A DNA stretch of 64,000 nt from positions 1 to 64,000 of the forward strand of contig JANRDC010000016.1 in assembly GCA_030726725.1 (NCBI GenBank). Reading direction: 5' to 3'. Positions 1-64,000 of the stretch are shown here, piece after piece; positions within the stretch are counted from its first letter, which is position 1, and every line of letters begins with the position of its first letter. The stretch comes from Flavobacteriaceae bacterium. Its GTDB lineage: Bacteria > Bacteroidota > Bacteroidia > Flavobacteriales > Flavobacteriaceae. A program made the position numbers and the translations under genes. The notes beneath the pieces were generated by a model. It searched no databases. It was not told where the DNA came from and was given only the letters and a program-made list of their open reading frames with translations.

Positions 1-2
1 CC

Positions 3-272
3 TTAAGCCCCACACCAGGAGCCACTGTAACCCCCACAGAGGGCAAGGTGACGATTAGCTGGGAGAGTGGAGATGCGGATGGAGACGCGCTGACCTACAC
101 CTTATACGCAGATGCGGTAGACGGAGCACAAAGCCCGGTGGCGAGCAATGTGACAGCGACCACATTTGCCCTAAGCGTGCAGGCGGGCACGGTGTACTAC
201 TGGCGTGTGGTGGCCAACGATGGGAAAAACACAGCGACCAGTATCTTGTACACGTTTAAAACGGCGGGTTAG
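3..272 (+). CDS. C-terminal fragment of an FN3/Ig-like domain protein
   Basis: The reading frame is open from the left edge of the window and ends with TAG at 270-272, so only the last 89 codons are visible. The peptide has the beta-sandwich pattern of a fibronectin type III or Ig-like module: a W in the first strand, a DADGD-LTY motif, alternating hydrophobic strands and YYWRVVANDG near the end. The DGDxLTYxLY and YYWRVVAxDG motifs are common in large secreted or cell-surface Bacteroidota proteins with repeated domains. No type IX secretion C-terminal domain is apparent; the chain stops right after the last strand (FKTAG). A GTG at 48 is an in-frame possible start, but the domain begins upstream of it. 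The fold is fairly sure; the function of the whole protein cannot be seen from here. Confidence 0.7.
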   Translation, partial: LSPTPGATVTPTEGKVTISWESGDADGDALTYTLYADAVDGAQSPVASNVTATTFALSVQAGTVYYWRVVANDGKNTATSILYTFKTAG

Positions 273-286
273 GCCGTTTTACCAAA

Positions 287-979
287 TCAATGGCTTCCTG
301 TTTCTTTAGGAGTGTTCACGATGGCCTCTAGCAGTGCTTGATCGATGAATTGAGCACTATATGTAGCGCCTTCCCCAGTTATTTTTCCGTAGAATGACCT
401 CATGTGGTTGCGACTTCCTTTGGAAAGGTTTTCGTAGACCAATGTGATGTCTTGGTTGTCCACTTGGGCGAGCATTTGTGCCAAGTCATACAAGTCAAGG
501 TCCTCTATGGTAGCTCCGACGCGGTAAGCAGCTAGCAAGGACTCGCTTCCTTGAGCGACCAGTGTATCGTACAGGTTCTGAAGCTCTTGGTTTTCAAAGA
601 CGCCTGGTCCGTTGGTGTCCACAGGATCTGTGAGTCCGTATTTTTCAATCAGTGATCCCACGGCAGCCATGTGTGTGGATTCGCTTTGACCAATGTTGTT
701 AAAGATGTTGGTGCCGTATTTTTGGTATAAAAACAGGTACACGTCTTGGGCGAGTTTCTCCTCTTCGCGCAAGTGCATCAATCCAGAGATTTCAGCATCG
801 CTCAGCGTTTCTTGTGGCAGTGCAGAGATCTGTGCGTTTAGATCGTTTAACGCCAATTGCTCCTCTTCAACATTATTGTCCAATACTTCAGCATCGCTGC
901 AACCGATTTGTGTGATGGCCAATGTTCCCCAAAGCGCCATCTTAAGTGTAGTTATCGTTTTCATATCCATTGTTTTCAT
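287..979 (-). CDS. DUF2202 ferritin-like lipoprotein
   Basis: This is a 230-residue predicted lipoprotein. A short hydrophobic signal ends at Cys27 (ITQIGC), followed by SDAE; an acidic stretch after the Cys resembles the surface-export signal of Bacteroidota lipoproteins (inference). From about residue 60 it matches DUF2202, a ferritin-like four-helix family: LMHLREEEKLAQDVYLFLY, then a second helix with ESTHM, and a later NHMRSF segment. Paired Glu/His residues of this kind bind a di-metal centre in ferritin-like proteins, but a function for DUF2202 is not established. In-frame ATGs at 979, 970 and 964 could all serve as the start; 964 gives a more usual signal length. The gene lies 59 bases from the next minus-strand gene, a nuclease lipoprotein, and could be read with it. 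Confidence 0.8.
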   Translation of the reverse strand: MKTMDMKTITTLKMALWGTLAITQIGCSDAEVLDNNVEEEQLALNDLNAQISALPQETLSDAEISGLMHLREEEKLAQDVYLFLYQKYGTNIFNNIGQSESTHMAAVGSLIEKYGLTDPVDTNGPGVFENQELQNLYDTLVAQGSESLLAAYRVGATIEDLDLYDLAQMLAQVDNQDITLVYENLSKGSRNHMRSFYGKITGEGATYSAQFIDQALLEAIVNTPKETGSH

Positions 980-1038
980 ATGGAATGAAGGTACGATGGG
1001 CTTTTATCCCCTGGCGCAACCTAGGTTACCGAATACAG

Positions 1039-1689
1039 TTATTCCTGGCAAGCTCTTTGGTACTCTGTCCAGTTTTGGGTAGGGGTTTCGTTGGGGAAGT
1101 AGTAGCATTTTTTGCTTCCATCGCCAAAGGTGACATGTTTCCAGAATCCTGAGGGCACGTGCGCCCCAGTGGGAAGCACTAGGTGTCCAGGTTCGAAAAT
1201 GGGTTCGTCTTTTACCGTGATCTGATCGCCTTCATCAGCCCATGAACGGACTGCGGCTTCGAGTTCTGCCCATTCGCCTCGGTTGAGGTTGTCGAGTTGT
1301 AGGGCGCAGTTTAGGTAGGAAAAAGTAGCGGTTAGGTTGGCGCTGCTGTCGCTGAAGTCTGCAGCCGGAGCCATGTGGCCTTTGTCCCATGGATTTGCGT
1401 AGTAATCCGCATCGTCTGAGGTGTGTATGTCCTTATCGGTATAGAAGTTCATTCCCGCGCGGTCTACATTTTTGGGCACGCTCCTCACAGGATAAATCAC
1501 CCAGTTCGGTTGTTCGTATTGCTCGTTATAGGAAACTTGAAACACCCCGCGATCTACGATCACTTCAGTTCTGAGCATGCGCGGCGCAGGTTCAGCTGCT
1601 GCTTCAGAGGTGCATTGCACCAAGCCCAACATCAATAATGCAGCAATCACCCACAACAGGCTGTGTTTTTTGAAGTCGCGTAGAGACAT
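1039..1689 (-). CDS. DNA/RNA non-specific endonuclease, lipoprotein
   Basis: The 216-residue protein carries a lipoprotein signal ending at Cys26 (LGLVQC), so it should be anchored in the envelope. The rest matches the beta-beta-alpha-metal DNA/RNA non-specific endonuclease family (NUC1/Serratia nuclease). The catalytic motif usually written DRGH is here DKGHMAPAADF with His105. The metal-binding asparagine region follows as YLNCALQ and LNRGEWAELE, with Asn136 matching the magnesium-binding Asn of Serratia nuclease. Mature length is compact but complete. Members degrade DNA and RNA without sequence preference; a nutritional or defensive role outside the cell is an inference. A TAACTTTG promoter box lies about 23 bases upstream. 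Confidence 0.85.
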   Translation of the reverse strand: MSLRDFKKHSLLWVIAALLMLGLVQCTSEAAAEPAPRMLRTEVIVDRGVFQVSYNEQYEQPNWVIYPVRSVPKNVDRAGMNFYTDKDIHTSDDADYYANPWDKGHMAPAADFSDSSANLTATFSYLNCALQLDNLNRGEWAELEAAVRSWADEGDQITVKDEPIFEPGHLVLPTGAHVPSGFWKHVTFGDGSKKCYYFPNETPTQNWTEYQRACQE

Positions 1690-1711
1690 TTACAAATGTT
1701 TATAATCGATT

Positions 1712-1719
1712 CAAAGTTA
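1712..1719 (-). promoter_or_regulatory. -7 promoter box for the nuclease gene
   Basis: The minus strand reads TAACTTTG here, a full match to the Bacteroidota -7 consensus TAnnTTTG, and the nuclease start codon follows 23 bases downstream. No TTG is found at the expected -33 spacing, so this rests on the -7 box and its position. It lies back to back with the plus-strand box at 1744. Confidence 0.5.
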
Positions 1720-1743
1720 GTATCTCTGAGCTTTATTCGATGT

Positions 1744-1751
1744 TAAATTTG
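1744..1751 (+). promoter_or_regulatory. -7 promoter box for the DUF6428 gene
   Basis: TAAATTTG matches TAnnTTTG and lies 49 bases before the ATG at 1801. A start site just downstream would place the in-frame TTG at 1765 very close to the 5' end, which supports ATG 1801 as the true start. Confidence 0.5.
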
Positions 1752-1800
1752 TGTCATTTGACCTTTGTATTGTCTAGTTTCGTCCGTAAACATTTGCCTT

Positions 1801-2283
1801 ATGTTGCTCTCTGAACTTTCACATCTTTTATCTGACCTGTCTGAAGTAGTATTTATTGCAACAGACGGAAGTGTGGTGCCTGCGCATTTTCACATTACTG
1901 AAGTAGGACGTGTTGATCGATATTTTATCGATTGTGGGGGCGCCAAAAGAACGCAGACTAAAATTAATCTTCAGCTTTGGACCGCTTTGGATTACGACCA
2001 CCGATTGGCCCCTCAGAAAATGAGGGAGATTATTTCCATGGCTCAGACCACATTGGATTTGCCAGATGCAGAGGTCGAGGTGTCCTATCAGGGGGAAACC
2101 ATCGGATTGTATGATTTGGCTTTTGCCCAAGGCAAGTTTTATCTCATGCCTCAATTCACCACTTGTTTGGCTTCAGACCATTGCGGGATTAAACCCGAAC
2201 AAATGCCTGCAGCCCAAAAACCGCGTGTAAAGATCTCAGAACTCAATTCCGGGGGCTGTCTTCCCGGCAGCGGCTGTTGCTAA
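1801..2283 (+). CDS. DUF6428 family protein with cysteine-rich tail
   Basis: A 160-residue soluble protein without signal peptide. It matches the DUF6428 pattern seen in Bacteroidota: VPAHFHITEVGRVDRYFIDCGG, then NLQLW, DYDHRL and KMREII. Its function is not established; family members often sit beside ArsR-type metal-sensing regulators (family knowledge), but no such gene is near here. The C-terminus ends in GGCLPGSGCC, a small cluster of cysteines that could bind a metal or be redox-active (inference). An in-frame TTG at 1765 would add 12 residues with no family similarity, so I take the ATG at 1801. The gene is monocistronic, between the divergent nuclease and the peroxiredoxin. Confidence 0.75.
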   Translation: MLLSELSHLLSDLSEVVFIATDGSVVPAHFHITEVGRVDRYFIDCGGAKRTQTKINLQLWTALDYDHRLAPQKMREIISMAQTTLDLPDAEVEVSYQGETIGLYDLAFAQGKFYLMPQFTTCLASDHCGIKPEQMPAAQKPRVKISELNSGGCLPGSGCC

Positions 2284-2387
2284 ACACAATCAATATAGCG
2301 GCCTTTCATTTTTTAATAGATTTTATCTATGGACATATGGCTGTATCCTATGAAACCTAGGTAGCAGAGTGTGGGGTGTGCAGGTGG

Positions 2388-2395
2388 TATCTTTG
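2388..2395 (+). promoter_or_regulatory. -7 promoter box for the peroxiredoxin gene
   Basis: TATCTTTG followed by TG, 25 bases upstream of the ATG at 2421, is an exact TAnnTTTG match in the gap after the DUF6428 gene. Confidence 0.55.
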
Positions 2396-2420
2396 TGAAA
2401 CAAATTAAATAAATGATACC

Positions 2421-3086
2421 ATGAGCACAGAAACACAAAACGCAGAACAAGGAACTTCTATGGTACGCATAGGAGACCAAGCGCCAGATTTTACCGCTGT
2501 AACCACTAAAGGAAAAATTCAATTTTCTGAGTGGGCGCAAGACAAATGGGTCGTGATGTTTTCACACCCTGCTGATTTTACCCCGGTTTGTACTACTGAG
2601 ATGACCGGATTTGCCTTAAGAAAAGGTGAGTTTGACGCCCTGAATACCGAATTGTTGGGGTTGAGTATTGACAGTATCCACGCCCACTTGGGATGGGTGC
2701 AAAATGTACGTCAAAACTCAGGGGTTTATTTTGATTTTCCCATCATTGCGGATTTGGACATGAAAGTGTCTAAACTCTACGGAATGTTGCAGCCCAACGA
2801 AAGTGAAACCGCAGCAGTACGCGCAGTTTTCTTTATCGATCCCGCTAAAAAAGTGCGTTTAATTATGTATTATCCACTTAATGTAGGGCGCAATATGGAT
2901 GAGATTTTACGCTCGCTTAAAGCGCTTCAGGCTTCAGACAAATATAAAGTAGCCATGCCTTTGGATTGGCAACCAGGTGAGAAAGTGATTGTAGGTGCGC
3001 CCAAAACCTTGGACGAACTAAACGCTCGTATCGCAGATGAGTCTTTGGAGAAAATGGATTGGTATTTGGCCAAGAAGCACATTTAA
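2421..3086 (+). CDS. 1-Cys peroxiredoxin (Prx6-type)
   Basis: The 221-residue protein is a thiol peroxidase of the AhpC/TSA superfamily that reduces hydrogen peroxide and organic hydroperoxides in the cytoplasm. The active-site motif PxxxTxxC is present as P50, T54 and C57 in SHPADFTPVCTTE. C57 is the only cysteine in the whole chain, so the enzyme must use the 1-Cys mechanism with an external thiol. Length and the C-terminal dimerisation half (YPLNVGRNMDEILR, then LPxDWQPGE) fit the Prx6 class. A second in-frame ATG at 2460 (MVRIGDQAPDF) would match many homologues more closely, so the first 13 residues are uncertain. The gene has its own promoter box and a strong terminator, so it is probably a single-gene unit. 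Confidence 0.93.
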   Translation: MSTETQNAEQGTSMVRIGDQAPDFTAVTTKGKIQFSEWAQDKWVVMFSHPADFTPVCTTEMTGFALRKGEFDALNTELLGLSIDSIHAHLGWVQNVRQNSGVYFDFPIIADLDMKVSKLYGMLQPNESETAAVRAVFFIDPAKKVRLIMYYPLNVGRNMDEILRSLKALQASDKYKVAMPLDWQPGEKVIVGAPKTLDELNARIADESLEKMDWYLAKKHI

Positions 3087-3108
3087 TTCCAAAGTTTGAT
3101 TAAACGAG

Positions 3109-3136
3109 AAAGCGCCCTTATAGGGCGCTTTTTTTT
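3109..3136 (+). terminator. Rho-independent terminator after the peroxiredoxin
   Basis: AAAGCGCCCT and AGGGCGCTTT form a perfect 10-bp stem around a TAT loop, followed by a T run. The hairpin overlaps the stop codon of the convergent nadC, so it could also affect the nadC 3' end, although the minus-strand T run is short. Confidence 0.85.
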
Positions 3137-3987
3137 ACGGTCATGCTCATGTCCAAACTTTTTATTTGGTGGGTTAAAGCACCGATGGACACATAGTCAA
3201 CTCCTTGGGCGGCGTAATCCGCAATATTGTGTTCATCCACTGACCCCGACACCTCAGTTTCAAAGGCTCCATCGATTAGGGCAACGGCCTTTTGGACCAT
3301 TTCTGGCGTCATATTGTCGAGCAACAGGCGGTTGATCCAAGGATGTGCCAAGCAGAGGCGGATGTCATCTAAATGGCGCACTTCAACGATCACCGGCAAA
3401 TCCCATTGTTTTTCATCGATGTAGGCTTTGGTGCGTTTAAGGGCTTCGCCCATGGATCCGGCAAAGTCGACGTGGTTGTCTTTCAGCAAGATGGCATCGT
3501 AAAGTCCAAATCGGTGATTGGTTCCGCCGCCCAGGTAAACGGCCCATTTTTCAAAGATGCGGAAGTTGGGGGTGGTTTTTCTGGTGTCTAGAATTTGCGT
3601 ATTTGTATGCGCGATTAATCGGGCCAATCCCTTTGTTTTTGTCGCAATTCCACTCATGCGTTGCACTGTATTGAGCACCAACCGTTCGCCCATGGTGATG
3701 GAGGCCATAGAGCCGCTTACTTCGAACAACACAGTGCCTGTTTGGGCTTCCGCTCCATCGCTGCAGTGTGTGGTGAACACCAAATCCGGATCGAGAATGC
3801 GGTAAATGGCGCGGGCCGCTTCGAGGCCCGCGATAAATCCAGGTTGCTTTAGGGTGACCACAGCATTTCCGAGCTGACCAGGGGCCAATGTAGCCAGTGT
3901 CGTATGGTCTCCGTCTCCGATGTCTTCTTGAAGCGCTTGTTGGATCAGCGCGTCTATGCGCTCTTGATGTAGGTGGTAATAACTCAT
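3118..3987 (-). CDS. nadC: Nicotinate-nucleotide pyrophosphorylase (carboxylating)
   Basis: NadC converts quinolinate and PRPP to nicotinate mononucleotide, the third step of de novo NAD synthesis. The 289-residue length is normal. Visible features are the N-terminal EDIGDGDHTT motif, NTVQRMSGIAT, the DTRKTTPNFR substrate-binding segment, the GGGTNHRFGLYD signature, and the C-terminal barrel strands with LLDNM and DYVSIGALTH. It is the last gene of nadA-nadB-nadC; its ATG overlaps the nadB stop as ATGA, which indicates translational coupling. Confidence 0.97.
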   Translation of the reverse strand: MSYYHLHQERIDALIQQALQEDIGDGDHTTLATLAPGQLGNAVVTLKQPGFIAGLEAARAIYRILDPDLVFTTHCSDGAEAQTGTVLFEVSGSMASITMGERLVLNTVQRMSGIATKTKGLARLIAHTNTQILDTRKTTPNFRIFEKWAVYLGGGTNHRFGLYDAILLKDNHVDFAGSMGEALKRTKAYIDEKQWDLPVIVEVRHLDDIRLCLAHPWINRLLLDNMTPEMVQKAVALIDGAFETEVSGSVDEHNIADYAAQGVDYVSIGALTHQIKSLDMSMTVKKSAL

Positions 3988-5498
3988 AAGGCGGATTTGT
4001 AAAACACTCCTTGGTTGCGGGTTTCTGCGATGGATTCAAGGACCATGGCGTGGATCAGCGACAGGATATTGCTCAAGGAAGCGTGGGATTCATTGGTGTA
4101 TCCTTCCGGATAGGCGCTGTTAAATTCCGCTATGGCTTGGGTCAGCTTTTTTTCTAAAGCCTCTAAGCCTGGTTGCGATTTAACGACACCACCCACTTCC
4201 ATCAGCTCTTGCTGCAGGGTGAGCACGTGCGCTTTCCACCCGGATAAATCCGCTTGGAGCAGCTTACGCTGGGGGGCGGGCGCTTCCTCAGCGGTGTTTT
4301 TGGGCAGGGTAAGGGCGTGTTGGGCGGCTTGTTTGGCCACAGCCACTGCTTCTGTCAAAGAGTTGGAAGCCAACCTATTGGCCCCGTGTAGACCGGTGTG
4401 GGAACATTCGCCAAGCGCGTATAATCGGTCTAAAGAAGTGCGCCCATACACGTCTACATCGATGCCGCCACAGAGGTAGTGCGCCATAGGAGCCACCGGA
4501 ATCCAAGCCTGACTTGGGTCGATGCCGTAGCGCAAACACTGGGCGTAAATACTCGGAAAATAAGTATCCCAATCGCTGGGGTCAAATCCAGTAGCGTCCA
4601 ACCAAACATGCGAAGCTTCCGTGCGGTTCATCTGGGCCAATATACCCCGGGACACCACATCCCTAGGCGCCAATTCTGCGCGGTCGTCTATTTCGGGCAT
4701 AAATCTGTGTCCGTTGATGTCTCGGAGCAAAGCTCCGTGTCCCCTGAGGGCTTCGGAAATCAAGAAGGGGGGCAGATCTGGAGCGCTGTACACGGTAGGG
4801 TGGAATTGAACATAGGAGAGCAGTTCAGTGCGGACTCCGTTCTTGCGGGCGATGGCGATGCCATCGCCCGTAGCGATTTTCGGATTGGAGCTTTTGGGAA
4901 ACAAAGCACCTACACCCCCAGTACACAAAGCGGTGGTCTGTGCGGAGACACGGATAAATTCTTGGGTGGACAAAGCCAGAAAGTCTCCGCCTAAACAAGT
5001 GGTTTTTTCCTCGTCCAACCAGAGGTCCACCAGCATCCAATGATCCATCAACTCGATTTGTGGGTGGCGCATGGCCTCTTGGGCAAGGGTTTCCTGAAGG
5101 TGTTTTCCGGTGTAATCTTTGTAGTGCAGGATGCGCGGATGGCTGTGGCCGCCTTCGCGAACCAGATGGTATTGGCCTTGATCGTTTCGGTCAAAACGCA
5201 CCCCCCATCGGGTCAGGTCCTCCACGATTTCAGGTCCGCATTTTAAGATACCGCGCACCACTTCTTCTGTAGTTGCATAGTCTCCAGCCCTTAAGGTGTC
5301 GGCTACGTGGGAAGCTAGGTTATCCTCAGGACTCATCACCGCAGCAATTCCTCCCTGGGCGTATTGGGTGTTCGATTCGTTAATCGACACTTTGGAGACC
5401 AACAATATGCGGGCCTGAGGATCTAGGTCCGCCAAATACAAGGCGTGACTCAGGCCCGCAATACCAGCGCCAATAACTAAGTGGTCTGTATTCATCAA
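3984..5498 (-). CDS. nadB: L-aspartate oxidase
   Basis: NadB oxidises L-aspartate to iminoaspartate with FAD, the first step of de novo NAD synthesis. The N-terminus has the FAD-binding [14 protein letters not shown] motif (residues 10-15 as GxGxxG). Other family marks are [13 protein letters not shown], the [14 protein letters not shown] region, and [16 protein letters not shown], with the conserved Arg and Ser near the flavin. At 504 residues it is slightly shorter than the E. coli enzyme. Two adjacent ATGs make the first residue uncertain. The gene overlaps both nadA upstream and nadC downstream by 4 bases. Iminoaspartate is unstable, so coupled production with NadA makes sense. Confidence 0.97.
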
Positions 5499-6475
5499 GC
5501 GATTTCCAGCATGCGCTGTATGGGTTTACGCGCCCGAGCGATCAAATCCTCAGACAAAAAGATTTCTGGGGCTTCATCCCTGAGGCAGCGGTATAATTTT
5601 TCCAATGTGTTTACCTTCATGTACGCGCACTCGCTGCAGGCGCAGGTGTCGTCTTGAACTGGAGCGGGAATAAAGGTTTTGTGGGGCGCTCTTTTTTTCA
5701 TCTCGTGAATAATCCCCACCTCAGTACCCACAATGTATTTTTGCGCGCTGTCGTTTTGCACATAATCGAGCAAACCAGAGGTGCTGCCTATGTACTTGGC
5801 CAGATCCAAGACAGCCGATTCGCTCTCAGGATGGGCGATAAATTGCGCATCAGGGTGCTCTTGGAAGAGCTTGACAATTTTTTCAAAGGCAAATGCTTCG
5901 TGCACCACACAAGCACCCTCCCACAAGATCATGGGCCGACCGGTTTGTTGGATCAAATAACGCCCTAAATTTCTGTCTGGGGCAAAAATGATTTCTCTTT
6001 CCGGATCAATACTGTTGATCACCGCGACCGCATTGCTCGAGGTGCACACCAGATCGCTGAGCGCTTTAATTTCCGCAGTGCAATTGATGTAGGTAACCAC
6101 AAGAGCTTCAGGATGTTGGGCTTTGAGCGCGCTCAAAGCTTCTGGGGGACAAGAATCCGCAAGCGAACATCCCGCGTTCAAATCCGGCAACCAAATGCGT
6201 TTGGACGGATTGATGATTTTGGCAGTTTCCGCCATAAAATGCACCCCGGCAAAAACAATCACATCTGAGGTGACTTGCTCAGCTACCTTGGCCAAATACA
6301 GGCTGTCTCCTAAGTAGTCAGCAACATCCTGTATGTCTGCCTCTTGGTAATAGTGGGCCAGAATGCAGGCGTTTTTTTCCTTTTTCAACCGAGCGATTTC
6401 TTCCTTTAGCCCGGTTTTATCCAGGGTAATCGGAGCCACTTCGCTCTTTTTGTGCGGCAAAATAGACGTGTACAT
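5495..6475 (-). CDS. nadA: Quinolinate synthase
   Basis: NadA condenses iminoaspartate with dihydroxyacetone phosphate to quinolinate using a 4Fe-4S cluster. The three cluster cysteines can be placed: C103 in NAGCSLAD, C144 in VCTSSNAV and C283 in SECAYMKVN. Two further cysteines (C278, C280) sit close to the third ligand. The 326-residue length and motifs such as [14 protein letters not shown] and [11 protein letters not shown] are typical. It is the first gene of the nad operon, with a promoter box about 19 bases upstream of the ATG. Confidence 0.97.
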
Positions 6476-6493
6476 TTGGTTTGTTTAGCGGTG

Positions 6494-6501
6494 CAAAGTT
6501 A
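6494..6501 (-). promoter_or_regulatory. -7 promoter box for nadA
   Basis: The minus strand reads TAACTTTG followed by CACCGCTAAA, an exact TAnnTTTG match close to the nadA ATG. The downstream bases TTGCACCGCTAAA recur in front of asd. Confidence 0.55.
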
Positions 6502-6608
6502 TGAAAACCACAGTGGTTATTCGAAGAATGAACCTCAGATAAACCCCTGATTTAACTTTATTTTGTGAAGTGCAAAGAATGCGTAAATTGCAGGGACGAT
6601 CCCCAACA

Positions 6609-7166
6609 ATGCCCAACAAAAAAATAGCCCAACGCACCCGCTTATTTCGCTCTATCCACCGCTGGGTCTCTATTCCCTTGTTGGTCTTTATGTTTTTGAT
6701 CGGCACTACAGGTTTGCTTTTGGGTTGGAAGAAACAAGCAGCCCTTTTACCCCCGACCAATTCGGGAACGACCCAGGCTCCTACTGCATGGATTTCTGTA
6801 GCCCAGGTGATGGAGGTGGCCGAAAAATATGCCGCTGATGAATTGCAGATCGAGGCAGTCATCGATCGCATCGACGTTCGGCCGGGGTATGGAGTCGCTA
6901 AGGTGTTGTTTAGCGATGTGTTTTGGGAGGTTCAGGTAGATCTCTCTACCGGCCAAGTCCTATCCGCCAACCAACGCACTTCTGATATTATTGAAAAAAT
7001 CCACGACGGATCAATTGTTGATTGGGCCGGAAATTGGGGCTCAGACAATTTTAAACTCACCTATACTACCCTGGTATCCCTAGGACTTATGGTCCTATCG
7101 CTCAGCGGTTTTTACCTTTGGTACAACCCCAAACGAATTAAAAACAACAAACTACAATCACAATGA
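6609..7166 (+). CDS. PepSY-associated membrane protein
   Basis: The protein begins with a TM-helix segment typical of PepSY-associated proteins: FRSIHRWVSIPLLVFMFLIGTTGLLLGW. A roughly 100-residue soluble region with a PepSY-like fold follows (VLFSDVFWEVQVDLSTGQVL), then KIHDGSI and a C-terminal TM helix ending FYLWYNPKR. Members are found in systems for ferric siderophore reduction or as small membrane modulators; no precise role can be assigned. Of the in-frame starts at 6570 (GTG), 6579 and 6609, I choose ATG 6609 because the first is almost on top of the likely transcription start. It overlaps the next gene by 4 bases. Confidence 0.75.
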   Translation: MPNKKIAQRTRLFRSIHRWVSIPLLVFMFLIGTTGLLLGWKKQAALLPPTNSGTTQAPTAWISVAQVMEVAEKYAADELQIEAVIDRIDVRPGYGVAKVLFSDVFWEVQVDLSTGQVLSANQRTSDIIEKIHDGSIVDWAGNWGSDNFKLTYTTLVSLGLMVLSLSGFYLWYNPKRIKNNKLQSQ

Positions 7167-8065
7167 AAAAGAACTATTTGCCCAAAACCAAAGCTCAATG
7201 GATTTCTTTAATCGCCTTAAAACTCTTGGTAAAACTGGTGTTTGTATTGGCCTTTTCCCTGCAAGCCCAAGATAAGTTTGGCGGAGCCACCTTGTACACT
7301 GTTCGCGATTTGATGGGCCAAGACGCCAAGGCCACCTTGAAGTCTGTTTCCGATATCGGATATAAATATATTGAGGCAACCGACTACAAAGACGGATTGT
7401 TCTATGGCATGAAGCCCGAGGAGTTTAAGTCCTACGTCCAAAGTCTGGGCATGGAGCCCATCAGTGTACACCAGGGGGGCGTTACTTTGGAGAATGCAGA
7501 TCAATTGATTGCTGACAGCAAAGCAGCTGGTTTTCAATACTTTGTCATTCCTGTGCCCCCTATGGGACATTACAAATTCAATGTAAAGGAGCGCAGCATG
7601 GGTATGAGTGATGAAGTGGTGTTCATCAACGATGTGCTCAATACGATTGGCGAAAAGTGCGCAGCTCAAGGGCTTAAGTTGTTGTACCACAACCACGACT
7701 TTGAGTTTAAACCCAATGCCCAAGGGGTGGTTCCTATGGATTACTTCTTGGAGCACACCAATCCAGCCTGGGTCAATTTTCAAATGGACCTGTTTTGGGT
7801 GACGACCGCAGGTGTTGATCCTGTAAACTACATCAACAAATACCCGGGCCGATTTAAAATGTGGCATGTTAAAGACAGAGATGCCCAGGGAAGATTTGCT
7901 CCAGTAGGTTTGGGTACCATTGATTTTGCGCGCATCTTATCTCACGCAGCCACCTCGGGATTGGAGTATTACATCGTGGAACAGGACATGGTTTTTGATG
8001 GAATGCAACCTTTGGAGGCCATTAAAATCAGTCATGACAACCTGAGCAAGTTCGGATTTCACTAA
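7163..8065 (+). CDS. Exported sugar phosphate isomerase/epimerase-like protein
   Basis: The 300-residue protein has the xylose-isomerase-like TIM barrel fold (AP endonuclease 2 family). Typical segments are LKSVSDIGYKYIEATD, YHNHDFEF, WVNFQMDLFWV, MWHVKDRD and YYIVEQD, which hold the His, Asp and Glu residues of the metal site. A hydrophobic segment at residues 18-35 ending LQAQD looks like a signal peptide, so the enzyme probably acts in the periplasm. Such exported homologues in Bacteroidota are often linked to oxidised-sugar metabolism; the substrate here is unknown. It overlaps the PepSY gene by 4 bases and the next gene by 1 base, so the three are probably one unit. Confidence 0.82.
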   Translation: MKKNYLPKTKAQWISLIALKLLVKLVFVLAFSLQAQDKFGGATLYTVRDLMGQDAKATLKSVSDIGYKYIEATDYKDGLFYGMKPEEFKSYVQSLGMEPISVHQGGVTLENADQLIADSKAAGFQYFVIPVPPMGHYKFNVKERSMGMSDEVVFINDVLNTIGEKCAAQGLKLLYHNHDFEFKPNAQGVVPMDYFLEHTNPAWVNFQMDLFWVTTAGVDPVNYINKYPGRFKMWHVKDRDAQGRFAPVGLGTIDFARILSHAATSGLEYYIVEQDMVFDGMQPLEAIKISHDNLSKFGFH

Positions 8066-8886
8066 TGCGCTCCACACCCTTTTTTTTCTTTGTTTTTTTG
8101 GGACAGTGCTTGTGGGCACAAGTCACGGTAACTGAAACACCCCTTTCTTTTTGGGTCAATGAAACCTCCGGACTGGAACGGTCAGGCGATCAATGGGTCA
8201 CCCACAATGATTCAGGGGGCACCCCAACCCTTTATTTTTTTGACGACCGAGGAAAAGTCACCCAAAAAAAGAACTTAGAAACCCTCAACAATCGAGATTG
8301 GGAAGACATTACGGCCGATGAAACGCATTATTATATAGCGGATACCGGGAATAATTTTGGAAACAGGCAAGACTTGGTGATCTATCAAGTGCACAAAAAG
8401 TTTTGGACGACCAAAACCATTCAAATCAGGTATGACGCCCAACAAAATTTTGACAGAAAGTCCAAGCACCCTTTCGACGCAGAAGCGCTTTTGCATTACA
8501 AGGGACGATTGTTGCTCTTTTCAAAAAACAGAGCGGATCAAACTACCCAGCTTTATTGGGTCGACAAAACCAAGCCCAAACAGGTGCTTAAGCCATTGGC
8601 TACTTGGGCAGTTGGCTCTTTGATTACCGGAGCAGATTACGATCCCAAGTCCAACACCCTAGCGCTCACCGGTTATGGTTTTGACGGGGTTCAATATCTC
8701 TATGTGGTGTCTGAGTGGGACGCCGATCAACCCCAAAAGGCCGCTATCCAAAAGTTTGTGATCCCTGTGGGGAAAGCACAAATCGAGGCGGTCAAAATTG
8801 ACACGCCTCGATCGTTTTGGGTGACCACAGAGATGGCAGGAATCAGTGGCCCCAAACTGATGCACCTCACCTTAGATCCTCTATAG
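8065..8886 (+). CDS. Secreted protein of unknown function
   Basis: I do not recognise a named family. The 273-residue protein has a signal peptide (a phenylalanine-rich hydrophobic stretch ending LWAQ). The mature part contains NETSGLERSGDQWVTHNDSGG, LNNRDWEDITADE and YYIADTGNNFGNR. This ETSGL / DWEDI / DTGNN pattern recurs in secreted Bacteroidota proteins and looks like beta-propeller repeats with acidic turn residues (inference). The ATG overlaps the previous stop (TAATG). The stop codon at 8884-8886 lies within CTATAG, whose other half is the stop of the convergent lipoprotein gene, so the two genes overlap by 6 bases. Confidence 0.7.
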   Translation: MRSTPFFFFVFLGQCLWAQVTVTETPLSFWVNETSGLERSGDQWVTHNDSGGTPTLYFFDDRGKVTQKKNLETLNNRDWEDITADETHYYIADTGNNFGNRQDLVIYQVHKKFWTTKTIQIRYDAQQNFDRKSKHPFDAEALLHYKGRLLLFSKNRADQTTQLYWVDKTKPKQVLKPLATWAVGSLITGADYDPKSNTLALTGYGFDGVQYLYVVSEWDADQPQKAAIQKFVIPVGKAQIEAVKIDTPRSFWVTTEMAGISGPKLMHLTLDPL

Positions 8887-10290
8887 ATCTGTGTAGTAGT
8901 GGGTAAAAAAGAAGTCTAGTTCACTCACTTTTTTTACGTTGTAGCGCACATTGCCGTGGGTAACTTCTTGCCCCGTAAGCCCAGGACCTGTAATGGTGGC
9001 CAGCACCTGTCTTCTGGAGAACACTTGTTGCCCCCTGAGTTTTGTGCCCCCAGCTTTGATGGTAACACCTACTTTGACTGTCGCTTTGGGCGTGGGAATA
9101 ATTTTTCCTTCTTTGAGGTCAAACCCAGCGCTGAGTTCTGCACTCGTAGAGGCGCTTCCGCTGAAGTGATGCTCACTGAATACCACCAAGAGTTCTTCGT
9201 TTTCAGACTGATTCCAATCCGCGTCAAATTCCAAATACACGGGATGCCAAAGGCTTAAGGAGGAATTGTTGGCCCTAAAACGAATTTTGCCGATCGCGTA
9301 GTTTTTTCCCGAAGGCACCACCACTCCGTTGCTGATGCTGGGCACGCCGTCTGGACTGGCCCTCCAGAAAGATAGTTTTTGGTGGGTGGCGCCAAATCCC
9401 AGCCAAGAGCGGGTGTTGAGTTTGATCATGGGAATTACGGTGCTCAGCACATCTTCTTCCAGTACATCTTCGTGATTGACGTTATAGGGGAGCAACAGCG
9501 GTACGGCCGAAGTAGGTGGGGGTAGATATCCTGAGTTTCCACCCCCAGCTGTGCCCGTGGGAAATACCTCTACAGCGTCACACGTCCCTCCGGACAAGTC
9601 ACAGGGGTCAATGGGTCCCAACACCCAGATCGCTTCTTCAAACAGATCTTCGTTGGTCACCATCCCCGCCGAGACGGGGGTCGTCCCCGGACCACTCCAG
9701 GTCCAAGCTTCGTTGGCTTGGGTTTCATAATCCGGAACATAGGTCAAGGTAATCATGTCCGCTGATCGAGCGGTACCCACAGATTTTTCAGCGGTGTTCA
9801 GTTGGTAGAGCTGCAGCGGATCTTCGGTCAGCAAGGTTTCCCAATAGCTCGATTTTTGCGTAGGCGCATGTGAATTTAACCCCGCGCTCAACCTGGGAAA
9901 TCGCTCGGGGTCTTCCTGCAACAAACCCGTAGCCGCCCTTTTAAACACGGATTCTGTGGGCGGCTGCCCCTTTTGATAACTGCTGTCCATACTCAGGTCT
10001 TCGCCCCGCAGCCGCCCTGTGTTGATCTCCCATAAGGCCGCTAAACTCACGGCAGGATGGTCTGGATCCAGCTGAGTCATCAAGGCATAGACCTCTTGAG
10101 CCACCGCCGGATCGCTTAAAGCAGCGCCCATCAACTGAGTGATTTCCGCCCGCACATTTTGGTGGGCTATAGCACCAATACTCGGCCCTTCACTTTGGGT
10201 GATGGTGTCCATTTCCGTTTGGGAGCAAGCCCCCAGCAACCAGGCCGTCATAGTCAGGCCTAGTACATGCGCATTCCATTTGTTTTTCAT
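8881..10290 (-). CDS. Large lipoprotein of unknown function
   Basis: The 469-residue product starts with a lipoprotein signal ending at Cys22 (AWLLGAC). An upstream in-frame start at 10383 would put 31 extra residues in front of the signal, so ATG 10290 is chosen. The mature part has an Ala-rich helical section, a proline/glycine-rich linker (LPPPTSAVPL) and a C-terminal beta-rich half containing VYLEFDADWNQ and a VTxKAGGTKLRGQ segment. No family is recognised. It is the only gene between two convergent or divergent neighbours and is probably transcribed from a box near 10339-10346 (minus strand GTTCTTTG, one base off the consensus). Confidence 0.65.
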   Translation of the reverse strand: MKNKWNAHVLGLTMTAWLLGACSQTEMDTITQSEGPSIGAIAHQNVRAEITQLMGAALSDPAVAQEVYALMTQLDPDHPAVSLAALWEINTGRLRGEDLSMDSSYQKGQPPTESVFKRAATGLLQEDPERFPRLSAGLNSHAPTQKSSYWETLLTEDPLQLYQLNTAEKSVGTARSADMITLTYVPDYETQANEAWTWSGPGTTPVSAGMVTNEDLFEEAIWVLGPIDPCDLSGGTCDAVEVFPTGTAGGGNSGYLPPPTSAVPLLLPYNVNHEDVLEEDVLSTVIPMIKLNTRSWLGFGATHQKLSFWRASPDGVPSISNGVVVPSGKNYAIGKIRFRANNSSLSLWHPVYLEFDADWNQSENEELLVVFSEHHFSGSASTSAELSAGFDLKEGKIIPTPKATVKVGVTIKAGGTKLRGQQVFSRRQVLATITGPGLTGQEVTHGNVRYNVKKVSELDFFFTHYYTDL

Positions 10291-10470
10291 CGCCGTTATT
10301 TTTAGGCGCTGTAGGTGTTGTGGGCTTGGGTTCAAGGGCAAAGAACCTTCAATGTTTTGGGTGGTGAGGGAATATTGGCCCAAAGGTCGCCATCGCTCGT
10401 TAGGGTGAAATACAACGTTCCCTTAACAATCATTAACGACACCTTAACGGAGTGAAGCGCTCAAGGGACG
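10291..10470. other. Non-coding divergent region upstream of the lipoprotein gene
   Basis: This is the left part of a 396-base gap between divergent genes. The minus strand carries a weak promoter box, GTTCTTTG, at 10346-10339 for the lipoprotein gene. The rest has no convincing open frame and no strong inverted repeat. The right part of the gap holds a possible small RNA (10471-10562) and the leader of the LpxH-like gene. Confidence 0.4.
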
Positions 10471-10478
10471 TATCTTTG
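10471..10478 (+). promoter_or_regulatory. -7 promoter box of a possible small RNA
   Basis: TATCTTTG followed by ACCC matches TAnnTTTG and the local start-site pattern. No TTG is seen at the usual -33 spacing. The box is over 200 bases from the next start codon and is followed by a terminator-like hairpin, which suggests a short transcript. Confidence 0.45.
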
Positions 10479-10482
10479 ACCC

Positions 10483-10562
10483 ATCAAATCATTTGAGTTG
10501 GTTTAGTTTAGTTTGAAAAGTCCGTTCCGAGCTGGTTACTCGAAAACGGACTTTTCTATTTT
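10483..10562 (+). ncRNA. Candidate small RNA ending in a GC-containing hairpin
   Basis: Downstream of the TATCTTTG box lie two hairpins and no open frame. The first is TCAAA-TCA-TTTGA at 10484-10496. The second is a 12-bp perfect stem, GAAAAGTCCGTT at 10515-10526 with AACGGACTTTTC at 10545-10556, capped by an inner CGAG/CTCG helix, and followed by TATTTT. No gene ends here on the plus strand, so the hairpin cannot be the terminator of a neighbouring gene. An 80-base transcript is the simplest reading; a 5' leader attenuator for the gene at 10687 is an alternative. No known RNA family is recognised. Confidence 0.4.
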
Positions 10563-10686
10563 AGGGACCAACACAAGCTTCCTAACCTTTTGGTAACTTC
10601 TGGGCAACAGGGAAATAACTATAGGATAATCCTGGGTTGATCTACAATGAGTTTTCCATTCATTTATTTGCAACAAAGCCTTTTGA

Positions 10687-11550
10687 ATGCCCCAAAAACG
10701 CAAAGCCAAAAACCTAAGAGCGCTTGACCTCTTGGTTTTATCGGATGTGCATCTGGGCACCTACGGGTGCCATGCCAAAGAATTATTGCAGTACCTCAAG
10801 TCCTTGGAGCCTAAGGAAGTAGTATTGAATGGAGATATTGTCGACATCTGGCAATTTTCTAAGAACTATTTCCCCAAAGCACACCTCAAGGTGATCAATC
10901 ACCTCTTAAAGTGGTCGTCTAAAGGAATTAAAGTGCACTACATCACCGGCAACCACGACGAGTTTTTGCGCAAGTTTGACGGTACGAGTATGGGGGGGTT
11001 GGAGATCAAAAACAAACTGGTGTTAGAGCTGCAAGGACAAAAGACTTGGATCTTTCACGGGGATGTATTCGATGTCACCATGCAATACTCCAAGTGGCTT
11101 GCCCGACTGGGCGCCGTCGGCTACGACACCTTGATTTTGATCAACCGAGCAGTGAATTGGACGCGGATGAGGTTGGGTCAAGATCGAATCTCTTTCTCCA
11201 AACAGGTGAAAGAAAAAGTGAAGAAGGCGGTGTCCTTCATCAATAGTTTTGAACACACGGTTGCGGAAATCGCATTAGAAAACCAGGTGGGGGCGGTGGT
11301 ATGTGGACACATCCATCACCCGATCATCAAGGATATTGAAACCCCTAGAGGGACAGTAACCTATTTAAATTCAGGAGATTGGGTAGAAAGCCTGACCGCC
11401 CTAGAATACCACCAGGGGGCGTGGTCTTTGTATCAACACGACCTCAACCAAGTATTGGAGGACAACGACGCCCCAGAGGCGATCGACCGGACTCCTAAAG
11501 AGTTGTTTGCCGACATCTTAACCAATATTAAAACCAAAGCTTCGCTATGA
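10687..11550 (+). CDS. LpxH-like metallophosphoesterase
   Basis: This 287-residue calcineurin-like phosphoesterase resembles UDP-2,3-diacylglucosamine pyrophosphatase. The metal-binding motifs are all present in order: SDVHLG (D20, H22), NGDIVDIW, TGNHDEF, FHGDVFD and CGHIHHP, then LNSGDWVESLTALEY. The window also contains a second, more typical LpxH at 32434-33231, so this copy probably acts on another nucleotide-linked or glycolipid substrate (inference). The stop overlaps the ATG of a glycosyltransferase by 4 bases, which points to one glycolipid-related pathway. Confidence 0.85.
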   Translation: MPQKRKAKNLRALDLLVLSDVHLGTYGCHAKELLQYLKSLEPKEVVLNGDIVDIWQFSKNYFPKAHLKVINHLLKWSSKGIKVHYITGNHDEFLRKFDGTSMGGLEIKNKLVLELQGQKTWIFHGDVFDVTMQYSKWLARLGAVGYDTLILINRAVNWTRMRLGQDRISFSKQVKEKVKKAVSFINSFEHTVAEIALENQVGAVVCGHIHHPIIKDIETPRGTVTYLNSGDWVESLTALEYHQGAWSLYQHDLNQVLEDNDAPEAIDRTPKELFADILTNIKTKASL

Positions 11551-12551
11551 AGATTCTGTACGCTTTACAAGGTACCGGAAATGGGCATGTAGCTCGGGCT
11601 TTGGAAATTGTCCCCATTCTGAATAATCGGGGGCAGGTAGATGTGGTGGTGAGTGGAGATGAATCTCAGGTGCATTTGCCTTTTGAGGTGATGAAACACT
11701 ATCGGGGCATCACGTTTAAAATGAATAAGACTGGAGGAATCAGTCTTTGGAAGTCTTTGCTCCACTTTAGGTTGTTTGCTTTTTTGCGGGATGTTTGGAC
11801 CTGTCCGGTAAAGGATTACGACCTGGTGATTGTAGATTTTGAACCTGTGGTGGCCTGGGCTTGTGTGCTCAGGGGGGTCAAGTCCGTGGGGATGAGTCAT
11901 CAGTTGGCCGTATTGGCCCCCAAAGCCCCAAAGGCTGTAGAAGGAAAATTTTTGGGAACGGCGATACTCAAGTACTACGCGCCTACCTATGATCAAGTGG
12001 GCTTTCACTTTCGCAAATACAACAAACGCATCTACGGGCCAGTAATTCGCTCGGAGGTTCGGGAGATGCAGCCCAGAAAAAGAGGATTTTACCTGGTGTA
12101 TTTGCCCGCTTATTCCCTGGAGCACCTCAGAACTTATTTTGGGGCATTTCCTGACATCCGCTGGAAGATTTTCACCCGACACACCACACAAAAAATTGAA
12201 GAAGGCAACGTTAAGGCTTATCCCATCGATCAGGAGAAGTTTCTTAAGGCCTTAAAGAATTGCAGTGGCGTGATTTGTGGCGCTGGATTTGAGCTTCCAT
12301 CTGAAGCGCTTTACCTGCAGAAAAAATTGATGGTAGTCCCCATCAAAGGCCAATACGAACAGGCCTGCAACGCCCTTTCGCTACAAGAATTAGGCGTGCC
12401 TGTTTTACCAGAACTCAACCCCCAGTCGGTAGCTACCGTCCAGACATGGATTGACAACAAGCAAGAAGTCACCATTGACTTTTCAGACAAGACTTCTTTT
12501 ATTATCGATCGGGTCATTATTAGAAATTGCCTGCAAAGCCAGCTGGTTTAA
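11547..12551 (+). CDS. MurG-like glycosyltransferase (family 28 type)
   Basis: The 334-residue protein is a GT-B glycosyltransferase of the group that includes MJ1255/VC2487-type proteins. It starts ILYALQGTGNGHVARALEI, the N-terminal glycine loop and His of this fold. Later segments are DLVIVDFEPVVAWA, SVGMSHQLAV and the C-terminal nucleotide-sugar binding region CSGVICGAGFELPSEALYL followed by PIKGQYEQACNA. Acceptor and donor are unknown. It is translationally coupled to the upstream LpxH-like gene. A 9-bp inverted repeat (12525-12533 with 12562-12570) spans its stop codon. Confidence 0.82.
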   Translation: MKILYALQGTGNGHVARALEIVPILNNRGQVDVVVSGDESQVHLPFEVMKHYRGITFKMNKTGGISLWKSLLHFRLFAFLRDVWTCPVKDYDLVIVDFEPVVAWACVLRGVKSVGMSHQLAVLAPKAPKAVEGKFLGTAILKYYAPTYDQVGFHFRKYNKRIYGPVIRSEVREMQPRKRGFYLVYLPAYSLEHLRTYFGAFPDIRWKIFTRHTTQKIEEGNVKAYPIDQEKFLKALKNCSGVICGAGFELPSEALYLQKKLMVVPIKGQYEQACNALSLQELGVPVLPELNPQSVATVQTWIDNKQEVTIDFSDKTSFIIDRVIIRNCLQSQLV

Positions 12552-12570
12552 TGCTGTTTTACAGGCAATT
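12525..12570. terminator. Inverted repeat across the glycosyltransferase stop, possible bidirectional terminator
   Basis: AATTGCCTG and CAGGCAATT form a 9-bp perfect stem around a 28-base loop that itself contains the palindrome CCAGCTGG. It sits between convergent genes. Neither strand has a good T run after it, so the terminator reading is weak. Confidence 0.3.
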
Positions 12571-12591
12571 CTGAAGGTAAAAGCAATAAGA

Positions 12592-14022
12592 TTAAATCGG
12601 CAATTCGAAACCAGCCCTATAGGTCTTGGAGACAAATTGATTGACTTCATCCAAGTTGGTGATCTTCATGTTAGCACCATCCCAATACAATTTCTTGCGC
12701 CCGAAATAACTTTGGTTTCCTTGAGCGTCTTCTCGGCGCATTTGGTGCGCCTTGATGGCTAAGTTCCCCATCAGCACAGTTTCAGTAAACGGCCCTGCGT
12801 AGTCGAATGAAGCGGTGAGCGCTTGGTGTTCTGCCGAACCAAAGCCAGCTTTGCAGGCCTCTGTCCAGTTTTGGTTGTGGATGAGGTCCAGATTGCCCGC
12901 TTCATCGGTGTTGAGGTGGTCGATTTCTTGACCTCCGATGTATAGTCTTGGGTGATTGCCATAGGTATCAGCCGTGATAATTCCGTTTTCACCCATCATC
13001 ATCACGCCGCTTGAATCCGCCACGTATTTATCTGCGATCTCATCTGGAATAGCTGGTTGAATACCGCCGTCAGTCCATTCAAAGACGACGCCCTGAGGAT
13101 TGTGGTCATCTTTGGGGAAATCTATGGTAACGCGCGTGGCCAATGGGCATGCTTCAGGGGTGTATTCAGGCACCCACATGCGGGTGTACACATCGGCAAC
13201 GCTGCACTGTACCGCAGAGGGATATCCGAGTTTTAGGGCTTTGTAGGGCGCATCAAACAAATGGCAACCCATGTCACCTAATGCCCCAGTTCCATACTCC
13301 CAAAACCCTCTCCAGTTAAAGGGATGAAGGTTTGGGGTAAAAGGGATTTTTTTGGCTGGTCCCAGCCATAAATCCCAGGCTAGATCGCTTGGTTTTTGGT
13401 CAGGATTGGCCGCCGGCATTTTAATTCCTTGTGGCCAAACGGGTCGATTGGTCCACACATGCACGTGCTTGATGGTCCCAATTCTTTTTTGATCTACCCA
13501 TTCCATGATTTTGACTACCCCGGGGTTAGATCCTCCTTGATTACCCATCTGGGTCACTACTTTTTGGGCTGCAGCGGTTTTGGTCAACAAACGGGCTTCG
13601 GCCAAGGTGTGCGTCAATGGCTTTTGCACGTAAACGTGCATACCGCGCATCATGGCGTTATAAGCGATCGGGGCGTGGGTGTGGTCTGGGGTTCCTACAG
13701 TGACTGCGTCAATTCCTTTGACTCGGTCGAATAACTCCCGGTAATCTGCAAAATATGCGGCATCAGGATGCGCCTTTACATTGGCTGCAGCTTGTTTGGG
13801 ATCGATATCGCAGATAGCGACCACCCTGTTTTTACCGCCGTTATAAGCGTTGCGCAAATCGCTGGCGCCTTTGCCACCAGCGCCGATTCCAGCGATGGCC
13901 AATTGGTCAGAGGGCGCGGTAAATCCAGGGCCACCCAATACATTTCTCGGGACGATATAAAAGCCAGTACCTAGAATGGCACTCTTTTTGATAAAGTCTC
14001 GACGGGAATTATTGTTTTTCAT
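12592..14022 (-). CDS. Tat-exported Gfo/Idh/MocA family oxidoreductase
   Basis: The 476-residue protein begins with a twin-arginine signal (SRRDFIKKS, R7-R8, followed by a hydrophobic stretch), so it should be exported folded with its NAD(P) cofactor bound. The Rossmann motif is GIGAGGKGASDL, the conserved Lys-Pro motif is VYVQKPLTHT, and the C-terminal domain contains GALGDMGCHLFDAPY, which carries the usual active-site Asp/His. Homologues oxidise sugars, glycosides or related compounds; the substrate is unknown. It is convergent to the glycosyltransferase with 40 bases between. The exported isomerase-like protein at 7163 could belong to the same kind of metabolism but is not linked by operon. 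Confidence 0.88.
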   Translation of the reverse strand: MKNNNSRRDFIKKSAILGTGFYIVPRNVLGGPGFTAPSDQLAIAGIGAGGKGASDLRNAYNGGKNRVVAICDIDPKQAAANVKAHPDAAYFADYRELFDRVKGIDAVTVGTPDHTHAPIAYNAMMRGMHVYVQKPLTHTLAEARLLTKTAAAQKVVTQMGNQGGSNPGVVKIMEWVDQKRIGTIKHVHVWTNRPVWPQGIKMPAANPDQKPSDLAWDLWLGPAKKIPFTPNLHPFNWRGFWEYGTGALGDMGCHLFDAPYKALKLGYPSAVQCSVADVYTRMWVPEYTPEACPLATRVTIDFPKDDHNPQGVVFEWTDGGIQPAIPDEIADKYVADSSGVMMMGENGIITADTYGNHPRLYIGGQEIDHLNTDEAGNLDLIHNQNWTEACKAGFGSAEHQALTASFDYAGPFTETVLMGNLAIKAHQMRREDAQGNQSYFGRKKLYWDGANMKITNLDEVNQFVSKTYRAGFELPI

Positions 14023-14072
14023 AAGGTTGATTTTTAGCTTCCCTAATATATGAAAATTTAGTGTCCTTTAAC

Positions 14073-14080
14073 CATCTTTG
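14073..14080 (+). promoter_or_regulatory. Weak -7 promoter box for the Kazal lipoprotein
   Basis: CATCTTTG followed by TACCCACC differs from TAnnTTTG at the first base but shares the YACCC extension seen at other boxes in this window. It is 24 bases before the ATG at 14105. Confidence 0.4.
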
Positions 14081-14104
14081 TACCCACCCCGTAACTCCAA
14101 AGCC

Positions 14105-14668
14105 ATGAAATGGATCTTTGCTTTAATGATGTTGACCTTTACCCTTTGTGATGAGGAGGCCCTCGACTCCAAGGCTGAACTCGAATGGCGCCTGCAAAGC
14201 CAATTGGCAGACACCTGGGTGTTAACCGATAAAATCTGTTATTGTTATTTCGGTGAGGAGGTTGATTTTAACGACACCTGGATGAAGATAGATCCGCAAA
14301 CCAATCAGATCACCGTGACCGAGTACGGCCCCAATCCTTACTGGTATGAATTTACAGGAACCAAATCCTATGACATTGAGGGGGATGTGATCACCTTTGA
14401 TTCTGGACGTTCTTTTCAGGTATCTATGGCAGAAAATACCGCCACCTGGACCTATATAGACGCACCTGAAATAGCCGATGATGAGGTGGTGTTTGTTTTT
14501 CGCAGGGCGCAAAACACAGATTGTGTCACCGGTGAGCCTCCGTTGGAGATGGCCTGCACTAAAGAATACGTGCCTGTTTGTGGGTGTGATGGAAAAACTT
14601 ATGGCAACGGATGTGAGGCTGCTGTTTATGGAGTAAAGCGCTGGATTACAGGCGAATGCGCCCCCTAA
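14105..14668 (+). CDS. Lipoprotein with C-terminal Kazal-type inhibitor domain
   Basis: The 187-residue product has a lipoprotein signal ending at Cys15 (MLTFTLC) followed by DEE, an acidic stretch that resembles surface-export signals. The middle (about residues 25-145) is a beta-rich lipocalin-like or META-like region with WVLTDKICYC and WMKIDPQTNQITV. The last 45 residues hold a Kazal module: CTKEYVPVCGCDGKTYGN, then two more cysteines, ending GEC. Kazal domains inhibit serine proteases; a surface role against external proteases is an inference. The ATG at 14105 is used instead of an upstream frame opening at 14078, which would delay the signal peptide. Confidence 0.8.
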   Translation: MKWIFALMMLTFTLCDEEALDSKAELEWRLQSQLADTWVLTDKICYCYFGEEVDFNDTWMKIDPQTNQITVTEYGPNPYWYEFTGTKSYDIEGDVITFDSGRSFQVSMAENTATWTYIDAPEIADDEVVFVFRRAQNTDCVTGEPPLEMACTKEYVPVCGCDGKTYGNGCEAAVYGVKRWITGECAP

Positions 14669-14670
14669 AC

Positions 14671-16647
14671 TCAGCGTTTGTAATTCAATCCCATAAACAC
14701 GGTTCTTCCTGGGGCTGGGTCAAAATAACGGCCGCCAAAAGCATTGACGCGCACCTGATCCAACAGAGCGGCATTCCACAAATTGTTGACGCCTGCTGTC
14801 CATCGAATAGTTCCCTCTTCCCTGGTCCATGTTTTTGCGATCCCCAAATGACTCTGGTAGTTGGCTGAAGTTTTTTTGTCCGTGTTGGTGGACACATAGA
14901 CTCCTCCGGCCCAAAGATGCTCCCAGTGCAGTATCCAACCCCCCCAATCTTTGTCTAGAGCCATCCAGTATTGATGCTCAGGCACCCCGGGTAGGTGTTT
15001 GAAGTCAGATGACGTCACGGGATCAATCTCAGTTTTTTGCCATTGAGCGCTGTGTGACCAAGTCCATGGACCCCATGTTTTTTTCCAAGACAACTCTGCC
15101 CCCATTCTTGTGGATGCCCCGCGATTGCGAAAAAAGGTTCGTTCGTTTTGTTCTGGGAGCGAGTAAGGCGTCAATTCGCTGTCCCCCCAGATGCGGTAAA
15201 GCGCTACCGACCAGGGCTGCCCGATGCGGGTGCTTTTAGCTCCTATGTCTATGGAGCGATAGGTGCTGGGCCCCAGATCTGGATTAAATCCGGAAGGGCC
15301 ATATGGATTCTGACTGAGCTCATTGAGGGTTGGGGTGTCAAAGCTACTGCCCCAAAGCGTGTAGAGCATCCAGTTTTTGGGTTTGTTCCACTGAACTGAC
15401 AGCGCTGGGGTTACGGGATAGTGTACCGACATAGAGGGATCAACACCCATAGAAACACGACTGACCCTCAGGCTCCCCGCCCCGGTAAAATCCCCCAGGG
15501 TTCTAGAGACATGTCCAAAAACCGCACTTTCTGCATAAGCTTCCTTTTGGTCGGACAATGATGCACCTGGCTGACCATTTACATTGTCATAGCGCTGTCT
15601 TTGGTCTGTTTGATTTTGGTGGGAGGCGCCCCAGCCCAGAAGCCCCCAGGTTTTTCTATCAGTAGCTTGATAACCGACACCCCCGTACCACCGGGTAAAT
15701 GAAGTAGCCCCGCCTGAGGTATACGGGAGCAAAGAAGCAAAGTCTCTATAGGACAAATACGCAAAAGCGTTTGAGGTGCGCGACTCTTTGGTTTGTCGCC
15801 AATGCAGGGCGCTTTGCGCATGGGTGACCGATTCGTCTACCTGAAAGTCAACGTTGGCCTTTCTGGCTTGTCTGGGGGACTCCAGCCATTGGGCTTCGGT
15901 GAGCCCCCCAGGATCTTGGGCTTGAGGGCTGTGAAAAAACAGACCAGTCCAACGCCATTGCCCCTGTTCTTTGCTGCCCCAAAAGCGTTTGTAGAGCGCG
16001 CTTTGACTTCGGTATTGGCTGTGGTCTCTATAGCCTTCTGCAGACTGATGGTTGACCATCCACAGGCTGTGTCCCTGACGGTGATTGACCTGTCCTAAGG
16101 CGGTGAACTGCTGGTAGCCATTGGCCCCCATTCGCCCATCTAGCTCGAGGCGGGCACCGTCTAGATCATCGCGGGTGCGCATCACTAGAGCCCCTGAGGC
16201 GGCACTGCCCATCCAAGCCCCTTGTGGTCCCCTGACCACATCCACGTGAGACAAAAGCACTTGAGGAATATGGTCTACTTGACCGCTGCCATCAGGGGTG
16301 GTTTCTGGAACGCCGTCGAGAATTATTTTAACGCCGCGAATGCCAAAGGCCCCTCGAGCGCCAAACCCACGGATAGAGATCCTCAGGTCTTGATTCATGT
16401 TAACTGCGTTTTGTGCCCAAACGCCAGGCACTCCGCGCAAAGCGTCGTTGAGGTTTTGGGCCGAGGAACGCGAAAGGACTTGGGCGAAGTCAATGCGCTG
16501 CAAGGCAATCGGGCTCAGCAACAGGGACTCCGAGGACTTTGGGGCCCAAAGTGTGATTTCACTGAGGTCCACCTGCCGCACCTCTGTGGTGTCTTGACCA
16601 CGGGCAGCGCATATCCATAAAAGCAGTAACCACCAACGGTATTTCAT
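14671..16647 (-). CDS. TonB-dependent outer membrane receptor
   Basis: The 658-residue protein has a signal peptide (ending ARGQ), a plug domain with SAQNLNDALRGVPGVWAQNA, ISIRGFGARGAFGIRGVKIILDGVPETTPDGSGQ and VDVVRGPQGAWMGSAASGALV, and a barrel ending GLNYKR. It has no N-terminal carboxypeptidase-like domain and is short compared with SusC-type receptors, closer to metal-chelate or vitamin receptors such as FecA or BtuB. The ligand is unknown. Its ATG overlaps the stop of the upstream TauE/SafE gene, so a shared substrate is possible. The stop lies only 2 bases from the convergent Kazal gene. Confidence 0.93.
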   Translation of the reverse strand: MKYRWWLLLLWICAARGQDTTEVRQVDLSEITLWAPKSSESLLLSPIALQRIDFAQVLSRSSAQNLNDALRGVPGVWAQNAVNMNQDLRISIRGFGARGAFGIRGVKIILDGVPETTPDGSGQVDHIPQVLLSHVDVVRGPQGAWMGSAASGALVMRTRDDLDGARLELDGRMGANGYQQFTALGQVNHRQGHSLWMVNHQSAEGYRDHSQYRSQSALYKRFWGSKEQGQWRWTGLFFHSPQAQDPGGLTEAQWLESPRQARKANVDFQVDESVTHAQSALHWRQTKESRTSNAFAYLSYRDFASLLPYTSGGATSFTRWYGGVGYQATDRKTWGLLGWGASHQNQTDQRQRYDNVNGQPGASLSDQKEAYAESAVFGHVSRTLGDFTGAGSLRVSRVSMGVDPSMSVHYPVTPALSVQWNKPKNWMLYTLWGSSFDTPTLNELSQNPYGPSGFNPDLGPSTYRSIDIGAKSTRIGQPWSVALYRIWGDSELTPYSLPEQNERTFFRNRGASTRMGAELSWKKTWGPWTWSHSAQWQKTEIDPVTSSDFKHLPGVPEHQYWMALDKDWGGWILHWEHLWAGGVYVSTNTDKKTSANYQSHLGIAKTWTREEGTIRWTAGVNNLWNAALLDQVRVNAFGGRYFDPAPGRTVFMGLNYKR

Positions 16648-17441
16648 CGAAAGAACAGGATTAAAGCACCTAGGGCAGTGAGTATCAAGATAATCGGTCT
16701 AAACCAGGACTCTGGGATTTTTTTCACCACAAAAACGCCAGCAAACAGACCCATGACTACGGCAGGAAGCAGCCACAAGTCGATCCACAAGGTTTTTGGG
16801 GTGATGGTTTTCCAGACCCAAATATGGAACGGGAGTTTAAACAGGTTGATCAAAAAAAACAACCAAGCAGCTGTGCCGATAAACGCCTGTTTGGGCAGTC
16901 GCATGGCTAAAAAAAACACGTTGGAAAACGCCCCAGCTAGATTGCCGATCATGGTGGTGATGCCCGCCATCAGCCCAGTAACCCCGGCAAATGCCCAATG
17001 ATTCGGAATCACTCGCTCTTTTTTTCGCTCCCACCAAACCAACATCACGACGGTCCCCAATATGGTGTAGCCCATCAGCTGCTGAAATGTGGTTTCATCC
17101 ACCCGATCCCCAATCCAAACCCCAATCAGCACACCGCCCATCATCCAAGGCAAAAACCGCCTTAAATAACTCCATTGAGCGTGTTGGTGGTAGTAAACAA
17201 TGGCAAATACGTCACCCGCCAGCAACAGGGGCATCAACAGGCCTGTAGAAGGCTTTGATCCAAAGGCGAGCGCCATCAGCGTGACAATCATGACGGCAAT
17301 GCCTTTAACCCCGGCCTTGGAAACCCCTAAAATAAAGGCGCCCAGAAAAGCGAGTCCAAACATTTGGGGCGAAAGCCCTGCCCAAGCCGTCCATTGCATG
17401 TCGCTAAGGTACAAAAGTATGGGACCTGCAACAGGCCACAA
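16644..17441 (-). CDS. TauE/SafE family membrane transporter
   Basis: A 265-residue integral membrane protein with about eight hydrophobic helices, including the family glycine-rich motif FLGAFILGVSKAGVKG near the N-terminus and a second half with GLMAGITTMIGNLAGAF. The family exports sulfite or sulfoacetate, or moves other organic anions; substrate not evident. An in-frame ATG at 17399 (MQWTAWAGLSPQ) is a likely alternative start, since the first 14 residues are poorly conserved in such proteins. It overlaps the TonB-receptor gene by 4 bases, an uncommon pairing. Confidence 0.85.
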   Translation of the reverse strand: MWPVAGPILLYLSDMQWTAWAGLSPQMFGLAFLGAFILGVSKAGVKGIAVMIVTLMALAFGSKPSTGLLMPLLLAGDVFAIVYYHQHAQWSYLRRFLPWMMGGVLIGVWIGDRVDETTFQQLMGYTILGTVVMLVWWERKKERVIPNHWAFAGVTGLMAGITTMIGNLAGAFSNVFFLAMRLPKQAFIGTAAWLFFLINLFKLPFHIWVWKTITPKTLWIDLWLLPAVVMGLFAGVFVVKKIPESWFRPIILILTALGALILFFR

Positions 17442-17474
17442 AAAGTATTATCTTCGTTTTAAACCGACCAAATT

Positions 17475-19259
17475 ATGCAGTTGACCTTTTTGGATTACGC
17501 CATCATCGGCGTCTTGTTTAGCGCCGTTTTGGGCATAGGATTTTGGGCCTCCAGAACCTCAGGATCCAGTACCAGCGCATATTTTTTATCCAACAAAAAC
17601 ATGCCTTGGTGGCTGTTGGGTTTTTCGATGGTAGCCACCACATTTTCCACGGACACCCCCAATTTAGTCACCGATATTGTCAGAACCAATGGGGTGTCGG
17701 GCAACTGGGTTTGGTGGGCGTTTTTGCTCACAGGATTGCTCACGGTTTTTGTGTATGCCCAGCTGTGGCGAAGATCAGATGTATCCACGGACATGGAGTT
17801 TTACGAACTCAGATATGGCGGAAAACCCGCGCGTTTTTTGCGTTGGTTTCGCGCGTTTTATCTAGGCGTGGTTTTTAACGTAATGGCCATGGCTGCGGTT
17901 ACCCTAGCGGCCATCAAAATCGGCCAAGTCATGCTGGGACTCACCCCAGTACAAACCGTGCTCATTGCGGGCAGCATTACCGTGGTCTTCAGCGCCATCG
18001 GCGGTTTTCGCGGGGTGATTTACACTGATTTTTTGTTGTTTTTCTTTGCGATGGCGGGATCTATTGGCGCCGCTGTATACCTGGTCCAGCTCCCCGAAGT
18101 GGGCGGGTTAAGCCAGCTGTTGACCCATGAAAATGTACAAGGCAAATTATCCCTTTTTCCCGACCCCAACGACCCTAATGCGCTGATCATGTTGTTGGTC
18201 ATCCCCTTGGCAGTTCAATGGTGGAGCGCTTGGTACCCCGGCGCTGAACCCGGAGGTGGGGGTTATATCGCCCAGCGTATGTTGGCGGCTAAAAATGAGC
18301 ACCACGCCATGGGCGCCACATTTTTCTTCAATGTACTCCACTACGCCCTCAGACCTTGGCCATGGATTTTGGTGGCTTTGGCTTCCTTGGTCGTCTTTCC
18401 AGATCTTCCGAGCATACAAAAAGCATTTCCACAGGTAGACGCCTCCAAGCTGGGCCAAGATTTGGCGTACTCAGCCATGTTGACCAAACTCCCTGCGGGA
18501 TTGATGGGTCTGGTTTTGGCCTCTTTAGGGGCCGCCTATATGTCCACGATTTCTACCCATTTAAACTGGGGCGCGTCCTACCTGATCCATGATGTTTATC
18601 GATTAGGTGCTGGAAAAAACGCTTCAGAGGCTCAGTTGGTGCGCACAGGTCGCTGGGCCACAGTCGGATTGATGTGCTTAAGCGCATTGTTGGCCTTGGC
18701 TTTGACTTCCGCCTTACAGCTCTTTGAGATCATCCTGATGTTCGGCGCAGGCACAGGTCTTATATTTATTTTGAGGTGGTTCTGGTGGCGCGTCAACGCT
18801 TGGAGTGAAATAGCGGCTATGGTCAGCTCAGGGATCACTTCGATAGCGCTGCAGTTTGGTTCGTTATCTGTGATTTTATTCGGACCCGAGGGTGTGTTGC
18901 CCGCCTGGGGCAAATACCCCTTGGTGGTGGCCATCACCACCGCAGTTTGGCTTTTGGTCACTTGGCTGACCCCTGCTGAAAACTCGGAAACGCTTCAGCG
19001 CTTTGTCGACCAGGTCCAACCTGGTGGCCCAGGATGGAAAAATTATCCCACTCAAAAAGGCCAAGGTCTTCCGTGGATGGTTCCCCAAGGAATCGCCGCC
19101 ATGATCTGGGGTGCATTGATGGTCTATGGCGCCCTGTTTTCAACGGGCTACGCGCTTTATGGGGATGGTCAAATATTGGCGATTGCCGCTTCAATCACGG
19201 TAATTTCTGCCTTGATGTTGCTTAGGACCTGGAGAAAGATCAGCCGTTTATGGCGTTAA
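17475..19259 (+). CDS. Sodium:solute symporter (SSS family)
   Basis: The 594-residue membrane protein fits the SSS family: DYAIIGVLFSAVLGIGFWASRT at the start, SNKNMPWWLLGFSMVATTFSTDTPNLVTDIV for the sodium-site helix, and about thirteen to fourteen helices in all. Such transporters import sugars, amino acids or other solutes with sodium; the DTPNLVTDIV variant is common in Bacteroidota copies of unknown substrate. A weak box TATCTTCG lies at 17449-17456. The 3' end overlaps the convergent ribE by 20 bases. Confidence 0.92.
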   Translation: MQLTFLDYAIIGVLFSAVLGIGFWASRTSGSSTSAYFLSNKNMPWWLLGFSMVATTFSTDTPNLVTDIVRTNGVSGNWVWWAFLLTGLLTVFVYAQLWRRSDVSTDMEFYELRYGGKPARFLRWFRAFYLGVVFNVMAMAAVTLAAIKIGQVMLGLTPVQTVLIAGSITVVFSAIGGFRGVIYTDFLLFFFAMAGSIGAAVYLVQLPEVGGLSQLLTHENVQGKLSLFPDPNDPNALIMLLVIPLAVQWWSAWYPGAEPGGGGYIAQRMLAAKNEHHAMGATFFFNVLHYALRPWPWILVALASLVVFPDLPSIQKAFPQVDASKLGQDLAYSAMLTKLPAGLMGLVLASLGAAYMSTISTHLNWGASYLIHDVYRLGAGKNASEAQLVRTGRWATVGLMCLSALLALALTSALQLFEIILMFGAGTGLIFILRWFWWRVNAWSEIAAMVSSGITSIALQFGSLSVILFGPEGVLPAWGKYPLVVAITTAVWLLVTWLTPAENSETLQRFVDQVQPGGPGWKNYPTQKGQGLPWMVPQGIAAMIWGALMVYGALFSTGYALYGDGQILAIAASITVISALMLLRTWRKISRLWR

Positions 19260-19833
19260 AGTAACGCTGAACGTATTTGCCGATTACGTCAAACTCTAGA
19301 TTGACTTTTTCGCCTACTTGGTAGTGTTGGAAACGCGTGTGTTCGTAGGTGTAGGGAATAATAGCTACGGTAAAACGACCCGGCTCGCTGTCCACCACTG
19401 TAAGGCTTGTTCCGTCCACGGTGATGGATCCTTTGGCAACAGTAACATGGCCCGCTGAGGTGTCATAGGTAAAAGAAAACACCCAGCTACCGTCCTGATC
19501 AGCGATTGACGCGCAAGTGGCTGTCTGGTCGACATGGCCTTGAACCATGTGGCCGTCCAGTCGACTTCCCACCACCATGGCCCTTTCTAAGTTCACCGCA
19601 TCGCCTACCTGCCAGTGTTTCATCGACGTTTTTTGCAGTGTTTCGTCAATAGCGGTTACTTGATATTCGCGATCATTGCATGAGACAACTGTGAGGCACA
19701 CCCCGTTGTGGGCAACGCTTTGGTCGATCTTCAGCTCCTTGGCGAGCGGGGTGTTTACCCAAAGATGCAGGTTGGTTTGATCGCGTTCTAGCCGGCTGAT
19801 GCGCCCCAAAGTTTCAATGATGCCTGTAAACAT
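19240..19833 (-). CDS. ribE: Riboflavin synthase, alpha subunit
   Basis: The enzyme dismutates two molecules of 6,7-dimethyl-8-ribityllumazine to riboflavin. The 197-residue chain begins MFTGIIETLGRI, the family signature, and shows the internal duplication of two lumazine-binding domains: VAHNGVCLTV in the first half and VTVAKGSITVDGTSLTVV in the second. No FMN riboswitch is visible in the 59-base gap to pdxA. Overlaps the symporter gene tail-to-tail. Confidence 0.96.
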   Translation of the reverse strand: MFTGIIETLGRISRLERDQTNLHLWVNTPLAKELKIDQSVAHNGVCLTVVSCNDREYQVTAIDETLQKTSMKHWQVGDAVNLERAMVVGSRLDGHMVQGHVDQTATCASIADQDGSWVFSFTYDTSAGHVTVAKGSITVDGTSLTVVDSEPGRFTVAIIPYTYEHTRFQHYQVGEKVNLEFDVIGKYVQRYFNAING

Positions 19834-19892
19834 AAAGTCGTTTTATTTGCCTAATTTTACGGCACTAAATTACGCATTAAGCCAGACAACCC

Positions 19893-20981
19893 ATGCAAGA
19901 GTCCTCCAAAATTAAGGTGGGAATTTCCGCCGGAGATTACAACGGAATAGGGATTGAGGTCGCCCTCAAGACGTTTGCCGATGCGCGCATGCTGGAATTG
20001 TGCACCCCGGTGGTATTTGCCTCTACCAAAATGATGTCTGCCCACCAAAACGCCGTGGGTACAGAGATTAAATTTCACGGAATTGCCGCTGCCTCCGATG
20101 CTTTAGAGGGCAAGTTTAATGTGGTCAATACCTGGAAAGATCAATCAGAGTTGCAGTGGGGTATACCGACAGAAGATTCAGGGAAAAAAGCCATCGAATC
20201 TTTGGTTGCTGCTGTAGCGGCACTAAAACAAGGAGATATTGATGTATTGGTCACTGCTCCTATAGATAAGAGCAATGTCCAATCCGCCTCCTTTTCATTT
20301 CCGGGACATACCGATTATTTGGCCCAAGAACTCGGCGGTAAGAGCTTGATGTTTATGGTCAGCGACACCTTAAGGGTGGGGCTGTTGACCGATCACTTAC
20401 CTGTCAAGGAGGTTTCTAAGGCGATTACCCCACAGATGATTCGCGAGAAAGTTGCGCTGATGATGGATTCATTGGTCAAAGATTTCGGCATCAGAAAGCC
20501 AAAAATTGCTTTGTTGGGCATCAACCCGCACAATGGAGACAAAGGAGTGATTGGGTCTGAGGACGATGAAGTGCTTAAACCCACCATTCAAGAAATCGCC
20601 GCAAAAGGACACCTGGTTTACGGTCCTTATGCCGCAGATGGGTTCTTTGGATCAGGCACCTACCGTCAGTTTGACGCTGTCTTGGCTGCTTACCACGATC
20701 AAGGCCTTATCCCCTTTAAAACCCTTTCCTTTGGGCAAGGCGTCAATTTTACCGCTGGACTCTCTCATGTGCGCACTTCGCCTGACCACGGAACTGCTTT
20801 TGATATTGCGGGTTCTGGCCGTGCAGACCACAGTTCTTTTCACGCCGCGGTATACGAGGCCATAAACATTTATCGGCTGCGCAAAGACTATTTATTCTGG
20901 TCAAAAAACCCTTTGAAGAAAGCGGTATTACAGGACAAGAAGCCGAGCAAAAAACCAAAGCCAGCACCCCAGCCAGAGTAG
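19893..20981 (+). CDS. pdxA: 4-hydroxythreonine-4-phosphate dehydrogenase
   Basis: PdxA makes the C3 precursor for pyridoxal phosphate in the DXP-dependent route. The 362-residue chain starts with VGISAGDYNGIGIEV. The three metal-binding histidines are visible in FPGHTDYLA, AAYHDQGLIPFK and RTSPDHGTAFDIAG. The extra lysine- and proline-rich tail is variable in the family. The divergent pairing with ribE and the rpmF/fab block downstream is a typical flavobacterial order. Confidence 0.96.
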   Translation: MQESSKIKVGISAGDYNGIGIEVALKTFADARMLELCTPVVFASTKMMSAHQNAVGTEIKFHGIAAASDALEGKFNVVNTWKDQSELQWGIPTEDSGKKAIESLVAAVAALKQGDIDVLVTAPIDKSNVQSASFSFPGHTDYLAQELGGKSLMFMVSDTLRVGLLTDHLPVKEVSKAITPQMIREKVALMMDSLVKDFGIRKPKIALLGINPHNGDKGVIGSEDDEVLKPTIQEIAAKGHLVYGPYAADGFFGSGTYRQFDAVLAAYHDQGLIPFKTLSFGQGVNFTAGLSHVRTSPDHGTAFDIAGSGRADHSSFHAAVYEAINIYRLRKDYLFWSKNPLKKAVLQDKKPSKKPKPAPQPE

Positions 20982-21003
20982 GTAGATTATTAACATCATT
21001 TTG

Positions 21004-21033
21004 TTGGTAAATTTCTAAATATTCCTATCTTTG
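21004..21033 (+). promoter_or_regulatory. Promoter of the DUF177-rpmF operon
   Basis: TTG at 21004-21006, a 19-base spacer and TATCTTTG at 21026-21033, followed by CACCCGC, is a complete Bacteroidota-type promoter (TTG-N19-TAnnTTTG). The DUF177 ATG lies 43 bases further on. Confidence 0.7.
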
Positions 21034-21076
21034 CACCCGCCTTTGGCCCAACTACATTTGCCTAAACTGACACCTC

Positions 21077-21625
21077 ATGAAAAACAAGGAATACATCATT
21101 CCTTTTTCAGGACTTAAGCAAGGAACGCACAGTTTTGACTTTGTACTTGGAGAAAAGTTCTTTCAACAATTTGATTTTGAGGAGTTTATATCTACTCAAA
21201 TCCAAGTTTCTGTACAGCTCAACAAGATGAGCACCATGATGGAACTCGCTTTTGCTGCCCAAGGCAGTGTGCGTGTTCCCTGTGATGTCACTGGGGAGTT
21301 GTTTGATTTGCCGATTCAGGCAACATTGGATTTGGTGGTGAAGTTTGGGGAAGAGTTTAATGACGAAAACGAAAGTTTGCTCATTTTGCCCCATATGGAA
21401 CATCAGGTAGATGTCGCTCAATACCTCTATGAAATGGTGGTATTGGCCGTTCCTCAAAAACGCGTCCACCCAGGGGTGCTCGACGGCACGTTGCAAAACG
21501 AAGCCATTGAACTGCTGGAAAAATTTAGCGTTAAAGAAGTGAGAGAGCCCGAAGCGGGTAAAGAAGACAACACAGATCCCAGATGGGATGCATTAAAGAA
21601 TTTAATCAACGATAAAAAGGAATAG
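21077..21625 (+). CDS. DUF177 (YceD-family) protein
   Basis: A 182-residue protein of the YceD/DUF177 family, which is nearly always encoded directly upstream of rpmF and has a role in 23S rRNA or ribosome accumulation in studied cases. The conserved segment reads [18 protein letters not shown], followed by an acidic stretch and ending in WDALKNLI. Only one of the usual cysteines is present. It is followed after 2 bases by rpmF, so the two are co-transcribed. Confidence 0.92.
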
Positions 21626-21627
21626 TC

Positions 21628-21825
21628 ATGGCACATCCCAAGAGAAAGACCTCAAAAACCAGAAGAGACAAAAGAAGAACTCATTATAAGGCTGTAGCCC
21701 CAACATTGGCTAAAGACCCAACTACTGGCGAAATACACTTGTTCCACAGAGCCCACTGGCACGAAGGAAAATTGTACTACAGAGGTCAAGTTTTGGTAGA
21801 TAAAACCGAAGCGGCTACCGCATAA
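21628..21825 (+). CDS. rpmF: 50S ribosomal protein L32
   Basis: The 65-residue basic protein begins [20 protein letters not shown], as L32 does, and ends with the [19 protein letters not shown] block. There are no cysteines at all: the position where many homologues have a Cys reads LAKDPTTGE. It is therefore a zinc-independent form. It follows the DUF177 gene directly and is closed by a strong terminator. Confidence 0.98.
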
Positions 21826-21848
21826 TTTTTTAGGACTCCTACTTGATA

Positions 21849-21879
21849 TACTCCCGCCTCACAAGGCGGGAGTTTTTTG
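21849..21879 (+). terminator. Rho-independent terminator after rpmF
   Basis: CTCCCGCCT and AGGCGGGAG form a 9-bp GC-rich stem around CACA, followed by six T. It separates DUF177-rpmF from fabH. Confidence 0.92.
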
Positions 21880-21989
21880 TTTATAACCTGACGGTTTTGG
21901 CCAAGTTTTGAACAAAAACAGATAATTTTGCTTAATTTTTGCTCAAAATTGCGCTTTTTGGCGCATTTTTGCCCTCAAATTGCCCTTAG

Positions 21990-22994
21990 ATGAGTCAGAT
22001 CACTGCCGCGATTACTGCTGTTGGTTCCTATTTGCCAGAACACATTTTGACCAACGCTATGTTGGAGGAAATGGTGGACACCAATGACGAGTGGATCACC
22101 TCTAGAACCGGCATTAAAGAGCGCAGAATTTTAAAGGACCCCAACCTGGGCACTTCTTATCTAGCCATCAAGGCCGCTGAGGACCTGATTCAAAAAAAGA
22201 AGTTAGATCCCAAAGAAATCGACGCGGTTATTGTGGCCACTGCTACACCTGATATGATGGTGGCTTCAACAGCTGCCTATGTGGCTTCGGCCATCGGTGC
22301 CACGGAGGCCTTTTCCTTCGATCTTCAAGCTGCGTGCTCTGGATTTCTGTACGGCATGTCCTCTGCGGCAGCCTATATAGCTTCAGGCATGTACCGCAAG
22401 GTATTGTTGATCGGGGCGGACAAAATGTCTTCCATCATCGATTACCAAGACCGAGCGACTTGCATTATTTTTGGCGATGGCGCTGGCGCTGTTCTTTTTG
22501 AACCCAACCAAGATGGGTTGGGCTACCAAGATGCTTATTTGAGATCTGATGGAGTGGGTAGAGATTTTCTGCGCATCGAAGCAGGGGGGTCGCTGTTGCC
22601 TACTTCTCAACAGACCTTGGACAACAAGCAACACTATGTTTATCAAGACGGAAAAACCGTATTCAAGTTTGCGGTATCCAACATGGCCGATGCTGCCGCC
22701 CGAATTATGGAGCGCAACGCATTGACCAACGACACCGTACAATGGTTGGTGCCTCACCAGGCCAACAACCGAATCATCGAAGCTACAGCCCAGCGCATGG
22801 GTGTGCCTGAAAATAAGGTCATGCGCAATATTGAACGCTGTGGAAACACCACCTCAGCCACCTTGCCTTTGTTGTTGGCTGATTACGAAAACCAACTGCA
22901 TGTGGGTGATCGCTTGGTCTTTGCCGCTTTTGGCGGTGGATTTACCTGGGGCGCCATATATTTGACTTGGGCATACAACGCAAACCACAATTAA
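21990..22994 (+). CDS. fabH: Beta-ketoacyl-ACP synthase III
   Basis: FabH starts fatty acid synthesis by condensing acetyl- or branched acyl-CoA with malonyl-ACP. The catalytic triad is visible: Cys116 in LQAACSGFLYG, His in VPHQANNRI and Asn in ERCGNTTSATLP. Length 334 is usual. The first residues ITAVGSYLPEHILTN are canonical. It opens the fabH-accB-accC group, which would supply both the initiating enzyme and malonyl-CoA. Confidence 0.97.
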   Translation: MSQITAAITAVGSYLPEHILTNAMLEEMVDTNDEWITSRTGIKERRILKDPNLGTSYLAIKAAEDLIQKKKLDPKEIDAVIVATATPDMMVASTAAYVASAIGATEAFSFDLQAACSGFLYGMSSAAAYIASGMYRKVLLIGADKMSSIIDYQDRATCIIFGDGAGAVLFEPNQDGLGYQDAYLRSDGVGRDFLRIEAGGSLLPTSQQTLDNKQHYVYQDGKTVFKFAVSNMADAAARIMERNALTNDTVQWLVPHQANNRIIEATAQRMGVPENKVMRNIERCGNTTSATLPLLLADYENQLHVGDRLVFAAFGGGFTWGAIYLTWAYNANHN

Positions 22995-23023
22995 ACAGAT
23001 ACCAACTATAAATCAACGGGAAA

Positions 23024-23497
23024 ATGGACATTAGAGAAATTCAACAGCTGATCAAGTTTGTCGCTAAGTCAGGGGCAAGCGAAGTAAAATTGGAAACGGA
23101 CGACATTAAAATCACAATCAAAACAGGCGGAACTTATGTTCCTGAAGCAGAGGTGGTTACCTATACTCAGTCGCCGGTTCAAATGATTCAAGCGGCACCT
23201 GCAGCCCCTGTATCAACTCCTGCAGCCCCTGCAGCAGCCCCTGCGGAAGACGCTAAGTATGTGACAATCAAGTCGCCTATGATCGGAACGTTTTACAGAA
23301 AGTCTTCTCCTGATAAGCCAAATTTGGTGGATGTAGGCAGTGAGATCAAACCAGGATCTCCTTTGTGTGTGGTTGAAGCCATGAAGCTATTCAACGAGAT
23401 TGAGGCTGAAATCAGCGGAAAAATCGTGAAGGTATTGGTGGATGACGCCAGCCCAGTAGAATTTGATCAGCCATTGTTTTTGGTAGATCCAGCATAA
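23024..23497 (+). CDS. accB: Biotin carboxyl carrier protein of acetyl-CoA carboxylase
   Basis: The 157-residue protein has an N-terminal helical section ([17 protein letters not shown]), a mobile Ala/Pro linker at about residues 56-76 and a C-terminal biotinyl domain. Biotin is attached to Lys121 in [11 protein letters not shown]. The linker and domain sizes are normal. It lies 29 bases after fabH and 20 bases before accC, with which it forms the biotin carboxylase complex. Confidence 0.98.
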
Positions 23498-23517
23498 GCT
23501 CAACCAAAAAAAGACAG

Positions 23518-24867
23518 ATGTTTAAAAAGATATTAATTGCCAATAGAGGTGAGATTGCACTGCGCATTATCCGCACGTGTAAGGAAATGGGGATAAAAAC
23601 TGTCGCCGTTTATTCCAAGGCCGATGAAGAAAGTCTTCACGTTCGATTTGCAGATGAAGCGGTTTGTATTGGGCCAGCAGCGAGCAAAGAGTCTTATCTA
23701 AAAATACCAAACATCATCGCTGCTGCAGAGATCACCAATGCAGATGCCATTCACCCAGGTTATGGCTTTTTGTCTGAAAACGCCAAATTTTCCCGTATTT
23801 GTGCCGAACACAACATCAAGTTTATCGGCGCTTCTGGCGACCAGATCGACAAGATGGGAGACAAAGCTACCGCTAAGGAAACCATGAAAAAAGCCGGGGT
23901 GCCTACGGTGCCCGGTTCTGAAGGCCTCCTTAAAGACGTGGAGCACGCCAAAAAAACAGCCCTAAAAATCGGTTACCCGGTGATGATCAAAGCCACTGCA
24001 GGTGGTGGAGGAAAAGGGATGCGCGCTGTTTGGAAAGAAGAAGAAATGGAAAAGCTCTTCAACAGCGCTGTTCAGGAGGCTACCGCTGCTTTTGGCAACG
24101 GTGGGATGTATATGGAAAAACTGATTGAAGAGCCGAGACACATTGAGATCCAAGTAGTTGGAGATCAGTTTGGCAAAGCTTGCCACTTGTCAGAGCGCGA
24201 CTGTTCCATTCAGCGCAGACACCAAAAACTCACCGAGGAGACCCCTTCACCCTTTATGACGGACAAGCTTCGGGAGGATATGGGTAAAGCAGCTGTAAAA
24301 GCGGCTGAGTTTATCGGCTATGAGGGCGCAGGGACCATTGAATTTTTGGTGGATAAGCACCGGAATTTCTACTTTATGGAAATGAATACGCGTATCCAAG
24401 TAGAACACCCGATTACCGAGCAAGTCATCGATTACGATTTGATCCGCGAACAGATTTTGGTCGCTGCTGGTGTGCCTATTTCTGGGAAGAACTATTTGCC
24501 TAAGCTTCATTCTATTGAGTGCCGCATCAATGCCGAGGATCCCTATAACGACTTTAGACCGAGTCCAGGAAAAATCACCACCCTGCACACCCCAGGGGGA
24601 CACGGAGTTCGATTGGATACCCACGTCTACAGCGGTTATGTGATTCCTCCCTATTACGACTCGATGATCGCTAAATTGATCACTACTGCCCAGACCAGAG
24701 AAGAGGCGATTCTCAAGATGAAGCGCGCTTTGGATGAGTTTGTGATTGAGGGCATCCAAACAACTATTCCGTTCCACAGGCAGTTGATGGACCACCCAGA
24801 TTATTTGGCGGGTAATTACACCACAAAATTCATGGAGAGCTTTGTGATGGAGCCCCAAAAAGATTAA
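23518..24867 (+). CDS. accC: Biotin carboxylase of acetyl-CoA carboxylase
   Basis: AccC carboxylates the biotin of AccB using ATP and bicarbonate. The 449-residue chain has the ATP-grasp fold with [18 protein letters not shown] at the start, the glycine-rich ATP loop [14 protein letters not shown], the [13 protein letters not shown] motif and [17 protein letters not shown], which holds the metal-binding Glu and the catalytic Arg. Last gene of the fabH-accBC group. Confidence 0.98.
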
Positions 24868-24890
24868 ACCCCACCTAAAACCCACCTGCC

Positions 24891-26024
24891 CTGAACGCAC
24901 ACTCATTTAGTTTTTGGGAACGCCAAACTTGGTTTGATCAGGTTGATTTTGTAGTGGTAGGTGCAGGAATAGTTGGTTTAAACGCGGCTCTTGAATTGAG
25001 ACGCATGCACCCTACAGCCCGCATTTTGGTATTGGAACGAGGCGCTTTGCCTCGGGGAGCCAGCACTAAAAATGCGGGTTTTTCATGTTTTGGCAGCATC
25101 TCCGAGCTCTCCAGCGATTTGTCATTGTACGGACCTGAGGCGGTGGTTGATTTGGTCCAAAGACGTTATCGCGGCGTGGCGCTTTTGCGCAGTTTGCTCG
25201 GTCCCAAGGCCATGGATTACCAAAGGCATGGCGGTCATGAGGTGTTTTTGCAGCGCGACCAATCTATGTTTGAACAGTGTCTGACGGACCTACCTGTCAT
25301 CAATGAATTGCTGACCCCGGTTTTTGGCAGCGCGCCATTTAGACTCCAAAAAAACAGTTTTGGTTTCCAAGGTGTTTTGCCCCAGTATATCTCCAGTCCT
25401 TTTGAGGGGCAAATAGACACAGGGGCCATGATGTCCAGCCTGTTGGCCTTGGTGCGCAAAAGGGGAATCGAAGTGCTGTACGGCATGGAAGTGCTCGGCT
25501 ATGAAGAAGCCCCTTTCGGTGTGGAGGTTGCTTTGGCAGATTTCTCCTTCACTACAGGCTATTTGATGATCGCCACTAACGGATTTGGTCAGCAGCTTAC
25601 GCCAGAGGAAGTATTGCCCGCCCGGGCACAGGTGTTGATCACCCAGCCGATCCCTGGCCTGCACATCCAAGGAGTTTTTCACCTGGACCAAGGGTATTAC
25701 TATTTTAGAAATGTCGGGCAGCGACTGTTGTTGGGCGGAGGAAGAAATCTGGACATCGCAGGAGAAACCACGACTGAATTCGGGTTGACAGACCTGATAC
25801 AAGACCGCTTAGTTCACTTGTTGCGCGAAGTTATTTTGCCAGATCAAACCTTTGAAATCGAACAAAGGTGGAGCGGAATCATGGGGATGGGACCCAGCAA
25901 AACCCCCATTGTCAAACACCTCTCTAAAAGAGTTTTTTGCGGGTTAAGGCTGGGAGGCATGGGCGTGGCCATCGGCAGCAAGGTCGGTCAGGAACTGGCC
26001 CAGTTGCTCAACACCAACGATTGA
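24891..26024 (+). CDS. FAD-dependent oxidoreductase (DAO family), possible CTG start
   Basis: The product has the GxGxxG FAD motif in VVVGAGIVGLNAALELR, the GASTKNAGFSCFGSISEL block and a C-terminal MGMGPSKTPIVKHL, LRLGGMGVAIGSKVG, as in D-amino-acid oxidase/glycine oxidase-like proteins. A GTG at 24954 falls inside the Rossmann strand and would delete it. Upstream, in frame, the codons read NAHSFSFWERQTWFDQVDFVV, and a start with an SFWE-type segment is usual in Bacteroidota relatives (family knowledge). No ATG, GTG or TTG exists between the upstream stop at 24876 and 24954; CTG at 24891 is the only near-cognate start. The substrate is unknown. The stop directly abuts that of convergent asd. 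Confidence 0.8.
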   Translation: MNAHSFSFWERQTWFDQVDFVVVGAGIVGLNAALELRRMHPTARILVLERGALPRGASTKNAGFSCFGSISELSSDLSLYGPEAVVDLVQRRYRGVALLRSLLGPKAMDYQRHGGHEVFLQRDQSMFEQCLTDLPVINELLTPVFGSAPFRLQKNSFGFQGVLPQYISSPFEGQIDTGAMMSSLLALVRKRGIEVLYGMEVLGYEEAPFGVEVALADFSFTTGYLMIATNGFGQQLTPEEVLPARAQVLITQPIPGLHIQGVFHLDQGYYYFRNVGQRLLLGGGRNLDIAGETTTEFGLTDLIQDRLVHLLREVILPDQTFEIEQRWSGIMGMGPSKTPIVKHLSKRVFCGLRLGGMGVAIGSKVGQELAQLLNTND

Positions 26025-27014
26025 TTAAACCAGTCCTTGAGCCGTAATATATTCTGCGATCTGAATGGCGTTGGTCGCAGCGCCCTTGCGCAGGTTATCC
26101 GCCACAATCCAGCAATTCAAAGTATTGGGCAAAGTCTCATCCCGGCGAATGCGGCCTACAAAAACCTCATCCTTGTCATGTGCGGTGAGCGGCATAGGAT
26201 ACAGCGCTGATTGAGGGTCATCTTGAAGAACCACCCCGGGCGTATTGGCCAAAATCTCCCGAACTTCTGCTAAATCAAAATCTCGTTCAAAACTGATGTT
26301 GACGGATTCTGAGTGCCCGCCAGCTGTGGGGATGCGCACCGCAGTAGCGGTGAGTTGGAAGGAGTCATCACCCATGATTTTCTTGGGCTCAGTCATCAAT
26401 TTCATTTCTTCTTTGGTGTACCCATTATCCAAAAACACATCGCATTGCGGCAAGGCGTTTCTGTGGATGGGGTAGGCATAAGCCATGGGTCCATCGACAC
26501 CCTTCATTTCATTTTCCATTTGCTCTACTGCCTTCAACCCTGTACCCGATACGGATTGGTAGGTGGAAACCACCACGCGTTTCAGACCGTATGCCCGGTG
26601 AAGCGGAGCAAGCACCATCACCAATTGAATGGTGGAGCAGTTGGGGTTGGCAATAATTTTATCTTGGGCAGTCAACACATCCGCGTTGATCTCAGGGACC
26701 ACTAATTTATGGTCTGGATGCATGCGCCAAGCAGAAGAGTTATCGATCACCGTAGTCCCCACTGCCGCAAATTTAGGGGCCCAAGCTAGGGAGGTGTCTC
26801 CACCTGCTGAAAATATAGCGATATCTGGCGCAGCAGCTACCGCAGCTTCCAATGAGATGACCATATGGTTTTTTCCTCGGTATGCTATGGTTTTGCCTAC
26901 AGAGCGCTCTGAAGCGACTAAAAGCAATTCAGTATAAGGAAACTGGCGCTCTTCGAGCACCCTAAGCATCACTTCGCCGACCATTCCGGTGGCACCTACA
27001 ACAGCTATTTTCAT
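26025..27014 (-). CDS. asd: Aspartate-semialdehyde dehydrogenase
   Basis: Asd reduces aspartyl phosphate to aspartate semialdehyde for lysine/diaminopimelate, threonine and methionine synthesis. The 329-residue chain begins KIAVVGATGMVGEVMLRVL, has the catalytic Cys in NPNCSTIQLVM, and the VVSTYQSVSGTG and RIPTAGGHSE motifs. It follows alr on the same strand after a 99-base gap with its own promoter box. The two enzymes both feed peptidoglycan precursors. Confidence 0.97.
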   Translation of the reverse strand: MKIAVVGATGMVGEVMLRVLEERQFPYTELLLVASERSVGKTIAYRGKNHMVISLEAAVAAAPDIAIFSAGGDTSLAWAPKFAAVGTTVIDNSSAWRMHPDHKLVVPEINADVLTAQDKIIANPNCSTIQLVMVLAPLHRAYGLKRVVVSTYQSVSGTGLKAVEQMENEMKGVDGPMAYAYPIHRNALPQCDVFLDNGYTKEEMKLMTEPKKIMGDDSFQLTATAVRIPTAGGHSESVNISFERDFDLAEVREILANTPGVVLQDDPQSALYPMPLTAHDKDEVFVGRIRRDETLPNTLNCWIVADNLRKGAATNAIQIAEYITAQGLV

Positions 27015-27033
27015 ATGGAGTAATTTAGCGGTG

Positions 27034-27041
27034 CAATATTA
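27034..27041 (-). promoter_or_regulatory. -7 promoter box for asd
   Basis: The minus strand reads TAATATTG (one mismatch to TAnnTTTG) followed by CACCGCTAAA, the same 10 bases as after the nadA box. It lies about 20 bases before the asd ATG. Confidence 0.45.
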
Positions 27042-27087
27042 GCTAAAAACAAGCACCGAACAAGACACGAAGGCCCTATTTAATTAA

Positions 27088-27110
27088 AATATAACAAAAT
27101 GTTATTTTTG
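27088..27110 (-). terminator. Weak AT-rich hairpin after alr
   Basis: ATAACA and TGTTAT form a 6-bp stem with a three-base loop just downstream of the alr stop, followed on the minus strand by ATTTTAATTAAAT. The stem is short, so termination is uncertain. Confidence 0.35.
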
Positions 27111-27113
27111 TAA

Positions 27114-28214
27114 CTATTTGTGTTCTTTAAGCGGTAGGTAGGATCGCTTGATTCTTCTGGAAAGCGCCGTTAACAATTCGTATGAAATCGTTCCGGCCCC
27201 CTCGGCTAGTTGATCTGCCCGGTGTTTTTTATCGAAAACCACCACCTCATCACCTTCGGCACATTTGATGTCTGAAACATTGACCATGATCATGTCCATG
27301 CACACATTTCCGACAATTGGGGCCCATTGGTCGTTGATCCACACCCCGCCTTTGCCCAATCCGTAAATACGGCTGATGCCATCTGCATGACCGATGGGCA
27401 ACGTGGCTATTTTCATAGGTTGTTTAGCTACTTCTGCGCGGTTGTAGCCGATCCCATGCCCAGCTTTGAGGTCATGTATTTGAGAAATCACCGTATACAG
27501 GGAGGCAAATGGGATAAACTCATGCTCCATCGCCCGATCATTGGGGTATCCATACAGCCCAATACCACTGCGCACCAAATTGAAATGCGCCTCAGGAAAC
27601 CTCAAAATACCCGAGGTATTGCACAAGTGTCGGTACGTAAATCCCCCAGTTTTTTCAGCGAGTTCCTCACTCATGGCGGTGAATTCAGCCCATTGTCCCC
27701 GGGTGTATTCATCCTGCTCAGGATCTTCAGAAGCCGCCAAATGAGAAAGTATCCCTGTTCTTGTCAAGTGAGGAGTTTGATTCAGGAGGTCTCCGAGCTG
27801 CGCCAGGTCTTTTCGGTCAAACCCCAGACGGTTCAAGCCGGTGTTTAATTTGATGTGGATGGGGAGCTGTTCTTTGCGTGCGCTCAGGGCTTTTAAGATC
27901 CTAAAGGAGTACACGCTCGGCTCCAAGCAATATTTCCACAAATCATCGAGTTGGTCGAGTTGTGGATGCAGCACCAGGATCGGGGTATGAATACCGGCCT
28001 CCCGCAAGGCGACACCTTCGGGCACATAAGCAACAGCTAGGTAATCTATGCCGAGCTGGGCCAAAGTCTGGGCCACAAACAGCGAATCGCTGCCATAAGC
28101 CATGGCTTTGACGACACCTAGAAGCGCGGTTCCAGGCGCAGTTTTACTGCGCAACACACCGTAGTTGTGGGCCAGTGCCTCAGCATCTAAAACAAGTCTG
28201 GTGTGCCCACTCAT
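27114..28214 (-). CDS. alr: Alanine racemase
   Basis: Alr makes D-alanine for peptidoglycan. The 366-residue chain has the PLP lysine K36 in [11 protein letters not shown], and the catalytic tyrosine in the [10 protein letters not shown] segment of the C-terminal barrel. It is a stand-alone racemase, not fused to MurF as in some Bacteroidota. The ATG overlaps the tdk stop by 4 bases, so it is translated from the tdk message. Confidence 0.96.
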
Positions 28215-28861
28215 GGCTTTGGCGCATCAGGAGTTGGTTTTCCCGATAATGGTTCTTCTACAACATCCAGTTGGGCGATGCGTTCTTTGAGCATGGCCTT
28301 GTAAAAAGCGGCACGGCTTAACGGTTCGTATTCAGCGGTTTCCCCAAGCATGACCAAGTGGTTATCTGTGGATTTTCTAAAGCTGTAATTGGCGAGCTGA
28401 CCTGTTCGGGTGCAAATAGCGTGAACTTTGGTCACGTATTCAGCAGTAGCCATCAAAGCAGGCATGGGGCCAAAAGGATTACCTCTAAAGTCCATGTCCA
28501 ATCCGGCGACAATCACGCGCATGCCTTTGTTGGCCAAATCGTTGCAGACATTGACAATTTCATCGTCAAAAAACTGTGCTTCGTCGATACCGATAACGTC
28601 ACATCCATCGGCCAATAGCCTGATGTTGGCCGCAGCGGGAACGGGCGTAGAGCGAATGGTGTTTTCGTCGTGAGACACCACATCGCTTTCATCGTACCTC
28701 GTATCGATTTGGGGTTTAAAGATCTCGATCTTTTGTTTGGCAAATTGCGCCCTTTTAAGCCTTCGGATCAGCTCTTCAGTTTTTCCGGAAAACATCGACC
28801 CACAAATCACTTCAATCCATCCAAATTGGGCCTTGTGGCTCGGGGTGTTTTCTAAAAACAT
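28211..28861 (-). CDS. tdk: Thymidine kinase (type II)
   Basis: Tdk phosphorylates thymidine. From ATG 28861 the protein has 216 residues with the P-loop [17 protein letters not shown], the catalytic Glu in IGIDEAQFF and the lasso region [13 protein letters not shown] start at 28960 would add 33 cysteine-rich residues without similarity and is rejected. The zinc site of type II enzymes needs four cysteines, but only one is left ([16 protein letters not shown]), so the site appears lost, as in other Bacteroidota kinases I recall. It is coupled to alr. Confidence 0.95.
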
Positions 28862-28986
28862 GTCGTAGGTTTTGGCTTTAAAAATACAAATAATCTCGGT
28901 ACAACAACGCCCTTGATCGGTGCAAATATGGCGGATTTGCCCGCAAAAAAGAGGGTGCATTCCGGCAAATAAAGTATCTTAGGACC

Positions 28987-29565
28987 ATGATTTTGGCAGC
29001 CCTTCAAAAAGAGATCAAGGAACTGGCTCAGGCCATCAGCAGCGAAGAACAGCCCATGGATGCCGCCCAGCTTTTGGCGCGTATTCAGGTGCTCTACGAA
29101 AAAGCTGCTGCCCTAAAGTATTTGCAAGACCACCCGGAATCACTGAGCGCTGCGCAAACCCATCCAGACGTAACTCCGGGGATGGACACCATCATGCACA
29201 TGTTGCCCCAAATGGACGAGCCCGAAGAGGTGGCGTCTTTGGATCCAGCAGATTTTTGGAAATCCGAACCGGATCAACCCGCAGATCAGTCTACAGGAAC
29301 AAAACCCAATAAAACAGTGAATGATCTGTTGGCGGGTAGGTTTAGACTTGACCTCAATGATCGTTTGCTGTATACCAAACAGCTTTTTGAAGGCCGCGGG
29401 GAAGACTTAGATCAAGTGCTGTCCCAGTTAACTACTTTGGAGTCCGCACAATTGGCCCACGAACTCATCGAACATTGGGTGCGCCCAGAATACCCCCATT
29501 GGACGGAAAAACAAGAAATAGTTCAGCGATTTTTGAGCTGGATCGATCGGCAGTTTGACCAATAA
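28987..29565 (+). CDS. Conserved protein of unknown function
   Basis: The 192-residue soluble protein has no recognised domain name. It has an N-terminal alpha-helical hairpin (residues 1-50), an acidic and proline-rich linker (about 60-105) and a C-terminal helical domain with VNDLLAGRFRLDLNDRLLYTKQLFEG, then VLSQL and WIDRQF. The NDRxxYxKxLF segment recurs in Bacteroidota proteins encoded beside thymidine kinase or rsmI (family knowledge), with no known role. A box-like TATCTTAG lies just upstream. The next gene, rsmI, begins 10 bases after its stop. Confidence 0.75.
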   Translation: MILAALQKEIKELAQAISSEEQPMDAAQLLARIQVLYEKAAALKYLQDHPESLSAAQTHPDVTPGMDTIMHMLPQMDEPEEVASLDPADFWKSEPDQPADQSTGTKPNKTVNDLLAGRFRLDLNDRLLYTKQLFEGRGEDLDQVLSQLTTLESAQLAHELIEHWVRPEYPHWTEKQEIVQRFLSWIDRQFDQ

Positions 29566-29575
29566 TCACCTAGCT

Positions 29576-30277
29576 ATGTCACAGTTGTATTTGGTCCCCA
29601 CACCGATTGGGAATTTAGAAGACATGACCCATAGGGCCATTCGCCTGTTAAACGAGGCAGACTTGATTTTGGCGGAGGACACCAGAACGAGCAAAAAACT
29701 CCTGCAGCACTATCAGATCAATACTCCCATGCAATCTTATCACATGCACAACGAGCACTACACCACCGAGGGGTTGGTCAAACGCATCGCTGCTGGAGAA
29801 ACCATGGCTTTGATTACGGATGCGGGCACGCCGGGAATTTCAGATCCTGGATTTTTTTTGGCCAGGGCCTGCATTCAGGCAGGAATCACCGTGACCTGTC
29901 TTCCGGGAGCTACCGCTTTTGTCCCCGCTTTGGTGCAAAGTGGACTGCCCAACGATCGCTTTGTCTTTGAAGGATTTTTACCTCCAAAAAAAGGACGTCA
30001 AACCCGGCTGATTCAGATCGCACAAGAGACCAGGAGTACCATTCTCTACGAATCGCCCTATAAACTGGTCAAAACCTTGACCCAACTCATCGAGGTGTGC
30101 GGCCCAGAAAGACCCTGTGCCGTAGCCCGTGAATTGACCAAGTTATTTGAAGAAACCCAAAGGGGAACACTCCAAGAAGTCACCGCGCATTACACCAATC
30201 ACCCACCCAAGGGAGAGTTGGTGATCGTACTCGGGGGAGCCCCTCAAGAAACACGCAAAAACAACGACCATGAATAA
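29576..30277 (+). CDS. rsmI: 16S rRNA (cytidine1402-2'-O)-methyltransferase
   Basis: RsmI methylates the ribose of C1402 in the decoding centre. The chain begins LYLVPTPIGNLEDMTHRAIRLL and contains AEDTRTSKKLLQHY, TDAGTPGISDPG (the SAM-binding glycine loop) and YESPYKLVKTL. The ATG at 29576 gives 233 residues; an upstream frame start at 29555 adds seven residues overlapping the preceding gene. It overlaps the following OsmC-like gene by 8 bases. Confidence 0.96.
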   Translation: MSQLYLVPTPIGNLEDMTHRAIRLLNEADLILAEDTRTSKKLLQHYQINTPMQSYHMHNEHYTTEGLVKRIAAGETMALITDAGTPGISDPGFFLARACIQAGITVTCLPGATAFVPALVQSGLPNDRFVFEGFLPPKKGRQTRLIQIAQETRSTILYESPYKLVKTLTQLIEVCGPERPCAVARELTKLFEETQRGTLQEVTAHYTNHPPKGELVIVLGGAPQETRKNNDHE

Positions 30278-30695
30278 TCTCTGTAAAACCGTTTGGAAAG
30301 GCGGAATGCTTTTTGAAAGCGAAAATGCATCAGGAAATATGGTGTCCATAGACATCGATGTACAAGACGGGGGATCTGGCGCAGGATATCGCCCCAAGTC
30401 ACTGATGCTTACCTCGCTGGCTGGGTGCTCTGGCATCGATGTGGTCTCCCTGTTCCAAAAGATGAAAGTGCCTGTACGCGCCTTTGAAATCGACATAGAT
30501 GCTCGCTTAACCGAGGAACACCCCAAGTATTACGATCGGGTACAGGTGGCGTATCATTTTTATGGGGACCAGTTGGACGAAAAAAAACTGGAACGCTGTG
30601 TTGAGCTCTCCGTGACCAAATACTGCGGCGTTATGGAAATGTTCCGCAGATTTTCGGAGGTGTCCACCAGCTGTGTTTTTCACCACGAATCTTAA
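30270..30695 (+). CDS. OsmC family protein
   Basis: OsmC/Ohr proteins reduce organic hydroperoxides with two cysteines. Both are present, C53 in LAGCSGIDVVS and C119 in KYCGVMEM. The 141-residue length and the YRPKSLMLTSLAGC order are standard. It overlaps rsmI by 8 bases and precedes recJ by 11, so it is probably part of the same transcript. Which peroxide it acts on cannot be told. Confidence 0.92.
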   Translation: MNNLCKTVWKGGMLFESENASGNMVSIDIDVQDGGSGAGYRPKSLMLTSLAGCSGIDVVSLFQKMKVPVRAFEIDIDARLTEEHPKYYDRVQVAYHFYGDQLDEKKLERCVELSVTKYCGVMEMFRRFSEVSTSCVFHHES

Positions 30696-30706
30696 TCTAT
30701 TCTTTG

Positions 30707-32437
30707 ATGCATTGGCAGTTTACCCCTCAGCCTGATGCGGGTTTAACCGCTTCATTGGCCCAGTCCTTGGGGATTGGGACTGCAGTGGCTGCGCTGTTGG
30801 TTCAACGCGGGGTAACTGACTACGACCAGGCCAAGGCTTACTTTAGACCAGAGTGGTCAGCGCTTCACGACCCCTTTGACATGACTGATATGGATTTGGC
30901 GGTAGACCGAATCATGGACGCTTTGGCCCAGGGGAGCCGCTTGATGGTGTATGGGGATTACGATGTGGATGGCACTTGTTCCGTGGCCCTGATGGCCGGA
31001 TTTTTACAGCAGTTTACCGATCAGGTCATCACCTACATACCCGACAGATACCTGGAAGGCTATGGGGTGTCTTGGGTGAGTGTTGAACACGCTCAGGCCT
31101 CAGGGGTTGACTTAGTCATCGCCTTGGACTGCGGCATCAAAGCGCATGAACAGATCGCACATGCCCAATCTTTAGGGATTGACTATGTGGTTTGTGACCA
31201 CCATGAACCTGGGAAAACACTTCCACAGGCAGTGGCGGTTTTAGACCCCAAACGCCCCGACTGCACATATCCATATAAAGAACTCTGCGGTTGTGGTGTG
31301 GGGCTTAAGTTGATTCACGCCTTGTCGCTGGCGATGGGACTGGATCCCGAAACAACCCTGGCTCCTTACTTGGATTTGGTGGTTACGGCCATTGCGGCGG
31401 ATATTGTACCCTTGACCGGAGAAAACAGAACCTTGGCTTATTTGGGGTTGGCCCAAATGAACCAAAGTCCCAGGGCAGCCTTTGCGGTACTTACCGAGCA
31501 GACAAAACAGCGGCCCTTGCAGATGGAGCAATTGCAGTTCCACGTCGCTCCGCGCATCAATGCTGCAGGCCGGATCAAACACGGTCAGCACGCTGTTGCT
31601 CTGTTGATGGAGACCTCAGTAGACACGGCTCGGGTGATGGCCCAAGAAATCGAAAGCTGGAACACCCAGCGAAGAGGGCATCAAGAAACGATTTTTCAAG
31701 AGGCGCTGGCCCAAATTGAAGCGCAGGGAGCCCAGGAAGCTCCCGCCACCGTGGTCTGCGGTCATTGGCACAAGGGGGTGATCGGTATTGTGGCTTCAAA
31801 ACTCACGGAAACCTATTACAGACCCACGGTAGTGTTTACCGAGCACGAAGGTGTTTTGCACGCCTCTGCCCGTTCTGTTTCCGACTTTGATTTGCATGCG
31901 GCCTTGGAGGCGTGTAGCCAACATTTGATTCAGTTTGGCGGTCATAAGGCTGCCGCTGGGATGAGTTGTGAACCCGAAAGGTATGAAGCGTTTAAAAAAG
32001 CCTTTAACCAAATGGTAGCACAGCGCATTGAACCGCACCAAATGACGCCCAGCATTCGGGTAGATGCGTCGATTGAACTCAGAGAAATCAATCCCAAATT
32101 GATGCGTATCATTCAGCAGATGGGTCCTTTTGGGCCGGGGAATGAGGCCCCAGTATGGGCGGCTTATGGGGTACATGAAACGGGTTATGCCCAGACGGTA
32201 GGCGCTGACAACAGCCATTTAAAAGGGGCCTGGGCACAAGGAGACAGCGCGGCTATTCCTTTTATCGGTTTTGGTTGGGCAGAGGCCCAATCCTTGATGC
32301 GCGCCCGCACACTAGTCGATGTGCTGTTCTCTATTTCTAGCAACACCTGGAACGGAGTCACTTCAGTGCAGCTGATGGTCAAGGACATCAAAAAAAGCAC
32401 AGCCATACACCCTGATGTCCAGACTGGGGAACTTTAG
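30707..32437 (+). CDS. recJ: Single-stranded-DNA-specific exonuclease RecJ
   Basis: RecJ degrades 5'-ended single-stranded DNA in recombination and mismatch repair. It belongs to the DHH phosphoesterases: VYGDYDVDGTCSVALMAGF, the later CDHHEPG motif, and the DHHA1-like part with SARSVSDFDLHAALEAC and FGGHKAAAGMS. At 576 residues it is normal size. A TTG codon directly before the ATG is ignored. The stop TAG overlaps the stop of convergent lpxH in TTAG. Confidence 0.96.
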   Translation: MHWQFTPQPDAGLTASLAQSLGIGTAVAALLVQRGVTDYDQAKAYFRPEWSALHDPFDMTDMDLAVDRIMDALAQGSRLMVYGDYDVDGTCSVALMAGFLQQFTDQVITYIPDRYLEGYGVSWVSVEHAQASGVDLVIALDCGIKAHEQIAHAQSLGIDYVVCDHHEPGKTLPQAVAVLDPKRPDCTYPYKELCGCGVGLKLIHALSLAMGLDPETTLAPYLDLVVTAIAADIVPLTGENRTLAYLGLAQMNQSPRAAFAVLTEQTKQRPLQMEQLQFHVAPRINAAGRIKHGQHAVALLMETSVDTARVMAQEIESWNTQRRGHQETIFQEALAQIEAQGAQEAPATVVCGHWHKGVIGIVASKLTETYYRPTVVFTEHEGVLHASARSVSDFDLHAALEACSQHLIQFGGHKAAAGMSCEPERYEAFKKAFNQMVAQRIEPHQMTPSIRVDASIELREINPKLMRIIQQMGPFGPGNEAPVWAAYGVHETGYAQTVGADNSHLKGAWAQGDSAAIPFIGFGWAEAQSLMRARTLVDVLFSISSNTWNGVTSVQLMVKDIKKSTAIHPDVQTGEL

Positions 32438-33231
32438 TGGGCTGAGCCCTCAATGTAGGTGAGTAGCTCCAGACTATTTCCATCGAAAACCGCATAAGTG
32501 TTGTGGGTAATCCAATCTCCCGTATTGAGGTAGCGCGCTTCTGGAACACCAGAAATTTTTGGATCTATCGGTAGATCCAGCGCTAGATGTCTGTGGCCGA
32601 AAACGTAGTAATCGACAGGGAATGCTGCTTGTTTTTTCAAGGCGTACTGAACCAGCCATTCGTTTTCAGCCCCGGCAAATACCAAGTCGTCAGCACCTGA
32701 AATCAGTTTGTTGCGCAGGGATAGATATTGGGCGAGCCGCACCCCTAAGTCGGGATGTAACCACTGAAAGGCTTTTTGAAACAACGGAAAGGTAAATACC
32801 TTTTTCATGCGCTTGTACCCGTAGTCGCCAGGGCCCAAACCATCACCATGCCCGATTAAAAATGTCTTTTCCGCGATCTCGAAAAGTTGGGGTTTATGAA
32901 AGACTTGAAATCCGAGCTCTTGGCTTAAGTAATCTCGCACCCAGAGGTCGTGATTACCCGTAAAAAAATAGAGGGGTATTCCACGGTCAGCTAGTTGAGC
33001 CAATGCGCCCTGTACACGCACAAATCCTTTGGGAACAACTCGGTCGTACTCGAACCAAAAGTCAAACAGGTCACCCAGCAAGAACAGGGCGCCGCAATCA
33101 GGGGTAATTTTGTCCAGCCAAGCGATAAATCGGTGTTCTCTGGCCCTGCTCGATGCGGGATCTGGAGCGCCAAAATGCTGGTCGCTGGCAAAATACACGC
33201 GTTTATGGGGTGCCAGACTGATTTTGTGCAT
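32434..33231 (-). CDS. lpxH: UDP-2,3-diacylglucosamine diphosphatase
   Basis: LpxH cleaves UDP-2,3-diacylglucosamine to lipid X in lipid A synthesis. The 265-residue chain shows the calcineurin-like motifs SDQHFGAP (D17, H19), LLGDLFDFWFEY, FTGNHD, IGHGDGLGPGDYGYKRMKK and VFGHRHLAL, plus LNTGDWITHNTYAVF. It fits LpxH better than the paralogue at 10687. The gene probably heads a minus-strand run of unrelated genes; its stop overlaps recJ. Confidence 0.93.
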   Translation of the reverse strand: MHKISLAPHKRVYFASDQHFGAPDPASSRAREHRFIAWLDKITPDCGALFLLGDLFDFWFEYDRVVPKGFVRVQGALAQLADRGIPLYFFTGNHDLWVRDYLSQELGFQVFHKPQLFEIAEKTFLIGHGDGLGPGDYGYKRMKKVFTFPLFQKAFQWLHPDLGVRLAQYLSLRNKLISGADDLVFAGAENEWLVQYALKKQAAFPVDYYVFGHRHLALDLPIDPKISGVPEARYLNTGDWITHNTYAVFDGNSLELLTYIEGSAH

Positions 33232-33234
33232 GGT

Positions 33235-33687
33235 TTATGGATTGTCGCTGGCGTGCCAGGTGGCGTAGGAAGATTCAGTTTCTTGAAGCTTTAGGCTGTG
33301 TAGTTTGATGTGTTCCGGCAGCCTTTTTTTGATGCGTTCCGCAAAATCAACCACCATATTTTCGCTCGTGGGTTGATAATCGGCCAAAATGATGTGGTGC
33401 CCTTGTTCGGCCAAACTTTCTGCCAAAGCCTTGTGCGGGGTGTTTTTATTGAATACAGTGGCGTGATCAAAGGGATCAACCACTTCTTCTTTGACAATCT
33501 TTTTTAGGTCTGTAAAGTCGATGACCATCCCAAATTTAGGGTGATTTGGGTCTGTATTGGGGGTGCCTATGACGGTCACAGAGAGTTTATAGCTGTGGCC
33601 GTGAACGTTTCGGCATTTGCCGTCATAGCCCCAAAGAGCGTGACCGGTCTCAAACGTAAAAATCTTGGTGATGCGAATGCTACTCAT
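33235..33687 (-). CDS. 6-carboxytetrahydropterin / 6-pyruvoyltetrahydropterin synthase
   Basis: A T-fold enzyme that acts on dihydroneopterin triphosphate. From ATG 33687 the chain has zinc histidines H16, H29 and H31 and the catalytic Cys25 in the segment ETGHALWGYDGKCRNVHGH. FGMVIDFTDLK and PTSENMVVDF are further family marks. In most bacteria such a protein is QueD of queuosine synthesis, but no other queuosine genes are in view, so a pterin role remains possible. It lies 3 bases from lpxH and 21 bases from the enoyl-CoA hydratase-like gene. Confidence 0.9.
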   Translation of the reverse strand: MSSIRITKIFTFETGHALWGYDGKCRNVHGHSYKLSVTVIGTPNTDPNHPKFGMVIDFTDLKKIVKEEVVDPFDHATVFNKNTPHKALAESLAEQGHHIILADYQPTSENMVVDFAERIKKRLPEHIKLHSLKLQETESSYATWHASDNP

Positions 33688-33708
33688 AATCGATTTTGGC
33701 AAAGGTAC

Positions 33709-34476
33709 TTATTTGCTTCGGTATTTAGCTAAAGCAGCTTGGGTTTCAGGGCTGAGCGCCAGAGCCGCAGTGACTTTAGCCCGTTCAAACAAGAGTTGTT
33801 CCCAGTGGGCTGTATCCGCCCAAAGGGCATTTTTGACCGCTTTTAGGGCAGCTGGGGCGTGTGTGGCTTGTTCCTTGAGAAACACTTCGATGGCTTTATC
33901 CAGGTCTTCGGGTTCACGGGTAGTGCGCTGGGTGAGGGGCCCACAGGCCAATCCTGTAATTTCATGCCAATGGGCTGGAGATAAGGCCAATGCGGCCAGT
34001 CCAGAAGCCCCAATTTTTCGAGCCACCGCTGGAGCAATCACCGCTGGAGCAAGTCCAATACTCAGTTCTGATAGTTTGACCAAGGTGTGTTCACTGGCGA
34101 TTACATAGTCACAGGCGGCTAATATGCCCACGCCCCCACCAACAGCTTTCCCTTGTACACGTCCTAAAATAGGATGGTTACATCGGGCCATGGCCAGAAT
34201 GAGTCGGGCAAATCCACCAAAAAAATCCTCGGCTTCACGCAGGTTGTTCAACGCCAACACCTCTTCCAGGTGAGCGCCAGCACAAAATGTACTTCCCGTG
34301 GAGCCCAGCACCACCCAACCGATGTCTGTTCTATCAGACAGGTCGTCTAAAGTTTCGCACATTTGTGCGAGCATGGATGAGGTACAGGCATTTCCTGAAG
34401 GGTGTTCAAACTGAATCCAGGCAGTTTGTTGGTCTATCGTTAATCGCACCGAACCGGAGCTTTGTACAGCAATCAT
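33709..34476 (-). CDS. Enoyl-CoA hydratase/isomerase family protein
   Basis: The 255-residue crotonase-fold protein has the oxyanion-hole segments STFCAGAHLEEV and VQGKAVGGGVGILAACDYVIAS. One of the two catalytic acids of enoyl-CoA hydratases is replaced by glycine in GGGVGILA; the second is kept in KLSELSIGLAPA. This resembles methylglutaconyl-CoA hydratase-type members, but the substrate cannot be fixed. It sits alone between pterin synthase and MATE genes, not in a catabolic cluster. Confidence 0.88.
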   Translation of the reverse strand: MIAVQSSGSVRLTIDQQTAWIQFEHPSGNACTSSMLAQMCETLDDLSDRTDIGWVVLGSTGSTFCAGAHLEEVLALNNLREAEDFFGGFARLILAMARCNHPILGRVQGKAVGGGVGILAACDYVIASEHTLVKLSELSIGLAPAVIAPAVARKIGASGLAALALSPAHWHEITGLACGPLTQRTTREPEDLDKAIEVFLKEQATHAPAALKAVKNALWADTAHWEQLLFERAKVTAALALSPETQAALAKYRSK

Positions 34477-34496
34477 AGCAGAGGCTTTTCGTAAAT

Positions 34497-35834
34497 TTAG
34501 GAGATTTGGGCCAGCGGCAAAAATTTAGCCTTGTATTTCAGCCAAAGCGCTATGGCCCGTATGCCCATCCAAACAATAAAGCCGATCCAAATACCAGAAA
34601 GCCCCCAATCCATATACTGGGACAACAGAACAAAAGGGACAAATCCGCCAAAAGAGGCGATCAGCAGGATATTGCGCAGGTACTTCATCTCGCCCAAACC
34701 TTTGAATAGGGCATCCAGTACAAAGGCAACAGCATTGATGGGCATGCCGATGAGCACGATCCAAAACACCCCCCAAAAGGCTTCTAGCACCGGCAGATCC
34801 TCAGAAAACAAGTGGCCTAGGGGTTGATAGGCGATCCAACCACCCAGCATCAACAGGGCGGCCACACCCCAGCCGTAATACACGCATTTTCGCGTGAGCA
34901 CCCACAGTGTTTTATAATTCTCTTGCCCCAGGAGTTTACCCCCCAAAATATTGGCTGAGGTGCCATAGCCATCGATTAAGAAGGCGGCAAATAACCACAG
35001 ATTGAGCGCTATGGTATGTGCGCCTACCGCCGCAGGTCCGAGTCCAGTGGCCTGACGCACAGAGATAATCAGGGTGGTATTGAGCGCCACAGATCGGACA
35101 AACAGGTTTAAGGTCATGGAGATCAAACGCTTTAACTCGGGGTGTGGCGGACCGATCCACCTCAGCGGGATCGGCGTTTTCGCCCCCAAAAGCACCACGG
35201 CGATCAACGCCATGATCACTTGGGTAAACAAACTGGCCCAGCCCGCTCCATCGAGACCCATGGCCGGTATCCATTGGCCCCAGCCAAATACAAGGAAGTA
35301 GTCTGCTACGGCGTTGATCACAGCCCCGCTCAAGGCAATGGCCATAGGCCAAAGGGTGTTTTGCAGCCCCCGAAAAGTGCCAAAGATCGAAAAGGTCAGC
35401 AAAGTGAGCGGAACGCCCCAAACCCTAATTTTAAAGTAAGAAATACAGAATCCGATCAGCGAGTCTGTCGCGTTGAGCAGCCTAAATACGGGTTCCATAA
35501 AGGCGAGTCCCAAGGCGACTAAAATAAAGCTCGCCCCGACACTGATGATGATGGCTTGGGCAGGAAGGGTGCGTATTTCTTCTATTTTTCCTTTGCCCAC
35601 ATATTGTGCCACCAGTGAAGAAATCGAGCTTTGGGTTTGGCCGAGAACCCAAGTCAACATGCCCAAGAAGGAACTCACAATACCGGCCGCTGCCAGAGAT
35701 TCGACAGCATTTACTGGAATATTGCCCACCATGGCGGTATCCGTCAACGAAATCAGGGGTTCAACGATACCGGTAGCCATAGCGGGAAAGGCAAGCGGGT
35801 GTATTCTTTTTAGGGTAGCGGTATCCAGGCGCAT
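34497..35834 (-). CDS. MATE family efflux transporter
   Basis: The 445-residue membrane protein has about twelve helices in two repeats. It begins TLKRIHPLAFPAMATGIVEPLISLTDTAMVGN, the DinF-type MATE start, and has PLTLLTFSIFGTFRGLQNTLWPM in the middle of the first half. Members extrude drugs, cations or metabolites using sodium or proton gradients. No regulator is adjacent. Located 100 bases from the divergent tRNA-Ala. Confidence 0.92.
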   Translation of the reverse strand: MRLDTATLKRIHPLAFPAMATGIVEPLISLTDTAMVGNIPVNAVESLAAAGIVSSFLGMLTWVLGQTQSSISSLVAQYVGKGKIEEIRTLPAQAIIISVGASFILVALGLAFMEPVFRLLNATDSLIGFCISYFKIRVWGVPLTLLTFSIFGTFRGLQNTLWPMAIALSGAVINAVADYFLVFGWGQWIPAMGLDGAGWASLFTQVIMALIAVVLLGAKTPIPLRWIGPPHPELKRLISMTLNLFVRSVALNTTLIISVRQATGLGPAAVGAHTIALNLWLFAAFLIDGYGTSANILGGKLLGQENYKTLWVLTRKCVYYGWGVAALLMLGGWIAYQPLGHLFSEDLPVLEAFWGVFWIVLIGMPINAVAFVLDALFKGLGEMKYLRNILLIASFGGFVPFVLLSQYMDWGLSGIWIGFIVWMGIRAIALWLKYKAKFLPLAQIS

Positions 35835-35916
35835 GTAGCGTGCTTCAGGTTATTTCAAGAGCCGTAAAAATCGCCCTTATTCCGTAAAAAATAGCGATAA
35901 TAACCAAAAAAAGTAT

Positions 35917-35924
35917 TTTCTTTG
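35917..35924 (+). promoter_or_regulatory. Possible -7 box of the tRNA-Ala gene
   Basis: TTTCTTTG followed by TACCCGC lies 10 bases before the tRNA. It lacks the TA of the consensus, but shares the CTTTG-YACCCGC pattern of the rpmF promoter. Confidence 0.35.
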
Positions 35925-35929
35925 TACCC

Positions 35930-36011
<82 letters not shown>

Positions 36012-36039
36012 AAACCCGGACAAATGTTCGGGTTTTTTT
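36012..36039 (+). terminator. Terminator after tRNA-Ala
   Basis: AAACCCGGACA and TGTTCGGGTTT form a stem with one G-T pair and a short AA loop, and the run of T follows directly. Confidence 0.9.
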
Positions 36040-36056
36040 ATGCGGTAAATCACCGA

Positions 36057-38795
36057 TTACATTTCGTTGATGTCTTGATCAACAAAAGGCAGTTCAGGAT
36101 TTAACAGCTCTGTGATCAGGCTTGATAATTTTTCTTTAAAAAGGTCGAGCACTGCGTTATCCAAGAGTACTTGAACCGGTTTTTGGCTTTTATCCGCAAA
36201 CCCCATCACCCCATCTTTGCGGTTTTTAAAGCTAAAGATACCAGCGGTAATCGGCCCTTGTAGCGATGGATGATTTTGGGTGAGCAATCCGTAAAACAGC
36301 AGCTGAAACGCTTTTTCTTTACCCTTACCCGACAACAATTGGTCCCAAGAACTCAAGGTAACCTCACTTGGCGTCACCCGACCTGTCTTGTAGTCGATGA
36401 TACGCAATACGCCGTTGAGTCGATCGATTCGATCAATGGTTCCGTAAAGCGCTAGGGGAACATCAAGGCCAGGAAGCAGCAGGGATTGAGTGTAGGATTG
36501 TTCCAGGGAAATTATTTCTAAAGAACCTGTCTCAGCCAGAGCGGCATCATAGTCGATTAAATCTTCAACGGACCGGATCAATACGTAGAGCGCGAGCGCA
36601 TTCCTTCCAGTAGTTTTTTCAGGGTCCTCTTGCTTTTCTTTGAATTGGGCACGTACAACGGTTGGCGCATTTGCCTTGACCTCGGCCAATGCTTCCGCAG
36701 TGCACACACGACCCAACAAAGGGGTGTATAATTCAAAAAGACTGTCGTGGACAATATTTCCAAATACCCTATGGCTGATTTGCCCGTCAAATGGATTAGG
36801 CTCCTCGATTTTCAGCACGTATTTACGATAAAATTCCAAGGGGTTGCGCAGATATGACATCAAGGCAGAAGCGGATATTTTGGTCGATAAATGCGCTTTT
36901 ATGATTTCGAGTACTTCTGGCGTTTTATAGACAGATAAGGGTTTATTCGGTCGAAATTCACTGTTGGGCGCTGCGGGTATTTCCACGCATTTTTTTCGGG
37001 TGATCTCGTCGGCCAGCAGTTGGTGAATCCAACGGCTTTTCTCCCCTCCCTCTAAGACATCGGGGGCGGTGTTGTAGGTGAGGAACACTTTTTTAGCGCG
37101 CTGTAAAAGTCGGTAGAAGTGATAGGTATAGACCGCGTCTTTCTCCTTAAAAGTCGGTAGGCCAAACGCTTTTTTTAGGGCGTAAGGCAGGTGTGAATTG
37201 GTGGTGCGACCCGCGGGCAAGAGCCCTTCATTGACATGGGTGATCACCACTTGTTCAAAATCTAAGTTTCGGCTTTCCAACATCCCCATCACCTGAAGGC
37301 CGCCTAAAGCATCTCCTTGAAAATTGAGTTGTCTTTGGGCCAACAGTTGGTCGAACAAGTGTTGAAGTGCTTTGGGTTGGTCGACAAAGGAATATTGGCC
37401 GACGATTCGGCTGAGTTCATTCCACACCTCAAGCACGTGAATCAAGACCGATCCAGTCGTCGAATCCTGGGATAAAGCTTCGTGATGCAACAAATGTTCG
37501 GTAAAGTATTTTTGATGAGCGATAAATCCCACAGGGTCATGGGCCCATCCTTTGAAGTGCGTTTGCCACAAATCTGCTGCCTCTGGAACGGCGCGGACAA
37601 GTGCCTCTAAAGTCCAATAGGTTTTTGTTTGGTGGACGACTCGGTCGGTAAATACCTCCGACAGATTTGGGTATTGGGCTTCCCAGTACTTGACCAACAG
37701 CGGATGAGTGATCAGGGCCACCAAATCAGTCTGGTGTATGGGGGCTTCGCTGTTTCTGGAGCCCAACGCCCATACCAAGGACCAAAGCGATGCCGTCAGG
37801 CTGGAAGGCACGGGAAACCCCATGGTAATATTTGCGGAAACCTGCTCAGGAAGCGCGTGAATCAGTGGGTTTAAGGCCTTTTCATCCCCCAAAATCACCG
37901 CTGTTTTGGCGCGCTCTTCCGGAGACATATCGCCCAAAAGCTGACCTGAAAACTGCATTTGCGCCACTGTTTTGGGGATGCCCACCAAATGGATTTGTTG
38001 GGGCGATTGCACATAGGATTCAGGGCCTAAAAAGGGATGTTTTTGGTAATACGGCCACTGTTTGTATTGGCGCATAAAGTGGCCTGCGTCGTGGACAGGA
38101 TCGTTGAGGTAATAGAGGTCGATGTCCCAATAAGCTGTAGCTCGATCTGACTCGAGCAGTTTTTGGAAAATTACTTCCTCCGCCCTATTTAAAGCGTTAA
38201 AACCCACAAGCACCCATTTTTTTTCCGGGTATTCAGAGATATAAGCGCTGATTTTTTCACTGGCCATTCGGTATAAAAGTCCTTGATGCGCCCATCCTTT
38301 TTCAGTGATTCTGGTTTCAAATGTGTTGTAAAGCGGGTAAAGCATTTGCCAAAAGGCCATGTAATGGCCCACCATAGGCGTAGTGTGTTCTTCTTGGGAC
38401 CAATGGTTGAGTTCTTGCAAGTAGTTGAGGTCGCTCATCAAGGTCTGAGCAGGGATGAGGTAGCGATCTATCTCCTCAAAGTCACCCAACAAGGTCGGTC
38501 CCCAGCCCAAGAAAACTTGAAATGAATCGTGATTTTCTAGGGGCAATGAACGGTATGCCGCATAGAGCTCCAGCAGGAGTATGGTGTTGCCGGGATGGTG
38601 TTTTTGGGCGAGTTCAGCGACAAAAGGCTCAATACTCCATATTTCAGGCGCTATAATGGGCGTGTTGACTTGGGCCAACAGCTGTTGACCCAAGGCCCAC
38701 CCTGCTCGTTTGCTCGGAAGCACGAAGACATATGACGACAGCCCTTTACCCAAAGGCGCATATCGAGCGGCTATATCACTGAGGAAAGAACCCAA
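36057..38795 (-). CDS. AddB-like PD-(D/E)XK nuclease, helicase-exonuclease subunit
   Basis: The 912-residue protein matches the AddB/RexB-like partner of RecB-type helicases. The N-terminal part (SYVFVLPSKRAGWALGQQLL) is an inactivated helicase-like domain. The C-terminal third holds a RecB-family nuclease: RVFGNIVHDSLFELY, then GTIDRIDRLNGVLRIIDYKTGRV with the catalytic D and DYK. The Fe-S cysteines flanking the nuclease in Bacillus AddB are absent: the position before it reads YLRNPLEFYRKYVL and no cysteines follow the domain. It is the third gene of an addA-kbl-addB unit, 7 bases after kbl. It should process double-strand breaks with AddA. Confidence 0.88.
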   Translation of the reverse strand: MGSFLSDIAARYAPLGKGLSSYVFVLPSKRAGWALGQQLLAQVNTPIIAPEIWSIEPFVAELAQKHHPGNTILLLELYAAYRSLPLENHDSFQVFLGWGPTLLGDFEEIDRYLIPAQTLMSDLNYLQELNHWSQEEHTTPMVGHYMAFWQMLYPLYNTFETRITEKGWAHQGLLYRMASEKISAYISEYPEKKWVLVGFNALNRAEEVIFQKLLESDRATAYWDIDLYYLNDPVHDAGHFMRQYKQWPYYQKHPFLGPESYVQSPQQIHLVGIPKTVAQMQFSGQLLGDMSPEERAKTAVILGDEKALNPLIHALPEQVSANITMGFPVPSSLTASLWSLVWALGSRNSEAPIHQTDLVALITHPLLVKYWEAQYPNLSEVFTDRVVHQTKTYWTLEALVRAVPEAADLWQTHFKGWAHDPVGFIAHQKYFTEHLLHHEALSQDSTTGSVLIHVLEVWNELSRIVGQYSFVDQPKALQHLFDQLLAQRQLNFQGDALGGLQVMGMLESRNLDFEQVVITHVNEGLLPAGRTTNSHLPYALKKAFGLPTFKEKDAVYTYHFYRLLQRAKKVFLTYNTAPDVLEGGEKSRWIHQLLADEITRKKCVEIPAAPNSEFRPNKPLSVYKTPEVLEIIKAHLSTKISASALMSYLRNPLEFYRKYVLKIEEPNPFDGQISHRVFGNIVHDSLFELYTPLLGRVCTAEALAEVKANAPTVVRAQFKEKQEDPEKTTGRNALALYVLIRSVEDLIDYDAALAETGSLEIISLEQSYTQSLLLPGLDVPLALYGTIDRIDRLNGVLRIIDYKTGRVTPSEVTLSSWDQLLSGKGKEKAFQLLFYGLLTQNHPSLQGPITAGIFSFKNRKDGVMGFADKSQKPVQVLLDNAVLDLFKEKLSSLITELLNPELPFVDQDINEM

Positions 38796-38802
38796 AAGCA
38801 GA

Positions 38803-39996
38803 TTAGATAATATTTAGGGATTGGCCGACGGTTTTAAAGGCCTCCAGCGCTCGATCTAACTCTGCTCGGCTCAGCGCTGCGGATAGCTGAACCCGAATTC
38901 TGGCCTTTCCTTTGGGCACGACGGGATAGAAAAACCCGATGACATACACCCCGTGATCCATCAATCGAGCAGCCATTTCTTGGGCCAAGGTCGCTTCGTA
39001 GAGCATGATGGGAATAATGGCGGCTTCTCCTTCGATGATGTCAAACCCAAGCGATTTGATCCCCGCTCTGAAATATGCCGTGTTTTCCATCAGGCGGTCC
39101 CTATATGAAGTGTCTTTGTCGATCAGTTCAAATACCTTAATCGATGCTCCGACAATGGATGGGGCCAATGAGTTCGAAAACAAATAGGGTCTGGAGCGCT
39201 GACGCAACATTTCGACAATCGGTTTGCTGGCTGTGGTGTACCCACCCATAGCTCCGCCCAACGCTTTGCCCAGGGTACCGGTGATGATGTCCACACGACC
39301 CATCACTCCTTTAGCTTCCAGGGACCCGCGACCGTGTGTTCCTAAGAACCCTGCAGCGTGACACTCATCGACCATCACCAATGCATTGTATTGATCCGCT
39401 AAATCGCAAATACCATCCAGCGGAGCGACCAATCCATCCATGGAAAACACACCATCGGTCACGATCAAAATATTTTTTGCGCCCTGAGCTCGGGCTTGTT
39501 TTAGCTGTATTTCCAGGTCAACGAGGTCTCCATTGGCATACCGATATCGTTGCGCTTTACAAAGTCTGATCCCGTCGATGATGGAAGCGTGGTTAAGCGC
39601 ATCGGAAACAATGGCGTCTTCTGCACCCAAAAGCGGTTCAAAAACCCCGCCATTGGCGTCAAAGGCTGCGGCGTACAGAATGGTATCCTCTGTCCCGTAA
39701 AAATCAGCAATTTTTTGCTCCAGGGTTTTGTGCAAGTCTTGGGTACCGCAGATAAATCGCACGGAAGACATGCCAAATCCATGGGTGTCCAGGGCGTCTT
39801 TTGCTGCTTGAATCACTTCGGGATGAGACGAAAGCCCCAAGTAGTTATTAGCACACAGGTTGATCAAATGCTGGCCTGTAGCCAGGTCTACTACCGATCC
39901 CTGGGGGCCAGTGATCACCCGTTCTTTTTTAAACAAACCCTCGGCGGCAATCGCGTCGAGTTCCTGTTGCATCTGTTGATTAAATGTCGAGTTCAT
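38803..39996 (-). CDS. kbl: Glycine C-acetyltransferase (2-amino-3-ketobutyrate CoA ligase)
   Basis: Kbl cleaves 2-amino-3-ketobutyrate with CoA to glycine and acetyl-CoA in threonine breakdown. The 397-residue chain has [46 protein letters not shown] and the PLP lysine K244 in [17 protein letters not shown], exactly at the E. coli position. Its start overlaps the 3' end of the AddA-like gene by 17 bases and its stop is 7 bases before the AddB-like gene, so a metabolic gene is embedded in a DNA-repair operon. Threonine dehydrogenase is not in the window. Confidence 0.96.
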
Positions 39997-42900
39997 CTGT
40001 GGGGGTGTTGTGGACCGAAACTACGTCTATAGATCCAGGTTGAACATAAATAATGAGCGCTTCTTCTAAAGTATAACCCATATGGCCCAGCGCACGGGCA
40101 TAGCGAGTTACTTGTTGGGTGTGTTCAGGTTTTGGCATGCCGGTTTTGTAGTCCAGCACCCAAACCCGATGATCTGGGCCAAAAACCAAGCGGTCGGGAC
40201 GAAGTACCTCTTGGCTTTGTCTCATGGATACAGCAGGGGTGGCCCCAGCATCGCCGTTGGGCACCCAGAGGGTACATTCGTTTTTGGCCACTGCGTTAGG
40301 GCCGTATAGGTTTTTGAGCTTTGGGTGGTCGATGACCCATTGGGCCATCTCTGACAAAGCGTAAGGCTCCGTGTGTTTTTGCTGTTGTGCCCATTGGGCC
40401 TCCACAGCCTTAAGGTCAAATGTTCGGTCGTAATCCTGCATGAATTCGTGAAACAACTGGCCCAACTCCTGGGCTTTTTGTTGGCCGGAATCTTTGCTCC
40501 ATTTCGGGTGAGGTACGTAAGCAGCACTTGATTTTGTCGGTGATGCACAGTAGTCTATGGGCTTTATTTCCGATGTTGGCGTATTGTCCGCTTTGGTTTT
40601 AGGCACATAAGACCCCACCAATTGATCGTGATTCGCTTCATGCCAAATATTCTTGTGCTGCAAATAACGGATGATGAGCCCAGCTATTTTTTGTTCGGCT
40701 GGTGCGCCATCTTGGTTGATTGCCTTTTCGGCAATCAGGTATAAACCTTGAACAGGCCGGGTCATGGCCACATAGAGGGTGTTAAAGGCATCGAGTTCCT
40801 TTTGCGCATTGTCAGCGGCCCAAACCTCTGATATCGCAGGCTCAGCCTGGGAGAGCACTTTGTTTTTAGAGATCAGCAGTTGCTCCATACCCCAGTGATC
40901 TCGAGGATCTACAGGTATCCAAAGCTTGGCGTCCTGATCTTTGACCAATGGGTCATTGACAAAGTTGTAAACCACAATGGGAAATTCAAGCCCTTTGGCC
41001 TTGTGGATGGTCATCACTTGAACCGCGTTGGCGTGTTCTGGAGCTTGAATGCTCAACCGGTCTTTTTTTATCTCCCAGTCTGAGAGAAACTGCGTGTGGT
41101 TTGTGCCGTTGGACAGTGTCCATTCATGCACGTAATCCATAAAGAAAATCAGATAGGCGGGTTGGTGATCTCCCAGTCCAAAACGCTCAATGCTGTAGTG
41201 CATTGCGTCAAAAATCGAGCGGGACAAAAACGACGAAGCAGACCAATTCCAACCTTCTTTAAGGGCTTTTTGAGGGTGTTTGGAGGCAAATCTTAAAAAT
41301 TCATGGGGCGTTTCAGGTCTTTGAAGCGCTAAATGTGCTGCTAATTCAAAGGCCAACAACTGATTTTCCGGTGTTAGGCTCCAGCGCAGTAAACCGATCA
41401 AAAATCGAACATCTGGATGCTGGCTCACCAATAGGGATTCGGCAGAAACGACCGGTATGCCCTGTTCATTGAGCAGTTTTGCTGTGGCTATAGCTTGTTT
41501 GTTGTTGCGGGTCAATACACAAATATCCCCGTAGTCATAGCCCAGGGACACAGCGTGTTCTATACAGCTCAGTCCCTCAGACAAAAAGGCTTCCGGGGTG
41601 TCCTCTGCTTCCTTGGTGTCGATAAATCTAAAGGACACCCACCCTTGTTTTTGGCTGTGGATTTTTTGTACCACATCCTTTTCGTACAGGGCGCGGTAAG
41701 GCGCATGGCTCAGGTGCTGACTGATCAAGGGAAACAGTTCGTTGTTCACCCCGACAATGGTTCCGCTGCTTCTGTAGTTGGTGTTTAGCGACTCTAGAAC
41801 TGGCTTGGGGGTAAAAGGGTTGTTTTTTTGTTGCGAAAGATCGATCAGCTGATTGACATCTCCGCCCCGCCACCGGTAGATAGATTGCTTGGGGTCACCG
41901 ACCAAAAGCAAGCTGCCCGCTTCATCGCTCCACCCTTCTTTTTGCAAGGTGTGGTCGATCAGTGGCACCAGATTTTCCCACTGCAGTACCGAGGTGTCTT
42001 GAAACTCATCGATAAAAAAGTGGTGGTACCGATCCCCCAGTCGTTCGTAAATAAACGGGGCCGGTTGTCCTTGGATCTCACGGGCAATCAGCTGGTTGAA
42101 TTGACCGATAGGCAACCATTGTCGGTCAGCGCACAGTTGATTGATCGCCTCAGAAATAGCGCGAATCACCGACAGAGGCAACAGGTTTTTGTATTTGTTT
42201 TTAGCGAGCTCAATGTCGTAGCGGGTTTTGACCAGTTCTTGAACAGCCTCGGTCAGCTCCTGCTTCCAGGCATCGATCAAGTCTTTTTGATTGGGGTCTG
42301 TTTTTTTGTTGTAGGGATCCGCGGAGTCAAAGTTGTCCAGCCATTGCGCCTCCTTGATTTTCTCCACTCCATCTCGAGCGATTTCAGCCAGCCATTTCGG
42401 CAGTGAAGACCGGGTGAAGGAGGTGTGCTCGATTCCTTTTTGAGCCATCTGATCGAGTAGCTTTTTGGCTTTTTGCACTCTGCTTTCAGCGCTTTTGACC
42501 CAGTCTTCGCGCAGCTTTTTCTTTAAGGCGTGCAGTGTTTTGGGGTCTGCTTTTTGGACGGCATTCATGCCAGATCCATGCAGTTCTTCAAACAGCATCA
42601 TGCCAACACTTCTCAAATTTTGACTGGGATCCCAACTGGTATTGCCGTCCATTTTTTCCAGGGCGTACTCCACCAGAATTTCAGTGAGTTCAGGGTCTAT
42701 CCCGATTTGATCCATCAGCGAATCCACTCCTTGGGCAACCAATTGGGCGGTGTCCAAAACCACCTCAAAATTGGGCGGTAGTTTCAGGTCTTGTCCGAAA
42801 GTCCTCAGGATTCGGTGGTTGAATTTGTCGATGGTGGATATATCGAAAAAGGCAAAATGATGCAGGAGTTCTTTGCCTCTTTTTCGGGCTCTTGCCCTGA

Positions 42901-43165
42901 GCAGTCCCGGATCGATATCCAGGGTTTTCTGTACGGCATCAAAAAGATCTGTCGATCCTTTGGGTTGGTGCCCAAAATCGTAGAGCGCTTGCAGGATGCG
43001 CTTTTTCATTTCACCAACCGCCTTGTTGGTAAAGGTCAAGGCCAATATATGCTTAAAAGCCAAGGGACGCTCATCTTCCAGAATCAGGGCAAGATAGGAC
43101 TGGGCCAAGGCAAATGTTTTGCCTGAACCAGCCGATGCGCTGTAGATTTGGTAGGGTGCTGTCAT
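39980..43165 (-). CDS. AddA/RecB-like UvrD helicase-nuclease
   Basis: From ATG 43165 the protein has 1061 residues. It starts with a Walker A site, [14 protein letters not shown] (K16), followed by [18 protein letters not shown], the Walker [12 protein letters not shown], and the superfamily 1 motifs [17 protein letters not shown] and [18 protein letters not shown] RecB-type nuclease domain ends the chain: LRPDRLVF, then VLDYKTG. An upstream frame start at 43210 adds 15 residues before the helicase domain and is not used. With the AddB-like protein it would form a two-nuclease break-processing complex. Confidence 0.92.
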
Positions 43166-43271
43166 ATACTCATGCAAATTAATCAATCCAGCCCATAACC
43201 AGATGGCCATCCAGGCAAAAGCAAGGGGTATTTCTTAACATTTTCATAGGGGTACCCCCCTAAAAAATCCG

Positions 43272-43279
43272 TAAATTTG
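43272..43279 (+). promoter_or_regulatory. -7 promoter box of the superoxide dismutase gene
   Basis: TAAATTTG followed by TACCCGAACCC is an exact TAnnTTTG match 25 bases before the ATG. Confidence 0.55.
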
Positions 43280-43304
43280 TACCCGAACCCAAAAATGAAT
43301 CAAT

Positions 43305-43913
<609 letters not shown>

Positions 43914-43936
43914 CGCATGTTGAACTGCGCCTAGCA

Positions 43937-43973
43937 AAAACCCCCTGAGGCATCCGCCTCAGGGGGTTTTTTA
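43937..43973 (+). terminator. Rho-independent terminator of the superoxide dismutase gene
   Basis: AAAACCCCCTGAGG and CCTCAGGGGGTTTT form a 14-bp perfect stem with a six-base loop, followed by TT. It is nearly symmetrical and could stop transcription from both sides. Confidence 0.92.
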
Positions 43974-44046
43974 CATAGAAAAAGCCGGCGCAAGCCGGCT
44001 TTTTCATCCCAAATCTTACCATAAACTTAACCTACTTATGCTATGG
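43974..44046 (-). ncRNA. Candidate small RNA between the sod and purF terminators
   Basis: A complete promoter on the minus strand (44052-44081) points leftward into this segment. The predicted RNA begins near 44046, can form a stem ACCATA/TATGGT (44047-44042 with 44023-44018), and ends at a second hairpin, GCCGGC-TTGC-GCCGGC flanked by AAAAA and TTTTT (43979-44004), which is a good rho-independent terminator in this direction. No gene ends here on the minus strand, because purF has its own terminator at 44157-44183. An ATG just before the terminator would read through it and is not a credible gene. No RNA family is recognised. Confidence 0.5.
43979..44004 (-). terminator. Terminator of the candidate small RNA
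   Basis: AAAAAGCCGGC and GCCGGCTTTTT form an 11-bp perfect stem around GCAA. It works on either strand: for the small RNA on the minus strand, or as a second stop after sod. Confidence 0.85.
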
Positions 44047-44051
44047 TGAAA

Positions 44052-44081
44052 CAAATGTAGTGATATGGGTATAATCTACAA
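44052..44081 (-). promoter_or_regulatory. Promoter of the candidate small RNA
   Basis: On the minus strand TTG (44081-44079), a 19-base spacer and TACATTTG (44059-44052) make a complete TTG-N19-TAnnTTTG promoter, the same geometry as the rpmF promoter. The nearest gene on this strand downstream is the AddA-like gene, almost 900 bases away and behind sod. Confidence 0.6.
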
Positions 44082-44156
44082 GGGAAATTAACTGAGTTTT
44101 CACATTGTTTTTCAGTGAGTTATTCACAATATATGAGCAAAGAGAACAAGAAGATA

Positions 44157-44183
44157 AAAAGGCGGGCCACCGGCCCGCCTTTT
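44157..44183 (-). terminator. Bidirectional terminator after purF
   Basis: GGCGGGCC and GGCCCGCC form an 8-bp all-GC stem around ACC, flanked by AAAA and TTTT, so it works on both strands. On the minus strand it would end the purF transcript about 170 bases after its stop codon. Confidence 0.88.
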
Positions 44184-44349
44184 CCCCAATCTAGCCACTG
44201 GCCACCTACTAGCGCGTGGTTATACCGCTAAATTAACCATCGGTTCCCAGGCTTAACAAATGATTTGACACAGAGCACCCGTTTGGTGTTCAGTGGCACA
44301 GCAGTGCGTTAAACGAGGGGCTTTAGGGGCTGATCGCTAGTGAAAGCGA
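44184..44349 (-). other. Non-coding 3' region of the purF transcript
   Basis: About 165 bases separate the purF stop from its terminator. No credible open frame is present. Small inverted repeats occur, such as TCGCT/AGCGA near 44331 and a GAGCACC/GGTGTTC stem near 44274-44292, and the direct repeat ACTAG-CG next to the stop. It may be only a long 3' untranslated region or may hold a 3'-derived small RNA. Confidence 0.35.
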
Positions 44350-46248
44350 CTAGTAAGCGCGTTCGTTTTTGCCTTCAAAGAAGTTGATGAATGCCCGGTT
44401 AACTACCCGCATCCCTCCAGGTGTGGGGTATTGGCCCGTAAAATACCAGTCACCTTGGTGCATGGGTATGGCCAAATGAAGGTTTTCAATGGTTTGGAAT
44501 ACGATTTCCACCTCTGCGCGTACTTCTTTAGGGGTCAATAACTCACCGATTTTACGGGAGACTTCCTCTACGGTAAACGGTGCGTAAAATTCGGTAACGT
44601 GATTGATTGCCTCTTGATCAGGAAGTTCAGCTTGGGCGACACATCGGTGGTAAATTTCTTCGACCAGATTCATGGTCCCCCGTTCTTGATGCAGGGCTAG
44701 GGCTGCTTTAAAGGCGATAAAATCCTCCAGCTTGGCCATATCAATGCCGTAACAATCCGGGTAGCGGATTTGAGGAGCAGAGGAAACGACAATGATTTTT
44801 TTTGGATTGAGGCGATCAAGAATTTTTAAGATGCTTTTCTTTAAAGTAGTACCGCGCACGATACTGTCATCGATGATGACCAAGTGATCGGTTGGGCGGA
44901 CAGAACCGTAGGTAATGTCATAAACGTGGGCTACTAAATCGTCCCTTCCGCTGTCTTGAGTGATAAAGGTGCGCAGTTTAGCGTCCTTGATCGCCACTTT
45001 TTCAATGCGGGGTCTGATGTCGAGAATCTCGTGGAGTTCCTCTGGGGAAAGCTGACCTTTGGCCGCCAGAATTTGCTCCTCTTTCTTTTTGTTGAGGTAG
45101 CGCTGAGCGGCACGCACCAATCCGAAGAAGGAAGTTTCCGCGGTGTTGGGGATGTAAGAAAAGACCGTGTTTTTTAGGTCGTGGTCGATAGACTCGAGGA
45201 TTTGAGGGAATAGGTATTTGCCCAGGGCTTTGCGCTCTTGGTAGATTTCAAGGTCCGAGCCTCTGGAAAAGTAAATCCGCTCGAAAGAACAAGATTGACG
45301 CTTTCTGGGTTCCAGTATTTCCGGCATGGAAACCGATCCGTCTTTTTTGACGATTAAGGCATGGCCTGGATCAATTTCATGAACCTCTTCAAAAGGCACA
45401 TTGAATACAGTTTGAATCACTGCGCGCTCAGAAGCCACAGCAACAATCTCGTCATCTTGATAGTAAAAGGCAGGTCTGATTCCTGAAGGATCCCGGAGCA
45501 CAAACGCGTCGCCGTGTCCAATCATGCCGGCCATCGCATATCCGCCATCCCAGTTTTTTGAGGCTTTCTTTAAGATTTTTGCCACGTTTAAACGATCGGC
45601 AATCAAGGGGGTGGCCTCTTTTTTTGTCACGCCCTCTTCTTTTATTTTCTTGTAGAGTTTAGCCACTGCATCGTCCAAAAAATGGCCGATTTTTTCCATG
45701 ACCGTAATGGTGTCCGATTGTTCTTTGGGGTGCTGTCCCAAGTCCACTAGGTTGTTAAACAACTCGCGAACGTTGGTCATGTTGAAGTTTCCAGCCACAA
45801 TTAGATTGCGGTGCATCCAGTTGTTTTGTCTCAAGAAAGGGTGTACACTTTCGATGCTGTTTTTCCCAAATGTTCCGTAGCGAACGTGCCCCAAAAGCAC
45901 TTCTCCGATATAGGGGATTTCCGCTTTTTGGCGATCGACGTCATGGAGCAGACTCGGGTCTTGATCCAGGGCTGTGTTGATGCGCTCGTTGATCTGATCA
46001 AAGATATCCATGATCGGTTGAGCTTTGGCTGAACGCACACGACTCATAAAACGAGAGCCTGGAGGCATGTCGAGCTTGATGCTGGCAAACCCAGCGCCAT
46101 CCTGGCCCCGGTTGTGTTGCTTTTCCATCATCAGGTACATTTTATTGACCCCGTAAAAGGCTGTACCGTATTTTTTTTGGTAGTAGTCAAGCGGCTTTAG
46201 CAGCCGAATTAAGGCAATTCCGCACTCGTGTTTGATGGCATCACTCAT
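44350..46248 (-). CDS. purF: Amidophosphoribosyltransferase, long Bacteroidota form
   Basis: PurF makes phosphoribosylamine from PRPP and glutamine, the first step of purine synthesis. The catalytic cysteine is C9 in KHECGIALIRL. The glutaminase domain has EKQHNRGQDGAG and LLGHVRYGTFG; the phosphoribosyltransferase part has the PRPP loop VIIDDSIVRGTTLKKS. At 632 residues it is well above the 470-510 of most PurF proteins; extra charged helical insertions lie at about residues 195-235 and 385-430, with an extended C-terminus. Eight residues precede Cys9, so N-terminal processing is expected. The -7 box lies 4 bases before the ATG, suggesting a leaderless message. Confidence 0.93.
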   Translation of the reverse strand: MSDAIKHECGIALIRLLKPLDYYQKKYGTAFYGVNKMYLMMEKQHNRGQDGAGFASIKLDMPPGSRFMSRVRSAKAQPIMDIFDQINERINTALDQDPSLLHDVDRQKAEIPYIGEVLLGHVRYGTFGKNSIESVHPFLRQNNWMHRNLIVAGNFNMTNVRELFNNLVDLGQHPKEQSDTITVMEKIGHFLDDAVAKLYKKIKEEGVTKKEATPLIADRLNVAKILKKASKNWDGGYAMAGMIGHGDAFVLRDPSGIRPAFYYQDDEIVAVASERAVIQTVFNVPFEEVHEIDPGHALIVKKDGSVSMPEILEPRKRQSCSFERIYFSRGSDLEIYQERKALGKYLFPQILESIDHDLKNTVFSYIPNTAETSFFGLVRAAQRYLNKKKEEQILAAKGQLSPEELHEILDIRPRIEKVAIKDAKLRTFITQDSGRDDLVAHVYDITYGSVRPTDHLVIIDDSIVRGTTLKKSILKILDRLNPKKIIVVSSAPQIRYPDCYGIDMAKLEDFIAFKAALALHQERGTMNLVEEIYHRCVAQAELPDQEAINHVTEFYAPFTVEEVSRKIGELLTPKEVRAEVEIVFQTIENLHLAIPMHQGDWYFTGQYPTPGGMRVVNRAFINFFEGKNERAY

Positions 46249-46252
46249 GGGG

Positions 46253-46260
46253 CAAATATA
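46253..46260 (-). promoter_or_regulatory. -7 promoter box directly in front of purF
   Basis: The minus strand reads TATATTTG, then CCCC and the purF ATG. With transcription usually starting 4-8 bases after this box, the RNA would begin at or next to the start codon. Confidence 0.5.
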
Positions 46261-46272
46261 GGGATAAGATGG

Positions 46273-47205
46273 TTAAGCCCCTTGCAGGGAAATATCGAAT
46301 TGAGTCAGATTTTTGAATTGTTCTAAACGCTGAGTTCTCTCTTGTTCATCTAGCTGTTCCAGACGCAATGTGCCGAATTTTTCTACGCAAAAAGAAGCGA
46401 GGTTGGATCCTTGAATAATGGCTGTTTTCAGGTGTTCAAAGGTGTATCCGCGGGTTGCGCTGACAAATCCAGCTAGACCGCCAGCAAAGGTGTCTCCAGC
46501 TCCAGTGGGATCAAAAACATCTTCTAAGGGAAGGGCGGGCGCAAAGAAGACTTGTTGGTTGTGGAACAAAAGCGCTCCGTGCTCTCCTTTTTTGATCACG
46601 ACGTATTTGGGTCCCATTTGGTGAATGGCTGCCGCTGCTTTGACCAGAGAATATTGGCCGCTGAGCTGTCTGGCCTCTTCATCGTTGATGGTGATTACAT
46701 CCACCATGGCGATGACCTCCAACAAGGTGTCCCAGGTGTGGTTCATCCAAAAATTCATGGTGTCCAGGATAATCATTTTTGGCTTTTGGGCCATTTGATG
46801 GATCACATCGATTTGCACTTGTGGGTGTAGGTTGCCCAGCATCAGCACTTCGGCGGATTTAAAGTGTTCAGGAACCACCGGTTTAAAGTCGGCCAACACA
46901 TTGAGTTCAGTCACCAAGGTGTCGCGTACATTGAGGTCGTTGTGGTAGCGGCCAGACCAAAAGAAGGTCTTTCCGCCAGGAACGATTTCTACGCCGCTCA
47001 GGTCAATGCCGTGCCCGGCCAGCATATCGAGGTCTTCTTGCGGAAAGTCTTCGCCGACGACGGAGACAATACCGACTTCAGTGTTAAAGCGCGCAGCGGC
47101 TAGGCCGATGTAGGTAGCAGCTCCTCCTAAAATTTTATCGGTTTGACCGAATGGGGTTTCGATGGCGTCAAAGGCAACGGTTCCAACAACGAGTAATTGA
47201 GACAT
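46273..47205 (-). CDS. PfkB family sugar/nucleoside kinase
   Basis: The 310-residue ribokinase-fold enzyme has the N-terminal LGGAATYIGLAAARF segment and the C-terminal anion-hole signature DPTGAGDTFAGGLAGF with the catalytic Asp. The substrate is unknown; a place directly upstream of purF, which is common in Bacteroidota, suggests a nucleoside or ribose compound (inference). A promoter box lies 23 bases upstream of the ATG. Confidence 0.9.
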   Translation of the reverse strand: MSQLLVVGTVAFDAIETPFGQTDKILGGAATYIGLAAARFNTEVGIVSVVGEDFPQEDLDMLAGHGIDLSGVEIVPGGKTFFWSGRYHNDLNVRDTLVTELNVLADFKPVVPEHFKSAEVLMLGNLHPQVQIDVIHQMAQKPKMIILDTMNFWMNHTWDTLLEVIAMVDVITINDEEARQLSGQYSLVKAAAAIHQMGPKYVVIKKGEHGALLFHNQQVFFAPALPLEDVFDPTGAGDTFAGGLAGFVSATRGYTFEHLKTAIIQGSNLASFCVEKFGTLRLEQLDEQERTQRLEQFKNLTQFDISLQGA

Positions 47206-47227
47206 GGGAAAGATTTAGAATTGGGCC

Positions 47228-47235
47228 CAAAGATA
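47228..47235 (-). promoter_or_regulatory. -7 promoter box for the PfkB kinase gene
   Basis: The minus strand reads TATCTTTG followed by GGCCC in the 40-base gap after rnhA, an exact TAnnTTTG match. Confidence 0.5.
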
Positions 47236-47245
47236 ATACAAATAC

Positions 47246-47746
47246 TCAGGATGGCATCCCCTGGTCAACGGGTAGATTAGGTCGGTGAGAAGCGGCAACG
47301 GCCAAGGCGTCACAACGCTCGTTTTGGGGGTGCTGGTTGTGCCCTTTAATCCACTGGAATTTTACCCTAAATGGGGCCGCGGCTTGTAGATAAGCCTTCC
47401 ATAGATCAGGGTTTTTCTTGTCTTTAAAACCAGTTTTTACCCATTTGTCCAGCCATTTTTTTTCTACTGCATCCACGACGTATTTTGAGTCCGTATATAT
47501 AAGGACATCGATGCCCGCAGTTTTTAACTTGCCCAACGCTTCAATGACCGCTTTGAGCTCCATGCGGTTGTTGGTGGTGTAGCGGAACCCGCCAGAAAAT
47601 TCTTTGCGATAAGCACTGCCCACCTTTTCCATCACAATGCCGTAGCCTCCTGGGCCTGGATTGCCCCGAGCCGCACCATCGGTGTATATGCAGACGGATG
47701 GGTTAAATGCCGAGGAGGCGTTCGATGGCTTTTGGGTAGTGGACAT
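47246..47746 (-). CDS. rnhA: Ribonuclease HI
   Basis: RNase HI cuts the RNA strand of RNA-DNA hybrids. The four catalytic acids are visible: D23 in IYTDGAARGNPG, E63 in NNRMELKAV, D86 in IYTDSKYVV and D146 near ERCDALAV; the handle region GHNQHPQNERCD is also present. The only possible ATG gives a 17-residue lead before the first strand and makes the gene overlap purN by 44 bases. No closer ATG, GTG or TTG exists. Confidence 0.95.
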   Translation of the reverse strand: MSTTQKPSNASSAFNPSVCIYTDGAARGNPGPGGYGIVMEKVGSAYRKEFSGGFRYTTNNRMELKAVIEALGKLKTAGIDVLIYTDSKYVVDAVEKKWLDKWVKTGFKDKKNPDLWKAYLQAAAPFRVKFQWIKGHNQHPQNERCDALAVAASHRPNLPVDQGMPS

Positions 47747-48269
47747 ATTCGAGTTGGTGTACTTTTTGGGCGATGTCTTCCGGCTGATCTTCCGGACTCA
47801 GCTCAACGCTGTGTTGTTCGATCAGGGCTCCATTGTCGTACTGCTCGTCTACCCAGTGAATGCTGATCCCCGATGTGAGCGCCCCGCTTTTTTTGACCGC
47901 CTCATGGACCTTCATGCCGTACATCCCGTGACCGCCAAAATTTGGCAAAAGAGCAGGGTGAATATTCACCAGCGCATTTGGGTAGGCGCTGACTACTTCT
48001 TCAGGAATCATTTTCAGCCATCCAGCCAAAACGACAAAGTCCACTTGAAGCCCTTGAAGCAGTCCCAAAAGCCAACCTTTTTGACTTAATCCTGCTGGCG
48101 AAGCGTAGACCAAAGGCAGGCCGAGTGCTTTGCATCGATCAATAACCCCGGCGTGGCGGTTATTGGTCAAGACCAAAGCTATTTCAACCCCGGTATGATC
48201 CCTGAAATATTCAGCGATGTTTTGTACGTTAGACCCTGATCCTGAGGCCAAAAGAGCGATTTTTCGCAT
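47703..48269 (-). CDS. purN: Phosphoribosylglycinamide formyltransferase
   Basis: PurN transfers a formyl group from 10-formyltetrahydrofolate to GAR in purine synthesis. From ATG 48269 the chain begins [17 protein letters not shown] and has [18 protein letters not shown] with the catalytic Asn/His, and [19 protein letters not shown] with the catalytic Asp. ATG 48293 would add eight residues. The last 44 bases overlap the start of rnhA. Divergent from acpP with about 120 bases between. Confidence 0.95.
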
Positions 48270-48330
48270 GGGAAGCCTTGTTTTTACAGACAAAGTCTAA
48301 AATTACAACAGTTTTTGAACACCAGGTCGC

Positions 48331-48358
48331 TTGTTTCTATCAAATTTTTTTACTTTTG
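48331..48358 (+). promoter_or_regulatory. Promoter of acpP
   Basis: TACTTTTG at 48351-48358 matches TAnnTTTG, with a TTG 17 bases upstream at 48331-48333. The acpP ATG follows 30 bases later. The spacer is slightly short. Confidence 0.55.
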
Positions 48359-48388
48359 CCCTCATATAAATATAAAAATCCACTTATT

Positions 48389-48622
48389 ATGTCAGACATT
48401 GCATCAAGAGTAAAGGCGATTATCGTAGATAAACTAGGCGTAGACGAAAACGAGGTTGTCGCAGAAGCAAGCTTCACCAACGACCTAGGAGCCGATTCAT
48501 TGGACACTGTTGAGTTGATCATGGAATTCGAGAAAGAATTTGACATCCAAATCCCTGACGATCAAGCTGAAAACATCGCTACTGTTGGTCAAGCGATCAG
48601 CTATATCGAGCAAGCTAAGTAA
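48389..48622 (+). CDS. acpP: Acyl carrier protein
   Basis: The 77-residue acidic protein carries the phosphopantetheine Ser37 in [13 protein letters not shown]. An upstream in-frame start at 48278 lies before the promoter box and adds residues foreign to the family, so ATG 48389 is chosen. It heads the acpP-fabF-rnc order, with a strong hairpin after it that probably lets only part of the transcripts reach fabF. Confidence 0.98.
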
Positions 48623-48653
48623 GCATTCCCCGTTGGGGACCCCAAAAGCATAC

Positions 48654-48693
48654 AATTATCCATGTAGTCTTCGCTGCATGGATAATTTTTTTT
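48654..48693 (+). terminator. Rho-independent terminator between acpP and fabF
   Basis: AATTATCCATG and CATGGATAATT form an 11-bp stem with a 12-base loop, followed by an uninterrupted T run. It would lower fabF relative to the abundant acpP message. Confidence 0.88.
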
Positions 48694-48726
48694 AATTTCC
48701 CCCCATCTATAATTCGTGCAAATACT

Positions 48727-49980
48727 ATGGTATTAAAGAGAGTAGTGGTGACAGGATTAGGGGCACTGACCCCTATTGGAAACAACCTAGAGGCATATTG
48801 GCAAGGATTGATTTCCGGAAAGAGTGGGGCAGCGCCCATCACTCATTTTGACGCATCTAAGTTTAAAACGCAGTTTGCCTGCGAGTTGAAGGATTTTGAT
48901 CCTCTAGCATTTTTTGACCGCAAAGAAGCCCGCAAGCTAGACCGATTTACTCAATACGCCATGGTGGCCGCAGATGAAGCGATTGCTGATGCTGGGTTTG
49001 ATATGGAAAAATTGGATAAATACGGCGTCGGAGTAATTTGGGGCGCTGGTATCGGGGGATTAGAAACCTTCCAAAACGAGTGTTTGGAGTTTGCCGCTGG
49101 AGATGGAACCCCCAGATTTAATCCGTTTTTTATTCCTAAAATGATCGCTGATATTGCCCCAGGGAATATTTCGATCAAACACGGATTTATGGGGCCCAAT
49201 TACACCACTGTTTCCGCTTGTGCTTCGTCAGCCAATGCTTTGATCGACGCCATGAACTACATTCGATTGGGTTATTGCAATGTGGTGGTCACCGGAGGAA
49301 GTGAGGCAGCCATCGCTATTGCTGGCGTAGGCGGTTTCAACGCCATGCAGGCCCTTTCCACCCGCAATGAAGATCCCGCAACAGCTTCTCGTCCTTTTGA
49401 TGTAACCCGCGACGGGTTTGTCTTGGGAGAAGGCGCTGGTGCGCTGATTTTAGAAGAGTATGAGCACGCCAAAGCCCGTGGCGCTAAAATTTATGCCGAG
49501 GTAGCCGGTGGCGGACTTTCTAGTGACGCCTACCACATTACCGCTCCTCACCCCGAGGGACTTGGGGTGGTTAGGGTGATGGAAAATTGCTTAAAAGACG
49601 CGGGTATTCAACCCCATGAAGTGGACGCGATTAACACCCACGGAACTTCTACCCCATTGGGTGATGTGGCTGAGCTAAAAGCGATTTGCAAGGTATTTGG
49701 GGATCACGCGCCTAAGATCAACATCAACTCGACCAAATCTATGACAGGTCACTTGTTGGGCGCTGCTGGAGCGATTGAAGCCATCGCTTCTATTTTGTCG
49801 ATGAAGTACGGGATCGTGCCACCGACGATCAACCACAGCCATCCCGATGAAAATATCAATCCCGAACTCAATCTAACCCTCAATAAGGCACAGAAAAGAG
49901 AAGTGCGTGTGGCGATGAGCAACACCTTTGGTTTTGGCGGTCACAATGCCTGTGTGGTGTTTAAAACTCTTGAGGACTAA
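48727..49980 (+). CDS. fabF: Beta-ketoacyl-ACP synthase II
   Basis: FabF elongates acyl-ACP chains. The catalytic Cys165 lies in TTVSACASSANAL and the two histidines in NTHGTSTPLGD and MTGHLLGAAGAIEA. Length 417 is typical. It follows acpP and lies 5 bases before rnc. Confidence 0.97.
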   Translation: MVLKRVVVTGLGALTPIGNNLEAYWQGLISGKSGAAPITHFDASKFKTQFACELKDFDPLAFFDRKEARKLDRFTQYAMVAADEAIADAGFDMEKLDKYGVGVIWGAGIGGLETFQNECLEFAAGDGTPRFNPFFIPKMIADIAPGNISIKHGFMGPNYTTVSACASSANALIDAMNYIRLGYCNVVVTGGSEAAIAIAGVGGFNAMQALSTRNEDPATASRPFDVTRDGFVLGEGAGALILEEYEHAKARGAKIYAEVAGGGLSSDAYHITAPHPEGLGVVRVMENCLKDAGIQPHEVDAINTHGTSTPLGDVAELKAICKVFGDHAPKININSTKSMTGHLLGAAGAIEAIASILSMKYGIVPPTINHSHPDENINPELNLTLNKAQKREVRVAMSNTFGFGGHNACVVFKTLED

Positions 49981-49985
49981 GGTTG

Positions 49986-50759
49986 ATGAAACTGCGTTGG
50001 CCCAGGGCAACCAAGCAAAGCGCAGCCGATAAAGAGTTGGCGCAAGCACTCAAGCCTATTTTGGGTTTTACCCCCCAACAAATAGAACTTTACCGCAAAG
50101 CATTTACCCACAGCTCGGCTCAAAAAAAAGACGAGCTGGGCCACCCATTTAGCTATGAGCGCCTTGAATTTTTAGGCGATTCCATTTTGGGAACCATCAT
50201 TGCCAAGTATCTCTACGACAGCGTGCCTGGGGGCGATGAAGGGTATTTGACCAAGATGCGTTCTAAGATTGTTTCCCGGGAACATCTCAACGAGTTAGGC
50301 AAAGAGCTCAAGCTCATTCAATTTGTCGACAGTAAAGTCCAGGAGCAGCATTTTGGAGACAATATTTTTGGGAATTTATTTGAAGCATTGGTAGGCGCTG
50401 TTTATCTGGACCAAGGATACGTCACCTGTTCCCAGTTTATCTACAGAAAAATTATCGATCCTCATGTAAACCTCGACCAACTAGAAGGTAAAGTAGCCAG
50501 TTATAAGAGCTTGATGATCGAATGGTTTCAAAAAGAGAAAAAACGATTTGACTATCAGATATCGGTGGATTCGGGCAATGAAGCACAGAAGCATTTCTGT
50601 GTTAAGTTGGTTGTCGATGGGGTGGTGACGGGAAAAGGAAGGGCGACCTCCAAGAAAAAGGCAGAAGAAATCGCGTCAAAACGCGCCTATTTTTCGCTTC
50701 AAGATAAAATCCAACGAAAAGAGCATCCAAGTGTTAAAAACACAACAAAACCCAAGTAG
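49986..50759 (+). CDS. rnc: Ribonuclease III
   Basis: RNase III processes double-stranded RNA, including rRNA precursors. The signature ERLEFLGDSILGTIIAKYL is present, with a second acidic set in FGNLFEALVGAVYLDQG, and the C-terminal double-stranded RNA-binding domain with ATSKKKAEEIASKRAY. The N-terminal extension is basic. A TTG at 49983 precedes the ATG. Next to fabF, as in many Bacteroidota. Confidence 0.97.
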   Translation: MKLRWPRATKQSAADKELAQALKPILGFTPQQIELYRKAFTHSSAQKKDELGHPFSYERLEFLGDSILGTIIAKYLYDSVPGGDEGYLTKMRSKIVSREHLNELGKELKLIQFVDSKVQEQHFGDNIFGNLFEALVGAVYLDQGYVTCSQFIYRKIIDPHVNLDQLEGKVASYKSLMIEWFQKEKKRFDYQISVDSGNEAQKHFCVKLVVDGVVTGKGRATSKKKAEEIASKRAYFSLQDKIQRKEHPSVKNTTKPK

Positions 50760-50808
50760 TTGTGGTGCAGAATATGTTGATTTGCCCGGGTTTGCTCAGC
50801 AATAATTA

Positions 50809-50816
50809 TATATTTG
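50809..50816 (+). promoter_or_regulatory. -7 promoter box before the IPExxxVDY gene
   Basis: TATATTTG followed by TATCG lies 16 bases before the ATG at 50833, an exact TAnnTTTG match in the gap after rnc. Confidence 0.5.
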
Positions 50817-50832
50817 TATCGATTTTGGCCTT

Positions 50833-51297
50833 ATGAGTGCAGTACACAAATTGTCGATTGATTACTACGACGAGCCTTGTCTGCTCATAGCCATTCACAC
50901 CCCGTTAGAAGACTACACATTGGCCTACCAAATCAACAAATCCTTACACACACGTTTAGCGCGTCTGAAACAAGATGTTGAATTGGGAAGCGATGCTCGA
51001 TTTTCTGTTTTTGGCTGGGAGGATGTCAGTACAGATGTGTACTGGCAGTTGATCGCTAACCAAACCGAGGTTTTCACTCAGGAGCGCTACGGAGATTTAT
51101 TCCAATCAACGCCGGTAGCTACCAGAGCGTGTTTGGTCCCTGAATTAAAAGAAGTCGACTACTTTATCAAGGTAGACGAGGCGGATCAGGCATTGGAGGA
51201 GCAGCTGTTGGAAGCGCTGGTGCACATCCCTTCTGTGGTCACCGCATTTGCCGTTGAATACGATCGTTTAAAATCAAAAAACAATTTAATTTTTTAA
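50833..51297 (+). CDS. IPExxxVDY family protein
   Basis: The 154-residue protein belongs to a Bacteroidota family named for a conserved motif that reads VPELKEVDYF here. The family lies between rnc and pyk in many genomes and has no established function. No signal or membrane segment is seen. It ends 1 base before pyk, so the two are almost surely co-transcribed. Confidence 0.9.
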   Translation: MSAVHKLSIDYYDEPCLLIAIHTPLEDYTLAYQINKSLHTRLARLKQDVELGSDARFSVFGWEDVSTDVYWQLIANQTEVFTQERYGDLFQSTPVATRACLVPELKEVDYFIKVDEADQALEEQLLEALVHIPSVVTAFAVEYDRLKSKNNLIF

Positions 51298-51298
51298 T

Positions 51299-52729
51299 AT
51301 GTTACTCACCAAAAAGACTAAAATCGTCGCCACCTTAGGTCCAGCGACTGAAAATCCCGAAGTGCTTAAATCAATGATGCTGGCAGGGGTAGACGTATTT
51401 AGGGTCAATTTCTCTCACGCTGATTACGCCGATGTCAAAGCGCGCATAGATATGATTCGCGCATTGAATGAAGAACTCGGGTTACACGTATCGATTTTGG
51501 CAGATCTTCAAGGTCCTAAATTGCGCGTTGGCGTGATGGAAGAGGGCAGTGTAGTCGCTCCAGGGGATGAGGTTACCTTTATGACCGGATCTCCTTTTGT
51601 CGGAGATAAGACCAAGGCCTATATGACGTACAAGCAATTCCCTCAGGATGTAAAGCCCGGGGAGAAAGTGATGGTCGACGACGGAAAATTGCTGTTTGAA
51701 GTGGTGAGTTCTAACGGAGTGGACAGCGTATTGACCAAGGTGGTACAAGGCGGACCCTTTAAGTCTAAAAAAGGGGTTAACCTGCCCAACACCAATGTTT
51801 CTCTACCTGCGCTTACGGAGAAAGACATTGAAGATGCAGTATTTGCCATCGAACAACAGGTGGACTGGATTGCGCTTTCTTTTGTGCGCCACAGTCAGGA
51901 CATCATGGATTTGCAAAACCTGATCAAAGAGCATTCATCTTATAAAATTCCGATTGTCGCTAAAATTGAAAAGCCAGAAGCCATTGAAAACATCGACCAA
52001 ATTATCGCTTACTGCGATGGTTTGATGGTGGCTCGTGGAGACTTGGGTGTTGAGATTCCAGCACACGAGGTTCCACTGATTCAAAAACAATTGGTGCGCA
52101 AGTGCAAACAAGCGCGCATCCCTGTGATCATCGCCACTCAGATGATGGAGACGATGATCGAGAGCCTAACCCCAACCCGAGCTGAGGTGAATGACGTCGC
52201 CAACTCGGTGATGGACGGTGCTGATGCAGTGATGCTTTCCGGGGAAACCTCTGTGGGTAAATACCCAGTTCAGGTCATTGAGACGATGAGCAGAATCCTC
52301 AGAAGTGTCGAAGATGCGGAATCAATTCAGGTGCCTGCTGAAGCGCCGTCGGTAAAAACCAAACGCTTTGTCACCAAATCGGTTTGTTACCACGCCGTAG
52401 TGATGGCTAAAGACATAGAGGCCAAGTCTTTGCAGTTGTTGACCAACAGCGGATTTACCGCCTACCAGGTTTCTGCCTGCAGACCTTCATGCCATATTTT
52501 GGTGTTTACATCCAACAAACGCATCTTAACTCAACTGAATTTGCTTTGGGGGGTCAAGGCATTTTACTACGACAAACGCGAGTCCACGGACAAAACAATT
52601 GCTGACCTCAACCAGATCGGGAAAGACCAAGGAATACTCCAGGCCGGAGACTATACCATTACCTTGACCTCTATGCCGCTCAAGGAAAAGGGCATGGTCA
52701 ACTCTTTAAAAGTGACTGAAATCATTTAG
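51299..52729 (+). CDS. pyk: Pyruvate kinase
   Basis: The 476-residue enzyme makes pyruvate and ATP from phosphoenolpyruvate. Conserved segments are KIVATLGPATENPEVL, VDVFRVNFSHADYADV, PIVAKIEKPEAIENIDQII with the catalytic Lys, MVARGDLGVEIP and ATQMMETMIESLTPTRAEV. The C-terminal regulatory domain is of normal length. A CYTH gene follows after 9 bases. Confidence 0.97.
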   Translation: MLLTKKTKIVATLGPATENPEVLKSMMLAGVDVFRVNFSHADYADVKARIDMIRALNEELGLHVSILADLQGPKLRVGVMEEGSVVAPGDEVTFMTGSPFVGDKTKAYMTYKQFPQDVKPGEKVMVDDGKLLFEVVSSNGVDSVLTKVVQGGPFKSKKGVNLPNTNVSLPALTEKDIEDAVFAIEQQVDWIALSFVRHSQDIMDLQNLIKEHSSYKIPIVAKIEKPEAIENIDQIIAYCDGLMVARGDLGVEIPAHEVPLIQKQLVRKCKQARIPVIIATQMMETMIESLTPTRAEVNDVANSVMDGADAVMLSGETSVGKYPVQVIETMSRILRSVEDAESIQVPAEAPSVKTKRFVTKSVCYHAVVMAKDIEAKSLQLLTNSGFTAYQVSACRPSCHILVFTSNKRILTQLNLLWGVKAFYYDKRESTDKTIADLNQIGKDQGILQAGDYTITLTSMPLKEKGMVNSLKVTEII

Positions 52730-52738
52730 CCTTAGGCT

Positions 52739-53221
52739 ATGGTAGAAATCGAGCGCAAGTTTTTGGTTCAGTCTCAGGAGTTTATTCATCTGGCGACCCA
52801 CCACGAGTTTATCGCTCAAGGTTTTTTATCTGTTGATCCTGCACGGGTCGTGCGCGTGCGCGTGCTGGCTTCAGGAGGGAAATTAACGGTCAAAGGCCAA
52901 TCAAGCCCAGACGGGACCAGTCGATTCGAGTGGGAGCAGTCGTTGTCGGCCGAAGAGGCCCAGGCGTTATTTGCCCTGTGTCTTCCCGGGCGCATTGAGA
53001 AAACAAGGTATCGAGTCCCTGCTGGTCCTCATACGTATGAGGTTGATGTTTTTTCTGGTGAAAATCTGGGTTTGGTCATCGCTGAAATAGAGTTAAATCA
53101 GCCCGATGAAGCCTTTGAACGACCGTTGTGGTTGGGATCAGAAGTGACAGGAGATCCCAGATACTACAACGCCAATTTGACCAAGTTCCCCTTCAATCAA
53201 TGGGGAAGCTCAACCCATTAG
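52739..53221 (+). CDS. CYTH domain protein (triphosphate tunnel metalloenzyme)
   Basis: The 160-residue protein starts VEIERKFLV with the ExExK motif (E3, E5, K7) that binds metal and triphosphate. Alternating Arg, Lys and Glu residues along the strands (VVRVRVLAS, GKLTVKG, EKTRYRV, VIAEIEL) line the tunnel. Bacterial members hydrolyse inorganic triphosphate or similar compounds; substrate not known. The stop TAG overlaps the pheS stop in TTAG. Confidence 0.92.
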   Translation: MVEIERKFLVQSQEFIHLATHHEFIAQGFLSVDPARVVRVRVLASGGKLTVKGQSSPDGTSRFEWEQSLSAEEAQALFALCLPGRIEKTRYRVPAGPHTYEVDVFSGENLGLVIAEIELNQPDEAFERPLWLGSEVTGDPRYYNANLTKFPFNQWGSSTH

Positions 53222-54237
53222 AATCTAGACTGGAATTGTTCCAAGAAGCGAAGATCATTCTCGCTCAACAACCTGATGTCAGAAATCTGATGCAACAGTA
53301 GGGCGATTCGGTCTATACCCATACCAAAGGCAAATCCCGAATACTCTTCAGGGTCTATCCCGCAATTTTTAAGTACTTCTGGGTCCACCATGCCACAGCC
53401 CATGATCTCTAACCACCCAGTTCCTTTGGTCATTTTGTAGTCGGTTTCTGTCTCCAACCCCCAGTATACATCCACCTCAGCACTGGGCTCAGTAAATGGA
53501 AAGTAGGAGGGTCTCATCCGGATTTTTGACGTGCCAAACAGGGCGTTGGTAAAGTAGGCCAGTGTTTGCTTTAGGTCGGCAAAGGATACATTTTTATCGA
53601 TGTAAAGCCCCTCGATTTGGTGAAAAAAACAGTGCGACCTCGCTGAAATAGCTTCATTTCTGTACACCCTTCCCGGAGAGATGGTTCTAATCGGCGGTTG
53701 GTGGGTTTCCATGTACCGCACCTGAACCGAGGAGGTGTGGGTGCGCAGCATCCAGTCCGGAGCGGTCTGCAAGAAAAAGGTGTCTTGCATATCTCGAGCT
53801 GGGTGGTATTCAGGAAGGTTTAATGCGGTAAAATTGTGCCAGTCATCTTCCATTTCTGGTCCTTCAGACACATTAAATCCGATGCGGGAAAAGATCTCCA
53901 CAATTCTATTTTTCACCTCGCTGATGGGGTGAATGGCCCCCATGGGCATCGGATAACCAGGTCGGGTAAGATCCCCAAGACTACCTTTGTTGGCTTTTTG
54001 TCCCGCGTCTTGATTTTTAAATCCCTCAATTTTTTCTGCGCAGGACTCTTTGAGTTCGTTGAGTTTTTGTCCGTATTCCTTTTTCTGTTCGTTGGGGATG
54101 TTCTTAAAGTCGGCAAATAAGGCAGCGAGTACTCCTTTTTTACCCAGGTAATGAATGCGAAATTCTTCTACCGCAGCAGCGTTCTCCGCAGTGAATAGGG
54201 CCACTTCATCCAAGTGTTTTTGCAGTTGATCCAACAT
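53218..54237 (-). CDS. pheS: Phenylalanine-tRNA ligase alpha subunit
   Basis: The 339-residue alpha subunit has an N-terminal coiled coil for tRNA binding (about residues 1-90) and the class II catalytic domain: HPISEVKNRIVEIFSRIGFNV, DTFFLQ, LLRTHTSSVQVRYM, RSHCFFHQIEGLYID, and motif 3 GMGIDRIALLLH. pheT is not adjacent, which is common in Bacteroidota. A promoter box lies 30 bases upstream, so it does not depend on the bat operon. Confidence 0.97.
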   Translation of the reverse strand: MLDQLQKHLDEVALFTAENAAAVEEFRIHYLGKKGVLAALFADFKNIPNEQKKEYGQKLNELKESCAEKIEGFKNQDAGQKANKGSLGDLTRPGYPMPMGAIHPISEVKNRIVEIFSRIGFNVSEGPEMEDDWHNFTALNLPEYHPARDMQDTFFLQTAPDWMLRTHTSSVQVRYMETHQPPIRTISPGRVYRNEAISARSHCFFHQIEGLYIDKNVSFADLKQTLAYFTNALFGTSKIRMRPSYFPFTEPSAEVDVYWGLETETDYKMTKGTGWLEIMGCGMVDPEVLKNCGIDPEEYSGFAFGMGIDRIALLLHQISDIRLLSENDLRFLEQFQSRF

Positions 54238-54266
54238 AAGTGTATGCGAAAAGGGATTTTAGCCTC

Positions 54267-54274
54267 CAAAGGTA
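54267..54274 (-). promoter_or_regulatory. -7 promoter box for pheS
   Basis: The minus strand reads TACCTTTG followed by GAGGC in the 60-base gap between batE and pheS, an exact TAnnTTTG match. Confidence 0.5.
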
Positions 54275-54297
54275 TAAAAATAGGAGGGTTTCTCAGT

Positions 54298-55083
54298 CTA
54301 TTCAGGCAATTCCCTCAGTTTTTTTAAGCCCGAGAGTTCCATCCAACCTTGCGTCCCGTCTGCCAGCTCGATGTGCCCCCAACCGTCTAGTTCCTCCAAC
54401 ACCTGAACCTTGGTTCCTTCGTTAAGCGTGAACAGTTCAGGGGTGCCTGAGGCGGGTGCCTCCCGAACAGAAACTATCCCAAACACAATGGCTGGCTGAT
54501 CCTTTAGGATCCAACGCGTGCGCAATGCCTCTGCTGAAAATGAAAATAATCCGGCCACTAAGCTGATCACAGCCAGGGCAAATCCCCATTTTTTTGCGCG
54601 GGATGTCCCGCTTAAACGATACAAGACGACAAAACCCACAAACAACCACAGCCCGATGATAGCGCCGTATTTTAAGCGCACCGGATTCCAGCGGATGATT
54701 TTTTTTGCGATGGATTGGCCAAGCGTCGGGGACAAGGGTGTGGTGGCCTGGTCCAATGTCATTTTTTGGGCATAGGCTAAATTGGCGAGGACATCTTTGT
54801 CCTCAGGACTGATCAGCAGCGCCTTTTCGTAATAATAAATGCTGTTGCCTACTTGATTTGATTTGTAGTAGGCATTGGCTAAATTAAAGTAGAGCGCTTG
54901 ATCAGCTAGGCCCGATCGTTGTATTTTCTCGTAGAGTTGGACGGCATCTGCATATCGTTCCTGCTGATAAGCCTCTTGAGCTTCAGCCCACCAGGTATTG
55001 GCCTGCACCAGTGGATCAGTTTGTCCCCAAACCAAGGAATTCATGCTCCAGAACAGCCATAAAATCAGTAGACGTGTTTTCAT
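54298..55083 (-). CDS. batE: BatE: TPR and SH3-like domain membrane protein
   Basis: The 261-residue protein has a signal peptide (ending LVWGQ), two to three TPR units at about residues 28-100 (YADAVQLYEKI, LYFNLANAYYKSNQ, SIYYYEKALLISPED), two central membrane helices (about 135-180) and a C-terminal bacterial SH3 domain (EGTKVQVLEELDGWGHIELADGTQGWM). This is the BatE arrangement. It is the last gene of the bat operon and overlaps batD by 1 base. Confidence 0.9.
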   Translation of the reverse strand: MKTRLLILWLFWSMNSLVWGQTDPLVQANTWWAEAQEAYQQERYADAVQLYEKIQRSGLADQALYFNLANAYYKSNQVGNSIYYYEKALLISPEDKDVLANLAYAQKMTLDQATTPLSPTLGQSIAKKIIRWNPVRLKYGAIIGLWLFVGFVVLYRLSGTSRAKKWGFALAVISLVAGLFSFSAEALRTRWILKDQPAIVFGIVSVREAPASGTPELFTLNEGTKVQVLEELDGWGHIELADGTQGWMELSGLKKLRELPE

Positions 55084-56867
55084 CAGCTTTTGTGTTGTTT
55101 GTCCAGGTCGGTCAGTACTTCAAGCGCGCGGTTGTAGTCCTCGAGCATGTCGGAGATTTGCTGTGGACTATATCTCGCCATAGCACATCGGTTCAGCAGC
55201 TCTATCAATCGCCCAGAAACCTCTTTGGAGACCCCTTGAGCCATCAACAGATCTTCGATGGTGTCGTGTGTCATGTCGGCGGTTTCTATCGACAGGCGGG
55301 CCTTTAAGAAGTGCTGGAAGGACTTTTCAAGGGCTAAATAGAAACTGTCTGGAGTTTTGAGCGCTTTTTGGGCTTGAGCCAAGTATTTTTTGGCCATTCG
55401 GGACGAAGCTTTTCTCTTGAGCGCACCCAGGTCATGGCCACGAGCTCGGTTAAATCGGATCCACCAACCCAGTATTGGCAACAACAAAAGCGGTGCTAGC
55501 CAAAGCGCGTAGAAATTCAAGTCCTCGATAAAGGAGGTGCTGGCTAGGGGTGCCAATTGATGGTTTAATTTGATAAACCTAAATCCTTCTGCGCGCTCGA
55601 TGGGGGCTGGGCTTTGCACCCCTGCATTGTTTGTCGTGCCCGCGCTGTTGGCCCCGCCCAACACCTGAATGTTGATCTCTTCCGTGGTACGCGTCACATA
55701 TTTCTTGGCCTTGGGGTCAAAATAGCTGAACTCTAGTCCTGGAATGGGATAGCTTCCCTGAAAGTTGGGGATGATGGTGTATCGGTCGGATATAGACCCC
55801 TCCATACCGGAGCGGCTGTTGTTTATTTTTTGTTTGTTTTCCGGCGTGTAGCGCTCTAAAGCTGCAGGAACCTTGAGTTCCGGAAGGCTAAACAATTTCA
55901 AGTTTCCTTTTCCGGTCACCCTGACCTCAATTTCAAGGGCAGTTCCGGCATCTAGGGCAGTCTTGTTGGGGGTCACAAAAAAGTCGAAGCTACCCACCGC
56001 ACCTGTAAATGAGGCGGGTCGGTTTTCCTGGGGAAGCTCTTTTACGTCGATGGTGATTTCTGCGGTGGAGGCTACGCGGGTGGCAGGGGCGTAAAGCGGT
56101 CTGCCAAAGAAATCCCTGCGGTTGGTGGGTACATCTACCGACAGCTCAAAAGTGTAGGGTTTTAGACTGAGTTTTCCTGTTTTTTGCGGATAGAGCAGTA
56201 CGCGTTTGAGCACCACAGACTGATAGGATTTTCCTTCATAGGTAGTGGGCTCAAAGTTATAGGCGTTTACCGGGAGGTCTTGGTTCCAAAAGTGCGTGTA
56301 TTCAGCCGCATTTACCGAATTAAAGTTGGTCACATTCACGCCGCTGCCGACCAATAGCTTGTAGGTGATTAATATACCCTCGTTGAGGTAAGGATTGGTT
56401 TTGGATACTTCTGAGATGACCCGAACATTTTGGTCAGCTACATCCTGGGCGGTCTGTTCATCGCTGGGTTTGGCTACCGCATCGGTGACCTCCACCTTCT
56501 TGGCCGCTGTTTTATATACGGTTCCGTCGATGGTGATTTCAGCTTGACCTATGGTCCATGAGCCTTTCGCTGTGGGTTGTAGAATAAATGAAAATGTTCT
56601 GGAAAACGATCGCACGCCATTGACCCAAGAGGAGCTGGTGGACTGAGAAGGCCCCATAAGCACTTTAAACCCTTTAAAAGCCGGGGCCTCAAAGTGATCT
56701 CCATCTCTGTTCATGGTAAAATCCACACGCAAACGCTCGTTGAGTCCCAGCTTTTCCTTGCTCAAGGAAACTTCAAAGAGGATGTCTTTGTCTTGGGCCC
56801 ACAACCCTGCGGCCCAAATCAATGCAATCACCCCCAATAGGACACGTCTGATTTCTTGCATTACCAA
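55083..56867 (-). CDS. batD: BatD family protein
   Basis: The 594-residue protein has a signal peptide, a series of beta-sandwich domains in the periplasm beginning SLSKEKLGLNERLRVDFTMN and the GFKVLMGPSQSTSSSWVNG segment typical of BatD, a single membrane helix near residue 450 (FYALWLAPLLLLPILGWWI) and a cytoplasmic helical tail. BatD is linked to oxygen tolerance in Bacteroides fragilis. It overlaps batC by 7 bases and batE by 1. Confidence 0.93.
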   Translation of the reverse strand: MVMQEIRRVLLGVIALIWAAGLWAQDKDILFEVSLSKEKLGLNERLRVDFTMNRDGDHFEAPAFKGFKVLMGPSQSTSSSWVNGVRSFSRTFSFILQPTAKGSWTIGQAEITIDGTVYKTAAKKVEVTDAVAKPSDEQTAQDVADQNVRVISEVSKTNPYLNEGILITYKLLVGSGVNVTNFNSVNAAEYTHFWNQDLPVNAYNFEPTTYEGKSYQSVVLKRVLLYPQKTGKLSLKPYTFELSVDVPTNRRDFFGRPLYAPATRVASTAEITIDVKELPQENRPASFTGAVGSFDFFVTPNKTALDAGTALEIEVRVTGKGNLKLFSLPELKVPAALERYTPENKQKINNSRSGMEGSISDRYTIIPNFQGSYPIPGLEFSYFDPKAKKYVTRTTEEINIQVLGGANSAGTTNNAGVQSPAPIERAEGFRFIKLNHQLAPLASTSFIEDLNFYALWLAPLLLLPILGWWIRFNRARGHDLGALKRKASSRMAKKYLAQAQKALKTPDSFYLALEKSFQHFLKARLSIETADMTHDTIEDLLMAQGVSKEVSGRLIELLNRCAMARYSPQQISDMLEDYNRALEVLTDLDKQHKS

Positions 56868-57748
56868 TCCTTTTTTTGCGATGATTTGACTCCTTTTTTC
56901 TGGAGTTTATCCATTTTTTCTTTCGCTTTCTTTTCTTCGTTTTGCAGCGCCTCTAACATGTTTTGGATTTGCTGCGGAGAGAGCTGACTTTGTTTTTTAG
57001 GCGGTTGTGGCGCCTCTTGAGGTTTTTTGGGCTGTTCCTTTTTCTGATCCCCATCCCCTTGCTTTTGCTCCTCTTTTTCCTGATCGCCCGGGTCTTCGGG
57101 TTTGCTGTTTTTATCTTTTTGGTCTTGATCCCCTTTTTTAGGATCCTCTTTGTTTTGATCGTTCTGACCGCCTTGGTTTTGATCCTGTTGATCCTGTTGG
57201 TCTTGTTTGTCTTGCTGGTCCTTATCGTCCTTGTTCTTGTCTTGATTCTGCTCTTGTTTTTCCCTCATGGACTTGGCCAAAGCGTAATTATACCTCGTTT
57301 CGTCGTCTTCAGGTTTGTTTTTTAAAGCGGATTTAAACGCTATTTCTGCACGGTCATAGGCTTTTTGTGCCATCAAGGCATTTCCAAGATTGTGGTAAGC
57401 TTGGTGTTTTTGATCTGCTGTTTCTGCAGTTTTAGTGGCTTGTACTAAGGCGGAGATGGCCTCTTCATAGCTGTTGTTGGACAACAGAGTATTGCCCAGG
57501 TTGTAGGGGGCATCTTTTTGTGATGGATCAATCGCCATAGCCCTGCGCCAATCCGCTTCAGATTGCACCCAGTTCCCTGGTTTCAAAGCCTTACCTGCCT
57601 GAGCAGTCAGGTTTTGGGCTTTTTTTTGCAAGGGCACTGAAACTTGAACGGGCGCCTCAGGTGTGGCTGACTCTGGGGTTTGTCCCCAAATCGCCACGTG
57701 TACGAACAAAAATAAAATCCAAACCTTACTCATTTTTGTTGGGTTCAA
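56861..57748 (-). CDS. batC: BatC: TPR protein with Gln/Asp/Lys-rich tail
   Basis: The 295-residue protein has a signal peptide (IWGQ), TPR units at about residues 60-165 (APYNLGNTLLSNNSYEEAI, AYHNLGNALMAQKAYDRAE, ETRYNYALAKSMR) and then a low-complexity stretch of about 90 residues made of Asp, Gln, Lys, Glu and Pro. The C-terminal part is a charged coiled coil. This is a usual BatC layout. ATG 57733 is an alternative start that avoids most of the overlap with batB. Confidence 0.88.
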   Translation of the reverse strand: MNPTKMSKVWILFLFVHVAIWGQTPESATPEAPVQVSVPLQKKAQNLTAQAGKALKPGNWVQSEADWRRAMAIDPSQKDAPYNLGNTLLSNNSYEEAISALVQATKTAETADQKHQAYHNLGNALMAQKAYDRAEIAFKSALKNKPEDDETRYNYALAKSMREKQEQNQDKNKDDKDQQDKQDQQDQQDQNQGGQNDQNKEDPKKGDQDQKDKNSKPEDPGDQEKEEQKQGDGDQKKEQPKKPQEAPQPPKKQSQLSPQQIQNMLEALQNEEKKAKEKMDKLQKKGVKSSQKKDW

Positions 57749-58772
57749 AGAGTTTTAGTTTTTGCCACCAAGGAGTTTTTCGCTCCAACAGCAGCAGATC
57801 GACGAACATCAAAAATAATCCAATCCCCACAAACCAGCCAAATTGGTCTTCAAAGTCAGAAAATTCTTCAGCGGCAAATGCGGTCTTGTCCAGTTGCCCC
57901 AAGTCCTCCATCAAGGCGGACACCACGGTTTCAGTCTGGTCAAATGCGTAGTATTGGCCCCCCGCTTGTTCAGCCAAGTCCTTCAGCAAGGACTCGTTTC
58001 TCCGCGTAATGACGACTTCGCCGTTTTCGTCCTTTTTGAGTTGTTGGGTAATGCCCCGCTCTTTGATGGGTATTGGCCCTCCTTTTTCTGTGCCCACACC
58101 CACAGTAAATATGCGCACACCAGCGGCTTTAGCTTGGGCTACTGCTTCCGCTACATCGATTCCCTCGTGGTCTTCTCCATCGCTGATCAACAGCAGCACT
58201 TTGCTGGTTGGATCTTCGGCGATAAAATAACCCGAGGCAAGTTCAATAGCCTCTCCCAAAGCCGTTCCTTGGGAGCTGATCATGTCGGTGTTGATCGAGG
58301 ACAAAAACAGTTGGGCCGCTCCGTAATCCGTCGTGATGGGCAACTGGGGTACGGCCCAAGCAGCGTAGGCAATGATGCCTATGCGGTCGCCTGTAAGTTG
58401 CTGGGTTATTTGTTCCACTAAGTGTTTGGCTCGGTCCAGACGGTTGGGGGCCACATCTTCGCACAGCATACTCTTGGACACGTCGATGGCAAATACCAGA
58501 TCAATGCCTTCTCGCTGTACTTTCTTTCGCGCGATCCCTGCTTTAGGGTTGACCAAAGCCAAGATTAAGCTGCTGACCATCAGCGCAAAAACCAAGGCTT
58601 TTAGACGAACTTTTAGACCTGACCTGTTCGGGGATAAACGACTTAAGTCACCCCGCGTGGCAAATGCTTTTTGGGTTTTGATCTGCCACCATTGATGCCA
58701 AAAGAACACCAAAGCGGTCAGGACCAAAAGCCCAAACAGGTAAAAGTATATTGGTTCATCCCAAACAATCAT
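57726..58772 (-). CDS. batB: BatB: VWA domain membrane protein
   Basis: From ATG 58772 the protein has 348 residues: two N-terminal membrane helices (residues 8-25 and 55-75), a von Willebrand factor A domain with the MIDAS motif FAIDVSKSM, QGTALGEAIELA and LLISDGEDHEG, and a C-terminal helix. It is the BatB partner of BatA. The ATG overlaps the batA stop (TGATG). An upstream frame start at 58838 lies inside batA and is rejected. Confidence 0.92.
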   Translation of the reverse strand: MIVWDEPIYFYLFGLLVLTALVFFWHQWWQIKTQKAFATRGDLSRLSPNRSGLKVRLKALVFALMVSSLILALVNPKAGIARKKVQREGIDLVFAIDVSKSMLCEDVAPNRLDRAKHLVEQITQQLTGDRIGIIAYAAWAVPQLPITTDYGAAQLFLSSINTDMISSQGTALGEAIELASGYFIAEDPTSKVLLLISDGEDHEGIDVAEAVAQAKAAGVRIFTVGVGTEKGGPIPIKERGITQQLKKDENGEVVITRRNESLLKDLAEQAGGQYYAFDQTETVVSALMEDLGQLDKTAFAAEEFSDFEDQFGWFVGIGLFLMFVDLLLLERKTPWWQKLKLFEPNKNE

Positions 58773-59773
58773 CAGACAAAACTTTTTAACCAGGTGTGTT
58801 GTAACAACCAGTACAACACCCAAATGAATAACGCCCACAACACCAAGGGTCGATAGAGCTCTTGGGTCGTGGTGAATTTAAACTCTTCAATTTCTGTTTT
58901 TTCGAGTTGATTGATCTCGTTGTAGATCGCTTCAAGTTCCTGGTTGTCTTGAGCGCGAAAATATTGGCCTCCTGTTTTTTCAGCGATGCGTTTCATCAAA
59001 GTCTCGTCGATTTCGACTTGTTGCATGGCGTATTGAAAGCTTCCATCAGGGTTGATAGCTACGGGAAACTGAGCGTTTCCGTTAGTCCCCACCCCGATGG
59101 TATAGGTTTTAATGCCGTATTCCACAGCGAGTTCTGCGGCGGTCAGCGGCTCAATAAAACCCGAGTTATTGACCCCATCGGTGAGCAAAATCACCACTTT
59201 GCTTTGGGCTTTGGATTCTTTAAGTCGGTTCACTGAAGTAGCTAGCCCCATACCGATGGCCGTTCCATCGTTGAGTCCTCCGTATTGTATTTCATCTAAA
59301 GCCCTAAGCACCAAGCCTTTGTCCGATGTGATGGGGGTTTTGGTATAACTTTCTCCAGCATAGACCACCAGTCCAATACGGTCGTTGGGACGGCTTTCAA
59401 TGAAAGTGGCGGCAATTTTTTTAAGCGCTGTGAGTCGATTGGGCTTTAAGTCCTTGGCGAGCATGCTCGAGGAAACGTCGATGGACATCACGATATCGAT
59501 ACCGCGCGTGGTTTTTGTTTTGGTTTGGGTCGAAACGATTTGCGGTCTAGCCAACGCCAAAATCATCCCCCCTAGCGCCAGTATTCGCAGCGCGTTTAGC
59601 GCGAAAGAAAGACGGGACACCCAGCGATGCACAGGAACACCTTGATGACCAGAAATCAACAAAGGAGCTTTGGTTTTGTTGCGGCTCCACCACATCCACG
59701 CCGCAGCGAGCGGAAGCGCTAACAACAGCCATAACCATTGGGGCTGAGCCCATGTGATGTCATTCCAGTTCAC
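58772..59773 (-). CDS. batA: BatA: VWA domain membrane protein
   Basis: The 333-residue protein has an N-terminal helix pair (WLWLLLALPLAAAWMWW, then LRILALGGMILALA), a VWA domain with MSIDVSSSM (MIDAS), NDGTAIGMGLATSV and ILLTDGVNNSG, and a C-terminal helix (LVLWALFIWVLYWLLQ). It overlaps the upstream 532-residue gene by 4 bases and batB by 1. Confidence 0.93.
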   Translation of the reverse strand: MNWNDITWAQPQWLWLLLALPLAAAWMWWSRNKTKAPLLISGHQGVPVHRWVSRLSFALNALRILALGGMILALARPQIVSTQTKTKTTRGIDIVMSIDVSSSMLAKDLKPNRLTALKKIAATFIESRPNDRIGLVVYAGESYTKTPITSDKGLVLRALDEIQYGGLNDGTAIGMGLATSVNRLKESKAQSKVVILLTDGVNNSGFIEPLTAAELAVEYGIKTYTIGVGTNGNAQFPVAINPDGSFQYAMQQVEIDETLMKRIAEKTGGQYFRAQDNQELEAIYNEINQLEKTEIEEFKFTTTQELYRPLVLWALFIWVLYWLLQHTWLKSFV

Positions 59774-61368
59774 GGGGTTTCTTTGAGTTGGATGGATTGA
59801 ATAATTTCTTGTGCAGTGGTAGCTGCATAGGGCTCGTCTTTAGGCCAATGCACCCAGATCAGCTGTGCAAAACCATTGCCGCCAAACAGCAGCAGCGCAT
59901 AGGATTTTTTGTAGGTATCTCCCGAGGCTTCAAAGTCCATCTGCCCAAAAACCTGTACTCCTTGCACCTCATCTTGGGTGGTGTGGGGTGTTTGTTCGGT
60001 CAAAATATTTTTCGCGCCCATCGTTTCCATCATTTTAAGCGCTTCTTCTCCCAGTGCATCAAAATCTGGTGCTTTTTCATCCGGCCATTGCAGGGTATGC
60101 ACCCATACATGTACCAATTCCGGGTCAGGGGTGTAGGCAAATAACTGCGCTTGGGTAGCACCCGCGTATTTGGGCGCATTATCTTGGCGTACTAATACAT
60201 CTGGTGTTGAGATCCAAACCGACGGAAAACCATACCCACTGATCAGCCTGGGCGATTCGTTTTGAATTTTGTGCGGGTTAAAAGTGACCGTATCCCAAAA
60301 ACGCTCGGGCCCTGTGTACATCAGCAGACCCACGAAAAGCGCCAAGACTCCGATACCTGAACCGACCAGTATCAGTTTTTTGCGCCGCGCTTTGCGGTAG
60401 GCTTCCAAGGCGGCGAGACGTTGGGCCTCGTTGTACAATTCCTCTTCTGTTGGCTCAGGCAGTGCCTCTTGGGCTTTCACCACCCATTGCGCCAAAATAT
60501 CTCGATCCAATTCAGCCTGTTTGCGCTCAGGTGTAGCCCGGGCAAATTTGACCAAATCCGCGGTCTTTAACACGGCGTCAAAAGCCGCCAGGGCTTCTTG
60601 ATCCAAGGCGAGCTTTCCTTGTTCGCGCAGGTTTTCCAGTTTCTCCATCAGCTCCTCGCTGGTGCTTTCCAAGGCAGAAATATGGACCTCGTCCTCAAGA
60701 TAAGCGCGCACAATTCCGGTGAGCTCTGTGTAATACGCTTTGTATTCCTCTCGGATCAAATAGGGAGATTGAGCGAGTTTTTCCAACCCCAGCAAGGCCC
60801 GCTCCAAGGGGTCAAGAACAGCTTCTGCGGCTTGTTTTTTCTTCCGTCTCCAATAGATTAGACCGTATCCTCCAGCGCCCAACAAGGCCAATACCCCCAG
60901 GATCCACATCCAAAGCGGAGTTACCCAAACGCGCTCCACTTCTCGAATGGGCTTAGCGGGGTAGAGTTTTTGTTTGGTGGTGTCCACGGCTACGTCAGAT
61001 ACCTGCATAGAAAAGGGAGCTGTCTGCAGCCAAAGGGTGTCCAATTGCACCCGAAGTCCTGGGTGATTATACGTGCCTGAGTCGTACTGAGAAATCGCGT
61101 ATTGTTTGATCAATTGCCACAAGCGCTCCTGTTTTACCGTGTCTGTTGTTGTAGTGCCAATGACCTCAAAAGGAGCAAACGCCTGATCTTCAGGGAAGCG
61201 CACTGAGTCCCCTGGTTTGACGGATACGGTAATGGTGTACGTTCTCTTCTCCCCAATTTTTAGGGTGGTAGCATCTAGTTTTCCCACAGCGCTAGGCGCT
61301 GCTGTCTGTGCCTGGACCGAACCAAGCAACAGAAAAAAACCGATTATTCCATACAGCAAACGCTTCAT
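59770..61368 (-). CDS. Two-helix membrane protein of the bat operon, unknown function
   Basis: The 532-residue protein has a signal peptide (VQAQ), a periplasmic beta domain (about 22-150, TLKIGEKRTYTITVSVKPGDSV) and a membrane helix near 155-170 (WILGVLALLGAGGYGLIYW). A cytoplasmic helical region with EEYKAYYTELTGIVRAYLEDE follows, then a second helix near 340 and a second outside domain of about 180 residues. The position between DUF58 and batA is one where Bacteroidota often encode a BatD-like or DUF4381-like protein. The last domain is not recognised. Overlaps neighbours by 1 and 4 bases. Confidence 0.8.
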   Translation of the reverse strand: MKRLLYGIIGFFLLLGSVQAQTAAPSAVGKLDATTLKIGEKRTYTITVSVKPGDSVRFPEDQAFAPFEVIGTTTTDTVKQERLWQLIKQYAISQYDSGTYNHPGLRVQLDTLWLQTAPFSMQVSDVAVDTTKQKLYPAKPIREVERVWVTPLWMWILGVLALLGAGGYGLIYWRRKKKQAAEAVLDPLERALLGLEKLAQSPYLIREEYKAYYTELTGIVRAYLEDEVHISALESTSEELMEKLENLREQGKLALDQEALAAFDAVLKTADLVKFARATPERKQAELDRDILAQWVVKAQEALPEPTEEELYNEAQRLAALEAYRKARRKKLILVGSGIGVLALFVGLLMYTGPERFWDTVTFNPHKIQNESPRLISGYGFPSVWISTPDVLVRQDNAPKYAGATQAQLFAYTPDPELVHVWVHTLQWPDEKAPDFDALGEEALKMMETMGAKNILTEQTPHTTQDEVQGVQVFGQMDFEASGDTYKKSYALLLFGGNGFAQLIWVHWPKDEPYAATTAQEIIQSIQLKETP

Positions 61369-62234
61369 CAGTGACGTTGTTTAAAATATCCCAGCAGTTT
61401 GGCCACGTAGTCTTGACCTAACTCAATGTCAACCCGGCCACAGCCAGACTTTTTATGGGCTTGTTGAAAATAGGCAGTTTGTGCGCTAAATGAATCTTCA
61501 AATGCTTTTCGAACTGCTTTTGAACCGCTGGCCATCCAGCGAACCGCCCCCGTTTCCGCATCTTGAACGGGAATCAGCCCCAGGTTCATCCATTGAGCAT
61601 CTCTGGCGTCGAAGACCCTGATGCCGGTAATGTCGTGCTTCTTCCCGGTGATTTGAAGGGTTTTTTGGTATCCGGAACACATAAAATCCGACAGGGTAAA
61701 CACAATGGCTTTCTTCTTGAGTGCGTTGCCCAAAAAGGCCAATGGCTCAGAAAGATCGGTGCCTTTCCCCTGGGGTTGAGCCTCCAACAGTTCTCGGATG
61801 ATGCGCAACACGTGTCCTTTGCCTTTTTTGGGCGGGATAAAACGCTCCACACGGTCAGAGAACAAGAGCAATCCCACTTTATCGTTGTTTTGTAGGGCAG
61901 AAAACGCTAAAGTTGCTGCGATTTCCGTCAAGATTTCGCGTTTGCTTTGGCCTTTGGTGCCAAAAATTCCTGAGCCGCTGATGTCTACCAAAAGCATCAT
62001 GGTCAGTTCGCGCTCCTCCTCAAAAACCTTGACAAAAGGCTCGTTGTAGCGCGCGGTGACGTTCCAATCGATGGCGCGGACGTCGTCCCCAAATTGATAG
62101 GGCCGCACCTCGCTAAAGGTCATACCTCTACCTTTAAAGGTAGAATGGTATTCGCCCCCAAAAAGGTTGTCAGACAACCTGCGGGTTTTAATCTCGATTT
62201 TGCGTACTTTTTTGAGCAGTTCCTTGGTTTCCAT
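61368..62234 (-). CDS. DUF58 domain protein
   Basis: The 288-residue protein matches DUF58, which pairs with MoxR ATPases and has a VWA-like fold. Signatures are GEYHSTFKGRGMTFSEVRPYQFGDDVRAIDWNVTARYNEPFVK and a MIDAS-like VDISGSG. No membrane segment is seen. It lies 8 bases after moxR and overlaps the next gene by one base, as part of one long operon. Confidence 0.93.
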   Translation of the reverse strand: METKELLKKVRKIEIKTRRLSDNLFGGEYHSTFKGRGMTFSEVRPYQFGDDVRAIDWNVTARYNEPFVKVFEEERELTMMLLVDISGSGIFGTKGQSKREILTEIAATLAFSALQNNDKVGLLLFSDRVERFIPPKKGKGHVLRIIRELLEAQPQGKGTDLSEPLAFLGNALKKKAIVFTLSDFMCSGYQKTLQITGKKHDITGIRVFDARDAQWMNLGLIPVQDAETGAVRWMASGSKAVRKAFEDSFSAQTAYFQQAHKKSGCGRVDIELGQDYVAKLLGYFKQRH

Positions 62235-62242
62235 ACCAGGGT

Positions 62243-63244
62243 TTACGGCACTTCAACAGTATTGACAATGCGGTTGATGATTTCTTCTGTGGTCACATTT
62301 TCTGCCTCGGCTTCATAGGTAAGACCGATGCGGTGTCTGAGCACGTCGTGCACCACCGCACGCACATCGTCTGGCACCACATATCCGCGGCCCTTGATAA
62401 AGGCAAAACATTTGGCCGCCATGGCTAGGTTGATACTTCCCCTAGGCGAAGCCCCAAAACTGATCAATGGCTGCAAGTCTCCCAGCTTGTATTTGTCAGG
62501 AAAACGGGTGGCAAAAATCAGGTCCAAAATGTATTGTTCAATCTTTTCATCCATATAGACCGTGCGCACAGATTTTTGGGCATCCAAAATTTGTTGGGTT
62601 GTCACGACGGCTTTCACTGGTTCGTGGGTGCCGGAAAGATTTTGTCTCATCACCAGTTGTTCTTCACTCATTTTGGGGTAAGTGATGACTGTTTTCAGCA
62701 TAAATCGGTCTACCTGTGCTTCGGGAAGTGGGTAAGTACCCTCTTGCTCTACGGGGTTTTGGGTGGCTAGTACCAGGAAAGGTTTGTCGAGTATAAATGT
62801 TTCATCCCCAATAGTTACCTGCTTTTCTTGCATCGCTTCCAACAGCGCTGATTGAACTTTGGCTGGTGCTCGGTTGATCTCATCGGCCAATACAAAGTTG
62901 GCAAATATCGGACCCTTCTTGATCGAAAAGTCGTTTTGTTTGATGTTGTAGATCATGGTCCCGACCACGTCTGCGGGCAGTAAGTCAGGGGTAAACTGAA
63001 TACGGCTAAAACTTCCTTGCACCGCTTTGGCCAAGGTGTTGATCGCTAGTGTTTTGGCCAATCCCGGAACCCCTTCCAATAAAATGTGTCCTTGTCCGAG
63101 CAATCCGATCAACAGACGTTCAACCATCTGTTTTTGTCCGACAATCACTTTGTCCATCTCCATTTTAAGCAGCCCAATAAAGGCGCTGTCTTTGGCGATT
63201 TGTTCTTGAATCGCCTGCATGTCTACAGGGGTATTTTCTGGCAT
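62243..63244 (-). CDS. MoxR family AAA+ ATPase
   Basis: The 333-residue ATPase has Walker A in LLEGVPGLAKTLAINTLA, Walker B in VLADEINRAP, then ALLEAMQEKQVTIGD and the sensor LATQNPVEQEGTYPLPEAQVDRF. MoxR proteins act as chaperone-like partners of VWA proteins, here DUF58, BatA and BatB. First gene of the bat operon, divergent from the aldo/keto reductase. Confidence 0.96.
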   Translation of the reverse strand: MPENTPVDMQAIQEQIAKDSAFIGLLKMEMDKVIVGQKQMVERLLIGLLGQGHILLEGVPGLAKTLAINTLAKAVQGSFSRIQFTPDLLPADVVGTMIYNIKQNDFSIKKGPIFANFVLADEINRAPAKVQSALLEAMQEKQVTIGDETFILDKPFLVLATQNPVEQEGTYPLPEAQVDRFMLKTVITYPKMSEEQLVMRQNLSGTHEPVKAVVTTQQILDAQKSVRTVYMDEKIEQYILDLIFATRFPDKYKLGDLQPLISFGASPRGSINLAMAAKCFAFIKGRGYVVPDDVRAVVHDVLRHRIGLTYEAEAENVTTEEIINRIVNTVEVP

Positions 63245-63398
63245 AGTTGTTTGATTTGTTGGGTGTTGTACAAAACGGCTGCAATTAAAAAATTAATTGA
63301 TCGCGATCCCGTTAATGATAGGTTAAAAAATCGACAACCCCCTTATTTTTATCAACATTTTACCGATATAATCCCTAAATTCACCCTTTGTGAAGCCC

Positions 63399-64000
63399 GT
63401 GAATTCTTTTTCTAAAATCATTGCCGGCACCATGACCTGGGGTCTGTGGGGCGCCCGCTTGGATACCCAAGCCATGACTCGTTTGATCCATGAGGTCGTC
63501 GATACCGGAATCACCACCTTTGACCATGCAGATCTGTACGGCGACTACACCAACGAAGCAGACTTTGGTCAGGCTTGGTCGCAAACCGGGATCCCCAGAG
63601 ACCGAGTGCAGTTGATCTCCAAGTGCGGTATTGCGCATGTGTGTCCACAGCGTCCTTTCGAGGTAAAACACTACAACTACAGCGCCGCTTATATTGAAAA
63701 CGCCTGTGACACCACCTTGGAAGCGCTTCAAACCGATTACCTAGACCTTTATCTATTGCATCGACCTAGTCCACTTTTGGATCCAGAGCAAGTGGCACTG
63801 GCGGTGGAAAGACTATTGCAAAGCGGTAAAATCAAAACCTTTGGCTTGTCCAATTTCACACCGATTCAGGTTGATTTGATTCAAAAGCACTGCGGTGTTT
63901 CCGCCAATCAGATCGAGATTTCTTTGACCATGAGGGATGCGCTGTACAATGGCCAGCTGGATCAGTGTCTCAAAGATCAAATCATTCCTATGGCCTGGAG
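63399..64000 (+). CDS. Aldo/keto reductase, cut by the window end
   Basis: The frame is open to the right edge and encodes the first 200 residues of a TIM-barrel NADPH oxidoreductase: IIAGTMTWG, TTFDHADLYGDYTNE (catalytic Asp/Tyr), LISKCG, YLDLYLLHRPSPLLDP (catalytic His), GKIKTFGLSNFTP and ANQIEIS. It resembles the YdhF-type group. The upstream stop is at 63369 and no ATG precedes the fold, so the start is GTG at 63399, or at 63390; the residues NSFSKIIAG then match the usual family start. Confidence 0.92.
   Translation, partial: MNSFSKIIAGTMTWGLWGARLDTQAMTRLIHEVVDTGITTFDHADLYGDYTNEADFGQAWSQTGIPRDRVQLISKCGIAHVCPQRPFEVKHYNYSAAYIENACDTTLEALQTDYLDLYLLHRPSPLLDPEQVALAVERLLQSGKIKTFGLSNFTPIQVDLIQKHCGVSANQIEISLTMRDALYNGQLDQCLKDQIIPMAW

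Follow-up and report, generated by a model that had tools for sequence, protein, structure and literature searches.

Trans-encoded antisense RNAs that act against the mRNAs of small peptides are known from Escherichia coli, where the pairs are IstR-1/TisB, OhsC/ShoB and OrzO/ZorO. Multicopy small RNAs (sRNAs) under a signalling system include LhrC of Listeria and Qrr of Vibrio, and the VirR-controlled regulatory RNAs of Clostridium perfringens lie behind tandem direct repeats of the LytTR type. To our knowledge, few sRNAs of the Bacteroidota have a defined target. In Bacteroides thetaiotaomicron, FopS forms a paralogous sRNA family of 14 members, which in the accessible text of its description has sigmaA-type promoters, acts near start codons through a single-stranded 5' seed with no 5' hairpin, and targets susC-type mRNAs (PMC11697453). 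Flavobacterium psychrophilum makes a set of independent short transcripts, Rfp1-89, among them Rfp18, which the accessible text says pairs with protease mRNAs via its third stem-loop (PMC9723704).

The locus described here lies between purF and sod in a 64,000-nt stretch of a Flavobacteriaceae genome (hereafter the window) and encodes a predicted sRNA. Like the three E. coli RNAs, it is a short RNA from a separate gene that is predicted to pair with a small-peptide mRNA and would block its translation; unlike them, it usually has tandem gene copies with no linkage to the target, mostly in genomes with no detected Hfq, and promoter repeats are common to sRNA and target. With LhrC and Qrr it shares several near-identical sRNA genes and probable signalling control, but sequences, targets, regulators and phyla are all different, and as in the VirR system a regulatory RNA sits behind tandem direct repeats, with a putative regulator in the present case. 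FopS is likewise a multicopy Bacteroidota family with sigmaA-type promoters and action near start codons; here, however, a 5' hairpin is predicted in the folded copies in place of a single-stranded 5' seed followed by a terminator, and the copies usually form a tandem array at one locus, an arrangement that the accessible text does not describe for FopS (PMC11697453). No FopS-named match was returned by Rfam for region 43900-44360. Compared by its description in the accessible text of PMC9723704, Rfp18 differs from the present sRNA, which has two stem-loops, and one of the Rfp RNAs may be a member of the family presented here.

Predicted sRNA genes between purF and sod

The preliminary description had proposed that the minus strand between sod and purF carries a small RNA gene complete with promoter and terminator. 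The elements on which it relied, namely the TTG-N19-TACATTTG promoter, a hairpin (CCATA/TATGG) and a GC-rich terminator of 11 bp, are all found where it had placed them (Table 1), with a linker core, GAUUUGGG, between the 5' hairpin and the terminator of this first copy, and the conservation described below supports reading them as parts of one RNA gene. The promoter pattern by itself is weak evidence for an sRNA, as the TTG-N19-box pattern occurs four times in the window where 1.03 would be expected, and at least four times in 2 of 100 shuffles. The box of copy 1 is placed as in the 111 non-redundant regions upstream of copies in relatives, the copy 1 RNA folds better than its own shuffles (z -3.2), and it scores 81.9 bits with R1, a model whose source alignment includes copy 1. 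A simple terminator scan of the window did not return the copy 1 hairpin, the stem of which includes the T-run. Elsewhere in the window, two overlapping full matches to TTG-N19-TAnnTTTG follow one another at 21004-21060 (+). A minus-strand open reading frame of 57 aa (43849-44022) spans both terminators, and the linker length shifts by one base between clades; on these two grounds we rejected it as a protein.

Table 1. Positions of the predicted sRNA copies, their elements and neighbouring features (window coordinates), with loci carrying the alternative promoter type
Feature	Position or loci	Strand	Remarks
sRNA copy 1, predicted RNA	43979..44047	-	~69 nt, 5' end 44047
Copy 1 promoter	44052..44081	-	TTG at -33 region, N19, TACATTTG at -12..-5
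Copy 1 5' hairpin	44018..44047	-	apical loop GUAGG at 44035-44031; CCATA/TATGG stem in DNA
Copy 1 linker AAGATTTGGGATG	44005..44017	-	single-stranded; with loop, predicted pairing region
Copy 1 terminator hairpin	43979..44004	-	11-bp, GC-rich; corresponding part covaries in relatives
Upstream element of copy 1	44082..44109	-	conserved; possible regulator site
sod terminator	43941..43972	+	hairpin 43941-43966 and T-run; neighbour, outside sRNA
purF	44350..46248	-	genomic neighbour
sod	43305..43913	+	genomic neighbour, convergent
sRNA copy 2, diverged	44156..44220	-	loop GUAGG 44209-44205, stem CCAC:GUGG, terminator 44184-44156
Copy 2 promoter box TAATTTAG	44228..44235	-	putative; shifted 3 nt upstream relative to copy 1
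CACAATACCAGTATTTTAG-type promoter copies	L004, L006, L022, L025, L029, L030, L031, L033-L037		nearest sod

The stretch 44157-44183 had been taken for purF's own terminator. The hairpin at this place, preceded by ACCACGCGCTAGTAGGTGGCCAGTGGCTAGATTGGGG, actually terminates a diverged second copy of the sRNA, which scores 26.7 bits with R1 and accounts for the weak one of the two R1 matches in the window's own genome (one clear, one weak). Copy 2 aligns with a paralogous copy of the genus and keeps the GUAGG loop and the GAUUGGGG linker, with CCAC:GUGG replacing CCAU:AUGG in the stem. It is present, together with its box TAATTTAG, in L002, the closest relative with the region, and in L021 (the same contig as L003), and the stem exchange is one clade-level event.

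Between the window and L002, the copy 1 RNA is identical at 68 of 69 positions, the copy 2 RNA at 60 of 65, and the 28 nt upstream of the copy 1 -33 element at all 28, against 57 of 100 on the purF side and 14 of 25 from the sod stop to the sod terminator. Among 60 sampled copies, mean pairwise identity is 0.93 in the 5' domain and linker, 0.73 in the terminator part and 0.58 upstream. Judged from these comparisons, the predicted RNA is kept under strong selection in the window's species. They also bear on the reading that a promoter-like match happens to stand before tandem terminators of sod and purF. The fourfold occurrence of the promoter pattern in the window and the many terminator-only R1 matches in the own genome lend this reading some substance, but it is contradicted by the 5' domain and linker, which lie outside the terminator and are the best conserved part, and the conservation of RNA and promoter region between the window and L002 rules out a chance promoter match; we regard its probability as negligible.

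Conservation in relatives had also been put forward as a check on the gene and its stems. The promoter box, loop, linker and terminator hairpin are indeed kept, while terminator letters and flanks change. For the stems the outcome is divided: 8 of the 12 consensus pairs of the terminator hairpin covary, but the outer 5' stem shows no significant covariation (83.9% paired cells versus 83.4 in shuffles). Sliding the partners of the outer 5' stem lowers the paired cells to 24-48%. Folded alone, the 5' hairpin has a z of about -2 in its main form; in copy 2 and in the paralogue of the genus the value is -0.3 to -0.5.

The family is widespread. With one genome per genus, 52 of 60 Flavobacteriaceae genomes carry the sRNA at E <= 1e-7, and the intergenic sequence used as a query has matches in 16 of 40 genomes (relatives and own), many of them multicopy and about 200 nt apart. 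A search of 246 genomes of the order with R1 gave 42 strong matches (E 2.7e-9 or better), all in Flavobacteriaceae, ten members of which had no match and one (G189) a weak match only; the best match outside the family reached 35.9 bits, a strength at which matches are mostly terminator-like noise. We also collected purF loci, taken as the best 80 of 569 from a purF search of named genomes, and the core pattern is found 174 times, in 79 sources that include the window (some of the G-numbered genomes may duplicate species of these named loci). The predicted RNA is 67-77 nt long in all but three of the 169 copies with a clear T-run (140 distinct), five copies without a T-run of four being left out. 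Duplicate or overlapping loci (L001, L003, L017-L021) were omitted from the counts of purF-locus copies and upstream regions.

Usually, one to six tandem copies lie just downstream of purF on the purF strand, with a convergent sod beyond them in most loci. Where purF and sod are separated, in G018 (L142/L143) and G270 (L144/L145), each has retained one sRNA copy. Extra copies stand beside unrelated genes in G277 and G017 (L146 at ~1276 (-) and L147 at ~1183 (+)), with no repeats recognised by eye at L146 or L147, and the copies of G303, an assembly with 6% contamination, are spread over two contigs. At some loci, e.g. L043, L052, L095 and L100, purF and sod are adjacent and no copy was found. 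The 5' stem of a third copy, at L062:6364-6438, is damaged, and the usual place upstream holds no promoter box; this copy is perhaps decaying or promoterless.

In Rfam 15, the sole family above its gathering threshold in the whole window is a tRNA elsewhere. Region 43900-44360 has 42 matches to E 10, all below gathering, the best of them, ncr1175 (34.2 of 60 bits, E 1.8e-4), lying over the hairpins, and across six sRNA-bearing loci only Flavo-1 (RF01705) was found, away from the sRNA. Flavo-1, also an Rfam RNA of Flavobacteriaceae and located elsewhere than the sRNA array, is at L071:8394-8471, about 2 kb from the array of that locus. The accessible text of the literature, including PMC9723704, PMC5395568 and PMC11697453, describes neither the RNA nor the peptide discussed below; the sRNA tables for F. 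psychrophilum and F. columnare may list the RNA, and a literature search with its core letters returned nothing. At the level of sequence, these data confirm the putative sRNA as an RNA gene of a Flavobacteriaceae-wide, usually tandem family outside Rfam.

Promoters and direct repeats upstream of the copies

With the start set at the first hairpin base, a box TA[CT][TA]TT[TA]G lies at -12 to -5 in the 111 non-redundant upstream regions, which is the position of the F. psychrophilum sigmaA box TAnnTTTG in the accessible text of PMC9723704. The set derives from 173 regions, less 50 that were too similar (123) and 12 of another promoter type; the L062 copy at 6376, whose start is unclear, was left out. 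Further upstream, near -53 to -42, a repeat box with the consensus GCCGTTCATCTA occurs in 93 of the 111 regions, and 71 of these 93 have a second one 20-21 bp beyond it, where about 0.5 would be expected from shuffled upstream parts; because the matrix used to score the first box had been trained on these very sequences, the independent evidence is the second box and the target promoters only. We take these direct repeats to resemble LytTR/AlgR/ComE boxes, and the relatives fit a LytTR-type layout, in which two direct repeats, spaced by about two turns of the helix, stand upstream of a promoter. LytTR domains were found in 23 of the 25 Flavobacteriaceae searched, with two in the window's own genome. 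Given the repeats observed, a LytTR-type regulator probably activates the sRNA copies in most relatives. The window's own copies are without repeats, and upstream of copy 1, the 28-nt conserved element included, no repeat box scores above 2.5 bits.

Not all copies have this arrangement. In twelve of them, mostly the last before sod, the direct repeats are replaced by a different promoter around CACAATACCAGTATTTTAG or a close variant (Table 1), and copies with different promoters seem to respond to different inputs. Five loci (L023, L026, L030, L033 and L036) have, between purF and the first copy, an inverted repeat like GATGAAATGCAC..GTGCATTTCATCGAT, which holds the repeat-box sequence in both directions.

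A small peptide gene downstream of scoB as predicted target

Complements of the linker and loop were searched in 21 Flavobacteriaceae genomes, own included, and 20 stretches were hand-picked among the matches listed. Three of these (L138-L140, from three genera) lie downstream of scoB, the gene for 3-oxoacid CoA-transferase subunit B (TIGR02428 match), and carry complementary sites on the mRNA strand at a spacing of about 40 nt. scoB is present in 53 of the 60 Flavobacteriaceae genomes, and the region downstream was inspected in 50 (G280, G295, G274 and the second scoB of G311 were left out). A small ORF passed our filter in 38 of the 50; after removal of a spurious one in G307, the gene is found in 37 of 48 sRNA-bearing genomes, that of G275 being doubtful, and is absent within 700 nt of scoB in the other 11 (G288 has it beyond this cut). 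The two genomes with scoB and no sRNA, G021 and G284, have no small ORF downstream. The ORFs code for peptides of 29-44 aa whose conserved end typically reads KKLFML; the peptide family has no Pfam or NCBIfam match.

We computed duplexes between the 5' part of the sRNA and positions -60 to +50 of the ORF in the same genome. Energies, which ignore the RNAs' own folding, range from -18 to -51 kcal/mol and are at or below -30 in 27 of 37 genomes, compared with 7 of 704 control windows (mean -19.5 kcal/mol, lowest -36.1). The median z is -5.9, with values below -3 in 29 of 37; the remaining eight lie above -3, and in four genomes (G217, G314, G275, G283) z even exceeds -1.6. The start codon is inside the duplex in 28 of 37 genomes, and the duplex touches -20 to +15 in all but one (36/37). 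Furthermore, R1, which was built from sRNAs alone, matches the antisense strand of the target start region in G285 with 42.6 bits. The predicted complementarity to a distant mRNA is conserved, as is characteristic of a trans-encoded base-pairing sRNA, and we would class the present RNA as one. Hfq was found in only 1 of 31 genomes (G006) and not in the window's own, making pairing without Hfq likely.

This complementarity is also relevant to a protein-binding role. RNAs of the CsrB/RsmZ type titrate an RNA-binding protein, and the GUAGG loop and GGGG linker could act in the same manner, a view favoured by the loop being kept although the copy 2 stem changed. Long conserved complementarity to one recurrent mRNA start region does not fit such a role, however, and we consider it highly improbable.

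The small ORF itself evolves in two parts. In nine aligned 42-codon genes, picked for this length and for NLP at residues 6-8 and compared pairwise (comparisons that are non-independent), codons 15-42 show coding-like differences of 25, 10 and 40% at positions 1, 2 and 3, versus 22, 14 and 20% in the sRNA-paired codons 1-14. Fourfold sites differ in 31 of 182 cases in codons 1-14 and in 46 of 95 in the later codons. Silent sites in the sRNA-paired codons are constrained. Together with the pairing data, this weighs on the proposal that the sRNA regulates more broadly, through other target mRNAs, and that the small RNA downstream of scoB serves it mainly as a decoy, or sponge. Several leaders do hold more than one complementary site (two or three in some genomes), the own genus retains the sRNA without a detectable peptide gene, and several targets are common for paralogous sRNAs in the accessible text of PMC11697453. 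A sponge, on the other hand, would not need a duplex that touches the start region in nearly every genome, and because the later codons evolve like coding sequence, a pure-sponge reading of the scoB-side sites ranks second; we judge it improbable.

In the window's own genome, no scoB match was found at E <= 1e-60, and a search with the peptide profile A3 gave a best E of 0.44, which is not credible, and nothing in the rest of the genus; elsewhere, five of seven strong peptide matches with A3 were rows of A3 itself. Complements with at most one mismatch had at least six, seven and three matches in the own genome, the last two counts including the sRNA itself, and none was convincing; eleven own stretches around complement matches, folded against copy 1, likewise gave nothing convincing. 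In G005 (L261) the loop complement AACCTACTTATG falls on or close to the start of a yqgE-like gene next to the HU gene, and the own genome has AACCTACCTATG, with one mismatch to AACCTACTTATG, in the same setting (L263, C25:38251-38262). For the window's genus we note the yqgE start as a weak target lead, and additional targets beyond the scoB-side gene are possible.

Promoter repeats precede 25 of the 37 small ORFs, versus 10 of 740 in shuffles. The peptides have a median net charge of +3 and a median C-terminal hydrophobic moment of 0.39, with a median of 6% of shuffles equally high. The amphipathic C-terminus is present in the main clade and absent in a Maribacter-like clade (G299, G107, G022, G272, G279, G012, G287 and G314), where the shuffle fractions are 0.36-0.72. 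Such properties raise the idea of a type I-like toxin-antitoxin system, in which the peptide would be a membrane-active toxin and the array its antitoxin. A small peptide of this charge and C-terminal moment, with antisense pairing over the start of its gene, would suit that role, but the amphipathic signal is missing in the Maribacter-like clade, the genes are unlinked (sRNA at purF-sod, peptide at scoB; adjacency is usual, not universal, in such systems), and sRNA and peptide gene carry the same promoter repeats. We consider this sub-case of the explanation preferred below unlikely on balance; the peptide may equally be a helper in signalling or have some other role.

A probable multicopy antisense sRNA and its possible role

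The best reading of these computational results, to which we give a probability of roughly 0.75, is that the family is a multicopy antisense sRNA repressing a co-regulated small peptide. As judged from sequence and conservation, each copy would be transcribed from its own sigmaA-type promoter and ended by its own terminator, and in most relatives a putative LytTR-type response regulator would turn the copies on through the two direct repeats. The GUAGG loop and the GAUUUGGGG linker would initiate pairing in trans with the small mRNA downstream of scoB, and pairing would then extend, as computed, to much of the sRNA 5' half with the leader and start codon. Translation of the 29-44 aa peptide would thereby be blocked, and the sRNA-mRNA duplex may be open to cleavage. 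Several gene copies may serve dose and speed, and those with different promoters may serve different inputs.

More tentatively, and at somewhat less than even odds, the purF-sod array and the scoB peptide gene may form an unlinked, Flavobacteriaceae-wide module in which one LytTR system fires both and the array, through long Hfq-independent antisense pairing, imposes a threshold or pulse on a membrane-active peptide; streamlined lineages, the window's among them, would have kept the RNA and re-used it for another target after loss of the peptide gene.

The analysis thus points to a widely conserved sRNA family with a specific, testable target and to a peptide that matches no Pfam or NCBIfam model. 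The shared promoter repeats suggest that one signalling system makes both the repressor and its target, which renders the proposed circuit directly testable.
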